From a virus, in the IMG/VR virus record IMGVR_UViG_3300048922_000121, positions 1-39,816 of that record: 39,816 bases of DNA; one strand, written 5' to 3'. Numbering within the stretch: the stretch's first letter is position 1; each line of letters starts with the position of its first letter. The position numbers were made by a program, and so were the translations under genes. Positions 1 to 39,816 of this stretch are shown piece by piece. Below the pieces are notes generated by a model. That model was not told where the DNA came from, searched no databases, and saw only the letters and a list, made by a program, of their open reading frames with translations.

Positions 1-31
1 ATAACACGGCCACCATATTCTTGAAAAGATC

Positions 32-77
32 TGGTGCCCCCGGCAGGGTTCGAACCCGCGACCCCCTGATTACAAAT
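32..77. other. attL (46-bp direct repeat, tRNA-Thr 3' fragment)
   Basis: The sequence from the encoded CCA end through the T arm and the 3' half of the anticodon arm is identical to 39690-39735. Identity stops at base 78 on the left and 39736 on the right. Only the 3' part of a tRNA is present here, so this copy is the displaced host end left by integration. The integrase gene lies just inside it. Confidence 0.95.
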
Positions 78-202
78 ATGAGGCAAATTGTTATTTTACA
101 ATAGGTTATGTTGGTAAGTGTGTCGTAAAAATGTGCTGTTTTGATCCGTTTTGACGGTCCATGTTATTCTATCGCCTTGCAGGATATGAACCGTCGACCC
201 TG
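78..202. other. Gene-free left edge (possible integrase arm region)
   Basis: These 125 bp between attL and the last gene of the leftward operon have no convincing ORF and are AT-richer than the rest of the prophage. One sequence near 122 (GTCGTAAAAAT) resembles the GTCGCAAAAT units near attR with one difference. No clear repeat array is visible here. Confidence 0.4.
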
Positions 203-463
203 TTAATGAAGGCCTAGCAGGCGCATGTTGCGCCGGCGTTGTGCCTGGCGCTCATCGTCTTTCTCCCAAAACTCGCATTGTTCGACCAGGCCGGGATAGA
301 CCTTGCGGATCCTCTCGACTTGCTTCCTATAATCCATGCCGCGCGCGACGGCACACGTTTGCTTGTCGAGCTGACCGTCGTCACAACTGAAGCCGCGGCC
401 CGAGTGGGCGGCGAGATATAAAGGGCAGAAGCGGATATCCTTGTGCGGGCAGCGATCGCTCAT
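203..463 (-). CDS. Cys-rich small protein of unknown function
   Basis: An 86-residue protein with four cysteines in its N-terminal half (CPHKDIRFCP, then FSCDD and KQTCAVARG), a spacing that could bind a metal. The C-terminal half is charged and helical with many Arg and Glu. Its start overlaps the stop of the gene upstream by four bases (TCAT on the plus strand at 460-463), so translation is probably coupled. It is the last gene of the leftward integrase operon. I do not recognise a characterised family. A role in early phage takeover or in regulating integration is only a guess from position. Confidence 0.7.
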   Translation of the reverse strand: MSDRCPHKDIRFCPLYLAAHSGRGFSCDDGQLDKQTCAVARGMDYRKQVERIRKVYPGLVEQCEFWEKDDERQAQRRRNMRLLGLH

Positions 464-729
464 TCCGGGACCCTCGACTTTGCCATCAACCGCTCGAGCG
501 GCGAAAGGTGTTCTGCGGCCGCCTTCGCGCCACGCGGCGGCAACCCGAACTTTTCGAGATATTTACGCGTTTGCTTCGCCCACACCTTCTTGCCCCAACT
601 CGTCGTGCGGAACTCCGGCGGCCTCGCTTCGCGGAGTGCCGCCTTGCGGGTTTTCAGATCTGCGTCGGCCGGCAGGCTGGCGTGCACCTTGCCGATCACG
701 CTGCCGGCATAGCCTTGCCAGTCGATCAT
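460..729 (-). CDS. Small basic phage protein, unknown function
   Basis: An 89-residue basic protein starting MIDWQGYAG. An in-frame start further upstream exists, but the ATG at 729 is chosen because AGGAGA sits about eight bases before it and it overlaps the stop of the preceding gene as ATGA. The middle has an Arg/Lys-rich helical section followed by KKVWAKQTRKYLEKFGLPP, which could contact nucleic acid. No membrane segment or known catalytic motif is visible. It is third from the end in the integrase operon and coupled on both sides. Function unknown. Confidence 0.7.
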   Translation of the reverse strand: MIDWQGYAGSVIGKVHASLPADADLKTRKAALREARPPEFRTTSWGKKVWAKQTRKYLEKFGLPPRGAKAAAEHLSPLERLMAKSRVPE

Positions 730-1241
730 TGGCCGCTCTCCTTCAGTGCGGCCGCAAGGACGGCGGCGGCCGTGCTGGCGCGCATGAGGAGAAATCCGAC
801 CGGCGTGTCCGGATACCATTGCAGCGTCCAGACCGAATTATTGGCGATCGCCTTCTCGCGCTCCTCGGGCGAGATCCAGCCGTAATCCCAATCGGGACTG
901 CCTTCGAAATAGTCAGCAGCCGTCATGTAGTTGACGGCATGCTCATCGTTGAATGTGAGGTGAAAGCAGGTGTGCTCACCACGTAGCAGCTTCGCCGGCA
1001 GCTCCTCGAGCGCGATTTCGGGCTCGTTCGGCTCGACGTCGCACCCCTGGATCGCCTGGCGGCCCCATCGATCGCGGATCTCGGTTCGCTTGCAGCCCGG
1101 TGATAGGCGTGCGCCAAGCGCCATACGCTCGGCCTGGGCGATGTACTCTACCCAGCCGATGATGGTCTTTTCCGGAAGCGGCCAACCAATCGCGCTGATC
1201 TCGTAGCGCTGGCCCTTGTCTCCTGTGGGTGTGAGGCTCAT
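726..1241 (-). CDS. Conserved-looking phage protein, unknown function
   Basis: A 171-residue soluble protein. A GTG at 1247 is in frame, but the ATG at 1241 has GAGGAGG seven bases upstream and overlaps the previous stop (TCAT at 1238-1241), so it is preferred. The sequence contains an aromatic-rich acidic region (FEGSPDWDYGW, then TLQWYPDTPVGFLLMRAS) and ends in an alanine-rich helix. No signal peptide, membrane helix or known motif is seen. Four-base overlaps with both neighbours place it in the same transcript as the integrase. Function not recognised. Confidence 0.7.
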   Translation of the reverse strand: MSLTPTGDKGQRYEISAIGWPLPEKTIIGWVEYIAQAERMALGARLSPGCKRTEIRDRWGRQAIQGCDVEPNEPEIALEELPAKLLRGEHTCFHLTFNDEHAVNYMTAADYFEGSPDWDYGWISPEEREKAIANNSVWTLQWYPDTPVGFLLMRASTAAAVLAAALKESGQ

Positions 1242-1519
1242 GTCCACGCCTCCTCGTCCGCTTCCAGTGAGGAGATGACGTCATGGGCTGAGATCTTGAG
1301 GCTCACGCCCGTTCGGTCGTTTATGACGACGAGGCTGTCTCCGTAGCCGAGGCGTTGAACCGTGCCGACTTGAAAATGGGCGCCGCGCTTCCAGCGGATC
1401 GGTGCGGTGACCGGGAAAAGTTCCTCGATCAGCAAGCACAGATGCGCCTCGGCCTGCCACACAATCTCTCGGGCGGATTTCAGGATTTCGATCTTTCGGC
1501 GTATGGCGTCGTCACTCAT
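1238..1519 (-). CDS. Small phage protein, beta-rich C-terminal domain
   Basis: A 93-residue protein starting MSDDAIRRKIEILKSA, with AAGGAG upstream and a four-base overlap with the integrase stop. The N-terminal 35 residues look helical. The remainder (GAHFQVGTVQRLGYGDSLVVINDRTG) looks like a small beta barrel or SH3-like fold, which is inference from residue pattern only. It is translated directly after the integrase. No function can be assigned. Confidence 0.7.
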   Translation of the reverse strand: MSDDAIRRKIEILKSAREIVWQAEAHLCLLIEELFPVTAPIRWKRGAHFQVGTVQRLGYGDSLVVINDRTGVSLKISAHDVISSLEADEEAWT

Positions 1520-2739
1520 GCTCTCTCCTTCTCGTACCAGGCGGTTAACTTGTCGATCGCGCTGTCGGCCATTCCTTCATCCAGCGCGAGGTAGTGTTTC
1601 AGGATCTCGGTTGCGGTCTTGAAGCTGTGGCCGGTGATGGCGCAGATCTCGGGAATGGTGCATCCGGCGCGCGCGAGCCAGGTGACGGCCGTGTCGCGGA
1701 AATCCTGGTCGGTCAGCGTCATGAGGCTGGGCATCGGCTCGACGGTCGGATTGCCGTGAGCGTCGGGCAGGCCGGCGGCGGCGGCCCGCCTGATGTCGAG
1801 CAGCGTGTGGCTGTAGTTGCTTTTGAGGAACGGCGCGCGGCCAAGCTCGTTGTAGACCACAAAGTCGGTCTCGATATTGTTGGCAGCCCTGCGGATCTTT
1901 GCGGCCTCGATGCGCTTCTGCAGCTCCGGCGCCTGCTTGATGGCGACACGCGCGCCCGTCTTCCGCTGGCGGAATAGCATGCGGCCGTTGCGCACGCCTT
2001 CATTGCAGAACAGCAGCCGATCGGCCTGGCGCTGGCCCGACCAGACGGCGAAGACGATGGCGTCGCCCATGTCCGGCCGGCCCATGGCATCGGCGGCAAA
2101 GATGAGGCGGTCGATCTCCTCGATCGAGCCGACGCGCAGCCGCTCTTTCTGCTTCTTCATATTGAGATTGAAGGTGGGGTTGATCTGCATGCCAGCGAGA
2201 TGCTGCTTGCGCCGGCGCATGCCCCATGTGATCGCCGCGCCCAGCACGCGCATGCAGCCGACAGCCGTCGCCAGTCCCGCCTTGCGGCGCAGATCGTCAT
2301 AGAGGCCGTCGCAGATGTCGTTGTCGAGCGCGGCCGCCTCGGCATTGTAGATATCGGGCGCGTGCTTCGCGATCGCGTTCTTCTTATAGCGATATTCGTC
2401 GGTCGTCTTCTTGGCGAGATCGGCGATATCGAGATTGTGGACCGGGTTCAGCCACTCCTCGAGCAGCTGGCTGACGGGATAGATTTTCCGCATCGGCACG
2501 GGAAGGCCTGATGATGCCTTCTTCTTCGGCTTGCGCCCGGCCGGCGGCCGCTTGGCGCCGAGCTGCTGCTGAAACGTGCGCGACCATTCCAGCACATCGC
2601 CGGCGCTCATCCAGGCGCCGTCGTTATGGCGCAGATCCTTGCCCTCATAGCCCTGCTCGCGCAACGAAGGCGATGGCGAGAAGCGCGGGCGGCCGTTGCG
2701 CCAGGTGACGTATTTGATTTTCGGATCGGGGGAACGCAT
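1516..2739 (-). CDS. int: Tyrosine recombinase (phage integrase)
   Basis: A 407-residue site-specific recombinase that would integrate and excise the prophage at the tRNA-Thr repeat. The C-terminal catalytic domain has the expected order: Arg237 in SGQRQADR, Lys260 in RQRKTG, Arg348 in QDFRDT, His371 in ITGHSF and nucleophile Tyr383 in ILKHYLAL. The usual His of the HxxR box is Gln345, a common variation. The N-terminal 90 residues resemble an arm-binding domain followed by a core-binding domain (about 85-190). GGAGA precedes the ATG. The gene points toward attL and is coupled to four downstream small genes. A hairpin lies just upstream of its start. Confidence 0.95.
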   Translation of the reverse strand: MRSPDPKIKYVTWRNGRPRFSPSPSLREQGYEGKDLRHNDGAWMSAGDVLEWSRTFQQQLGAKRPPAGRKPKKKASSGLPVPMRKIYPVSQLLEEWLNPVHNLDIADLAKKTTDEYRYKKNAIAKHAPDIYNAEAAALDNDICDGLYDDLRRKAGLATAVGCMRVLGAAITWGMRRRKQHLAGMQINPTFNLNMKKQKERLRVGSIEEIDRLIFAADAMGRPDMGDAIVFAVWSGQRQADRLLFCNEGVRNGRMLFRQRKTGARVAIKQAPELQKRIEAAKIRRAANNIETDFVVYNELGRAPFLKSNYSHTLLDIRRAAAAGLPDAHGNPTVEPMPSLMTLTDQDFRDTAVTWLARAGCTIPEICAITGHSFKTATEILKHYLALDEGMADSAIDKLTAWYEKERA

Positions 2740-3000
2740 GAACTATCTCCAAAAACAAGTTGGCCCGGCAGCCACTCAAACAAAGACTGCCGGGCCTGGT
2801 GTTGCCGACGCCGAGGGTGGCGGCCGGCGTCGGCTGACATGCGCTGCGTTTTTGAGACGGGGGGTCAGCGCATGCCGGGTTCGAAAAAGTGGGGCAGCCG
2901 CATGCGGCTACGGCCGCCCCTTGCGCCGCCGAGAGACGCGAGACATCGACGGCAACTCATATGCGCCAGCGCTTGAGCGCGGCGGCGATGACGCAATAGA
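2740..3000. other. Short gap between int and the upstream leftward genes
   Basis: It holds the int-proximal hairpin and no firmly supported gene. A 15-residue minus-strand ORF (2957-3004) has GGAGG eight bases before its ATG, and a 31-residue ORF (2865-2960) overlaps its end but has no ribosome site. Either could be a leader peptide or nothing. Confidence 0.3.
2762..2796 (-). terminator. Hairpin upstream of int, terminator-like
   Basis: A perfect 10-bp inverted repeat (GGCCCGGCAG / CTGCCGGGCC) with a 15-base loop. On the minus strand it is followed by AACTTGTTTTT, so it could end or attenuate leftward transcription before the integrase. The integrase ribosome site lies only about 20 bases further on, so it might instead act on int mRNA. 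Confidence 0.45.
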
Positions 3001-3117
3001 TCATCGGCCGCGCCTCCAGCGCTCGGCGATGTCAGGACGAAGGCCGAGGAGCGTCAGGATCGACCAGGCGCCGATGATGGCGCCGACCATGACGGCGGTA
3101 AGAATGGTGCCGAACAT
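3001..3117 (-). CDS. 38-residue single-pass membrane microprotein
   Basis: A tiny ORF preceded by a strong ribosome site (GGGAGG, about seven bases before the ATG). Its ATG shares one base with the stop of the upstream gene (TGATG), so translation would be coupled. The protein (MFGTILTAVMVGAIIGA, then WSILTLLGL) is nearly one long hydrophobic helix with a short basic tail ERWRRGR, typical of a positive-inside membrane peptide. Possible roles include exclusion, regulation of lysis or a toxin-like peptide, none of which the sequence decides. Confidence 0.6.
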   Translation of the reverse strand: MFGTILTAVMVGAIIGAWSILTLLGLRPDIAERWRRGR

Positions 3118-3365
3118 CACACCGCCTCCCGAAAACTGAACAGCTTGCGGCAGACCGCGCGCCGGCGCATGTCGATGAGGGCGATCTGCGCCTCGAGGGC
3201 GATCGCGATCGCGGCCCCCCGCTGATCGATGCGCAGCGTTTCGAGCCGGCCGACCGCCTCGGTGGCATCCGCATGTTCTTTCAGATCTTCGATCAGGCGG
3301 CGGGTGAGGTCGTCGGCCTGGTCCTGTGTCGCCTCGAGCTTGGCGATCAGCTCACGCGTTTGCAT
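3117..3365 (-). CDS. Helical small protein, unknown function
   Basis: An 82-residue protein starting MQTRELIAKLEATQDQADDLTRRL. The ATG at 3365 is preferred over an upstream in-frame GTG because GAGG lies eight bases before it. The sequence is almost entirely amphipathic helix with heptad-like spacing of Leu, Ile and Ala, suggesting a coiled-coil dimer. It overlaps the upstream gene by 14 bp. No known family recognised. Confidence 0.65.
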   Translation of the reverse strand: MQTRELIAKLEATQDQADDLTRRLIEDLKEHADATEAVGRLETLRIDQRGAAIAIALEAQIALIDMRRRAVCRKLFSFREAV

Positions 3366-3630
3366 GGCGGCCACCTCGCTTGAGCTTGTCGGCCGCGATC
3401 TGGCCGCCCATGGTGAGGGCCACCCCGTGACGATCGGGCCGCAGCAATTCCAGCTTCTGCAACGAGACGATGGTGCGCATCGAAAAGCGTTTGGTGCCGA
3501 TGTGCAGCATGCCGCCGTCGACCCGCTGATGACGGAAGAACGCGATGGAGGATAGCGCGTCCTTCTGTGTCAGGTTCAGGGTCCGCGCCGGATCGACGAC
3601 GGCCGGGTTTTCTGCGAGGGGCGTCGTCAT
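3352..3630 (-). CDS. Small phage protein, winged-helix-like pattern
   Basis: A 92-residue protein starting MTTPLAENPAVVDPARTLNLT. An upstream extension of the frame is rejected because the ATG at 3630 overlaps the previous stop as ATGA and has AGAGGGG upstream. The pattern TQKDALSSIAFF, then MRTIVSLQKLELLRPDRHGVALTMGGQIAADKL resembles a winged-helix fold (helix, helix, then a two-strand wing), as in small transcription regulators. This is a pattern-level judgement only. Its place between the excisionase-like gene and int fits a regulatory role. Confidence 0.65.
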   Translation of the reverse strand: MTTPLAENPAVVDPARTLNLTQKDALSSIAFFRHQRVDGGMLHIGTKRFSMRTIVSLQKLELLRPDRHGVALTMGGQIAADKLKRGGRHANA

Positions 3631-3959
3631 CGGCGACCCCTCTTTTCCTTCATCGCTTTCGCGCACTCCTGGGCGTGACGGACATACAAGACGTCGATCA
3701 TGGTCTTGTAGCCATCGGCCGTATCCTGGAAGCCGTCCGGCCCGATGAAATTCGCGGTCAGGCTGCTGTGCAACATGATTTGCAGGCGCATCATGGCGAT
3801 GAGTACGTGGGCGGGGTTTTCCCCTCGCTTCATTTCCGAATCGAGCCACTCCTGAAAACCCTGCACCCATCTGCTTGCGGTCGCGCGGGCAACAATCCGC
3901 GTCGTCGCGTCGCTGGAAAGAAGTCCCTCTTCCATGCCGATTGCGATGAACTCGCTCAT
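3627..3959 (-). CDS. Small helical protein, unknown function
   Basis: A 110-residue soluble protein starting MSEFIAIGMEEGLLSS. It is mainly helical, with a basic C-terminal tail (KAMKEKRGRR). Start and stop overlap both neighbours by four bases. No motif, signal peptide or membrane segment is visible. It is translated directly after the excisionase-like gene in the leftward operon. Function unknown. Confidence 0.7.
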   Translation of the reverse strand: MSEFIAIGMEEGLLSSDATTRIVARATASRWVQGFQEWLDSEMKRGENPAHVLIAMMRLQIMLHSSLTANFIGPDGFQDTADGYKTMIDVLYVRHAQECAKAMKEKRGRR

Positions 3960-4267
3960 GCCCCTACCCTTTCATTGACGAAGATCAGGCGCGGGCCGGC
4001 ATGCACATAGGCGGCACGCAGGCGGGCGCGGTCGGTGGCGATGCTGGTGGTGGAACGGGCGTCGATCTGCTGGGCGGCCTTTTGGTCGCCATAGCCCCGG
4101 ATCCATGTCTCGATCGCAACGCGCGACCAGCGCTTGCGACCAGGCAGCCGATCGGGCATGCCCTCGAAGTTGATGAGCTGGCGCACCTTCCGCATGAAGT
4201 GCGCCCGCCCGATGCCGAGGGCCGCGGCAATCTCGCCGGCCTCGATCGTCGTTTCCTGCAGGTTCAT
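3956..4267 (-). CDS. AlpA/excisionase-like winged-helix DNA-binding protein
   Basis: A 103-residue protein heading the leftward operon. Residues 10-60 (GEIAAALGIGRAHFMRKVRQ, through RLPGRKRWSRVAIETWI) match the MerR-like winged-helix pattern of AlpA and Xis proteins: helix-turn-helix, a short wing with basic residues, then a helix beginning AIETW. Such proteins bend attachment-site DNA for excision or activate int expression. The ATG at 4267 is preferred over a GTG at 4282 because GGAGA lies eight bases before it. Its promoter region holds TTTGCAAA-type operators, so the repressor probably controls it. Confidence 0.7.
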   Translation of the reverse strand: MNLQETTIEAGEIAAALGIGRAHFMRKVRQLINFEGMPDRLPGRKRWSRVAIETWIRGYGDQKAAQQIDARSTTSIATDRARLRAAYVHAGPRLIFVNERVGA

Positions 4268-4283
4268 GTTTCGCGTCTCCACA

Positions 4284-4338
4284 GTTGCAAATCACTGCGA
4301 GAGGCAGAATGCACGTTTGCAATGTGATTTGCAAACGT
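4284..4338 (-). promoter_or_regulatory. Operator/promoter of the leftward operon
   Basis: It holds a perfect 10-bp inverted repeat with six bases between arms (ACGTTTGCAA at 4313-4322, TTGCAAACGT at 4329-4338) and a further inverted GTGATTTGCAA-type half at 4284-4295. The 12-mer GTGATTTGCAAA (4324-4335) recurs exactly at 5305-5316 upstream of the Cro-like gene. On the minus strand TTGCAA and CATTCT stand 17 bases apart and could be -35 and -10 boxes lying within the operators. The repressor is the likely binder. Confidence 0.6.
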
Positions 4339-4446
4339 AAATGTGCAATTCACGCACATGATTGATTTAAGCAAACGAAATGCACAAACGCCCGGCTTTG
4401 TCTCCGGACGAATTTGCAAATCTGTATCTAAGCGATCGCCCGAAAA
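4339..4446. other. Gene-free AT-rich control DNA
   Basis: More TGCA-containing words occur here (AATGTGCAATTCACGCACAT at 4340-4359, then AAGCAAACGAAATGCAC), continuing the operator-like texture. No gene is supported on either strand. Confidence 0.4.
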
Positions 4447-4572
4447 GGGCACGCCCTCAGTTCAATGGTAAAACGGAGTTTGGGCATGCCCCGAATTCAG
4501 TGTGGGCACGCAGCGAGGGCATGCCCTCAATTCAATGCGCAACTTATGCGGGGGCTTGCCCTCAGTTCACTG
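4447..4572. repeat. Four 21-bp repeats at an exact 35-bp period
   Basis: Copies start at 4447, 4482, 4517 and 4552. Each has a palindromic core GGGCAYGCCC (GGGCTTGCCC in the last copy, GGGCATGCCCC in the second) followed by a tail close to TCARTTCAATG. The 14-bp spacers are unrelated to each other, and one holds a partial core (GGGCACGC at 4504). The array lies between the repressor's 3' end and the leftward operon operators. It may be a cooperative binding site, partition-like site or iteron set. The protein that binds it is not known. Confidence 0.85.
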
Positions 4573-4597
4573 CGGCTCGGGAAAAGACAAAATCCAG

Positions 4598-5209
4598 TCA
4601 ATGCCGGATATGGGCGCCGCCGACGACGACGCCGACGATCACGACATTTTCATTGTCGACGATCTCGGGTGTGCCCGGCTCGTCATTGGCTGCCGCCGTC
4701 AAGAGATACGGCGTGCGCCAAACACGGAACAACGTCTCCGCCGTGCCGCGCCGAAAATCATACTTTTGAGCAAGGACGGCGTCGCCATTCCTCGGTGTCT
4801 CATCTCTATCCACCAAAACCACCATGCCGGCCGGATATCCCACGGCAGCCAGCGACCCCGTTTTGAGCCGCCAGAGATCAACCGAGTTGGATCTGCCAAT
4901 TGCCTCGGAAAGGGAAAGCTCAAGAGGATTGACGCTGGCCTTGTCGATCACATAGGGGATCGCTTCCCCTTCACTGAAAGCCTGGATCCTCGGCGTCGTT
5001 CTTGCCTCATAGGCCGGAACCTTCGTCGCATCCTCGATCTTCTTGACTGTACGCGACGTTAGGGTGTGACCACCGGTGTCGTTGTTCTTGAAACGCGTCA
5101 AGGTTGAAGGCGTCAAACCTGCAACGCGAGCGATCTCCGTGAACGTGATGTTCCCGGATCGGCTGATGTGGTCCAGCCATGCCAACTGCTGATCGCGCAA
5201 TGATGTCAT
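4598..5209 (-). CDS. CI-like repressor with S24/LexA-like C-terminal domain
   Basis: A 203-residue lysogeny repressor. Residues 20-45 (ITFTEIARVAGLTPSTLTRF) form a helix-turn-helix. Residues about 107-203 resemble the S24 fold, with GYPAGMVVLVDRDETPRNGD matching the typical region before the strand pair. A Ser is present at TGSLAAV, but the expected catalytic Lys position reads FRVWRTPYL, so self-cleavage is uncertain. Starts at 5209 or 5239 are possible and neither has a ribosome site. TTGGTG and TATTGA 17 bases apart would place transcription start near 5239, suggesting a leaderless message. It is transcribed away from the Cro-like gene. Confidence 0.85.
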   Translation of the reverse strand: MTSLRDQQLAWLDHISRSGNITFTEIARVAGLTPSTLTRFKNNDTGGHTLTSRTVKKIEDATKVPAYEARTTPRIQAFSEGEAIPYVIDKASVNPLELSLSEAIGRSNSVDLWRLKTGSLAAVGYPAGMVVLVDRDETPRNGDAVLAQKYDFRRGTAETLFRVWRTPYLLTAAANDEPGTPEIVDNENVVIVGVVVGGAHIRH

Positions 5210-5225
5210 GCGCGGGAATATCGCA

Positions 5226-5328
5226 GTTTGCAAACCCATGTTCAAAACTCAATACAGCTATTGACTTTGCACACCAAATCACACGGAGATGTGCAAAATC
5301 AAGAGTGATTTGCAAATCGGATACCGCA
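5226..5328. promoter_or_regulatory. Divergent repressor/Cro operator-promoter region
   Basis: It contains a perfect palindrome GTTTGCAAAC (5226-5235), TTTGCAC (5266-5272), GTGCAAAATC (5291-5300) and GTGATTTGCAAA (5305-5316), all sharing the TTTGCA core seen again at 4284-4338. TTGACT at 5261 could be a rightward -35, although no good -10 is seen at normal spacing. The leftward TTGGTG/TATTGA pair would drive the repressor. The arrangement matches a temperate-phage switch in which repressor and Cro-like protein compete for these sites. Confidence 0.65.
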
Positions 5329-5559
5329 ATGCACACGTTTGACGAGATAGATGCACGACGCCAGCGGCTGGGCCTGACCCAAAAGGAACTTTGCGTTCGC
5401 GCGGATGTCCATGAGGGCACCTATAGCCGCTATTGCGGCCGCGATGCGCAAAGCGAGCCGACACCCCGGATCCTGCGGAAGTTGGACACTGCCCTTGCGC
5501 AGATTGCTAGCGAGCGTGGCGTCGTGCTCGTCGAGGAAACCAGAGGAGCAAGACAATGA
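5329..5559 (+). CDS. Cro-like small helix-turn-helix protein
   Basis: A 76-residue protein starting MHTFDEIDARRQRLGLTQKE. Residues 15-45 (LTQKELCVRADVHEGTYSRY) are a Cro/CI-type helix-turn-helix. There is no dimerisation or protease domain, so it fits the Cro role. An upstream in-frame extension would run through the operator palindromes and is rejected. No clear ribosome site precedes the ATG, so the mRNA may be leaderless. It is the first gene of the rightward operon, overlapping the next gene by four bases. Confidence 0.75.
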   Translation: MHTFDEIDARRQRLGLTQKELCVRADVHEGTYSRYCGRDAQSEPTPRILRKLDTALAQIASERGVVLVEETRGARQ

Positions 5560-5867
5560 CGGCATTGGCTTCAAGCCGCGTCAGCGAGCTGCGGCGGCTG
5601 ATCGACCTGATCGAGATGAACCTGGCGACCCTGCCGGCGTACAGCTACGACGATCGCGCATGGTACGCGCACTGCCTCAACAAGATCATCGACCATCTGA
5701 CCGAGGCCGAGGGTGCGAAATTCAGCGACCGGATGAGCTTTGGCGGCTACGCCTTCGGGCTTGCCGGGATCCGCGCGACTTGCACAAGTAGCGGCTCCGG
5801 GGTGCTGACAAACTGGATCGCCGCTGCGCGTCGCCGCATCGCCAAGCTCGAAGGCGAAGCGCAATGA
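5556..5867 (+). CDS. Small early protein, unknown function
   Basis: A 103-residue protein starting MTALASSRVSELRRLIDLIE. It is preceded by GAGGAG and overlaps the Cro-like stop (ATGA). The N-terminus is a charged helix, the middle (YDDRAWYAHCLNKIIDHLTE) is helical, and a Gly/Ser-rich segment precedes a C-terminal basic helix. No family recognised. It belongs to a run of coupled early genes and may act in host takeover or replication. Confidence 0.7.
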   Translation: MTALASSRVSELRRLIDLIEMNLATLPAYSYDDRAWYAHCLNKIIDHLTEAEGAKFSDRMSFGGYAFGLAGIRATCTSSGSGVLTNWIAAARRRIAKLEGEAQ

Positions 5868-6148
5868 GCGCGGCGCTGCAGATCTGCACCGCCTATAAGG
5901 CGCCAGTCGAGCCGAGCCCGGCCGAAAACAGCCGCTTCCACGATATGTTTCTGTCGAGCCTCAACGGCGAGGCGGCCTCACGCGGCTGGGCCGGCTCGGC
6001 CGTCTGCCAGTATGTGCGCATCGACGGCTATCTCTCGATCTCTATCGAGCCCGGCAAGGGCTGGGCCAGCATGGAAGACCTGCGCGACTTCCGCGAGCGG
6101 CAGCGCCAGGCGCAGCGTGAGGAACCTGAACAGGGGAGATTGGTGTGA
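5864..6148 (+). CDS. Small early protein, unknown function
   Basis: A 94-residue protein starting MSAALQICTAYKAPVEPSPA. The central part (WAGSAVCQYVRIDGYLSISIE) looks beta-rich and the C-terminal 25 residues are highly charged (DLRDFRERQRQAQREEPEQ). Four-base overlap with the previous gene; its stop overlaps the start of the ParB-like gene. Function not recognised. Confidence 0.65.
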   Translation: MSAALQICTAYKAPVEPSPAENSRFHDMFLSSLNGEAASRGWAGSAVCQYVRIDGYLSISIEPGKGWASMEDLRDFRERQRQAQREEPEQGRLV

Positions 6149-6957
6149 TGGATGCTGCAATCAATTTGGACCTTGGCATGCCGCCGCAGTTGCGATGGAC
6201 CGAGTTGTCGGTGATCCGCGTCGACGAGAGCTACCAGCGGCCGCTGAAGAAAAAGCGCGTGGCGCAAATCTTACGCGATTTCCGTTGGGCTCAGTTCGGC
6301 GCGCTGCAGCTCGTAGACCAGGGCGATGGCACCTTTACCGTTTATGACGGGCAGCATCGGTTCGCGGCGGCCAAACAGCATCCGCACATTCAGATGGTTC
6401 CTTGCGTCATTGTAGTTCTGGATCAGGCCTATGAGGAGGCGCAGAGCTTCCTCGGCGTCAACATCAACCGTAGCGCCATCTCAACCGTCGAAAAATACTG
6501 GGCGGGCATCGAGGCCGGCGACGAAATGATGATGCGGATTTGCGCCGTGCTTGAGGACGCCGACTGCGAAGTCGTGCCGCCTGGTACAAAATCGCCGGCG
6601 CCGAACCGCACAAGCTCCATTTCCGCCATTCAGCGCTCGATCGAGCGTTATGGCGAAGAGGCGACAACCGAGGCCTGCCGTACCTTGATCGGCGCTTGGC
6701 CGAAGGACAACGCGGCTCTCGCCGGCGTCATGATCCAGGCTTTGGCCCGGCTGTACCGCAACAATAAAAACATCATCGACCGCGATCGGATGATCGCCCG
6801 CCTACACGGCAAGGATCGGAAGATCCTCGCGGCCGATGCGAACGCCATGCAACGGATCGGCGGCGGCGACGCGGCCGTCTCGCTCGCGAAAGTGCTGGTG
6901 GAAACCTACAACAAGGGCCTGCAGCTCAACCAGATCCAGATTGGGGTGAAGTCATGA
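6148..6957 (+). CDS. ParB/sulfiredoxin-fold protein (DUF6551-like)
   Basis: A 269-residue protein. Residues 18-115 have the ParB N-terminal/sulfiredoxin-like layout: VDESYQRPLKKKRVAQI, then an LxLVDQGDGTFTVYDGQHRF core in which DGQHR (67-71) corresponds to the nucleotide-binding DGxHR box. The remainder is helical and lacks a recognisable ParB centromere-binding helix-turn-helix. It therefore looks like a phage relative rather than a partition ParB. Family members may bind CTP/ATP or act as nucleases, which cannot be judged here. The ATG at 6148 is nine bases after GGGGAG; a GTG at 6145 is the alternative. Confidence 0.75.
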   Translation: MDAAINLDLGMPPQLRWTELSVIRVDESYQRPLKKKRVAQILRDFRWAQFGALQLVDQGDGTFTVYDGQHRFAAAKQHPHIQMVPCVIVVLDQAYEEAQSFLGVNINRSAISTVEKYWAGIEAGDEMMMRICAVLEDADCEVVPPGTKSPAPNRTSSISAIQRSIERYGEEATTEACRTLIGAWPKDNAALAGVMIQALARLYRNNKNIIDRDRMIARLHGKDRKILAADANAMQRIGGGDAAVSLAKVLVETYNKGLQLNQIQIGVKS

Positions 6958-7256
6958 CGCATCATCTGGTCGACTTCGCCAAGGTGGTTACGGCCGACGC
7001 AACGCATGCCGACAATCTGCGCAAGGCTATCGACTTTCTCGAGGCGGCGTGCGGCGCCGATGCTGTCGGCCACATAGAAGTGTATTGGGCAAGATACCTG
7101 CTTGATGGCCCACTGAAGTCATATCCCGCTTCCAGCTTCGTGGAAGCGCACGTGAATAAGGCCTGGTCGGAAATCCATCACGCGGTTCTGACGCGCGCGA
7201 AAGAAGATCTGGCCGCCATCGAACGCCGTTACGAGCCGCTGCTAGGCGGCTCCTGA
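6954..7256 (+). CDS. Small early protein, unknown function
   Basis: A 100-residue helical protein starting MTHHLVDFAKVVTADATHAD, with a four-base overlap to the ParB-like gene. It has an AIDFLEAACGAD helix and a C-terminal helix (ALTRAKEDLAAIERRYEPLL-type). No membrane segment or catalytic motif is seen. It may act with the ParB-like protein, given strict coupling. Otherwise unknown. Confidence 0.65.
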   Translation: MTHHLVDFAKVVTADATHADNLRKAIDFLEAACGADAVGHIEVYWARYLLDGPLKSYPASSFVEAHVNKAWSEIHHAVLTRAKEDLAAIERRYEPLLGGS

Positions 7257-7312
7257 ATTTCCGTTTCAACCCAGCCGATTTGTATTGCGTTCGGCCACCT
7301 TACCGGTGGTGC

Positions 7313-7828
7313 ATGCTGAATTTTACCGAGCTTGATCTGATGATGAAGGCTTCAAACATCTCCGATGCTGCGGTGATCCGGATCGCAGGACTGCAGACGA
7401 GCTACCTTGCTCGACTGCGTGCCGGCGTGAAGCCGCTGACGCCGACGATGGCGCGGCGGATCCAGCTGGCGATCGCCAGGCTGCGCCGTGGCGAGAGCAA
7501 TGTCGATCGCGCCCTGCCCTCTGCCTGCTATCGCCTGGCCGTCGCCTATGTCGCCCATGCCCGGGGCAAGACGGCGGATTTTGTGCTTTCGGCCGATCCC
7601 GGCAAGCGCGCAACGGCCGACAAGGTTTGGATGGAAGCGGCGCAGTTGCGCCGTTGGGCCATCTACATCGCAAACCAGTATCTCAACCTGCCGCAAGCCG
7701 AGTTGGCCCGCGCCGCCGGCATGAGCAAAGCGGCCGTGAGCTACGCCATGAACGATGTGGAAGATGAGCGCGGGGATCCGGCGCTCGAAGCGCTGCTGGC
7801 GGCCGTGGAAGGGGCGTTCTCCATATGA
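7313..7828 (+). CDS. Double helix-turn-helix protein, DnaA C-terminal-like domain
   Basis: A 171-residue protein. The N-terminal part (LMMKASNISDAAVIRIAGLQ, then SYLARLRAGVKPLTPTMARR) is a Cro-like helix-turn-helix. The C-terminal part (AAQLRRWAIYIANQYLNLPQ, then AELARAAGMSKAAVSYAM) resembles the DnaA domain-IV helix-turn-helix that reads origin DNA. An intervening segment could link them. The start at 7313 is preferred over one 11 codons earlier, which gives an unlikely N-terminus. Just upstream of the primase-like and helicase genes, it may recognise the phage origin or regulate the early operon. Confidence 0.7.
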   Translation: MLNFTELDLMMKASNISDAAVIRIAGLQTSYLARLRAGVKPLTPTMARRIQLAIARLRRGESNVDRALPSACYRLAVAYVAHARGKTADFVLSADPGKRATADKVWMEAAQLRRWAIYIANQYLNLPQAELARAAGMSKAAVSYAMNDVEDERGDPALEALLAAVEGAFSI

Positions 7829-8940
7829 ACCGCCGCGACGACACTGCCGATATCAAGCAGGGGCTGAAAGATCGCATCGTCGATCTTTGCACCAGGCTGT
7901 TGCCGGACGGGCAGCTGCAGGGGCGGCTTTGGGTGGCGCACAATCCTATCACCTGCGATCACCATAAGAGCGCGGAATTCAAGGTGGCCGTTACCCGGGA
8001 TATTGGCGCCTGGAAGGATTGGCGCACGGGCGAGCATGGCGACGTCATCGGCCTGCTGCAATATTGCCGGCAGTGCGATTTCCGCGAGGCGATGGACTTT
8101 GCCCGCGATTTCCTCGGCATCCGGCAGATGACACGGAAGGATTTCGCGCGCTTCCAGGAGCGATCGGCCGAGGCGCGCGCCAAGGCCGAGCAGGACGGCG
8201 AGAAAAAGCGACTGCAGAACATGGCGATGGCCGAGCGGCTGTTCCACAAAGGTTATCTCGACGGCGCCGGCAGCGCGGCCGAGGCGAATGCGCGGGCTTA
8301 CTTCGCAGCCAGGCGCATTCCGCTCGAGCAGATCCCGAACCGGGATCTTGCCACCATGCGTTATTCCCCTGGTCTCGAGTATTGGCGCCGAGCACAATTC
8401 AGCCGCGCCGGCGGCAAGATGATCAAGATCTCGGAAGGGCCGAGCTTTCCAGCGATCCTTTCCGCCATGCGCACGCCGACCGGCCAGCTTTCCGCCTGCC
8501 ATTGCACCTTCCTTTCGCCTCTCGGCCCCAAAAAGCTGCCCGTAGAGAAGGACGAAAACGCCAAGCTGATGCGCGGCGAAGCCACAGGCGCGATGATCCG
8601 GATCAGCCACGGACCGGAAGGCGTGCCGCCTGAGGTGGCAACGCAGGCCTGGCCGCTGCTTCTCGGCGAAGGGATCGAGACCACGGCCTCGGTGTCGATC
8701 GAGGCGCCCGAAGCCCGCGCATGGGCGGGCGGCAGCCTTTCAAACATGGGCAACGCGCCGGTGTGGCTGCCCTGCATCTCGGCCGTGATCGTGCTGAAGG
8801 ATCATTTCAAATCCAAGACCACGGAAAAGCAATTCGCCGGCGTGCTGGAAAAGCTGGCGGCGGCCGGCAAGCCGATCAGCGTGATCGAGAGCATCGCCGG
8901 CAATGATTTCAACGACCTGCTGCAGGAAGGGGATGAATGA
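7825..8940 (+). CDS. Toprim-domain DNA primase-like protein
   Basis: A 371-residue protein. Residues 35-98 resemble a degenerate CHC2 zinc-binding module (ITCDHHKSAEF, ending HGDVIGLLQYCRQCDFREAM). Residues 276-367 form a Toprim domain, with LLLGEGIETTAS supplying the catalytic Glu282 and GNDFNDLLQ closing the domain. The usual DxD pair is weak (VIVLKDHFKSK), as in many phage relatives of plasmid primases. It should make primers for phage DNA replication with the ATPase encoded at 11761. It overlaps both neighbours by four bases. Confidence 0.85.
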   Translation: MNRRDDTADIKQGLKDRIVDLCTRLLPDGQLQGRLWVAHNPITCDHHKSAEFKVAVTRDIGAWKDWRTGEHGDVIGLLQYCRQCDFREAMDFARDFLGIRQMTRKDFARFQERSAEARAKAEQDGEKKRLQNMAMAERLFHKGYLDGAGSAAEANARAYFAARRIPLEQIPNRDLATMRYSPGLEYWRRAQFSRAGGKMIKISEGPSFPAILSAMRTPTGQLSACHCTFLSPLGPKKLPVEKDENAKLMRGEATGAMIRISHGPEGVPPEVATQAWPLLLGEGIETTASVSIEAPEARAWAGGSLSNMGNAPVWLPCISAVIVLKDHFKSKTTEKQFAGVLEKLAAAGKPISVIESIAGNDFNDLLQEGDE

Positions 8941-9611
8941 TGCCAATCAAGACGACAAACGAGGGCGCGGCAAAGGCGCTGACGGTCAAGATCAAGGATG
9001 GCGAGCTGCGAATATCGATCGGCATTGGCCTCCGCGCCCATGCGGTTCAAATGCAGGGCAGCTGGCCTGAGGAGTTCGAGATCACTGACATTCGCGATTT
9101 CGCGAAGTCGATGCGTTACCAGTTGATCCGCGAGGAAGAGGACGGCACCATGCCTGTTCATCGCATGTTCGACAAGGCGGCCTTAGGCGTACTTGAGCAA
9201 GGCGATCCCGGCGTTGACGAGGGCAGCGCCGAGAATGGTCTCAAGACCGCCAAAGCCTTCATCAAACAATTGGAGCTACAGGCGCGGCCGGAAGGAGCGC
9301 CGGCGCCAGCCGAGCACCATTGGTTTTCGAAAGCGTTTATCGATGTCGGCGCCGAGCGGCGTCGCCAGATCGAAGTCGAAGGGTATTCCTACGACCACGA
9401 CGACCAATACCGCCAAGGCGAGCTCGAGCGGGCCGGCGCAGCCTATGCCCTTTATTCTTGCCGGCCCGGTTTCTGGTTCGTCAACGACATATGGGCTTTC
9501 TCGCGCCGCTTTTGGAAGCCGCGCAGCCATCGTGAAAACCTTGTCCGCGCGGCCGCTTTCCTGATCGCTGCGATCGAAACCATTGATCGCAGGGAGCAAT
9601 CTGGTGGCTGA
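8937..9611 (+). CDS. Conserved phage protein with two parts, unknown function
   Basis: A 224-residue protein. The C-terminal 95 residues (KAFIDVGAERRRQIEVEGYS, then YDHDDQY, GELERAGAAYALYS and a W/F-rich SRRFWKPRSHRENLVRAAAF) match a domain recurring in tailed-phage early regions, often as RRxQxxxEGxxxxHDD. Its biochemical role is unknown to me. The N-terminal part has a small beta-rich section and a helix. ATGs at 8937 and 8940 are equally usable after GGAAGGGG. It is coupled to the primase-like gene. Confidence 0.7.
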   Translation: MMPIKTTNEGAAKALTVKIKDGELRISIGIGLRAHAVQMQGSWPEEFEITDIRDFAKSMRYQLIREEEDGTMPVHRMFDKAALGVLEQGDPGVDEGSAENGLKTAKAFIKQLELQARPEGAPAPAEHHWFSKAFIDVGAERRRQIEVEGYSYDHDDQYRQGELERAGAAYALYSCRPGFWFVNDIWAFSRRFWKPRSHRENLVRAAAFLIAAIETIDRREQSGG

Positions 9612-9885
9612 GAATTTCAACCCGATGGATGTTTCAGGAAAGAACGACGTCGAGAACAACGCCGGCGCCGAACTGCGCCAATTCATCGAGCGTGTCGAGC
9701 GCCTGAACGAAGAAGGCAAAGCCATTAACGACGACAAGGCCGATATTTTTGGCGAGGCCAAAGGCCGCGGCTACAACCTGAAAGCGATCAAACGCATCAT
9801 TCGCGATCGCGCGAAGGATACCAACGAGCGGCTCGAGGAAGAGAGCATCTACGAGACCTACAAAGCCGCTCTTGGGATGGACTGA
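9604..9885 (+). CDS. GapR-like nucleoid-associated protein (DUF2312)
   Basis: A 93-residue protein matching the GapR/DUF2312 pattern: AELRQFIERVERLNEEGKAI near the N-terminus, then FGEAKGRGYNLKAIKRIIRD and a charged helix ending IYETYKAALGMD. Caulobacter GapR is an essential protein that clamps overtwisted AT-rich DNA ahead of replication and transcription. The start is the GTG at 9604, seven bases after AGGGAG. An ATG at 9583 lacks such a site. Carried in a phage replication operon, it may help phage replication or relieve supercoiling, or compete with host GapR. Confidence 0.85.
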   Translation: MAENFNPMDVSGKNDVENNAGAELRQFIERVERLNEEGKAINDDKADIFGEAKGRGYNLKAIKRIIRDRAKDTNERLEEESIYETYKAALGMD

Positions 9886-9909
9886 GTGCAACCCTGAAAG
9901 GATATGAGC

Positions 9910-10179
9910 ATGCCGAATTACAGAAAAAAACCGATCGTGATCGAGGCCTACCAATATCTCGAAAGTAGCTTCGATCGCGATGCTGCGCCGCGCTTCATCC
10001 AGGACGCCTTGCGCGCCGACGTGATCAAGCTGAACGGCGTTGGCCAGTATTACATCGAGACGCCTGAAGGAACCCTATTCGTCGCTGATGGCGATTGGAT
10101 CATCCAGGGCGTCGAGTGCGAGATCTATCCGTGCAAACCGTCCGTCTTCGACGCGACTTACGACCTGGTCGCCGAGTAG
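9910..10179 (+). CDS. Small conserved phage protein (YRKKPIVIEA type)
   Basis: An 89-residue protein starting MPNYRKKPIVIEAYQY and ending DGDWIIQGVECEIYPCKPSV, then FDATYDLVAE. This signature recurs widely in phage genomes, where it is annotated as a hypothetical protein. The fold looks like a small beta barrel. The ATG at 9910 is eight bases after GAAAGG; the one at 9904 is too close. Function unknown. Confidence 0.8.
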   Translation: MPNYRKKPIVIEAYQYLESSFDRDAAPRFIQDALRADVIKLNGVGQYYIETPEGTLFVADGDWIIQGVECEIYPCKPSVFDATYDLVAE

Positions 10180-10246
10180 CAGCGATCGCGTATGCCCTGC
10201 CGTTGCGGCCGGCAGGTATTTTTCAACGAAACGAGGAGTTTGGAAG

Positions 10247-11419
10247 ATGCCTCCGAAAGGAAAATCAAATGAAGAAGTGCAGACAACAGCAGGACAGGCT
10301 CAGAGCGCAGCGTCGCCGGCACCTGCAGATCCAGCGCTTGAAAATGATACGGGCGGCCTCGAGGCAGTGGCCGGCGGAGATCCGGCGGGCGTCGCCGGAG
10401 CAGCGGGCCAGGATGGCAGCGACGGCGGAACGCTGGTCGTTACGGGCGCGCCGCTGGCAGCTGCCGATGCTGGGAGCGATGGCGCTGGCGATGGGAAGGC
10501 TTTGAGCGATGATACGCTACAAGACGATGACGATCACACCGTTGACGTTGGAAGCTTCGCTCCGGGAAACCCCAATGACGGCGTCGCAGCAAGCCGACCT
10601 GGAAGCGCAAATGCGACGGTCGGCGAGCGATATGCTGACGGCCCTAACCTACATGATGTTGGGAATACGACCGCCGGCGTCGAGCAGAGCGCTGCTGGAG
10701 TTCCAGCGGGAGGATCTGAAGGCTCGGCGCCGCAAAGTCTTCCAGTCGCTGGTGACGCTGCGGGCGACAAGGCCGATGGCGACGCTGATCGTCCCGAAGG
10801 GCTCGACCAGGCCGGAGGAATGGACCCTGCAGCCTCCGGAGGAGACGGCGGAGGAAACCAGGGCTCGGAACCTGCTGGCGGATCTGACGGTGGAGCTGCG
10901 GCGGGTTCTGCTGCAGCTAGCGGATCTGCAGGGGATGACGGATCCGCAGAGGGCGCAGATGCTGCAGCGGGAGATGGCGCTTTAGGCGACCCTGGCGATG
11001 CGGCGATCGATTGGGCCGAGTATCACTCGCTGCAAGTCCTGAATGGCGTGTTCGGGGTGACCTCGGATCTGGCAGAGCGCGCCGCCGGCGCCATCATCGT
11101 CGATCATATCCATCCCCTAATCAAACCCGATGACCCGGCTGCAGGCGAACTCGTCGCCTTCACCAGGCGCCTCCGCTCGGCCGCAACGCCCCACATCCTG
11201 GCAAACCAACTGTGCATCACCAAGCACTGGGCGACCAATGAGTTGACCAGGCCGGCCGAGATCGCCCTGAAAGCCTTCATCACCACCCTGCTCGACTTCG
11301 ACGAGATCGTTGCGGCCGAGCGGGCGAAACAGACGCCAGTGGAGACGCCGGCACCCAAGCCCGTGCCGATCGAGGACACGACGCTCGAGCTGACCGACGA
11401 TCCGCTTGCTAGGTGGTGA
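10247..11419 (+). CDS. Protein with long Gly/Ala/Asp-rich region and C-terminal domain
   Basis: A 390-residue reading frame with GAGGAG eight bases before its ATG. Residues about 20-245 are low-complexity Gly/Ala/Asp/Ser and look disordered. Residues 250-390 (AIDWAEYHSLQVLNGVFGVT, then SDLAERAAGAIIVDHIHPLI) are a normal folded helical domain of unknown function ending in a Pro/Thr tail. In the low-complexity part about half the codons end in A or T, unlike the neighbours, and the +1 frame carries two better-looking ORFs. The C-terminal domain is probably real; the linker may be the overprinted frame. Confidence 0.6.
   Translation: MPPKGKSNEEVQTTAGQAQSAASPAPADPALENDTGGLEAVAGGDPAGVAGAAGQDGSDGGTLVVTGAPLAAADAGSDGAGDGKALSDDTLQDDDDHTVDVGSFAPGNPNDGVAASRPGSANATVGERYADGPNLHDVGNTTAGVEQSAAGVPAGGSEGSAPQSLPVAGDAAGDKADGDADRPEGLDQAGGMDPAASGGDGGGNQGSEPAGGSDGGAAAGSAAASGSAGDDGSAEGADAAAGDGALGDPGDAAIDWAEYHSLQVLNGVFGVTSDLAERAAGAIIVDHIHPLIKPDDPAAGELVAFTRRLRSAATPHILANQLCITKHWATNELTRPAEIALKAFITTLLDFDEIVAAERAKQTPVETPAPKPVPIEDTTLELTDDPLARW
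10269..10505 (+). CDS. Overlapping basic helical ORF (78 residues)
   Basis: It sits in the +1 frame inside the 10247 gene. AAAGGA lies seven bases before its ATG. The protein is very basic at first (MKKCRQQQDRLRAQRRRHLQ) and continues QWPAEIRRASPEQRARMAAT, then WQLPMLGAMALAMGRL, a helix-rich natural-looking sequence. Most codons end in G or C, as in the rest of the prophage, unlike the frame it overlaps. Its stop is followed three bases later by the start of the next same-frame ORF. Function unknown. Confidence 0.45.
   Translation: MKKCRQQQDRLRAQRRRHLQIQRLKMIRAASRQWPAEIRRASPEQRARMAATAERWSLRARRWQLPMLGAMALAMGRL
10509..10985 (+). CDS. Overlapping helical ORF (158 residues)
   Basis: In the same frame as 10269-10505, with GGGAAGG nine bases before the ATG. 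The protein (MTASQQADLEAQMRRSASDM, then LTALTYMMLGIRPP, EETRARNLLADLTVELRRVL, LLQLADLQGMTDPQRAQMLQ) looks like a soluble helical protein with ordinary composition. By hand count roughly four fifths of its codons end in G or C, against about half in the overlapped frame. This favours it as a genuine gene. Function not recognised. Confidence 0.5.
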   Translation: MIRYKTMTITPLTLEASLRETPMTASQQADLEAQMRRSASDMLTALTYMMLGIRPPASSRALLEFQREDLKARRRKVFQSLVTLRATRPMATLIVPKGSTRPEEWTLQPPEETAEETRARNLLADLTVELRRVLLQLADLQGMTDPQRAQMLQREMAL

Positions 11420-11424
11420 CTGTC

Positions 11425-11697
11425 ATGCCCATGCATAACATTCATCCATTGGCCGCCTCGACAATCGAAGCGCTGCAGCAGTTTACGCATGGTCCTGTCT
11501 GGGACGGAAATCTGATCAGCAAAAGCCAGCGTGACTGCTTCAAAGCATGCGGATGGGTAGACCAGCGCGCCGGCTTCAATTTCCTCACGGCGACCGGCGT
11601 TTCCATTTGCGCCACGCTGAACCTGCTGCGCAACGACCAGCAGCGGGCCGAGGCCGTTAGAGATCTCCGAAACATTCTTAACCCGACCGCTGACTAA
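11425..11697 (+). CDS. Small early protein, unknown function
   Basis: A 90-residue protein starting MPMHNIHPLAASTIEALQQF. An in-frame GTG at 11413 is passed over because AGGTGG stands eight bases before 11425. It has three Cys and a winged-helix-like layout (SKSQRDCFKACGWVDQRAGF, then NFLTATGVSICATL), as in small regulators. It lies just after the 10247 gene and before the helicase. Function unknown. Confidence 0.65.
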   Translation: MPMHNIHPLAASTIEALQQFTHGPVWDGNLISKSQRDCFKACGWVDQRAGFNFLTATGVSICATLNLLRNDQQRAEAVRDLRNILNPTAD

Positions 11698-11704
11698 ACA
11701 ATAC

Positions 11705-11733
11705 CCGCCGCGCCGTAGGGGATGGCGCGGCGG
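11705..11733 (+). promoter_or_regulatory. Strong GC hairpin before the helicase gene
   Basis: A perfect 10-bp stem (CCGCCGCGCC / GGCGCGGCGG) with a nine-base loop GTAGGGGAT. No T run follows, so it is not a standard terminator. It may stabilise or process the mRNA, or modulate helicase translation. Confidence 0.5.
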
Positions 11734-11760
11734 CCACATTCCAGCATGACAGGGCGCATC

Positions 11761-13671
11761 GTGGCGAAAACACCAAAAATTCAGGCAGGCAAAAAAGCGG
11801 CACGCGCCATCTTCGAAGACGCGCTGGCGTCTATCGACGAACAGACCCAGCGACGGGATCCGGATCCGAACCTGCTGCGCAACGGCATCAAGGCCGGCAC
11901 ATGGGACGGATTTCCGCATGAGAATATGCCGCCGGACTGCCCGATCACCGTGCTCGGCATGAAGGGCACCACCGTTTACGTGATCTCCGCCACCGGAAAC
12001 CTGCTCGAGGTGGAGCGCTGGGATCATCCGACGCTGGTCAAGCTGTTCGCCCCCTACACCAACTATCTGAAATGGGCCTGGCCGGCATGGACAAAGGCCA
12101 AGGAAGATGCGCAGACCGGCGAGGTGATCCCGCCGAAGGTCGATCGCGTGGCGCGCGACAAGGCGGTGGAAGCAATCATTACCGAGGCCGGCCGCAAGGG
12201 CATATTCGACCCGAAAGACAATGTGCGCGGCCGTGGCGGCTGGAAGGCGCAGGACAAGTTTCTCTGGCACAGCGGCACCAGGCTGTGGAGTGTCGACGTC
12301 GAGACCGACAAGGACAACCGCGCCAAGTCCTGGAATCTGCAGACCATGAAGCCGAACGACTACGACGGTTTCTTCTACAAGCGCGATAGCGACACGCTAG
12401 AGCCCTGGCGCACCCGCGTGACGATCGAGGAGAGCCCGGCGCATGAGCTGATGCGCTCGCTGCGCACCTGGAACTGGGAACGGCCCTATCTGGATCCGCT
12501 GCTGTTGCTCGGCTGGATCGGCTCGGCCTTCCTCGGCGCCGCGCTCGAGGTGCGGCCGATCGTCTTCACCACGGGCGGACCTGGTCGCGGCAAGACAACG
12601 CTTCACAATTTCATCAAGGCGATTTTCGGACCGGCACTGTATTCGACCGCGAACACGACGGCCGCCGGCATCTATCAGAACATCGGCCAGGACAGCCGGC
12701 CGGTTGCCGTCGACGAGCTCGAGCGCAAAGGCAACAGCTACAAGGAACAGGCGATCATCGAGCTTGCCCGCCAGTCCTATTCCGGCGCGAAACTCTATCG
12801 CGGCGGATCCAACCATGAAGGTGTCGAATTCGAGCTGCGATCGAGCTTCCTGTTTTCCGCCATCATCCACCCGCCGCTCGAGCACCAGGACAGGACGCGA
12901 ATGGCGATCCTCAACCTGGACAAGCTCGATAAGGGCCACGGCCGACAACCGATCATCAAGGAAGAATATGGCCGCATGATCCTGCGGCAGCTGATGGACG
13001 GCTACCACGACTTCTATTGGCATATCCTGCCGAAGTGGAACAAATGGCTGTCAAACCCACGCCTGCCCTTCGACGCGCGCGCGATCGACACCTATGGCAC
13101 GCTGCTCGCCTGCTGCGAGCTGCTGATCGGCGAGGCCGGCATGATCGAATGCGGCCTACGCGCCGACGATCTCCTCGAGGACGCGATCGACGTCGACCAC
13201 CTGGTCGACACAATGCTTTCGGCAACCGTTGAAGAGCTAGCCGACCAGAAGGAAAAGTGGCAGCAGGTGCTCGAGCGCATCATGGAAACGACGATCGACC
13301 AGTGGAAGGGCGGCGAGAAATTCACCGTCGGCCACGTGCTGACGATGCTTGAGGAACAGATCATCAAGCTCGAAGAAGCCCGAACCATGCTTGCGACGGT
13401 CGGCCTCGGCCTGCGCGATCGGCAGAGCCCTCGCCCTGGTTACTGCCTGGCGGTGCCATTCTCCTCGAGCAAGGTCGACAAGATCTTTGACGGGACGGAC
13501 TATCATCGCGGCGGCTGGACGGTGGCGCTGAAGCAGGCACCGGACAATATCGTGCTCCGGAGGATCGAGCGGAAGCACCTGCAGGTCAAGATCAACCGCA
13601 TCAATCAGATGTGCTCGATCATCGATCTCGAGGCCTATGACGCGATCTCGGCCGAGCTAGAGGCGGCGTAG
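11761..13671 (+). CDS. Replicative helicase-like P-loop ATPase
   Basis: About 636 residues. A Walker A motif (GGPGRGKTTL, Lys near residue 278) follows a hydrophobic strand VRPIVFTTG. After it come VAVDELERKG, a Walker B-like acidic segment, and SSFLFSAIIHPPLEHQDRTR, resembling the sensor/arginine-finger region of DUF927/SF3-type phage helicases. The N-terminal 230 residues lack known motifs, and the C-terminal part carries helices and a winged-helix-like end. It would unwind DNA with the Toprim primase. GTG 11761 (AGGG six bases upstream) or ATG 11746 may be the start; ATG 11722 falls in a hairpin. Confidence 0.8.
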   Translation: MAKTPKIQAGKKAARAIFEDALASIDEQTQRRDPDPNLLRNGIKAGTWDGFPHENMPPDCPITVLGMKGTTVYVISATGNLLEVERWDHPTLVKLFAPYTNYLKWAWPAWTKAKEDAQTGEVIPPKVDRVARDKAVEAIITEAGRKGIFDPKDNVRGRGGWKAQDKFLWHSGTRLWSVDVETDKDNRAKSWNLQTMKPNDYDGFFYKRDSDTLEPWRTRVTIEESPAHELMRSLRTWNWERPYLDPLLLLGWIGSAFLGAALEVRPIVFTTGGPGRGKTTLHNFIKAIFGPALYSTANTTAAGIYQNIGQDSRPVAVDELERKGNSYKEQAIIELARQSYSGAKLYRGGSNHEGVEFELRSSFLFSAIIHPPLEHQDRTRMAILNLDKLDKGHGRQPIIKEEYGRMILRQLMDGYHDFYWHILPKWNKWLSNPRLPFDARAIDTYGTLLACCELLIGEAGMIECGLRADDLLEDAIDVDHLVDTMLSATVEELADQKEKWQQVLERIMETTIDQWKGGEKFTVGHVLTMLEEQIIKLEEARTMLATVGLGLRDRQSPRPGYCLAVPFSSSKVDKIFDGTDYHRGGWTVALKQAPDNIVLRRIERKHLQVKINRINQMCSIIDLEAYDAISAELEAA

Positions 13672-13973
13672 TGCGCGCGATCGAGCGGACGACACGACAG
13701 TTTGTCGCTTCGCTCGAGGCCGCTATTCCAGGCCTGCACGTGTCGATCGAGAGATCGGTGACGCCGTACGGCCGTTCCAATTACATTCATATCCGCGACC
13801 AGGCGCAACGGCGTTATTGGAAGGTGCGGATCTCCGATCACCCGATCGGCATGCGGCGCGCTCTGAGCGGCCGCGAGGATCTTTACATCACTGCCGGCAC
13901 CAGGCCGCCCAGCTGGGCTGTGTGGATCGGTGAATTCAGGCGCCTGGTCGACAACGCCATTCCCTCGCCCTGA
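13671..13973 (+). CDS. Small protein after the helicase, unknown function
   Basis: A 100-residue protein with a GTG start sharing one base with the helicase stop. Sequence features include TTRQFVASLEAAIPGLHVSI, SNYIHIRDQAQRRYWKVRIS and a C-terminal helix. It has alternating beta strands and helices suggestive of a compact alpha/beta fold. The final gene of the early operon. Not recognised. Confidence 0.65.
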   Translation: MRAIERTTRQFVASLEAAIPGLHVSIERSVTPYGRSNYIHIRDQAQRRYWKVRISDHPIGMRRALSGREDLYITAGTRPPSWAVWIGEFRRLVDNAIPSP

Positions 13974-14533
13974 CGATCGACACTCATCATTCATCGCAAA
14001 ATCCAAGGTGTGAACCCGCCTTTGCCCTTCCATATCCATGTTCCCCCGCCCCAAAACACCGGCGCATTTAACTCTCTTCCCCCGCCCCGGAGGGAGAGAA
14101 AGCGGAGCCCGCGCGCGTTCAGCGCAACGCTTGCGGAGCCAGTTGAAGGCCCGAAATGCCTATGTGGCCGCTCGCTTCGATAGTGCGATGTCGCTGGCGC
14201 GCGGGCACTTAACGCAGCGGGAACCGTGTGAGCTTTCAGGGTGCGGGACGGATTTGCGGCTCGCCTTCACTGCCCGGTAGACGGGTAGACGATCGGTAGA
14301 CGAGCCGTCTACCGCGTTTCTTCAACGAAAACATAGGGTTATTGCGATGGTAGACGAGTAGACCAAATATAGAGGCTTTTTATGCGCGCGCGGGCGCGTC
14401 ACGTGAGAATAATATTCGTCTACTTGTCTACCAATAGGTATATGTTCCTGATTTTATTAAAGAAACGCGGTAGATAAAACGGTCGACAACGGTAGACGGC
14501 GTCGACCGGAATAAACAAATAGGGAAATAACCG
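13974..14533. other. 560-bp gene-free region between early and late modules
   Basis: No convincing gene. An 80-codon plus ORF at 14038 has an Arg/Pro-rich translation and no ribosome site. The right half is AT-rich and carries the GTAGAC array. Its place between the replication operon and the terminase genes suggests the late promoter, a replication origin or the packaging start. Confidence 0.6.
14277..14497. repeat. Array of nine GTAGAC hexamers
   Basis: Direct copies start at 14277, 14285, 14296, 14350, 14358 and 14492. Inverted copies (GTCTAC) start at 14307, 14418 and 14426. Three pairs are tandem with an 8-bp step (14277/14285, 14350/14358, 14418/14426). GGTAGACGAGCCGTCTACC (14295-14313) is a perfect dyad. 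The second and third pairs form a near-perfect 20-bp inverted repeat about 50 bp apart, around 14348-14433. A protein binding GTAGACNN dimers is implied; which one is unknown. Confidence 0.8.
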
Positions 14534-15169
14534 ATGACCGGCGACGACGGCGACAATTTGGGGCTTCCAGTGGCACACACGCCGGAGCGCGCTGAAAAAA
14601 AAAAAATCGGAGCGACGGCAGCGGCAACCGAGGCCGCAATGGCCGACCTGGCGGCCGAGCTGCAGCCCGAGGCCGAACCCGAACAGCAATCGCTACTGCT
14701 CGATGAGCTGGACGCGCAACAGTCTCTGTTCAAGGGGCCGGTGAAACACGTCGCGTCAACACTGGATGCCGCTTTCAGGGCGCGGGGGAGGCCGAAGGGC
14801 AGCCAGAACAAAGCGAGCAAGGAATTCGCGCAGACACTCATGCGCATGGGCTTCAAGCATCCTGGCCTCAACCTCGCTGCCCTGGCGAATGCGGATCCGG
14901 TGGAGCTAGCCAAGGAACTGTCAGTCGAGGAACGCGACAAGAATGGCGTCATCTGGCGCGTCGGATGCGACCCGGCAAAGGCGATGGACATGATCATCAA
15001 GGCCAATGCCGAGCTGCTGCCCTACTTCGAGAGCAAGCGACCGCAGCCGAAGGACGATGGCGATAGCGATCGGCCGCTCGGCGTGATGTATATCGGCCAG
15101 ATGAATGTCGTCCAGGCCGACGATAAGCGTACGATCGACATCACGCGCGTTGATAGCCCGGATAAGTGA
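14534..15169 (+). CDS. Probable terminase small subunit
   Basis: A 211-residue protein just upstream of the large terminase. It has a charged disordered N-terminus (TPERAEKKKIGATAAATEAA), then AFRARGRPKGSQNKASKEFA, a basic segment like those in small-terminase and DNA-binding phage proteins, then helices. Assignment rests mainly on gene order, since no conserved HTH is clear. A run of 12 A at 14595-14606 encodes EKKK and would tolerate slippage or sequencing error. If a base were lost or gained, the real start could lie downstream at MADLAAELQPE. Confidence 0.55.
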   Translation: MTGDDGDNLGLPVAHTPERAEKKKIGATAAATEAAMADLAAELQPEAEPEQQSLLLDELDAQQSLFKGPVKHVASTLDAAFRARGRPKGSQNKASKEFAQTLMRMGFKHPGLNLAALANADPVELAKELSVEERDKNGVIWRVGCDPAKAMDMIIKANAELLPYFESKRPQPKDDGDSDRPLGVMYIGQMNVVQADDKRTIDITRVDSPDK

Positions 15170-15526
15170 TTTCAATGGCTTAGCCGTGCGACACAGAGCG
15201 CCAGCCGTCGCACGATCCGTAACGCGTTGATATTGCTGAGCGTGCACCTGATCAGAAATCAGGCGCAGTATTACCCCCACCCCCTCGCGCACGCGTGAGG
15301 CCGGCGGAGCGGCAGCAATATCCGAGGGGGTACCCCTCATTTTTGGCGGCGGCCGTGCCCAAAACGGATTTCAAAACTCTTGGCCGGCCCTCCCCCACGG
15401 GCCTTTCGGCTCACACACACGAGCCCTTTGGGCCGTGCCCGACTGAACAGCTTGCGACCGAAACTATTGTTTGCCGATCGCCGGAGGGCGCGGGCGCGGG
15501 CTGCGGGTTTGAAAAGGGCTTTGGGT
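15170..15526. other. 357-bp gap between the terminase genes
   Basis: No supported gene. The frame upstream of terL is open back to 15380 but translates to Arg/Pro-rich sequence without a ribosome site. It contains an intrinsic terminator at 15324-15344 and two GGCCGTGCCC words (near 15351 and 15431). A cos/pac site or a promoter for the late genes could be here, but nothing identifies one. Confidence 0.4.
15324..15344 (+). terminator. Intrinsic terminator after the small-terminase gene
   Basis: Stem GAGGGG/CCCCTC with three-base loop GTA, followed by ATTTTT. It would stop or attenuate rightward transcription before terL, which implies either read-through or a separate late promoter between it and 15527. 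Confidence 0.7.
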
Positions 15527-17143
15527 ATGGGTATCGACGTTCAGAAGTATCAGCCGCCGGGGCCAGTCGGCGCACGGTTCATCCGATCACGCGGGCCGAT
15601 CGACATCATCATGGGGCCTGCAGGGTCTGGCAAAACAGTCGCCTCCTGCATCAAAGGGCCGATGCTCTCGGCCGCCTACATGCCGGTCTGCAAGGATGGG
15701 CGGGTTCGGGTCAAGCTCGTGTGCGTGCGCGACACCTATCGCGATTTCGCCCGCACGGCGCTCGCCAGTTGGCACGAGATGTTTCCGATCGGCCATCCCT
15801 GGCAGCGGCCAGATAAGGGGTATGAGGGAGGGCAAGACCGGCCGGTCAAGCATCATCTAGTCTGGGAAGCGATGCGTGGTCCCGACAAGGTGATCGTCGA
15901 ATTCACGCTCGAGACGGGCGCGATCGGCGACAACAGCGTGATGCAGTTCGTCAAGGGCTATGAAGTTTCGATGGCCTGGGGCAACGAAATCGACTTGCTG
16001 CATCCGTCCGTGCCTGGTGCGCTGTTCATGCGAACAGGCCGCTATCCGCCTGTGAGCACGATCGCGGACAGCGAGTTGCAGCGTGTATCGGTCGACGGCC
16101 GCGAGGCCATGCGCAAGATGGGCGTCACTGTGGCTGACGATGAAATCGTGCTTCCGCGCATGTTCTGGGGCGATATGAACCCGCCCGATATCGATCATCC
16201 GATCCTGAAGGAATGCGGCTACAACGACCCGGAGGCCGCCAATCCGGCCTATAACTTCTTCCGCCAGCCCGGCGGCCTGGATGCCAACGCCGAAAACCGG
16301 GCGGGCCGGATGCGATCAGCCTACGAGATGGACTTGATCGCCATGCCTGAGAATATCTCCCGGCGCATGGTGCACGGCGTTCCCGGCTACGCGCAAGATG
16401 GCAAGCCTATCTATCCGGAGTTCAACGATCAGGTTCACGTCGCGGACCAGGTCCTCGCGCCATTGCCGAATGTGCCTCTATCAGTAGGGTTTGACGCCGG
16501 TGGCTCTCCGTCTGGGGTCCTCGGCCAATTCCTGCCGAACGGCCAGCTGCGTTTATTGGACGAGGTCTGCGCAGAGCCCGGCACGGGGGCAGCACGCATG
16601 GCGATGATGTTCTACGAGCTGCTGCTAGACCGCTACGTCGGGTTCGGCTTCCGCGAAGCTTTTGGCGACCCTGCGGCCTTCTATGGCGCGGATACCCTGC
16701 AGGGCGAACTTTCCTTCATGCAGACGCTCGGCAAGGGTCTATCGCTGAACATTCTTCCAACCGAGAGCAACGAGCCGGGCCTGCGCCAGGATGCTGTGCG
16801 CTGGTACCTGACGGGGAATATCGACCACGGCACACCTCGCATCATCATCAGCCCGCGATGCAAGAAAATCATCGGTGGCTTTGCGGCCCACTATAAGCTG
16901 ACGAAACAGGCGAGCATCGGCGGTACCGACAAACTTATGGCGGTGAAGAACGAATATTCTCATCCGCATGATGCCCTGCAGTACCTCTGCCTCGGTCACC
17001 GCGGCGCCGCCGGCGTCGTCGACGAAGCGGCGAAGCTCGGCCGCGCAGGCAACGTCATGACAATTCAGCAGATCCGCGACGAGCGCCAGGCGCGCAATCA
17101 GCAACCGGCTCGACCAGGTGATTTCAACGTATGGGACGTCTGA
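15527..17143 (+). CDS. terL: Terminase large subunit
   Basis: A 538-residue packaging motor. Walker A is GPAGSGKT at 30-37, Walker B with catalytic Glu is VSMAWGNEIDLL (about 147-158), a coupling-like motif is GDMNPP near 215, and the nuclease domain begins SVGFDAGGSPSG with metal-binding Asp323. ATPase and endonuclease together cut concatemers and pump DNA through the portal. The ATG at 15527 follows AAAAGGG. The protein ends with Gln/Arg-rich sequence and overlaps the next gene by 12 bp. Confidence 0.92.
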   Translation: MGIDVQKYQPPGPVGARFIRSRGPIDIIMGPAGSGKTVASCIKGPMLSAAYMPVCKDGRVRVKLVCVRDTYRDFARTALASWHEMFPIGHPWQRPDKGYEGGQDRPVKHHLVWEAMRGPDKVIVEFTLETGAIGDNSVMQFVKGYEVSMAWGNEIDLLHPSVPGALFMRTGRYPPVSTIADSELQRVSVDGREAMRKMGVTVADDEIVLPRMFWGDMNPPDIDHPILKECGYNDPEAANPAYNFFRQPGGLDANAENRAGRMRSAYEMDLIAMPENISRRMVHGVPGYAQDGKPIYPEFNDQVHVADQVLAPLPNVPLSVGFDAGGSPSGVLGQFLPNGQLRLLDEVCAEPGTGAARMAMMFYELLLDRYVGFGFREAFGDPAAFYGADTLQGELSFMQTLGKGLSLNILPTESNEPGLRQDAVRWYLTGNIDHGTPRIIISPRCKKIIGGFAAHYKLTKQASIGGTDKLMAVKNEYSHPHDALQYLCLGHRGAAGVVDEAAKLGRAGNVMTIQQIRDERQARNQQPARPGDFNVWDV

Positions 17144-17619
17144 GCGTTCGGTCGCCGGCGACCTGGTCGGATTGCCTCGATATGGGTGCCTCACGCGCGT
17201 GCACGCGTAAGGGCAACATCTACATGCGCTCGATCGGCCAGAGCGTCGCCATCGATCTCGACGATGACCTGGTCGCCCTCGCCTTCCTTTGCCCCGACAA
17301 ACTTGGCCGCCTCGAGTTCACTCTTGCTATCCGGCCGGCGGCCTCTGCGCACATGCGCGCGCTCTGCCGCCTCGCCCACTTAACCCTGCAGCGTATCGCC
17401 GAGACTGGCACGGTCATCATCTGCCACGTGATGACGGGGAACGTCACGGGCACGCGCATGGCGCGCCTGGTCGGCTTCGTCCCCTCCGAAGGCACCATGT
17501 GGATTTTCAAAGGGGGACCGGTCGATGCAGGCGATCACGGGACTATTCGGCGGCGGTTCGGACAAGACGGCGACGAAGGCAGCGGCGCAATCCCAGCAGC
17601 TGCAGCAAGTGGCGAATGA
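17131..17619 (+). CDS. GNAT-like acetyltransferase, small virion-region protein
   Basis: 162 residues. Features include LSVRSPATWSDCLD at the N-terminus, a hydrophobic FTLAIRPAASAHMRAL core and the C-terminal TGTRMARLVGFVPSEGTMWI, typical of the RxxxxxGF end of GNAT folds. The canonical acetyl-CoA loop RxxGxG/A is not obvious, so activity is doubtful. Similar small GNAT-like proteins sit between terminase and portal in other podoviruses. The frame overlaps the next gene by 95 bp, so its real C-terminus is partly shared DNA. The start could be further in, at 17182 or 17224. Confidence 0.6.
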   Translation: MGRLSVRSPATWSDCLDMGASRACTRKGNIYMRSIGQSVAIDLDDDLVALAFLCPDKLGRLEFTLAIRPAASAHMRALCRLAHLTLQRIAETGTVIICHVMTGNVTGTRMARLVGFVPSEGTMWIFKGGPVDAGDHGTIRRRFGQDGDEGSGAIPAAAASGE

Positions 17620-17737
17620 TCGCCAGTTGGCAACTCTGCAACAGCAGGATAGCGCCGTCGCCTCCACCCGCAAACAACCGCGCGGCCGCCGGCTTTTCGA
17701 AGACGGTCCGGATAGCGCCTCGGCGGTGCTCGGCTAA
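17525..17737 (+). CDS. Small podovirus protein upstream of portal
   Basis: A 70-residue protein starting MQAITGLFGGGSDKTATKAA, then AQSQQLQQVANDRQLATLQQ and a basic segment QPRGRRLFEDG. It is preceded by GGGGGACC, 5 bases before the ATG. Proteins of this look are found directly before portal genes in podoviruses. Its stop overlaps the portal start (TAATG). Role unknown, possibly structural. Confidence 0.7.
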   Translation: MQAITGLFGGGSDKTATKAAAQSQQLQQVANDRQLATLQQQDSAVASTRKQPRGRRLFEDGPDSASAVLG

Positions 17738-19344
17738 TGGCGGGTCCAGATCTCGCTCCCACAAAACGCCGATCGGAAAGGGCGTGGATCCAACGCTCGC
17801 CTTGGGATGCGCTCTACTGCGAGGCCTATGATTTCGCCATCCCAATGCGCCGTCCAGGCGGCAACGGCAAACGTAAGTCCAGCGCCGATCGCCTGTTCGA
17901 TATGACCGCACCGATGTCGGCCATGTATTTCGCCGGCAATCTGCAGCGCGATCTGTTCCCTGCCGGCCAGCCAACTTTCGTCCTCGAGACCGGCCCTCTC
18001 GCGGCCATGCTGATCGGCGACGCTGGCGTCAAGCAGCTCAATCGCCAGCTCGACGACATCGCCCGGCTGATGCATCCGTTCTTCAACGCCGGCGACTGGG
18101 ATACCGCGCTGCATGAGGCGTGCATCGATCTGGCAGTCGGTACCGGCGCCATCATGCCGGTCAAGGGCACGCGCAACAATCCAGTGATGTTTGTCTGCAT
18201 TCCCTTCGATCAGCTGGCGATCGGCGTCGACGCGATCGGCCGCGTTAACTTCATTTCGTGGAAGCAGATGCTGACCCGTGAGCAACTGATCGGCGCGTTC
18301 CCCAACGGGGATTATCCTGAGGGTTTCAAGGACAAAGCAAAGAGCTATCCGAACGATGAGCTCGAGCTGGTGCAAGATTTTTGGGCTGACGGAGATCCGG
18401 ACGGCGGCTGGCACTTCGGCGCCTATCTGAAGGAATGCGGCAACTTCATCGTCTACGAGCGTTATCGCACCCAGCCGATTGCCATACCGCGCTACTACCG
18501 TGTGCCGGGCGAGGCCTACGGTCGGGGCGTCATCCTCACGGCCCTGCCTTCCATCAAGACGCTGAACAAGGCGCAAGAGCTAACGCTGAAATCAGCCGCT
18601 ATCAGCATGCTAGGCATTTGGGGTTATCGCGCCGGAGGCACCTTCAACCCGAACACGGTACGCATGGGGCCCGGCGAATTCTGGGGCATGCAGGCAACGG
18701 GCGGGGTTCTTGGGCCTGATGTTACGCGCCTCGATCCCGCTTCGGGCAATCTACAGATTGGCCAGCTGGTGACGCAAGGCCTGCAAGAGCAGGTAAAGCA
18801 AGCCATGTTCGATGAGCGGCTGCCGGATTACTCCGGCACGCCGCGCTCTGCCTCGGAAATGACAGGCCGCCTGCAGCAGAAGGCGAACGTTCACATCGGC
18901 GCGTTCGGCCGCCTGGTGCATGAGATCATGCCCGTCATCGTGCCCCGTGTCGCCGAGATCCTTTATGAATTCGGAGTGCTGCCGCTGCAAGCAAAGATCG
19001 ACGACCTGCTGATCACCGTGAAGGTCCGATCGCCGATGATGGCGGCTCTGAACGCCGATCGCCTGGCAGCAATCGCCAACTATCACGATCTGGTCCTGGC
19101 CTTCGCCGGCCCGGATAAACAGGCGCTGTATCTCGACCAGGACAAGGTCATGCAACGCATCGCCGACGGCCTGCAGATCGACAAGGATCTGATCCCGGAC
19201 GACGCCGCCAAAAAGCAGGTCCTTGCCGATATGGAACAACAGAGACAGCAGCAGCTCGCCGCCATGTTCGCTCAGAGCGCCGCACAAAAGGCGCCCGAAG
19301 TCCTTGGCAACGCCCTGACAGCCTCCATGCCGAAAGCAGCCTAA
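17737..19344 (+). CDS. Portal (T7-like head-tail connector)
   Basis: A 535-residue protein with the T7-like connector layout: SPWDALYCEAYDFAIP near the N-terminus, LFDMTAPMSAMYFAGNLQRD, RYRTQPIAIPRYYRVPGEAY, GRGVILTALPSIKTLNKAQE and GTPRSASEMTGRLQQKANVH. The dodecameric portal occupies one capsid vertex and passes DNA. The length agrees with gp8-type portals. The C-terminus is Gln-rich and disordered. It follows terminase and precedes scaffold and capsid, as in T7-like viruses. Confidence 0.92.
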   Translation: MAGPDLAPTKRRSERAWIQRSPWDALYCEAYDFAIPMRRPGGNGKRKSSADRLFDMTAPMSAMYFAGNLQRDLFPAGQPTFVLETGPLAAMLIGDAGVKQLNRQLDDIARLMHPFFNAGDWDTALHEACIDLAVGTGAIMPVKGTRNNPVMFVCIPFDQLAIGVDAIGRVNFISWKQMLTREQLIGAFPNGDYPEGFKDKAKSYPNDELELVQDFWADGDPDGGWHFGAYLKECGNFIVYERYRTQPIAIPRYYRVPGEAYGRGVILTALPSIKTLNKAQELTLKSAAISMLGIWGYRAGGTFNPNTVRMGPGEFWGMQATGGVLGPDVTRLDPASGNLQIGQLVTQGLQEQVKQAMFDERLPDYSGTPRSASEMTGRLQQKANVHIGAFGRLVHEIMPVIVPRVAEILYEFGVLPLQAKIDDLLITVKVRSPMMAALNADRLAAIANYHDLVLAFAGPDKQALYLDQDKVMQRIADGLQIDKDLIPDDAAKKQVLADMEQQRQQQLAAMFAQSAAQKAPEVLGNALTASMPKAA

Positions 19345-19730
19345 TGAACGGACCGTTTATCGCCGAGCGCTATGCGCAACCTCTCGACATGCTCGAGCAT
19401 GGCCTCGCCGGCGGTGGGTGGCCCGGCCTCGAGGACATGCTGGCTCCAACCCAGCAAGCTGAAATGGCACCAAAGGACGAAGTCGCCATGTTCCTCTACG
19501 GCATGATGATCTCGCCGAACGGCGGCCTAGAAGTGATCGAATGGTTGATGGATATCACCATCCGACAGCCCCTGCGCTCGACAGGTCAAACATTCGAGCA
19601 AACCGCGCTGATGACGGCCACCCGCCAGGGCATCAACGGCGTTGGTGAGGCGGTGCTGAAGGCGATCGCCAAGGGCAGAGAGCTGGCGAAAAAGCCGAAA
19701 TCCGAAACCCCGAACGGAGACCAGTCATGA
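19344..19730 (+). CDS. Small structural-module protein (Bbp19-like, tentative)
   Basis: A 128-residue protein whose ATG shares a base with the portal stop. The core KDEVAMFLYGMMISPNGGLE, then VIEWLMDITIRQPL resembles Bbp19-type phage structural proteins, which have a FxxxFxSPxGxxVLxxL pattern. The C-terminal part is a Lys-rich helix. It overlaps the scaffold gene by four bases. The Bbp19 link is from pattern memory only. Confidence 0.6.
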   Translation: MNGPFIAERYAQPLDMLEHGLAGGGWPGLEDMLAPTQQAEMAPKDEVAMFLYGMMISPNGGLEVIEWLMDITIRQPLRSTGQTFEQTALMTATRQGINGVGEAVLKAIAKGRELAKKPKSETPNGDQS

Positions 19731-20674
19731 AATTCTTTCTCGATAACCTTTTGCGCAATGCCGAAGGCGGTAGTGGTGGGGGCGCCGGAGACGGGGCCGG
19801 CGCTGCAGTTGCTGCTGCCGGCGGCGCTGCGGCTGCGGTGGATCCTCCCGCCAATGCCGCGAACCCGGCTGGCGCGGCTGCGGCTGCTGCCGATCCGGCG
19901 GCGGCGGCCGCTGCTTCTCCTGCTGCGGCCGCCGCCGAGATCTACAAGCCACAGGGCATTGCCGATCATCTTCTCGGCAAGTCGAACACCGAGACGATGG
20001 ACAATCTCGTCAAGGCCCTGCAGGGCTATCGCGACCGCGATGCGACGAACAAGGTTCCGGAGAAGGCGGAGGCCTATTCCGAATTCGCCGAGCTGCCGGA
20101 GCCGATCAAGCCGCATATGGAGACGCTGAAGGGTGACAAGCTCTTCGGTCGCGTTTCCGCCAAGGCGCTCGAGATGAAAGTGCCCGTCCCCGTCTTCCAG
20201 GCACTGACCACCGAAATGATGTCCGCTGCAGCCGAGATCGGCCTGCTCGAGCCGCCGATCGATTTCGAGGCGGAGAAAGCCGCGCTGATCCCGGACAATT
20301 CGAAGCACCTGCCGCCAGGGGAGCAGGCAGCGGCCCGCGAGAAGCGCATGAACGAAAACTTCGCCTATATCGACGCCATGGTCGCGCGCGGCGCCGACCA
20401 GGGCGGGCTGCCGAAAGAAGCCGCCGACTATGCCAAGGCCATGCTCGGCGATACCGCTCGAGGCCATCAGTTCCTCGAATGGATCCGCTCGAGCATCGCC
20501 ACCAATGGCGCGACACCCTTCATCGGCGGCACGACTGGCTCGGCAGCGGATCCGCGAGAGGCATTGCGGACAGAAATGGCGCTGCCGCAAAACACGGTCG
20601 GCAATCCGAAATTCAACCGCGCATCCTACGACGCGCTGCAGAAAAAGTATCAGGACCTGCTCGGCAAGAACTGA
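19727..20674 (+). CDS. Scaffolding protein
   Basis: A 315-residue protein between portal and capsid genes. The N-terminal 70 residues are Ala/Gly-rich low complexity. The rest is hydrophilic and helical (ETMDNLVKALQGYRDRDATN, later EGYLEKMAxxx-type helices) and ends ASYDALQKKYQDLLGKN, a charged helix typical of scaffold coat-binding tails. It would guide procapsid assembly and leave before packaging. Identification rests on position, composition and C-terminal helix. Confidence 0.8.
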   Translation: MKFFLDNLLRNAEGGSGGGAGDGAGAAVAAAGGAAAAVDPPANAANPAGAAAAAADPAAAAAASPAAAAAEIYKPQGIADHLLGKSNTETMDNLVKALQGYRDRDATNKVPEKAEAYSEFAELPEPIKPHMETLKGDKLFGRVSAKALEMKVPVPVFQALTTEMMSAAAEIGLLEPPIDFEAEKAALIPDNSKHLPPGEQAAAREKRMNENFAYIDAMVARGADQGGLPKEAADYAKAMLGDTARGHQFLEWIRSSIATNGATPFIGGTTGSAADPREALRTEMALPQNTVGNPKFNRASYDALQKKYQDLLGKN

Positions 20675-20685
20675 CGCACTGAACG

Positions 20686-20730
20686 GCTCCCGCCCGATGG
20701 CAGGCTTGGCCTTGCTTACCGGACGGGAGC
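20686..20730 (+). promoter_or_regulatory. Long hairpin between scaffold and capsid genes
   Basis: An 11-bp stem with one G-U pair (GCTCCCGCCCG / CGGACGGGAGC) and a 23-base loop, without a T run. It probably acts as an mRNA processing or stability element setting the high capsid expression. Confidence 0.55.
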
Positions 20731-20834
20731 GACCTGGACAACGCAGCGGCTATCCTTAACCGGACCCGGTGCCAGTTCCGGCTAATCGGCCCTCACGGTG
20801 ATTTCATCATCACTCCTATCCGAGGGTCTACCCA

Positions 20835-21785
20835 ATGGCTATTGAAAGCTGGTTCATACAACTCATCCGAGACAAGACGCGTCTGCGCTATTCCCAGCAG
20901 GGCGGCTATCTCGACGATACGATGACGCGCGGCGACGGTCACGCCGGCGAAATCAAGTTCCCGGTCGCCGGTGGCACCATTCAGATGTACGAACTGACCG
21001 GCGCAATTCAGGAAATCGACGCGTCCAACATCAACATGGACACCGTCAGCCTGGCGATCCGCGATTTCGAAGCTGCGGCCTATTTCCGGCAGCAGGACGT
21101 CCGCAAGATGGGCCCCAGCCAGCAGGACGCTCTGGCGAAAATGATGTCGCGAGCGGTTCGCGTCAAGCGCGACACGCTCAAGTTCGATGCTTTGAACTCC
21201 TTCGCCGGCGCGACCTCGCCGTTGACCGACGCTCCGGTGACAGTAGAGACCATTGGCGACGGCTCGGCGGCGATCTCTCTCGACGATGCGGTTTACATCG
21301 GCGACAGCATCGCAGGTTCTGGCGCGGAAGACGATCTTTTTTGCCCAATCCCCTACAGCTGGTTCTCTCAGCTCATGATGTACAAGCAGTTTTCGAACTC
21401 GCAGTACCAGGGGCCGACCGATCAATGGTGGGCGAGCAGCACTAAGGTGCGGCTCAAGACCTTCCAGGGCGTGCATTTCATGGCGCTCCCGAATGCCATG
21501 TTCCGTTTCGGCACCGGCGCATTCGGCACCGGCGCCGGCCTCAATCCCTTTGATCCGACTGGCTATGTCGACACGTTCGCGTGGGCGAAAGATGCACTGG
21601 GTTCGGAGATCGAGTGGGATCAGGAAAACATGACCATCGATCCGCAGCCGCAGCTCAAGGGCACGCCCAACCTCTGCAAGGTCCAGCTCTCGGGTAATGC
21701 GCTGGGCATCCTGCCGGAAGGCGTCAAGCGGATCCGCATGAAGGCCATAAACAAGGCTGCTCTTGCCACGGCCGGCGGCGGCTGA
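20835..21785 (+). CDS. Major capsid protein
   Basis: A 316-residue protein after the scaffold gene. HK97-like features include an N-terminal region with RDKTRLRYSQQGGYLDDTMT, a central acidic helix-rich region (AMMSRAVRVKRDTLKF-like), a loop with QYQGPTDQWW, then strands VHFMALPNAMFRF. Size fits a small podovirus capsid. The gene stands alone in codon quality and is followed by a hairpin and a small head protein. The exact family name is not claimed. Confidence 0.85.
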   Translation: MAIESWFIQLIRDKTRLRYSQQGGYLDDTMTRGDGHAGEIKFPVAGGTIQMYELTGAIQEIDASNINMDTVSLAIRDFEAAAYFRQQDVRKMGPSQQDALAKMMSRAVRVKRDTLKFDALNSFAGATSPLTDAPVTVETIGDGSAAISLDDAVYIGDSIAGSGAEDDLFCPIPYSWFSQLMMYKQFSNSQYQGPTDQWWASSTKVRLKTFQGVHFMALPNAMFRFGTGAFGTGAGLNPFDPTGYVDTFAWAKDALGSEIEWDQENMTIDPQPQLKGTPNLCKVQLSGNALGILPEGVKRIRMKAINKAALATAGGG

Positions 21786-21800
21786 GGGCTCGAACCTGGT

Positions 21801-21817
21801 CGCGCCGTTTCGGCGCG
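21801..21817 (+). promoter_or_regulatory. Short hairpin after the capsid gene
   Basis: A perfect 7-bp stem CGCGCCG/CGGCGCG with loop TTT. No T run follows, so it more likely protects the 3' end of capsid mRNA than terminates. Confidence 0.5.
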
Positions 21818-21852
21818 GCCTCCTGCTCAATCCACTTTGAAAGGGTATCAAC

Positions 21853-22125
21853 ATGCCTGCCAACAAATATGCACTCGTCACGGCCGGTCGCTCGGTCACG
21901 CTGTCGAACACGCGCATCATGAAGTTCTTCAACTTTGCAACCGACGACACGCTCGCCCAAGTCACGACCGCCGGCTATTTCGATCCTTGCGTCAAAGACC
22001 TGTCGGTCAATTCGATCATCCACGCGGTGGTCGATTGCGACGGCACGCCGGCTTACGCGGATCTGCGCATCGCCACCATTCCGACCAATCAGATGGGCGT
22101 CACCGTCGTCAATCTCAGCGCCTGA
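21853..22125 (+). CDS. Small head protein (possible decoration protein)
   Basis: A 90-residue protein with AAAGGG upstream. Sequence is beta-rich: YALVTAGRSVTLSNTRIMKF, VKDLSVNSIIHAVVDCDGTP, AYADLRIATIPTNQMGVTVV. Small proteins of this type follow capsid genes and may decorate or stabilise the head. There is no other motif. A terminator follows, so it ends the head operon. Confidence 0.7.
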   Translation: MPANKYALVTAGRSVTLSNTRIMKFFNFATDDTLAQVTTAGYFDPCVKDLSVNSIIHAVVDCDGTPAYADLRIATIPTNQMGVTVVNLSA

Positions 22126-22140
22126 ATTTCGCTGAAGCTC

Positions 22141-22176
22141 GCCGCGGCCATCTCCGGCCGCGGCCTTTTCCTTCTT
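22141..22176 (+). terminator. Intrinsic terminator ending the head module
   Basis: Nine-base stem GCCGCGGCC/GGCCGCGGC with loop ATCTCC, followed by CTTTTCCTTCTT. The tail tubular gene begins only 25 bases beyond the hairpin, so read-through must supply tail genes or termination is partial, tuning capsid over tail expression. Confidence 0.75.
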
Positions 22177-22189
22177 CCGGGGCGGCGGT

Positions 22190-22840
22190 ATGAGCATCGA
22201 CAAGACGACCATCATCAACTGGGCTCTGACCGATATCGGCGCCGGCCCCATGTTTTCCGTCGACGACGACAGCGATCTCGCCATGCAGATCGCGGCGACC
22301 TGGCATCGCACTGTCGACCACGTGTTCGGCATGCACGACTGGACGTTTCTTTGCGTGACAGCGCGCATGCGCCGCCTGGCCGAACCGCTCGATAATGGCT
22401 GGGCCCATGCCTACGATCTGCCGAGCCCGCGCCTGTCCAATCCCATCGCCTATCTTCGTCGCATTGTGCCGCGCAAGGAACTGATCCGGAATTTCACCCT
22501 TCAGCAGGGCAAGTTTTGCTGCATGGAGCCCGAAGCGTGGGCTGTATACAAAACCTACCAGGATCCGGATTATTGGGATCCGCCATTTCGCGCCGCCTTC
22601 GTCAAGGCGCTTGGCGGCAACCTCGCAATTCCGGTCTGGCAGGATAGCCAGCTGCAGAGCGACAAGCTGACTGAGGCCTTTGGCACGCCCTCAATGCAGG
22701 GCACCGGCGGCATGATTGGTCGCCTGATGGCGCAGGACAAAGGCTCCAGGCCTGTCGGCGAAGAAAGTCTGCTTGCCCATGATCCCCTGACGTCAGTCCG
22801 CCCGACAGGCGAGGATCTTCCGTGGCATGGGAGGTGGTAG
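22190..22840 (+). CDS. Tail tubular protein A (T7 gp11-like)
   Basis: A 216-residue protein. The N-terminal pattern INWALTDIGAGPMFSVDDDS and HRTVDHVFGMHDWTFLCVTA matches T7 tail tubular A, as does the length (T7 gp11 is about 196). In T7 it forms the ring joining portal to gp12. GGGGCGGC-like bases sit just upstream of the ATG. It abuts the next gene at adjacent bases. Confidence 0.88.
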   Translation: MSIDKTTIINWALTDIGAGPMFSVDDDSDLAMQIAATWHRTVDHVFGMHDWTFLCVTARMRRLAEPLDNGWAHAYDLPSPRLSNPIAYLRRIVPRKELIRNFTLQQGKFCCMEPEAWAVYKTYQDPDYWDPPFRAAFVKALGGNLAIPVWQDSQLQSDKLTEAFGTPSMQGTGGMIGRLMAQDKGSRPVGEESLLAHDPLTSVRPTGEDLPWHGRW

Positions 22841-24952
22841 ATGCCTAAGGCCGCCGGTCCACTCAAAAGCTCCGCCAATGCCGGCCAGTTGTCGGCAGAT
22901 CTCGCCGGCAAGGTCGGGATCAAACAGTATTATTCCGGCGCGCTGCGCATGCAGGGCGTCGAGCCGATCCCGCAATCCGGCTTCGATCTGCTGCCAGGAT
23001 CCGCCTATGTCGGTTCGGTTGCCTCGGCGAACTGCTGGAAGGGCGTATTGAAGGTCAATTCGACCCTTTCCTACGTGATGATTTTCACGGCGGGATCCGT
23101 CGACATCTGGCGGAATGATAGGGTCAAGGTCGCCACGATCGCGCTCGCCTCGATCACGTCAGCCATGGTCCCGGAACTGGGCTTTTACGGAGAGGCCGAC
23201 ACGTTCGGTATTTTTCACACGGCACTGCCATTTGGTATTCGCCTTTTGCGCAACGCTGCGAACGATGCGCTCTGGACTGTCGGCGATTGGCCTTACAAAG
23301 ATATTCCGGACGTGGATCTCGGCGGCTCGTACGCCAAAACAAATGACAGCTGGTCGCTGTATATTCGATGGGCCGACGATGCCGCTGCATTGGCGATGAA
23401 TGTCGAAATCGAAGGCAATCTCACGCCGGCGGTCCGCCTCGTCGATCACACCACGGGTGCGGTGATTGCCCCAAACAGCGCCGTCGACGCGGACTGGGAT
23501 AACCTCGCCACACTTCTGCGAACGCAGATCCGGGCGCTCCCGGGGATGAATGCGGACGTCGACATCCAGTATGACCTCACCCAGAAGGCCAACAATTATC
23601 GGGCGCTCAACATCGTTTTCAGCGGCTCGTTGGCTGGCGACGAATATGCTGTCACCGGCAATATCGTTAACACCTCGGACGCGTCGGTGATCGCCGGCCA
23701 TACTGAGGTCGGATCGACGGCGGGAGAGCCACTAATCTCTGTTAGCCGTGGTGGCTTTGGCGGCATGGAACTTTACCAGGACCGAGCTGTCTACACGGCG
23801 CCGGCTGCCAAGAAGGGCGCGGCAGCCATGTCGCAACCAGGGGAATATTTCAACCTCAATATCAAGAGCACGGCGGATAACGGCCCTCGCCTCGAGGCGC
23901 TACGATCGCAGACATCGGAAACGATCCTGCACGCACTCGACAACACCTATCTGGTGCTATTCACCGACCAGGCGGAATGGTTTGCGAGCAATCGCACCGT
24001 CAGCCGCAACGATCCGATGAACTGGGTTCGTGCCTCGGAGATCGGCTCAAAACCCAACTGCCGACCGATGGTGCTCGAGGGCGACGTCTATTTCTCGGCT
24101 CCCGATGGCGGCAAGCTCTATTCGATATCTTACGACGCTGTTTCAACGACTTACACGCCGGACGCGAAAAATGACCTCAACAAAGATCTTATCGACAACA
24201 TGCGCCGCCTCGCGGTGCAGCGAAAGATTGGTTCGACGACCTCTAACCGCCTGTGGATCCTTCGCGAGGATGGCCGGCTCGTCTGCTGTGTCGTCAATAA
24301 GACGCAAGAGATCATGGCGGCCTGCGAATGGATCCCAGCCGGCGGCGGCCTGGTCAAAGATATTGTCGTCAACGGACAGGAACAGGTCTGGATCACCGTC
24401 GATCGTGGCGGCCAGATTTCGGAAGAGATCCTCGAGGAGCAGGACATCAACCTTTTCCGCCAGGCCTACAGCGTCACCACGGACCTAACGGGTCGTGTCA
24501 CCGGCCTTTCGGCGCTCGAGGGAAAGACGGTATGGGGCGAACTGAGCGGCGACGTCTACGGCCCTTTCACCGTTTCCGGCGGCGTGGTCGATACCGGCGC
24601 GCCATCTGCCTCCGGCAAAATCGGCCTCTGGACGCCCCCCGTCTACGAAAGCATGCCCTTCGTGCTGGTCAATCCGGATGACAGCGTCGTGCGCCGACCC
24701 GGTGCGGTCAAGTGGCTCAAGCTCTTTGTCATGAACGCGACCAGCCTAGCGATCGGTGTCAACGGCCGCGCCGCCAAAGACGTCCCACTGAACCGCACAA
24801 GCGATGACCTTACACTGCCGAGGCAGCCGTATACCGGCCACGTAAACCAGATTGGCCTGATCGGCGCCTGCATGGATCCGACAGTGGTCATTACACAGGT
24901 TCGGCCAGGCCGGTTGCGGTTGAGAGACTACATTCCGGGGGTCAAGCTCTAA
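22841..24952 (+). CDS. Tail tubular protein B (T7 gp12-like)
   Basis: A 703-residue beta-rich protein starting MPKAAGPLKSSANAGQLSAD. The pattern LGFYGEADTFGIFHTALPFG, RPMVLEGDVYFSAPDGGKLY and EGKTVWGELSGDVYGPFTVS fits the repeated beta-propeller-like architecture of nozzle proteins. Length is close to T7 gp12 (794). It forms the tail nozzle in T7-like phages. It overlaps the next gene by one base. Confidence 0.88.
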   Translation: MPKAAGPLKSSANAGQLSADLAGKVGIKQYYSGALRMQGVEPIPQSGFDLLPGSAYVGSVASANCWKGVLKVNSTLSYVMIFTAGSVDIWRNDRVKVATIALASITSAMVPELGFYGEADTFGIFHTALPFGIRLLRNAANDALWTVGDWPYKDIPDVDLGGSYAKTNDSWSLYIRWADDAAALAMNVEIEGNLTPAVRLVDHTTGAVIAPNSAVDADWDNLATLLRTQIRALPGMNADVDIQYDLTQKANNYRALNIVFSGSLAGDEYAVTGNIVNTSDASVIAGHTEVGSTAGEPLISVSRGGFGGMELYQDRAVYTAPAAKKGAAAMSQPGEYFNLNIKSTADNGPRLEALRSQTSETILHALDNTYLVLFTDQAEWFASNRTVSRNDPMNWVRASEIGSKPNCRPMVLEGDVYFSAPDGGKLYSISYDAVSTTYTPDAKNDLNKDLIDNMRRLAVQRKIGSTTSNRLWILREDGRLVCCVVNKTQEIMAACEWIPAGGGLVKDIVVNGQEQVWITVDRGGQISEEILEEQDINLFRQAYSVTTDLTGRVTGLSALEGKTVWGELSGDVYGPFTVSGGVVDTGAPSASGKIGLWTPPVYESMPFVLVNPDDSVVRRPGAVKWLKLFVMNATSLAIGVNGRAAKDVPLNRTSDDLTLPRQPYTGHVNQIGLIGACMDPTVVITQVRPGRLRLRDYIPGVKL

Positions 24953-25530
24953 TGCAAGCAGTCTTGGGTTTATTCACCGGCGGTGCTGCTGCCGGCGGTG
25001 CGGCTGCAACCGGCGCGGCGGCCGCAACTGGAGCAGCTGCTTCCGCCGGCGCCGCCGCCACTGGCGGTTTCTCCCTTGCCTCCATCCTGCAGGGAACGGC
25101 GTCGGTCCTCGGCGTCGTCAACGCCATTTCGTCCGGCAATCAGCAATCCCAGCAGCTGAAGCTGCAGGCGCAGGATCAGGAGCGCCAGATCCCGCAAACC
25201 ATGATCCAGGGCATTGCCCAGCGGACCGGTATCAAAAAGCAGCTGCAGGACGCGATCGGCGCGCAGGACGTCGCCTATGCCGCCTCCGGTACCGATCTCT
25301 CGTTCGGCACGCCTGCGCAAGCTCGCACCGATGCTTTCCGGGAGGCCGATAACGCTCTGACGACACAGCAGGGAACCGAGCAGACCACGATCGCCCGGCT
25401 CGATGAGCGCGCGAAAAACTATCTGCAGATGGCGAGCAAGGCGAAGCAAAGCGGCCTGTTCGATGCGGCGCTTATCGGCCTGAAGGGCGGCATATCCCTT
25501 AGCAATCGCGGCGGTCCAAAGGTAGCATAA
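24952..25530 (+). CDS. Internal virion/ejection protein (gp14-like)
   Basis: A 192-residue protein with a long Gly/Ala/Thr-rich hydrophobic N-terminal segment (about 8-45), then QQSQQLKLQAQDQERQIPQT, a coiled-coil-like helix, and LTTQQGTEQTTIARLDERAK. This matches the membrane-active gp14-type ejection protein, which forms an outer-membrane channel with gp15/gp16 homologues during DNA entry. Stop and start overlap both neighbours by one base. Confidence 0.75.
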   Translation: MQAVLGLFTGGAAAGGAAATGAAAATGAAASAGAAATGGFSLASILQGTASVLGVVNAISSGNQQSQQLKLQAQDQERQIPQTMIQGIAQRTGIKKQLQDAIGAQDVAYAASGTDLSFGTPAQARTDAFREADNALTTQQGTEQTTIARLDERAKNYLQMASKAKQSGLFDAALIGLKGGISLSNRGGPKVA

Positions 25531-28500
25531 TGGCAAACAAACGCATGGAAGCGGTCGGCTATCGTCCTTTCGAGGCCGCCCCGATCCTGTCCGACGGTCT
25601 TCTATCCGTCCAGCGCGACGACGGCGCCCTCGAGCGCAAGGTCGCGCAAGGCCTCGCCAACGTCGCCGACCAGTTCGGCCAGCAGGCCGATCGCCAAGCG
25701 GCCGAGGCCGGCGCGAAACAGGGCGCGCTCGATGCGATGAACGGTGCGCCTAGCGCATCGACGATCTCGGGCGGGCAACTTTCCGGAACGACGGTCAGCG
25801 TCAACGGTCAGGCCGGACACGTGGCCGGCGCGCAAGGCGGCTATCGCGTGCTGGCCGGCAGCGGTGACGAGCAAACGGCACAAGTTCTCAGACATGAAGA
25901 AGGCTTCAGGCCAACGCCTTATTGGGACAAGACCGCGTACCGCATCGGCTACGGCTCGGACACGATTACCCGGCCGGATGGAACCGTCCTTACTGTTCGA
26001 CCTGGCATGACGATCACGCAAGACGACGCCGAGCGCGATCTGCAGCGCCGCGTTGCTACCGTCGAAGGCTCCCGGGCTCGCGACCAGGTCGGCGCTGATG
26101 CTTTTGACGCGCTTCCCGCCGGTGCTCAAGCCGGCCTGAAGTCCGTCGCCTACAATTACGGCTCTCTGCCGGATAATGTTGTAGCGGCCGCCAAGTCCGG
26201 CGATCTGTCCGCGACGGCGCAAGCCGTGCGCTCATTGTCGTCGAACACAGAGCGGCGCGCCCGTGAGGCGGATCTGATCGCTGGCACTGTAGGGCAGGCC
26301 CCGGCTGCAGCCGCTGCACCTGCAACCGGCTATGTCGATCCGCAGGTGGTGACGAACAGCGTCTCCCCAGCCCCGACCGGAACGCCGGCGGGCCTGGTCG
26401 ACGCCGGCAACATCGATCTGACGAAGCGGCCGCAGGTCAAGAATGCCGATGGCACGATCAGCACGGTTCGCTCGATCTCGATCGAGGAAGACGGCAAAGA
26501 GGTTCTGATCCCGACCGTGTCGCCTGATGGCAAGATCCTGAGCGATGACGACGCGGTGAAGCTCTACCGAGAGACCGGGCAGCACCTCGGCAAATTCGAC
26601 AATGCCGACGACGCCAATAAATACGCCGAGGATCTGCACCAGGCACAAGAGCGGTTTTACGCACAGAGCAACAAAGCCCCGGAGGTTGCGAAACTGCCGG
26701 CGCCGGCATCTGTCGCTCCGGTATCCGTCACGCCCGTGCGCGTTCCGGTGCAGGTGGCGCCCGGCAAAGTCGGAACCTTCCGGCCGCAAAACGACGGCTC
26801 AGTCTATGGCCGCGCCTATGACATCGCCGGCACGAGAACCTATCTGCAGATGCTGGACAACGCCATGTTGTCCGACCAGGCGCAGGTGTTTGAGGCCTAT
26901 AAGGACGATCCTGCGCAGCTGCAGCAGGCCCTCGGCCAGCTAAAGGCCCGTCACCTGGAGGACGATGTCTTTCCGGAGATCGCGCCTGACTATACCGTTT
27001 CCTTCGATCGCCAGGCGAACGAGCTGGTGCAGCGATCGCGCGCGCTGTTCGATCAGAAGAAAGAGCAGCAGGACAAGGCGAATTTCCTCGATCGCGTCCA
27101 GACGCTCGAGGATCAGAAAAGCCAGCGCCTTGCCGCCATCCAGCCGAATGATCAGACGGCCGCCGCCTCGCTCGCCGATCAGCAGAGCCTCATAGACCAG
27201 CATTATGACACGGCGGCCGCGCGCGGGATCATCTCGCCGGAAGAGGCGCTGGTCTACAAGCGCAAAAGCCGTTCTGACACGGTGACGACCTTCTACACGA
27301 AGCAGGCCGCGAACAAATCGCCTGAGGATATCCTGCAACTTCGCAAGGATATGACCCGGGACTATACCGCCGGCAATCTCGCCGGCGTCACGGGCGACGA
27401 TTGGGAGCGGATCGACAAGGGCCTGGTCGCCGCTGCCAACGCACGCAAAACCCAAGACGACAAGGCCAATGAGGATCTGAAAACGCGCGGCGACGATATT
27501 GCCGCTCGCGTCGCTCGAGGCCTGCCGGTCGACCCGGCCAATCTTGCCCGTTTCCAGCTCGACGCCGCGACGGCGCCGAAGGGCAAGGAAATCGTCGGCT
27601 CGACGCTCACCCGCATCAACTTCGCCGAGGCGCTGCGCACGCAAACCCTCGCCGAAGTTCAAAAAGAACTCCCGTCCCTGCTCGGCAAGGGCGCGACGCC
27701 CGAAGACTACGATTTCGCGCAGAAGACGATGGAAGAGCACAAAAAGGCTCTCGAGACGGATCCGCTCGGCGTCGCCGAACGTTTCGGCGTGCTGCCGGCC
27801 TCGCCCGGCCTTCCCCTCGATGGCGATCCGGATCCACGCGCTGTTGCCAATTCCTTTGCTGAGCGCGTCAACGCGGCGCAAGCGGCCGCCACGCATTTCG
27901 GGGTGCAGCCGAAATATTTCCGGCCTGGTGAAGCGCAGCAGATCTCCGACGCGGTGAAGCAGGATCCGCAGCGCGGTCTTGCGATTGCCGCCGGCCTGGT
28001 CGCCGCCGGCGGCCGCGACGCTAACAAGATCCTCGCCGAGCTGGGATCCGACGCACCGGCGATCAGCCAATCCGGCGATATCATCCGCCTCGGCGGCGAT
28101 CCGAAAGCCGCGCTCGACCTGATCACCAGCTACGGAAAGACCCCTGACGGCAAAACCTATAGCGACATGCCGGTGACCCAGCGCATGCCGCTCGCCAATG
28201 AAGTCGCCGGCGGAGCCCTCGCCTTCACGCCGGATCAGCAAGTTCAGCTCGACGCATCGGCCAATGCGATTGCGCGCAAGCGGCTTTACGACGCCGGCAT
28301 CAAAAACACAGATCCGGCCGCCAAGCCGATCTATGAGCGTGCCTACAATGAGGCCGCCGGCGCAATCTATGCCAACGACGTACAGTATGGCGGCTTTGGC
28401 GCTTACGACCCGGGTTTCTGGTGGCGTAGCCGCAAGGTGCTCGTGCCGAACTCGATCCGCGCCGATCGCTTCGAAGACGTGGTGCAGTCCTTGAACGACG

Positions 28501-28724
28501 GCGACGTCGGCCAGGTGAAGGCACAGAACGGCCGCACCTGGACGTCGGGCGATTTCAAGAAGGCGCTCCCCGTCGCGGTGAACGGCGGTTACGCTTTCGC
28601 CCTCGGCGATCCACAAGGATCCTCGCCGATGTTTATCGCCGACGAAAAGGGCAACCCCGTGGTGCTCGATATCGCCGGCATGAAGGACAAGCTCTCGGCG
28701 CGCAACCCGGGGGCTTTCCGATGA
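25530..28724 (+). CDS. Internal virion protein with embedded muramidase domain
   Basis: A 1,064-residue protein. Residues about 112-250 are a T4-type (GH24-like) lysozyme: RHEEGFRPTPYWDKTAYRIG with Glu124 and Asp133 in the usual spacing, and Arg at the T4 Thr26 position, as in similar phage relatives. Residues about 305-375 hold a module seen in other ejection proteins (VLIPTVSPDGKILSDDDAV). The rest is long helical sequence with coiled-coil stretches. It probably degrades peptidoglycan locally for DNA delivery and is a gp15/gp16-type ejection protein. Confidence 0.85.
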   Translation: MANKRMEAVGYRPFEAAPILSDGLLSVQRDDGALERKVAQGLANVADQFGQQADRQAAEAGAKQGALDAMNGAPSASTISGGQLSGTTVSVNGQAGHVAGAQGGYRVLAGSGDEQTAQVLRHEEGFRPTPYWDKTAYRIGYGSDTITRPDGTVLTVRPGMTITQDDAERDLQRRVATVEGSRARDQVGADAFDALPAGAQAGLKSVAYNYGSLPDNVVAAAKSGDLSATAQAVRSLSSNTERRAREADLIAGTVGQAPAAAAAPATGYVDPQVVTNSVSPAPTGTPAGLVDAGNIDLTKRPQVKNADGTISTVRSISIEEDGKEVLIPTVSPDGKILSDDDAVKLYRETGQHLGKFDNADDANKYAEDLHQAQERFYAQSNKAPEVAKLPAPASVAPVSVTPVRVPVQVAPGKVGTFRPQNDGSVYGRAYDIAGTRTYLQMLDNAMLSDQAQVFEAYKDDPAQLQQALGQLKARHLEDDVFPEIAPDYTVSFDRQANELVQRSRALFDQKKEQQDKANFLDRVQTLEDQKSQRLAAIQPNDQTAAASLADQQSLIDQHYDTAAARGIISPEEALVYKRKSRSDTVTTFYTKQAANKSPEDILQLRKDMTRDYTAGNLAGVTGDDWERIDKGLVAAANARKTQDDKANEDLKTRGDDIAARVARGLPVDPANLARFQLDAATAPKGKEIVGSTLTRINFAEALRTQTLAEVQKELPSLLGKGATPEDYDFAQKTMEEHKKALETDPLGVAERFGVLPASPGLPLDGDPDPRAVANSFAERVNAAQAAATHFGVQPKYFRPGEAQQISDAVKQDPQRGLAIAAGLVAAGGRDANKILAELGSDAPAISQSGDIIRLGGDPKAALDLITSYGKTPDGKTYSDMPVTQRMPLANEVAGGALAFTPDQQVQLDASANAIARKRLYDAGIKNTDPAAKPIYERAYNEAAGAIYANDVQYGGFGAYDPGFWWRSRKVLVPNSIRADRFEDVVQSLNDGDVGQVKAQNGRTWTSGDFKKALPVAVNGGYAFALGDPQGSSPMFIADEKGNPVVLDIAGMKDKLSARNPGAFR

Positions 28725-31060
28725 ACCTTATTGATCCGGCCGACCTGCCGAAGAGCGCGGCCGATGGCCCGGAAAGCTGGGGCGAAGCCTTCAGCAAGCT
28801 CGCGTCGACGACGTCGACGGCGCAACAGATGATCGAGAATACGACGTCCGATCGGTCGATGCTCGAGAACATCTATGCGCAACGTATCGCTAAGATTGCT
28901 GACCTCACAGGCCAGACGCTGGAAAACCCGATCCGCAGCGATATCGGCGTCCCGGGCTTCCTGCAGCCGCCGTTTCGCGCGGCCTACACCACGAACGAAC
29001 AAGCCTTCGACAAGCGCGTCCAGGCGCTCTCTGATCAGCATCCAGAGCTGCAGCCGCAATTCCAGTCGCTGATCGGCGGGGTCGATGACGAAATGAACCG
29101 TCAGCGGCGTGAGGCGGAGCAAGCCTCCGGCGTGGCCGCGAACAATCCGAACCTCGATCCGATCAGTCGCTTCACGGCGCAGATGGCGGGCGGCCTCGCC
29201 GGCGCCGCGCGGGATCCGTTTCAGTGGCAGATGGCGATCGCCGGCGGCGGCGGTGGATCCGCCGGCCAGTCGGTTGCCGGCCGCATCGGCAAGACTATGC
29301 TCTCCGAATTCATGCTGAACAGCGGCCAGGAGACGGTTCTGCAGCTCGCCAGCCAGCCGCGCAAGAAAGCGGCCGGTCTCGAATATGGCCTCGGTAATGC
29401 GCTGGCGAATATCGGCGTCGCCGGCACGTTCGGCGCGCTCTTCGGCGGCCCGATCGAGGCCGGGCACGCTCTCGCGGGCCTCTACCGCATGGGCGACGGC
29501 GGCGCCGAGATCGCCACGCGCGTGATCGAGGGTAAGCCGCAGCCTGGCGACGTCGAGACGATGGCGAAAGCCATGGGCGTCAAGCTGCAGCCGCAACAGC
29601 TCGAGCAGCTGAACCGCTCCTTCGAAGACCGCGTTCTCGACGAACACATGATCGGTCCGGACGCGACGCCCGATCAGCAGCGGGTTTTCGAAAGCGCGCT
29701 CCGCTATGCCGAGGATCCCGACAATCACCCGCCGCCCGAGGTCGTCGAGCGCGCGATCGCCGACGAACAGGCCGGCCCTGCCCGCACGCTGACGGCCGAC
29801 GACTATGAGCGGATCTACGGCGGAGATCCGAACGCGATCGATGACCTACGCGGCGTCATGCAGGCGGAGAGCCTGGACGACGCTGCCAGGATGATTGACG
29901 ATCAAACGCGGGCACCATCGCAGGATTCAGTCGCCGCGGCGCCTGCAGCTGCGGAGCCGGATCAACCGCTCACCTTCCAAACCGAGATGGGGTCGATTTA
30001 CGAAGTTAACGGCAACACCACGACCCGCAATAAGGCTGCGCGCGATACGCCCGGGCATGAAGGTGACAGCGGTCTGAAAGAGGCCTCGGCCCGAACGATA
30101 TATGTGGACAGCAATGCCTCGGAGCTTAGTGCTGCCGGCATGTCCGGAATAGGGGAAAAAGGCGCCCGGGTAATAGTGCGTGACGGCCGAGCAGCCCTGC
30201 TCACTTGGAACGATAAGGCCAAGACATGGGGTTTCACCTCCTCTCGGGAGGGTATTCCGTTTTTCGATGAGCCTGCCGTGGGACGCTATCCGCTCGAGCT
30301 GTGGCGCTCCGCTGATGATGTGACGGGATATGAGGCATATCGCGGCATGCACGCGGGAAATCGCATCGTTTCGATGGAAACTCGAGCGCGGCCGGTTGAC
30401 GCGCGTTCGGCTATACAGCGCACCTCCATCGACGGGCGCGGCGACACGTTCCAGCTCAAGAGCCCGGAAGGTGATGCTCACCTTTCCCTGAAGCGCGATG
30501 GCGAAAACCTCAAGGTCGGCATCACGTCCGTTTCCAAGGCGTCGCGCGGCCAGGGCAAGGCGCGGCAGCTCTATGAGGAAGCCGTGCGCCTGGCCGACGA
30601 AAACGGCGGCGTGCTGCGCTCCGACGTCGCGGTCTCCAACGATGCCACCCGGGTTTACAACAGTCTGAGCCGGCGCGGCTATGACGTCCGACGCAATCCG
30701 GACGCGGTCAAGATAGACAAGGGCTGGATCGCTCCCGATCGGCCGGGCGAGAACTGGGTCTTTGAGGTTCGGCCGCGTCCGGATCCGGGCGCCATCGTCG
30801 ACCCGATCGAGGGACAGACGATCCGGCCGCGATCGATTGCGGAGCCTGGCGACGCCGAGGCCATGCGCGTTGCCGAGGAGCAAGCCGGCGCGATCGCCGA
30901 GCCCGCGATCGACGCGAACGGCAATCCGAAAACCCTGTTCGACTATATCCCCATCCAGGACCGCGACGGAAACGTGCGCCTGGTCTCGACATCGGAAGCG
31001 CTCGAGATCGCCGACCAGGGCAATATTCTCGCCGATCTTTTGGAGGTTTGCCAAGTATGA
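28721..31060 (+). CDS. Internal virion protein with GNAT acetyltransferase domain
   Basis: A 779-residue protein coupled to the previous gene by ATGA. Residues 1-420 are helical. Residues about 580-680 show a GNAT pattern: VGITSVSKASRGQGKARQLY, with R-x-x-G-x-A acetyl-CoA loop near residue 610, then SDVAVSNDATRVYNSLSRRG YDV, the end of the fold. Position places it among the ejection proteins. It may be delivered into the cell with the DNA and acetylate host targets, which is inference. Confidence 0.75.
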   Translation: MNLIDPADLPKSAADGPESWGEAFSKLASTTSTAQQMIENTTSDRSMLENIYAQRIAKIADLTGQTLENPIRSDIGVPGFLQPPFRAAYTTNEQAFDKRVQALSDQHPELQPQFQSLIGGVDDEMNRQRREAEQASGVAANNPNLDPISRFTAQMAGGLAGAARDPFQWQMAIAGGGGGSAGQSVAGRIGKTMLSEFMLNSGQETVLQLASQPRKKAAGLEYGLGNALANIGVAGTFGALFGGPIEAGHALAGLYRMGDGGAEIATRVIEGKPQPGDVETMAKAMGVKLQPQQLEQLNRSFEDRVLDEHMIGPDATPDQQRVFESALRYAEDPDNHPPPEVVERAIADEQAGPARTLTADDYERIYGGDPNAIDDLRGVMQAESLDDAARMIDDQTRAPSQDSVAAAPAAAEPDQPLTFQTEMGSIYEVNGNTTTRNKAARDTPGHEGDSGLKEASARTIYVDSNASELSAAGMSGIGEKGARVIVRDGRAALLTWNDKAKTWGFTSSREGIPFFDEPAVGRYPLELWRSADDVTGYEAYRGMHAGNRIVSMETRARPVDARSAIQRTSIDGRGDTFQLKSPEGDAHLSLKRDGENLKVGITSVSKASRGQGKARQLYEEAVRLADENGGVLRSDVAVSNDATRVYNSLSRRGYDVRRNPDAVKIDKGWIAPDRPGENWVFEVRPRPDPGAIVDPIEGQTIRPRSIAEPGDAEAMRVAEEQAGAIAEPAIDANGNPKTLFDYIPIQDRDGNVRLVSTSEALEIADQGNILADLLEVCQV

Positions 31061-31061
31061 G

Positions 31062-31214
31062 ATGGACGATGTTCTGTGGCCTCAGAACCTACCGACTTAT
31101 CCGCCATTAAAGGCGCTCTGTTGGGCGCCAGAGCCCCAACCCTCGTTTACGGCGACACCGGGGGTAAACCTCGTAGCCTTCAAACGTCCGCCGCCAGAAT
31201 ACGATGAACTTTGA
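31062..31214 (+). CDS. Possible 50-residue ORF between ejection genes
   Basis: Starts two bases after the previous stop. Protein: Pro-rich, aromatic (MDDVLWPQNLPTYPPLKALC, ending FKRPPPEYDEL). GGAGG occurs 15 bases upstream, rather far. A competing 17-codon ORF starts at 31057. Plausible but uncertain. Confidence 0.35.
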   Translation: MDDVLWPQNLPTYPPLKALCWAPEPQPSFTATPGVNLVAFKRPPPEYDEL

Positions 31215-31235
31215 CCATCTGCAAGGGATCCTCGA

Positions 31236-33824
31236 ATGTCGCTCCGAAACTGCTTGCGCTCCGCCGTCGAACAAGGCGTGATCAACTCCCGCGATGCCGA
31301 GGAGCTGCATCGGTACTATGAGGCCCGGCAGCGGACGAAGAACCCGGGCATGACGGAGGCGCAGGCGCGCGTTGCCGCCCGCGATGAAGTCGTCGCCTCG
31401 CTGCGGGCCGACGCCAAGGAAGCGCGCCGGCGGGCGCTGCTCTCCGAAGCCAGGCGCAAAGAGAATGCCGCCTTCGTGGAAGACTATCGCAACCTCAAGG
31501 GCAAGCCGGACAAGCTCGACGCGGTGCTCTCGCTGATGATCCACAATGGCTATAAGGGCACGCAATCCATGGCCGGCAAGGCCAACGCGATCATTGCCAT
31601 GGCGCAACGCGATCTCGCCGAGGCTATGCACCATTTCCGCAGATCTCGCGTCGCCGGCCGCCATATCAACAAAGTCGACCTGCCCGACCTGGTGCGCGCC
31701 CTGCACAAGGAGCCGACGGGCAACGGCACGGCCAAAGCGATGGGCAATGCGGTGCGCAACGTCTTCGAGGATCTGCGCCAGCGCTTCAATGCAGCCGGCG
31801 GCAATATCCCCAAGCGCGAGGATCACGGCCTGCCGCATAGCCACGATCGCTCAAGCATTCGAGATCTCGGCTACCTCGGCCGCACGAAGTTCGGCGGAAA
31901 GCGCTTCGACATGGATCTCGCCCGGACGCGCTGGAAGGAATTCATCTCGCCGCTGCTCGACGCCGAGCAGATGACCAATCCGCGCACCGGCGAAGTCATC
32001 GGCGCCGACAATCTCGACGCCAGCCTCGATTACGTGTTCGACAGCATTATGTCGGACGGATGGGCGCATCGGCGTCCGGAGGCGCGCAAGTTCGGGACGG
32101 GAAATGTCGCCAGCCGCTACCAGGACAGCCGCTTTCTGATCTTTCGCGATGCGGAAAGCTGGCTCGGCTATAACGACAGGTTCGGCCAGTCCGACCCGAT
32201 CTCGGCGATCTTCAACCACGTCAACGGCATGGCGCGCGATATCGCGGCGATGGAGCGTTTCGGCCCCAATCCGGACGCAGCAATCGAGTGGCTGAAACAG
32301 GCCGTCCAGGTCGATATCGGCAAACGGCAGTCCGGCGCCATGAATATCGAGGGCCTGAAACTGCCTGGGCTGGATGCGGCTAAGTGGGCGGAGTATCGCG
32401 TCAACAGTCTCTGGCGGGCACTGCGCGGCCGTGAGACGGTTTTGAGCGCGCCGGCGCAATATGCCGGCGACATCCGCAACGTCGCTACAGCGGCCGCTCT
32501 CGGCTCGACCAGCATCCTTGCAGCAGTGACGGACCCGTTTGTCTCGCAAGCGGCCCGACGCCTGGCCGGTTTGCCGATCACCACGACGATGCACAAGATC
32601 GTTGGCGACCTGGTGAAGTTCGCGGCTGACAAGAGCGATGATGCTGCGATGGCCCGCAAGGCTGTGATCTGGGACGATTATCTGCACACGATGAATGAGC
32701 AGGCCCGGTTTGTCGACCAGATGTTCGGCCACGAATGGAGCCGCTACCTCGTCGATCGGGCGCTGACCTTCAACGCCCTGAAGCCATTGACGGAAGCGCG
32801 CAAGCGGATCGAGGCGGCCGCCTGGCATGACACCCTCGGCGGCCTAGCCCGCAAGGATACCGACTGGATAGACATGCCGCCGCTCCTGCAAAAGACCATG
32901 CAGGGTTTCGGCTTCACGCCTGACGACTGGCACAAGATGCGTGCCGGCATCGACGAAATGGGCTTCCTGGATCCCGGCGGCGTTTTCGACAAGACTGGCG
33001 ATCGCAACCTCGCTGAAAAATATGCCGAGATGATTGCCCAATGGGGCGAGCGATCGGTACCGGCCGGAGATCCGCGCGTCAAGAGCGTGGTGACCGGCAT
33101 TGCGCAGCGCGGCACGATCGCCGGCGAGATCCTGGACTTCGCGACCCAGTTCATGAGCTTCGGCATGTCCTTCACGGCACGCCAGCTCGAGGCGCATCAT
33201 GTCTATTCGATGATGGCGAAATCCAGCGGAGGCCGCGTCGCTCGAGGCGCCTACTACTTTGCCGCCATGGCCGTCCCTCTGACGATCGGCGCGGCCTTCT
33301 ATACGCAGGTCCTCAATGTGCTGAACGGTAAGGATCCGGAGGATATGACGACCGTGCCGTTTTGGATGAAGGCATTCGTCAAGGGCGGCGGCGGTGGCCT
33401 GTTCGCCGACTTCATCGACAAGGCAGAAAACCGCTTCGGCCAGAATTTCGCGCAAACCCTCGGCGGTATCGGCGGGGCCTTCATCGGCGACACCATGGAT
33501 CTAACGCTGCGGACCATCCAGGAGGTCATGGGCGCTGCCAATGTGAACCTGCTTGGCGGCAAACCGGCCGAAGGCAAGGATCAACCGCGAGCCGGCCGCG
33601 CTGCCGTCAAATATGTCGGCCGCTATATGCCGATCCTCGCCTCTCATCCCCTCACCCGTGCCTGGTACCGGCGAATGTTCGTCGATAATCTGCAATGGGC
33701 CGTGGATCCGGACGCGGACAAGAGCTTCAAGGCTCAAGCCGGCAAGAGCACCTGGTGGTGGAAACCGGGCGAGCTGACGCCGACCAGGCCACCGAACTTG
33801 TCTACGGCGGTCGGCCCCCAATAA
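31236..33824 (+). CDS. Large internal virion/ejection protein (gp16-like)
   Basis: 862 residues. Helical N-terminus with charged heptads (RVAARDEVVASLRADAKEAR), then long helices and a hydrophobic segment about 670-695 (YYFAAMAVPLTIGAAFYTQV) that could span a membrane, followed by a Gly-rich VKGGGGGLFADF. No transglycosylase motif was spotted. Length and membrane segment fit a T7 gp16-like channel component, though gp16 is longer. The lysozyme is in the 25530 gene instead. Confidence 0.7.
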   Translation: MSLRNCLRSAVEQGVINSRDAEELHRYYEARQRTKNPGMTEAQARVAARDEVVASLRADAKEARRRALLSEARRKENAAFVEDYRNLKGKPDKLDAVLSLMIHNGYKGTQSMAGKANAIIAMAQRDLAEAMHHFRRSRVAGRHINKVDLPDLVRALHKEPTGNGTAKAMGNAVRNVFEDLRQRFNAAGGNIPKREDHGLPHSHDRSSIRDLGYLGRTKFGGKRFDMDLARTRWKEFISPLLDAEQMTNPRTGEVIGADNLDASLDYVFDSIMSDGWAHRRPEARKFGTGNVASRYQDSRFLIFRDAESWLGYNDRFGQSDPISAIFNHVNGMARDIAAMERFGPNPDAAIEWLKQAVQVDIGKRQSGAMNIEGLKLPGLDAAKWAEYRVNSLWRALRGRETVLSAPAQYAGDIRNVATAAALGSTSILAAVTDPFVSQAARRLAGLPITTTMHKIVGDLVKFAADKSDDAAMARKAVIWDDYLHTMNEQARFVDQMFGHEWSRYLVDRALTFNALKPLTEARKRIEAAAWHDTLGGLARKDTDWIDMPPLLQKTMQGFGFTPDDWHKMRAGIDEMGFLDPGGVFDKTGDRNLAEKYAEMIAQWGERSVPAGDPRVKSVVTGIAQRGTIAGEILDFATQFMSFGMSFTARQLEAHHVYSMMAKSSGGRVARGAYYFAAMAVPLTIGAAFYTQVLNVLNGKDPEDMTTVPFWMKAFVKGGGGGLFADFIDKAENRFGQNFAQTLGGIGGAFIGDTMDLTLRTIQEVMGAANVNLLGGKPAEGKDQPRAGRAAVKYVGRYMPILASHPLTRAWYRRMFVDNLQWAVDPDADKSFKAQAGKSTWWWKPGELTPTRPPNLSTAVGPQ

Positions 33825-33906
33825 TTTTTTGTGGTTGATCGTAAGATGGCTTCCTCTCGCGCGGGCGTTGTTGTTAGGTGACGCTCTCAATAGTTGGGGG
33901 AGCAAG

Positions 33907-34182
33907 ATGAACAGGAAGATCATCGCGGCGCTGGCGCTGGTACCGCTCGCTGCATGTGTATCCACACCGCAAGGTTACTTCTATGAGGTCAAAAGCGGCC
34001 TCCGGGTCGATGCCAATCCGGCGTTGCTCACCAAGTTTCAGCAAGATCGCGCGATCTGCGACGGTGAAGCGGCAAAGTCCGGATTGGGTTCAACCGAACA
34101 GGATCGTTTTACCTACAGCAAGAATGTCAATCTCGTTTTTGATGGGTGCCTGGCCCAGCATGGATATGTCCGTAAGCCATAG
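33907..34182 (+). CDS. Putative phage-encoded lipoprotein
   Basis: A 91-residue protein with a signal peptide MNRKIIAALALVPLAAC and lipobox LAAC, Cys17 lipidated. Mature part has two more Cys (RAICDGEA, DGCLAQHGY). GGGGGAG precedes the ATG. It stands alone between ejection and tailspike genes, with an 82-base leader containing a T run after the previous stop. Candidate for a lysogenic-conversion or superinfection-exclusion lipoprotein, since phages such as T5 use one to block receptors. Its closest resemblance is to small host lipoproteins, so transfer from a host is possible. Confidence 0.75.
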   Translation: MNRKIIAALALVPLAACVSTPQGYFYEVKSGLRVDANPALLTKFQQDRAICDGEAAKSGLGSTEQDRFTYSKNVNLVFDGCLAQHGYVRKP

Positions 34183-34206
34183 CCGCACTTAACCGCGCGC
34201 GCCGGA

Positions 34207-34238
34207 CGCCATCCTACTGCAAAACTAGCAGGGTGGCG
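34207..34238 (+). promoter_or_regulatory. Hairpin covering the tailspike ribosome site
   Basis: Twelve pairs with one G-U and one mismatch (CGCCATCCTACT / AGCAGGGTGGCG), eight-base loop. The Shine-Dalgarno-like GGGTGG (34231-34236) lies in the 3' arm, three bases from the ATG at 34241 (the stem ends two bases before it). It could limit tailspike translation. Confidence 0.5.
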
Positions 34239-34240
34239 CC

Positions 34241-36982
34241 ATGGTAAATCCTTTTCCGATCCCGCGACAGCTTCGCCAGACTGACGTCTTCGTCGGCGAT
34301 GGTGGCGCAACTTATTCCGGTTTCAGCTTCAAGATTTTCGACATCGTCGACGTCCAGGTCTGGATCAAGGCTGAAGACGAAACCGCCTTCAGCCAGCAGA
34401 CGGTAACCGTCGCCAAACTCAATAACCTGCCGTTTGATGATTTTTCGGTGACGTTCTTGTCAGGGCAGCCGAACACGACAGATATCGTCGTGCGCTCCGC
34501 CCGCGTGGCCGAGCGCACGGCCGGCGTCGACAATGGCACGCGCATCGGCATGGATGCGCTCGAGAAAGAGCTTTCTAAGCAGGCGACGGTGCTGCAGGAA
34601 GTTCGACGCGATGTCGATCGGGCTGTCATGGCTGATTTCGGCCAGGCCGGCATGACGATTGACGTCGACATTCCCGATGGCGCATCGCTCAAGAAAGAGG
34701 GCAATCGCCTCGTCCAGGGTCCCGACGTTGGTGCGGGTGACGCGGCGCTGGCGGCGGCGATCGCTACCGAGGCCGCCATTCGAGGTGCGGCGGACAGCTT
34801 GGAAGCGGCAACGAGGGCGGCGGCGGATGCAGCCGAAATCGTAATTCGTAGCGCCGCCGACACTGCGCTCGCCAGTCTTATCGGCCAGGCCGGACCGATC
34901 GAAACCGCCGTATTCGATAGCCGTCTCGCGATCTCGATGGCCAACGTCAAGCCGACGATCGGCACGATCATCGCCGGCGGCTATTCGCTCCCTGGCGACG
35001 GCGGCGTCGGGCGATATGCCCGCGTCGTCGCGCAGCCTTCTCATCCGGGCAAGGTGCAGTCTCTGGACGGCGCCTGGTGGGAGCTGCGCGACCGCGATGC
35101 CTATCCCGAACAGTTTGGGGCCAAGGCGGACGGCGTCACGGTCGATTTCGCGGCGTTTACCGACGCCCGATCCTACGTCGTCGCCAAGGGCGGCACGCTG
35201 AAACTGACTGCCGCAAAAACCTACAACAGCGGCACGACGTTCCTTTACCTCGGAGATATCGTCATCGATCCGGAGCCGGGTGCGGCGATCGTCGGCAATT
35301 TCAACCCGAACGATACTGTCGTCGTGACGCGCCAGATGCAGGTCACGATCAACACGGGGAGCGGCAACCCCTACACGATGGTGCTTTCCCCGCGTCACAA
35401 GCAGCCGATCATCGAAAAGTCCCTTTGGCTTTCCGACGCATCGATTTCGAGATCCGCTCTCAGCCCAATCAATTGCCAGACGGATCTCACGCATCATCAG
35501 TTGGCGTTTCCCGGCTCAGATACGATCACGAACAATGCCACGGGCGTCGTGGCTGACCCGACAGGTGTGGCGCTGCCGGCGCAGGCGAACGGAACCTTCC
35601 GCATTTCGCTTGCGCGCATCCGTCCCTGCGAGGAAATTACCGCCTATTTCGACAGTATCTCTTCGCCGTTTGGTCGCACCGGATTTTTCCGATGCACCAA
35701 CGGTTTCATCGTCGCATGGCTGGATAATTTTGGCCCCTTGACCGTCGGCTGGAAAGCGACCGGCGAGGCGACGGGCACAAAGAGTGGTGTCGATTGGGTG
35801 GGGCGTACACAGGTTCCGTTCTATACCGGCCGAGCCTCCTACATGACGCTGAGACCCTACGACTGGCAGACGGTCGGTGTGCTGATCTCAGATAAGGAAG
35901 TATGGCGGGGCAAGATCGGCGGTGCCCTGCCTGCATCGCTGGGCGCCGTTTATCGTGCCGGCTTTGGTGTCATAAACAGCAGCGGCTACGTGACCGTTGG
36001 CAATTGGACGCGGCGCACCGGGCTTACCGCCGTTTCCGGCCTCCAGCCGATCGGCATGCTGCTATTCGGCGACAGCCTCATGGAGGCATGGCACATGGCG
36101 CTGCCGAGGCAATTGCGCGAAGCGCTCTATAACAGCTGCGGCATGCGGGCGGATATCACCGGCAATTATGCGCTCGGCGGTCAGACCTCGGCACAACAGC
36201 TTGCCACGCTGACGGCGAACGGCGTCCCTGCAGGCACGACGGTCGCGGTTGCTACGCTAGGAGGCAACGACGAACAAACCGGCGTCGCGATCGCCACGCT
36301 GCGAACTACGTGGAGCTCCATCAAGGCGATCCTCGATGCTGCCGGCGTCAAGCTGCATTTCATACTCACCGACCTGCCCTATACGACGGTAGAAGCGCCT
36401 GGTCACGGCAGCGATTTTGGCAACTATCTCAACCACCATCTCTATCGCACGGCGATGATGCGCTGGGCAGCGGACAACGGCGTCACCGTCACGCAATCCA
36501 ATCAAGGCATCCCGCCGCAGGTTCCGTCCTATCTGGGCACGGATGACGAAGTTCTGCGCGACAACGTGCATTGGTCGCCCATGTCGATGCGCACGATCGC
36601 CGTGCAGGCCGCCTACGACATCGCCGGGTTGTTTGCGCCGTCTTACAAGAAGGCGCTCGATCCCATAGCGTTGCCCGCAAGCGCCTATATGAACAGCTGG
36701 ACGGATGGCACCTCCCCGGTTCGCATGTCGATCAATGCCGAAGGATGGGTGCGCCTGTCCGGCAGCATCACCAAGGCATCCGGCGTTTCCGACCAGAGCG
36801 TCCTGCAGATGTTCTCGGAGTTCGCCCCGCAGTACGAGATCATCGAACCCGCCGCCTCGCTGTCCAGCGGTGAAACCGTTCGCGTCGGCGTCACGACCGC
36901 CGGCGTCGTCTACGTCAATGGTACTCAGGCCGGCGATACGACCATCTGGCTCGACGGCGTGACCTGGAAGATGGCGGCCTAG
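34241..36982 (+). CDS. Tailspike/tail fibre with SGNH esterase domain
   Basis: A 913-residue receptor-binding protein. The N-terminal 130 residues (FPIPRQLRQTDVFVGDGGAT) should attach to the tail. A coiled-coil/Ala-rich stretch follows (about 165-215), then a pectate-lyase-like start YPEQFGAKADGVTVDFAAFT at 285-330. Residues about 600-780 are an SGNH hydrolase: Ser612 in FGDSLMEA, Gly near 646 in ALGGQT, Asn676 in GGND, Asp774 and His777 in DNVHWSP. All four blocks are present, so active deacetylation of a surface polysaccharide is likely. A C-terminal beta domain follows. Confidence 0.85.
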   Translation: MVNPFPIPRQLRQTDVFVGDGGATYSGFSFKIFDIVDVQVWIKAEDETAFSQQTVTVAKLNNLPFDDFSVTFLSGQPNTTDIVVRSARVAERTAGVDNGTRIGMDALEKELSKQATVLQEVRRDVDRAVMADFGQAGMTIDVDIPDGASLKKEGNRLVQGPDVGAGDAALAAAIATEAAIRGAADSLEAATRAAADAAEIVIRSAADTALASLIGQAGPIETAVFDSRLAISMANVKPTIGTIIAGGYSLPGDGGVGRYARVVAQPSHPGKVQSLDGAWWELRDRDAYPEQFGAKADGVTVDFAAFTDARSYVVAKGGTLKLTAAKTYNSGTTFLYLGDIVIDPEPGAAIVGNFNPNDTVVVTRQMQVTINTGSGNPYTMVLSPRHKQPIIEKSLWLSDASISRSALSPINCQTDLTHHQLAFPGSDTITNNATGVVADPTGVALPAQANGTFRISLARIRPCEEITAYFDSISSPFGRTGFFRCTNGFIVAWLDNFGPLTVGWKATGEATGTKSGVDWVGRTQVPFYTGRASYMTLRPYDWQTVGVLISDKEVWRGKIGGALPASLGAVYRAGFGVINSSGYVTVGNWTRRTGLTAVSGLQPIGMLLFGDSLMEAWHMALPRQLREALYNSCGMRADITGNYALGGQTSAQQLATLTANGVPAGTTVAVATLGGNDEQTGVAIATLRTTWSSIKAILDAAGVKLHFILTDLPYTTVEAPGHGSDFGNYLNHHLYRTAMMRWAADNGVTVTQSNQGIPPQVPSYLGTDDEVLRDNVHWSPMSMRTIAVQAAYDIAGLFAPSYKKALDPIALPASAYMNSWTDGTSPVRMSINAEGWVRLSGSITKASGVSDQSVLQMFSEFAPQYEIIEPAASLSSGETVRVGVTTAGVVYVNGTQAGDTTIWLDGVTWKMAA

Positions 36983-37049
36983 CCGAGCGCGCATTTGACG
37001 GCGCCCGGTGGCCGATAAACTCGGCTCCGATCATCACCGGAGCCGCTTC

Positions 37050-38126
37050 ATGTTCAACGCAACCGTCCTCGCCGCCATCCGATCGGTCGCCCTCGACCAT
37101 CACATTGAGCCCGCCGCCCTGTCCGCCGTCGTCGACACCGAGAGCGACGGCGTTGCCTTCACCACGGTCCAGGGCGTCGACATGCCGCTGATCCGGATCG
37201 AAGGCCATTATTTCGATCGGCTGGTGCCGGCCGACAAACAGGCCGCAGCGCGCGCCGCCGGCCTCGCCTCGCCGACATCAGGCGCGATCAAGAACCCAAA
37301 GAGCCAGGAGGATCGCTATCGCATGTTCTCGCGCATGTGCGATATCGACAAGCCGGCCGCCATCATGTCCTGCAGCTGGGGCGTCGGCCAGGTGATGGGT
37401 GCGCACTGGGAGGCGCTTAACTTCGTCTCTGCCGAGGCATTCCGTGCCTTCGTGATCGCCAGTGTTGGCAACCAGGTCGAAGTCATGGTGCGCTTCATCG
37501 AGCGCAACGGCCTGGTAGACGAGATCGCGCGGCGAGACTGGGCCGGCTTTGCGCGTGGCTACAACGGGCCGAACTACAAAGCAAACGCCTATGATACGAA
37601 ACTGGCGCAAACCTTCGCGGCCTATGGCGGTCGCGGTTCGATCTCGCCGGCGGCCGGCATGTTGCGCATGGGATCGTCCGGCGCTGGCGTGCGAGAGCTG
37701 CAGGCGCTGCTCATTCGTGCTGGCGCTACGATCAAGGTCGACGGCGATTATGGTCCCTCCACCCGCGACGCCGTCCGGGCGTTCCAGCAGTCCAGGAGCC
37801 TGACCGTCGACGGCGTTGCTGGTCCGGAAGTCCAGACCGCTTTGAAGGCCTACCAGGTAACGCCTGGTGAGAAGCCTGGCGCCTTGCCGGTCGCGGAAGT
37901 GCCGGCGGTGAAAAAGGCTGCAATCGCGATGACGCCCGTTGCCCTGCTATCGACGATGCGCGGGCAGATCTCCGACGCGGCTACCCAAATGACGGGAACC
38001 GGCCTTCACGCGGCCGACGTTGTCTCGTCAGCGCTTCTCGGTCTCGCCGCACTCATCGGCGTCGGCCTGACCGCTTACGCGCTCTACGGCTGGTACAAAT
38101 CGACGAAGACGGTGGAGCAAGGCTGA
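37050..38126 (+). CDS. Endolysin: N-acetylmuramidase, PG-binding domain and C-terminal membrane helix
   Basis: 358 residues. Residues 20-192 resemble an N-acetylmuramidase (DUF3380): Glu51 in IRIEGHYF as the likely catalytic residue, CSWGVGQVMGAHW and ARGYNGPNY. Residues 203-268 are a peptidoglycan-binding module (GSSGAGVRELQALLIRAGAT, VDGDYGPSTRDAVRAFQQSR). Residues about 324-348 (VVSSALLGLAALIGVGLTAY) form a C-terminal transmembrane helix. The ATG at 37050 has GGAG eight bases before it; an in-frame ATG at 37008 lacks this. Confidence 0.85.
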   Translation: MFNATVLAAIRSVALDHHIEPAALSAVVDTESDGVAFTTVQGVDMPLIRIEGHYFDRLVPADKQAAARAAGLASPTSGAIKNPKSQEDRYRMFSRMCDIDKPAAIMSCSWGVGQVMGAHWEALNFVSAEAFRAFVIASVGNQVEVMVRFIERNGLVDEIARRDWAGFARGYNGPNYKANAYDTKLAQTFAAYGGRGSISPAAGMLRMGSSGAGVRELQALLIRAGATIKVDGDYGPSTRDAVRAFQQSRSLTVDGVAGPEVQTALKAYQVTPGEKPGALPVAEVPAVKKAAIAMTPVALLSTMRGQISDAATQMTGTGLHAADVVSSALLGLAALIGVGLTAYALYGWYKSTKTVEQG

Positions 38127-38383
38127 TGACGGCGCTGGTCTGGCTTTTCCTGAAAAAGAACTGGCTGCCGATCGCCATCGGCCTCTCCGTCCTGGTCGCT
38201 GCCGGCGGCCTGTATTTCAAAGGTAGGGCGGACGGTCGGGCGATCGAGGCGGCCGAAACAAAGCAGGCGACCTTCGATCAGCTCAAGGAAAGGAATGCTA
38301 CCGATGCAAAGGTTCAAAAGATGTCTGATCCTGATCTGTGTCGGGCTATCGGCGGCGAGCTGCGCGGCGACCGGTGCGAGTGA
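38126..38383 (+). CDS. Inner-membrane spanin (Rz-like)
   Basis: 85 residues. N-terminal basic residues then a helix about 12-31 (LPIAIGLSVLVAAGGLYFKG) leave the C-terminus outside. The periplasmic part (AAETKQATFDQLKERNATDA) is a coiled-coil-like helix. Its last 89 bases overlap, in another frame, an Rz1-like lipoprotein. The pair would fuse the membranes in the final lysis step. Confidence 0.8.
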   Translation: MTALVWLFLKKNWLPIAIGLSVLVAAGGLYFKGRADGRAIEAAETKQATFDQLKERNATDAKVQKMSDPDLCRAIGGELRGDRCE

Positions 38384-38516
38384 CGGCGCCGGTTATGCCG
38401 CGCTGCATCCCAGCTCGGCAACCCGCGCATTCATCTTTGCCAACGACCGCCCGTTCGTCCAGGAAGTCGCCGCACACAACGTCCAGTGTGGCAAGGATCC
38501 TATGTGCCGGAAATGA
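38295..38516 (+). CDS. Outer-membrane spanin lipoprotein (Rz1-like)
   Basis: 73 residues, out of frame within the Rz-like gene and running past it. MLPMQRFKRCLILICVGLSA is a signal peptide with AAS-Cys at residue 23 as lipobox. The mature part is short (ATGASDGAGYAALHPSSATR), ending CGKDPMCRK. Start at 38295 or 38304, both near AAGGAAAGGA. The overlapping arrangement matches classic embedded spanin genes. Confidence 0.75.
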   Translation: MLPMQRFKRCLILICVGLSAASCAATGASDGAGYAALHPSSATRAFIFANDRPFVQEVAAHNVQCGKDPMCRK

Positions 38517-38526
38517 AGGACACGCC

Positions 38527-38955
38527 GTGATTGACGAAAGCGGAGACGCCGAAATGCAGATCCCGGAACGCGCGAGAAAGCTAGGCGCAAACTTCAACAC
38601 ATTCGTCATGGTCGCGATGGGTGTGCTCTCGATCGCCTCGTCGGTTGGCACCAGCGTTTGGGTGACGGCGAACAAGAGCCGCGACATCGAGGACCTGCAG
38701 AATTGGCGGACCGATACGAAAACGGTGCTTGCAGCCCTCACCGAGCGCGTGCGCACGACTGAAGACAAGCAGCAGGCCATCGACGGCCGGATCGACAATC
38801 TCAACTATCGCGCCAATATCAGCGAACAGAACCTCGCCGGCATAACGGGATCCATCAAGGATCTTAGCTCGAGCGTCAACGAGCTGACAGGCGACGTGAA
38901 GGTGGTTCGCGAGATCCTGCAGCGGCAGGACCGGCAAGCCGCGAGCCCGCGCTAG
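38527..38955 (+). CDS. Single-helix membrane protein of the lysis region (holin candidate)
   Basis: 142 residues with a GTG start six bases after AAGGA. A transmembrane helix spans about 24-46 (FNTFVMVAMGVLSIASSVGT) after a basic N-terminus. The rest is hydrophilic and coiled-coil-like (TERVRTTEDKQQAIDGRIDN, LSSSVNELTGDVKVVREILQ). One-helix proteins beside endolysin and spanin genes can act as holins, but the long soluble domain makes this tentative. The stop overlaps the convergent gene (CTAG). Confidence 0.6.
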   Translation: MIDESGDAEMQIPERARKLGANFNTFVMVAMGVLSIASSVGTSVWVTANKSRDIEDLQNWRTDTKTVLAALTERVRTTEDKQQAIDGRIDNLNYRANISEQNLAGITGSIKDLSSSVNELTGDVKVVREILQRQDRQAASPR

Positions 38956-39500
38956 CGTTTCTCATTCCTGTAGATGAAGATGGCCCAGCCGCGCCTTTCG
39001 CAGTGCTTGCACTTCAAGAGCTTTTCCAGATCTGTCGTCTTTGCGTCTCTGCCGTATTTGCGCGCAAGGGCGCGCAGATCGACATAGTGCATCCGGCCGC
39101 ACCGGCATTTGCCGAATACGATCTCCCATTCCGCAATCCCGTCCAGGGTTCTGTCGCCAAGCTCGAGGTATCCGCGCGGCACCTTTACCTCGGGCGTCCA
39201 TTCTATTTTCTGGAAGGCCTTCCACGCCGGCGCCATCTTGCACCGGTCCCATCCTGTCTTCGCGTGATCGAGGCAGCCGGCAGCCTTCGATACGACATCG
39301 GGCAGGCTCTTGACGCTGATATCGCCAAGGACTTTCAGCATAGAGTTGACGTCGTAGTTTTTAGCCTTGCCGCACCTGGAGCAGTTGAAGCAAGCGATTT
39401 CATCTTTGTGATAGGACAGCCACTCAATGCTGTCTGTCCATTTCGACAGCTCTTCCATGCGGACACGCCTCTGCTCAAGGTCTTCAATGTCGCATGCCAC
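38952..39500 (-). CDS. Zinc-ribbon protein opposite the late genes
   Basis: 182 residues, convergent with the lysis cassette. Three CxxC pairs: FNCSRCGKAK, FGKCRCGRMH and LLKCKHCERR. The C-terminal part CGRMHYVDLRALARKYGRDA, then KTTDLEKLLKCKHC resembles a zinc-binding module recurring in alphaproteobacterial proteins. It uses a GTG at 39500 after GAGGCGGG. A lone gene next to attR with reversed orientation is typical of a lysogenic-conversion (moron) gene expressed from the prophage. Function unknown. Confidence 0.7.
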   Translation of the reverse strand: MACDIEDLEQRRVRMEELSKWTDSIEWLSYHKDEIACFNCSRCGKAKNYDVNSMLKVLGDISVKSLPDVVSKAAGCLDHAKTGWDRCKMAPAWKAFQKIEWTPEVKVPRGYLELGDRTLDGIAEWEIVFGKCRCGRMHYVDLRALARKYGRDAKTTDLEKLLKCKHCERRGWAIFIYRNEKR

Positions 39501-39578
39501 GCGGGCCCGCCTCGCCCGATCGCCGGAACATGATCCAGCTCGAGGAAAATTTCAAGGTCTTAGATCAGATCGCCGGCC

Positions 39579-39645
39579 GTGCGATCTTTGTGCGACCGTC
39601 GTGCGATATTTTCCGGGCAGGTCGCACGTCGCAAAATAGGTCGCA
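39579..39645. repeat. Six TGCGAY sites near attR
   Basis: Direct copies of GTGCGAY begin at 39579, 39590 and 39601, exactly 11 bp apart. Inverted copies (GTCGCA) start at 39621, 39628 and 39640. The array lies about 45-110 bp inside attR and upstream of the minus-strand gene. Integrase arm-type binding sites or an operator for that gene are the two main readings. Confidence 0.75.
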
Positions 39646-39689
39646 AAATTATGTGGTTGGGGGAAATCCGAGTGGTTTCAGGATGATGA

Positions 39690-39765
<76 letters not shown>

Positions 39766-39816
39766 ACATCGGCATGCCAAGTAGCAGATTTTGATTTCCT
39801 GTAAAGAGAAAATCGG

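Follow-up and report, generated by a model that had tools for sequence, protein, structure and literature searches.

The window, a stretch of 39,816 nucleotides, is a rhizobial prophage integrated between 46-bp repeat copies, at 32-77 and 39690-39735, that correspond to the end of a tRNA-Thr gene. Four 21-nt copies at 4447-4572 (starts 4447, 4482, 4517 and 4552) form an array between an S24 repressor gene (4598..5245, minus strand), whose stop codon lies ~24 nt before the array, and a xis/AlpA-like HTH gene on the opposite side (3956..4282, minus strand). The first-pass annotation had described four 21-bp repeats at an exact 35-bp period, and this description holds: the spacings are 35/35/35, identity to the first copy is 76-90%, and the 21-mer with up to 3 mismatches matches five sites in the window (the four copies and 22681) against 0.03 expected by chance. 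Its GGGCAYGCCC palindromes need amending. The cores are palindromic, but the fourth is GGGCTTGCCC, so the centre is variable, and the repeated unit is longer than 21 nt and has a direction. Its minus-strand sequence is gCAYTGAAYTgAGGGCNNGCCCt (26 nt, edges included); in the repressor sense, a tag CAYTGAAYT is followed by the palindrome AGGGCNNGCCCT, and one copy carries the tag variant CAGTGAACT. The four units on that strand, each tag plus palindrome, are gCAGTGAACTgAGGGCAAGCCCccgc (4548..4573), gCATTGAATTgAGGGCATGCCCtcgc (4513..4538), aCACTGAATTcGGGGCATGCCCaaac (4478..4503) and cCATTGAACTgAGGGCGTGCCCtttt (4443..4468). These copies score 31-38 bits on their own profile and the next best window site 17.6 bits, an isolated weaker match at 22677-22702 in the late region. 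No site comparable to the array copies was found elsewhere in the five phage genomes scanned, window included.

An A+T-richer stretch with TTTGCA operators (4283..4442, minus strand) runs from the array to the xis-like gene; it is a possible unwinding region and also the xis promoter region. TTTGCA/TGCAAA sites occur at 4286-4420 and 5227-5316 and none falls inside the array, which the first-pass annotation had called distinct from the operators. A terminator-like hairpin at 4592-4609 spans the repressor stop codon and precedes the array, and a search for promoter-like sites in 4200-5400 gave none. In the early operon, on the plus strand, a gene at 7313..7828 encodes a 171-aa double-HTH protein, with an N-terminal XRE/Cro-type HTH and a C-terminal DnaA-domain-IV-like HTH, that we propose as the array binder. 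The next gene encodes a primase (7825..8940, plus strand; Toprim_3/DUF7146), whose start codon is overlapped by the double-HTH gene in the window, G006 and G276.

We assembled a comparative set from three starting points: the repressor on its own (17 homologous loci among 396 genomes), the tag, and the double-HTH protein. In 24 phages (the window and its relatives), 3-6 copies in one orientation form an array that separates the end of the repressor gene from the xis-like gene. In L010 and L011, the closest phages found first (repressor 75% identical), the array is at the same place with a near-identical tag and the palindrome TGCMCGCGKGCA. With the copies lined up by palindrome centre, a tag CACTNRAY starts 16 bp before that centre in nearly all of them; the tag drifts at single positions and resembles TTGACAAA in one group, and G555 has two half-site copies whose register is shifted by one or two bases. 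The palindrome is constant within a phage and different in most of the 24, examples being GGGCNNGCCC in the window and G001, TTGGRCGYCCAA in G005 and L158, TGCMCGCGKGCA in G003 and G004, AGGAACGTTCCT in G006, GTAACGCTAC in L162, TTGCGCGCAA in G268, L164 and L166, ACCGCGYGCGGT in G013 and G014, TGTCCGGACA in G016 and G636, CGTCCGGACG in G042, GCTACCGGTAGC in G068 and GGAGCGCTCC in G276. Copies are spaced by 24-27, 33-38 or 45-48 bp (about 25, 35.5 and 47), with a single spacing of 80 in G068. These classes lie one helical turn apart, and on a 10.5-bp turn the less frequent spacings are in phase with the usual one (p = 0.0003 per phage).

A three-copy chain stands behind the repressor in 15/16 array loci and 0/5 array-less loci; among the roughly 25 control stretches taken at each locus, 0-4 had one. 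Small accessory genes, short membrane proteins and in G630 a nuclease-like ORF, have been inserted to one side or the other of the array, in the interval from the repressor to the xis promoter, in L138 (G002), L146 (G016), L147 (G068), L158 and L202 (G630). Searching phage records with the whole array DNA returned no match, and a three-palindrome pattern matched only unrelated tandem repeats in viral contigs. Matches to the tag pattern were mostly 33-bp coding repeats or simple repeats and were discarded, the genuine finds being only L017, L022, L024, L031, L100 and L110. Across 396 genomes of the family, a pattern scan yielded G001 alone because tags vary.

The units could instead act as RNA hairpins at the 3' end of the repressor transcript, as a terminator or stabiliser. 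Their predicted RNA fold is stable (z = -4.2), and array-less G370 has a Rho-independent-type terminator hairpin where the array would stand. However, any G+C palindrome set folds well, the array has no Rfam match, and a terminator-like site is already present at the repressor stop. The copies also keep helical phasing, and their palindromes, constant within a phage, change between phages with a DNA-binding helix (see below). One L010 copy even carries the palindrome inverted, mismatch included, and the palindromic part is therefore probably read symmetrically. We regard the RNA reading as hardly credible.

We then asked which ORF accompanies the array. Among ORFs common to 21 loci, the double-HTH protein stands out, occurring in 16/16 array-bearing loci and 1/5 array-less ones (p = 0.0008); conversely, arrays occur in 16/17 loci where the two heads are fused versus 0/4 where they are not. 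A DnaA-IV-like ORF lies upstream of primase in 21/21 loci, fused or not. The first-pass annotation had reasoned that relatives with the same flanking genes but lacking the repeats would count against a second DNA-binding system. Such relatives do exist, namely L152 (G370), L153 (G372) and L155 (G087), but there the heads are separate XRE and DnaA-IV-like ORFs upstream of primase, so that the exception strengthens the link between array and double-HTH protein. In array-less G356, only the DnaA-like half was found upstream of primase. The pairing is not universal, since arrays were absent from the searched sequence of several phages with fused proteins (G127, L163, L167, G772, G547, G544 and more distant ones). 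Host DnaA boxes occur in the intergenic region, one each, of the three array-less split phages and of G005; we did not use them as evidence because some overlap operator-like sequence.

The N-terminal half of the protein matches Cro/HipB/C-protein HTH domains, with a predicted recognition helix at about residues 27-36, and the C-terminal half matches DnaA domain IV (E = 1.4e-6). Its AlphaFold model is all-helical with two HTH domains (pLDDT 88). Foldseek searches with this model placed DnaA on top and C.BclI, C.AhdI and SinR among the N-domain matches; all hits, DnaA included, fell short of E = 0.001. A Pfam scan of 16 members gave XRE/HTH and a weak Bac_DnaA_C match below the cut-off; Rep_3 was absent among the families shown, and there was no AAA match. 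The best NCBIfam match of the C-terminal half is PRK06030 (E = 8.5e-7, far below the family cut-off), a small alphaproteobacterial hypothetical protein without the N-terminal XRE HTH. Such domains recur widely in the order: 67/397 genomes matched the profile, most in the C-terminal part only. A search of 50,697 named phage records, at the sensitivity applied, detected no relatives of the double-HTH protein, nor did one of plasmid records at the cut-offs used, and the repressor likewise had none in named phage records at the cut-offs used.

We further investigated which protein tracks the palindrome by comparing, across 23 phages, pairs that share a palindrome with pairs that do not, C-domain similarity being factored out. 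We assigned the palindrome groups by eye, and only five groups share a palindrome. This same/different test took the place of a rank Mantel test on the full range of palindrome similarity, where the correlation was low (r about 0.2) since dissimilar palindromes are uninformative. Pairs with one palindrome have a far more similar N-terminal recognition helix (p = 5e-5, the permutation limit), also without close relatives (p = 0.0004), while the C-terminal helix shows no association with the palindrome in the same test (p = 0.35). A sliding scan of the entire protein places the peak of association at residues 27-35, in the predicted recognition helix. Individual phages follow the same rule. L158 carries a domain swap in which residues 1-44 are 86% identical to G005 (66% to G001), while residues 45-94 and 95-171 are 90-94% identical to G001; its palindrome is of the G005 type, that of the HTH donor, and its xis is of the G001 type. 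Despite dissimilar repressors, L164 and G268 share the helix GRRTYD and the palindrome core TTGCGCGCAA, as G042 and G636 share the helix SERS.R and the core GTCCGGAC. Tag similarity, for its part, correlates with similarity of the C-terminal helix (r = 0.50, p = 0.0002), which could partly come from common descent.

Other phage proteins might bind the array, and the xis/AlpA-like protein and the repressor are both linked to it. Tested alone, each associates with the palindrome (p = 0.0002 and p = 0.007, respectively), which we attribute to their being genomic neighbours. In a joint test, the xis-like protein falls to p = 0.36 while the double-HTH helix stays at p = 5e-5. L158 and G001 have xis proteins 88% identical but different palindromes. 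Similarly, the repressors of the window and G003 are 76% identical and both phages have TTTGCA-type operators, yet the palindromes differ, which bears out the original proposal of a second DNA-binding system separate from the repressor. Binding by xis, repressor or another phage protein thus seems very unlikely. An array serving as a parS-like partition site or as attP arm-type sites is still less plausible, at the limit of what we would consider. It is a row of palindromes with a ParB-like gene and an integrase nearby, but the phage integrates, and its att repeats in tRNA-Thr are more than 4 kb from the array. In addition, the ParB-like protein is very similar (by eye) in the window and L022/G005, whose palindromes differ, so that the palindrome does not follow it as it might in a ParB/parS pair.

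On these comparisons, the repressor, the xis-like protein and the ParB-like protein do not explain the palindrome. Of the three candidates named at first, the ParB-like and excisionase-like proteins find no support, and the double-HTH protein fits. Altogether, the array, its phasing, the covariation and the co-occurrence strongly suggest physical binding, and we consider it highly likely that the double-HTH protein reads the array sites. Each copy in the array would be a composite site for this phage-encoded protein: a dimer of the N-terminal Cro/C-protein-type HTH would read the phage-specific palindrome and, more tentatively, the asymmetric tag CACTNRAY would be read by the C-terminal DnaA-domain-IV-like HTH. 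Copies 25, 35-36 or 46-48 bp apart would stay on one helix face, so that bound proteins could stack cooperatively.

What this binding would achieve is less certain. The double-HTH protein might control transcription as an early regulator in a lambda CII/Cro-like position, acting on repressor read-through or on the xis-int operon. Indeed, the array has the repressor on one side and the xis-int promoter region on the other, and the protein is an early-operon HTH protein with a C-protein/SinR-like N domain. Against this, its sites are confined to the array and absent from other promoters, the 4200-5400 interval is devoid of promoter-like sites, and the DnaA-IV-like ORF is kept upstream of primase at each of the 21 loci. 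The distance from array to xis start also ranges from ~110 to 430 bp among phages, and G002, G016, G068 and L158 carry small inserted genes on one side or the other of the array. G630 has another repressor type and keeps both array and double-HTH protein. Transcription control is the leading alternative, and we consider it possible but unlikely. The position in the primase operon, the DnaA-like head, the array-only sites, G630 and the inserted genes lead us to favour iterons over a promoter-linked regulator. Initiator-coated iterons would lie beside the A+T-rich operator region, where primase and helicase would then be recruited; since the protein is made upstream of primase, the array would most likely be the phage replication origin. 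Replication-origin iterons for a double-HTH initiator are, from sequence, the best explanation of the array and the one we lean towards, with moderate confidence in the origin function; the first-pass annotation had listed replication iterons among its options. Three features count against the origin reading: a flat GC skew, with no turning point at the array; an unspecific A+T signal, the excess on the xis side being found in most phages, array-less ones included; and a second repeat cluster at ~14190-14510.

Several known systems combine some of these features. At the lambda origin, the N-terminal half of the O protein binds four short repeats that are separated by short spacers and adjoin an A+T-rich region; lambdoid phages differ in initiator/ori specificity, and blocking of phage replication through titration of the initiator has been shown for lambda ori (PMC4488673). 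The window likewise has four short repeats with short spacers, and the adjoining stretch is A+T-richer. Unlike in lambda, however, the array (4443-4573) lies outside the proposed initiator gene (7313-7828), 2.7 kb away at the immunity region, its sites carry an extra near-constant tag, and the protein combines an XRE HTH with a DnaA-IV-like HTH. Rep_3-type iteron plasmid initiators (RepE, pi) have two DNA-binding heads per protein, each reading part of the repeat, and their cooperativity depends on helical phase (PMC4980987). The double-HTH protein similarly has two heads, proposed to bind copies that are in helical phase, but those of Rep_3 proteins are two winged helices, whereas ours are a Cro-type HTH and a DnaA-domain-IV-like HTH without a Rep_3 match. 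As in iteron-type origins, the array consists of several direct repeats in one orientation and fixed helical phase. The C-terminal domain resembles the domain IV HTH of DnaA (a similarity, with Bac_DnaA_C below the Pfam cut-off), but the protein lacks the AAA+ domain III and has an added N-terminal HTH, proposed to read the palindrome; nor, unlike at oriC, is the tag CACTNRAY a DnaA box.

A limited search of the open-access literature found no description of this protein type or array. We see roughly an even chance that they represent a new initiator class, a Cro/C-protein HTH fused to a DnaA-domain-IV-like HTH with no ATPase, acting at a composite-iteron origin whose specificity changes by swapping the N-terminal HTH together with the palindrome. 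The 24 natural examples and the natural domain swap offer a readable code between about seven residues of one helix and a palindrome, which opens this protein-DNA specificity to direct testing. Should the array be an origin, it would represent a simple two-headed, ATPase-free way of marking a phage origin, and its site within the immunity control region could couple repression and replication.

Two further features were observed in the window. At 14190-14510, about 10 copies of GTCTACC/GGTAGAC in both orientations surround an A+T-rich core directly before the likely terminase small subunit ORF (14533-15169), and in many related phages the corresponding position holds clusters of CGGTWACC; the window cluster may be a cos/pac site or another candidate origin. 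The phage also encodes a GapR-like nucleoid protein (9583-9885; NF010247, E = 3e-26), whose ORF family is present in 14/16 array-bearing loci and 0/5 array-less loci.

Follow-up and report, generated by a model that had tools for sequence, protein, structure and literature searches.

What purpose is served by a dense array of short repeats lying between the replication genes and the terminase genes of a temperate podophage? The stretch of DNA analysed here (39,816 nucleotides, IMG/VR record IMGVR_UViG_3300048922_000121, hereafter the window) represents a complete prophage, about 39.7 kb long, bounded by a perfect 46-bp direct repeat at 32-77 and 39690-39735 (attL and attR), of which the right copy forms the 3' end of a tRNA-Thr gene. 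The array is preceded by genes for a TOPRIM primase and a helicase and by a 100-aa ORF, and is followed by a small-terminase-like gene and the TerL and portal genes; in the window the terminase genes are nearer to it than the helicase gene is. TerL shares about 29% identity with its distant relatives in podophages such as BcepC6B, and the small-terminase-like protein (14534-15169) has a conserved, AT-hook-like RGRPKGSxNK stretch and no match in Pfam or PHROGs. Cumulative GC skew has a turning point near 15-17 kb, which we left out of the evidence for an origin. The original prediction offered two readings of the array, a replication origin or a late-gene activator site. Our results support the first well, through the two-half iteron geometry, the place 3' of the helicase gene, the covariation with the helicase wing and the half-array plan known from P4 and PICIs, and they lend no support to the second. 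The array is very likely the replication origin of a temperate podophage.

The repeats themselves were largely as predicted. Nine exact GTAGAC hexamers span 221 bp (14277-14497, at 14277, 14285, 14296, 14307(-), 14350, 14358, 14418(-), 14426(-) and 14492), three pairs of them are set at 8-bp steps (14277/14285, 14350/14358 and 14418/14426), a perfect dyad (CGGTAGACG-agc-CGTCTACCG) occupies 14294-14314, and inverted repeats join 14308-14333 with 14449-14474 (26 nt, 85%) and 14348-14366 with 14415-14433 (19 nt, 89%). GTAGAC is found 21 times in the 39.8-kb window, with 12 copies scattered outside the array, and this number was matched in none of 100 shuffles (4.8 +/- 2.1 copies). Three one-mismatch sites had been overlooked (14469, 14481 and 14500(-)), and with them the array is complete at 12 sites, forming a 232-bp approximate dyad (14276-14507) with six sites on each side of its centre (Table 1). 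The left half reads +0 +8 +19 -30 +73 +81, and three of the four iterons in block D carry one mismatch. No plasmid matches to the array DNA were found.

Table 1. Parts of the array and associated genes; positions refer to the window, except in the last row, where they refer to the loci named.
Feature	Position	Strand	Remarks
Block A, four iterons	14276..14313	+	GGTAGACG at 14276(+), 14284(+), 14295(+), 14306(-)
Left-half A+T-rich gap, candidate melting site	14314..14348	+	CGCGTTTCTTCAACGAAAACATAGGGTTATTGCGAT; related element in other half
Block B, two iterons, 8-bp step	14349..14364	+	GGTAGACG/AGTAGACC
Dyad centre	14365..14416	.	Alternating purine/pyrimidine (GCGCGC...) tract, about 14381-14400
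Block C, two iterons	14417..14432	-	Mirror image of block B
Right-half A+T-rich gap	14433..14468	-	ATAGGTATATGTTCCTGATTTTATTAAAGAAACGCG
Block D, four iterons	14469..14507	+	GGTAGATA 14469(+), GGTCGACA 14481(+), GGTAGACG 14491(+), GGTCGACG 14500(-)
Initiator helicase, hexameric SF3/D5- or Cch-type, 649 aa, predicted iteron reader	11722..13671	+	AlphaFold2 model and structural matches
Beta-wing of helicase C-terminal domain, residues 616-636 including Lys623, specificity candidate	13567..13629	+	Top-ranked covarying column and windows
TOPRIM primase, replication module shared with helicase	7825..8940	+	PF13362 E 1.6e-11; phrog_510
Two-HTH protein, possible accessory initiator	7280..7828	+	C-terminus weakly DnaA-domain-IV-like
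7-bp repeat clusters in named phages	L109 7516-7800; L110 11960-12430; L113 3076-3480		Serratia MQ-4; Pseudomonas ZRG1; Acinetobacter Acjo_20

To place the array among its relatives we used the helicase as search query, since a search with the small-terminase-like protein gave only two loci. The helicase scans led to 93 fetched loci, comprising 14 loci in bacterial genomes (hosts Rhizobium, Stappia, Roseibium, Aurantimonas and others) and 79 viral contigs. Most loci have a cluster of a single, locus-specific hexamer between the helicase and terminase genes. Geometry was assessed in the 80 non-redundant loci with a scorable array, the window included, and the plan of spacing and orientation, an approximate dyad, is common to all 80. 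The counts that follow come from site calls that tolerate one mismatch and from loci that share ancestry: 12 sites in total were called in 42 of the 80 loci, 11-13 in 64, and exactly 6+6 in 40, so that half of the set departs from exact 6+6. A mirror partner on the opposite strand was present for 70% of the sites, versus 43% in random layouts, and about 30% of the sites are unmirrored although their positions stay fixed. Some loci come close to perfect dyads; L080, for one, is an exact mirror, with +0 -17 -28 +75 +83 +92 in one half and -143 -152 -160 +206 +218 -235 in the other, while some middle sites are flipped in right halves and in other relatives, and some clades use a 3+3 arrangement.

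Inside each half there is a gap, some 36 bp long, that is rich in A+T (57% and 63% on average, against 36.5% for the loci), whereas the centre between the halves is only 40% A+T. The longest alternating purine/pyrimidine run has a mean length of 20 bp at the centre and 6 bp in the gaps (65 loci). The conserved alternating GC tract at the dyad centres, at 14381-14400 in the window and likewise in relatives, may favour Z-DNA or a cruciform.

The array lies at a variable distance from the helicase stop codon, from about 30-40 bp in two loci (L085 and L089) to more than 6 kb in L022, and accessory genes fill the longer gaps. This interval looks like an insertion hotspot (L006 7950-9760, L022 11845-18319, and downstream of the helicase in L007 and L008); the gap in L006 holds a gene that, judged by eye, is seemingly thermonuclease-like. 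Intergenic clusters of a 7-bp repeat, partly with similar spacing, also occur in named phages whose helicase is distantly related (Table 1).

While the geometry is kept, the hexamer is replaced in concert across the whole array. About 20 versions were seen, among them GTAGAC, GTTGAC, GTTACC, GTTGCC, GTTGGC, GGTTAG, GGTTGAA, CCTACA, GTAACA, AGACAC, GGGACAC, TGGAAC, GGAACG, GTGAAC, GTGACC, AATTAG and ACGGAC. In L062 the array (12924-13224) mixes GTTGCC, GTTACC and GTTGGC, and the hexamers of L030 and L031 are also mixed or poorly defined; these three loci were excluded from the statistics. Mixed arrays, at least that of L062, may be intermediates in a change of origin specificity.

Concerted change of a hexamer at a dozen sites requires a reader that changes along with them. 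We searched for this reader by comparing motif distance with protein distance while controlling for relatedness (partial correlation). Among the widely shared proteins the helicase gave the top partial correlation (0.177), with the integrase close behind (0.176). Within the helicase the signal is located in the extreme C-terminus: among the 2861 columns compared across 11 proteins, Lys623 scored highest (partial r 0.42; mean 0.01, sd 0.09), and the top three of 496 windows all fell in the helicase C-terminus. A second test used non-overlapping nearest-neighbour pairs of loci. In these pairs the distance of the wing minus that of the helicase body was 0.13 when the hexamer differed (12 pairs) and -0.04 when it was the same (22 pairs; p 1e-4), and with shifted windows the wing region came first of 404 (p 6e-4). 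TerS, TerL, the repressor and the HTH protein gave no whole-protein signal in the pairs test. Individual substitutions point the same way, insofar that the change from VKIN to VDIN is found only in the three CCTACA phages, and that the wing sequences AKFC and STKWC accompany GGTTAGg and GGTTGAA, respectively. However, the lead should be taken as strong but not conclusive, since the loci are related by descent and other proteins have a few columns that come close (single TerL and repressor columns with r 0.37-0.40, and portal windows with 0.30). The sequences thus give the helicase wing a real but modest lead, and we predict that the helicase C-terminus is probably the iteron reader. Other candidates for this role were rejected, namely TerL and a ParB-like protein (6145-6957), neither of which followed the hexamer, the latter being present in only 16 of the loci.

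The predicted structure of the helicase is consistent with such a role. The AlphaFold2 model of the full protein (pLDDT 87, pTM 0.83) had Foldseek matches to NrS-1 (its helicase part, the top match), SaPI5 and D5-type helicases. On re-alignment the best match was SCCmec Cch (5dgk; Z 16.1 over 429 residues), and SaPI5 (7ola; Z 13.1) and SaPIbov1 Rep (8tch; Z 12.3) were also among the matches listed. These models suggest that the protein is a hexameric AAA+ initiator of the SF3-D5 or Cch/MCM-like type, the hexamer itself being predicted. We draw the kinship from the predicted structure. When the helicase profile was searched against solved structures nothing meaningful was matched, and when it was compared with the profiles of P4 alpha and EcCICFT073 Rep the likeness was confined to a trace in the ATPase core. 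The NrS-1 phage polymerase is known to begin synthesis at TTTGGTTA (PMC8718748). The isolated C-terminal domain was modelled with a pLDDT of 88 and has a beta-hairpin that bears Lys623; its best matches, TcpK and the C-terminus of SaPIbov1 Rep, were weak (best Foldseek E 0.04, Z no higher than 4.0). TcpK is a winged-helix protein that reads 9-nt tandem repeats by its beta-wing and not by a recognition helix (PMC6137059), and this is the same place to which the covariation points in the phage helicase. The origin-binding domain of P4 alpha was absent from the structural match lists of the C-terminal domain, which excludes nothing.

Other functions can be imagined for an array at this position, and each is disfavoured because it failed in the covariation tests, because of where the array lies in distant relatives, or because the sites stay fixed despite flips of orientation. 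Sites of the pac or cos type are often near terS, the array of the window ends about 27 bp upstream of the small-terminase-like gene, and a TerS-like gene is present in 92 of 95 loci, so that a packaging site for the small-terminase-like protein has to be considered. Nevertheless, TerS distance was unrelated to the hexamer once relatedness was controlled (partial r -0.03; pairs test p 0.70), and TerL has been replaced in L035 (54% identity) with the hexamer still GTAGAC, whereas in L028 TerL is 85% identical and the hexamer has changed. The arrays of several distant relatives adjoin the helicase gene and are more than 1 kb from TerL, and a twofold plan would fit bidirectional replication better than one-way packaging; we therefore regard packaging as very unlikely. 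The same position, beside the helicase stop and over 1 kb away from the terminase gene, speaks against the late-gene activator of the original prediction. It is true that the array sits where early genes give way to late ones, and that operators too diversify along with their regulators, and an activator site or immunity operator could in principle be bound by the HTH protein (7280-7828), the S24 repressor (4598-5245) or a small HTH protein (5179-5559). Yet none of these was found to track the hexamer: the repressor is 76% identical in L045, which has CCTACA, and 31% identical in L035, which has GTAGAC, and the distances of the repressor and of the small HTH protein were both uncorrelated with the hexamer (partial r 0.02 and -0.04; pairs test p 0.99 and 0.79). 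As for the 7280 protein, its C-terminal recognition-helix stretch is identical in the GTAGAC window and in L028 with GTTGAC, and varies among phages with GTTACC. Moreover, no sigma-70-like promoter was found inside the array, and regulation of this kind is in our judgement very improbable, slightly more so than packaging.

Two further alternatives concern how the DNA would be used. The array could be an origin at which the two-HTH protein, like lambda O, is the iteron-binding initiator, with the helicase recruited to it. Almost all relatives that are long enough have this protein (76 loci), its gene immediately precedes that of the primase, and there is a weak likeness between its C-terminus and DnaA domain IV (PF08299, E 0.009-0.05, below the cutoff). 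Unlike the helicase wing, however, the protein shows distances that are unrelated to the hexamer (partial r -0.05; pairs test p 0.16), and we consider it unlikely, if less so than either of the preceding functions, as the initiator. Its C-terminus also has a weak resemblance to the NCBI PRK06030 group, and being near-universal the protein may act as a helper, regulator or co-initiator. Finally, the dyad could be a folded RNA, or a single-stranded DNA or cruciform element, as the + strand folds as RNA far better than shuffles (z -8.0) and the centre is an alternating GC tract. The same fold would be expected from any dyad of binding sites, though, and the unmirrored sites, about 30% of the total, break the pairing, which a set of duplex sites would tolerate, while their positions stay fixed. 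An Rfam scan of the window returned the tRNA only, with no family matching the array, and a folded element seems very improbable.

Taken together, the array is with good probability an iteron origin of the P4/PICI type, read by the C-terminal wing of the helicase, with its halves turned inside-out relative to those of PICIs and probably serving to load a double hexamer. Each half offers its outer four iterons, a gap of about 36 bp rich in A+T, and its inner pair, and the halves face each other across the alternating GC tract. From the array, its conserved geometry, the concerted change of the hexamer, the covariation and the modelled fold, all of them shown by computation, we infer the following course of events. 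Each iteron would dock one helicase subunit through a winged-helix-like domain at the C-terminus, whose beta-wing would read the bases. As six iterons per half would place six subunits, the dyad would load two opposed hexamers; that the 6+6 sites reflect such a double hexamer appears to us somewhat more probable than the contrary. Melting would begin in the A+T-rich gaps, after which the two rings would move apart and bidirectional replication would be primed by the phage TOPRIM primase.

If so, a lineage of complete temperate podophages could carry a built-in template for double-hexamer loading, made of two six-iteron sets in dyad with one iteron for each subunit, the sequence of which diversifies like a lock together with a few residues of the beta-wing. 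Related prophages would then keep separate origin specificities on a fixed geometry, and the six-site half would be shared with P4 and PICIs and assembled inside-out. We put this wider interpretation forward tentatively, at a little less than an even chance. The recurrence of six sites in each half would link the number of iterons to the stoichiometry of the ring, and would open a direct route to the question of how self-loading helicases come together as opposed hexamers. In addition, the roughly 20 iteron sequences, with their matching helicase wings, provide natural data for a protein-DNA recognition code.

A closely similar layout is seen in whole temperate phages, in alphaproteobacterial genomes and many metagenomes. 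A close parallel to one half is the P4 ori, which in the P4 record has six iterons at +0 +10 +21 -43 +86 +96. It shares with the left half of the window the order +++-..++ and an A+T-rich gap between the fourth and fifth iterons, and the P4 alpha protein binds ori by its C-terminus. Because of this likeness the phage origin can be described as two P4-like six-site units. In P4, however, ori and crr are about 4.5 kb apart, whereas the phage origin joins two six-site halves in one dyad, and in the window, unlike P4, primase and helicase are separate genes.

Among satellites, the PICI and SaPI origins have two iteron sets 3' of the rep gene (PMC6092414, PMC7581432); in E. coli PICIs these surround an A+T-rich region, and EcCICFT073 replicates from its rep-ori (PMC6092414). 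We located the EcCICFT073 region by annotation (primase, then intergenic region). Its iterons, GGTAGAC, are the same as those of the window; the left half, read outward, has sites at 0 9 20 -41 88 97, and the right half has five clear sites. The arrangement is nevertheless reversed, since the groups of four are innermost in EcCICFT073 and outermost in the podophages, where the pairs are innermost. The A+T-rich gaps lie inside the halves, as in the P4 ori and unlike the PICI description, the centre is an alternating GC tract, and the carrier of the array is here a whole temperate podophage and not a satellite. Both SaPI Rep and Cch2 use the C-terminal domain to bind iterons that lie 3' of their own genes, and for Cch2 the isolated domain suffices for binding (PMC7581432). 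SaPI5 and SaPIbov1 Rep are structurally like the phage helicase model, and SCCmec Cch (5dgk) is its closest structural relative, whereas the Cch2 site consists of three AAGTG iterons and no 12-site dyad has been reported for Cch2.

The eukaryotic viruses offer a last comparison. SV40 T antigen and papillomavirus E1 are SF3-type helicases that load as opposed hexamers at a dyad of short sites, and the phage array, with its dyad and its predicted SF3/D5- or Cch-type helicase, resembles their origins. The domain that recognizes the origin is N-terminal in T antigen and E1 (PMC7581432), whereas in the phage helicase it is the C-terminal domain that is implicated.
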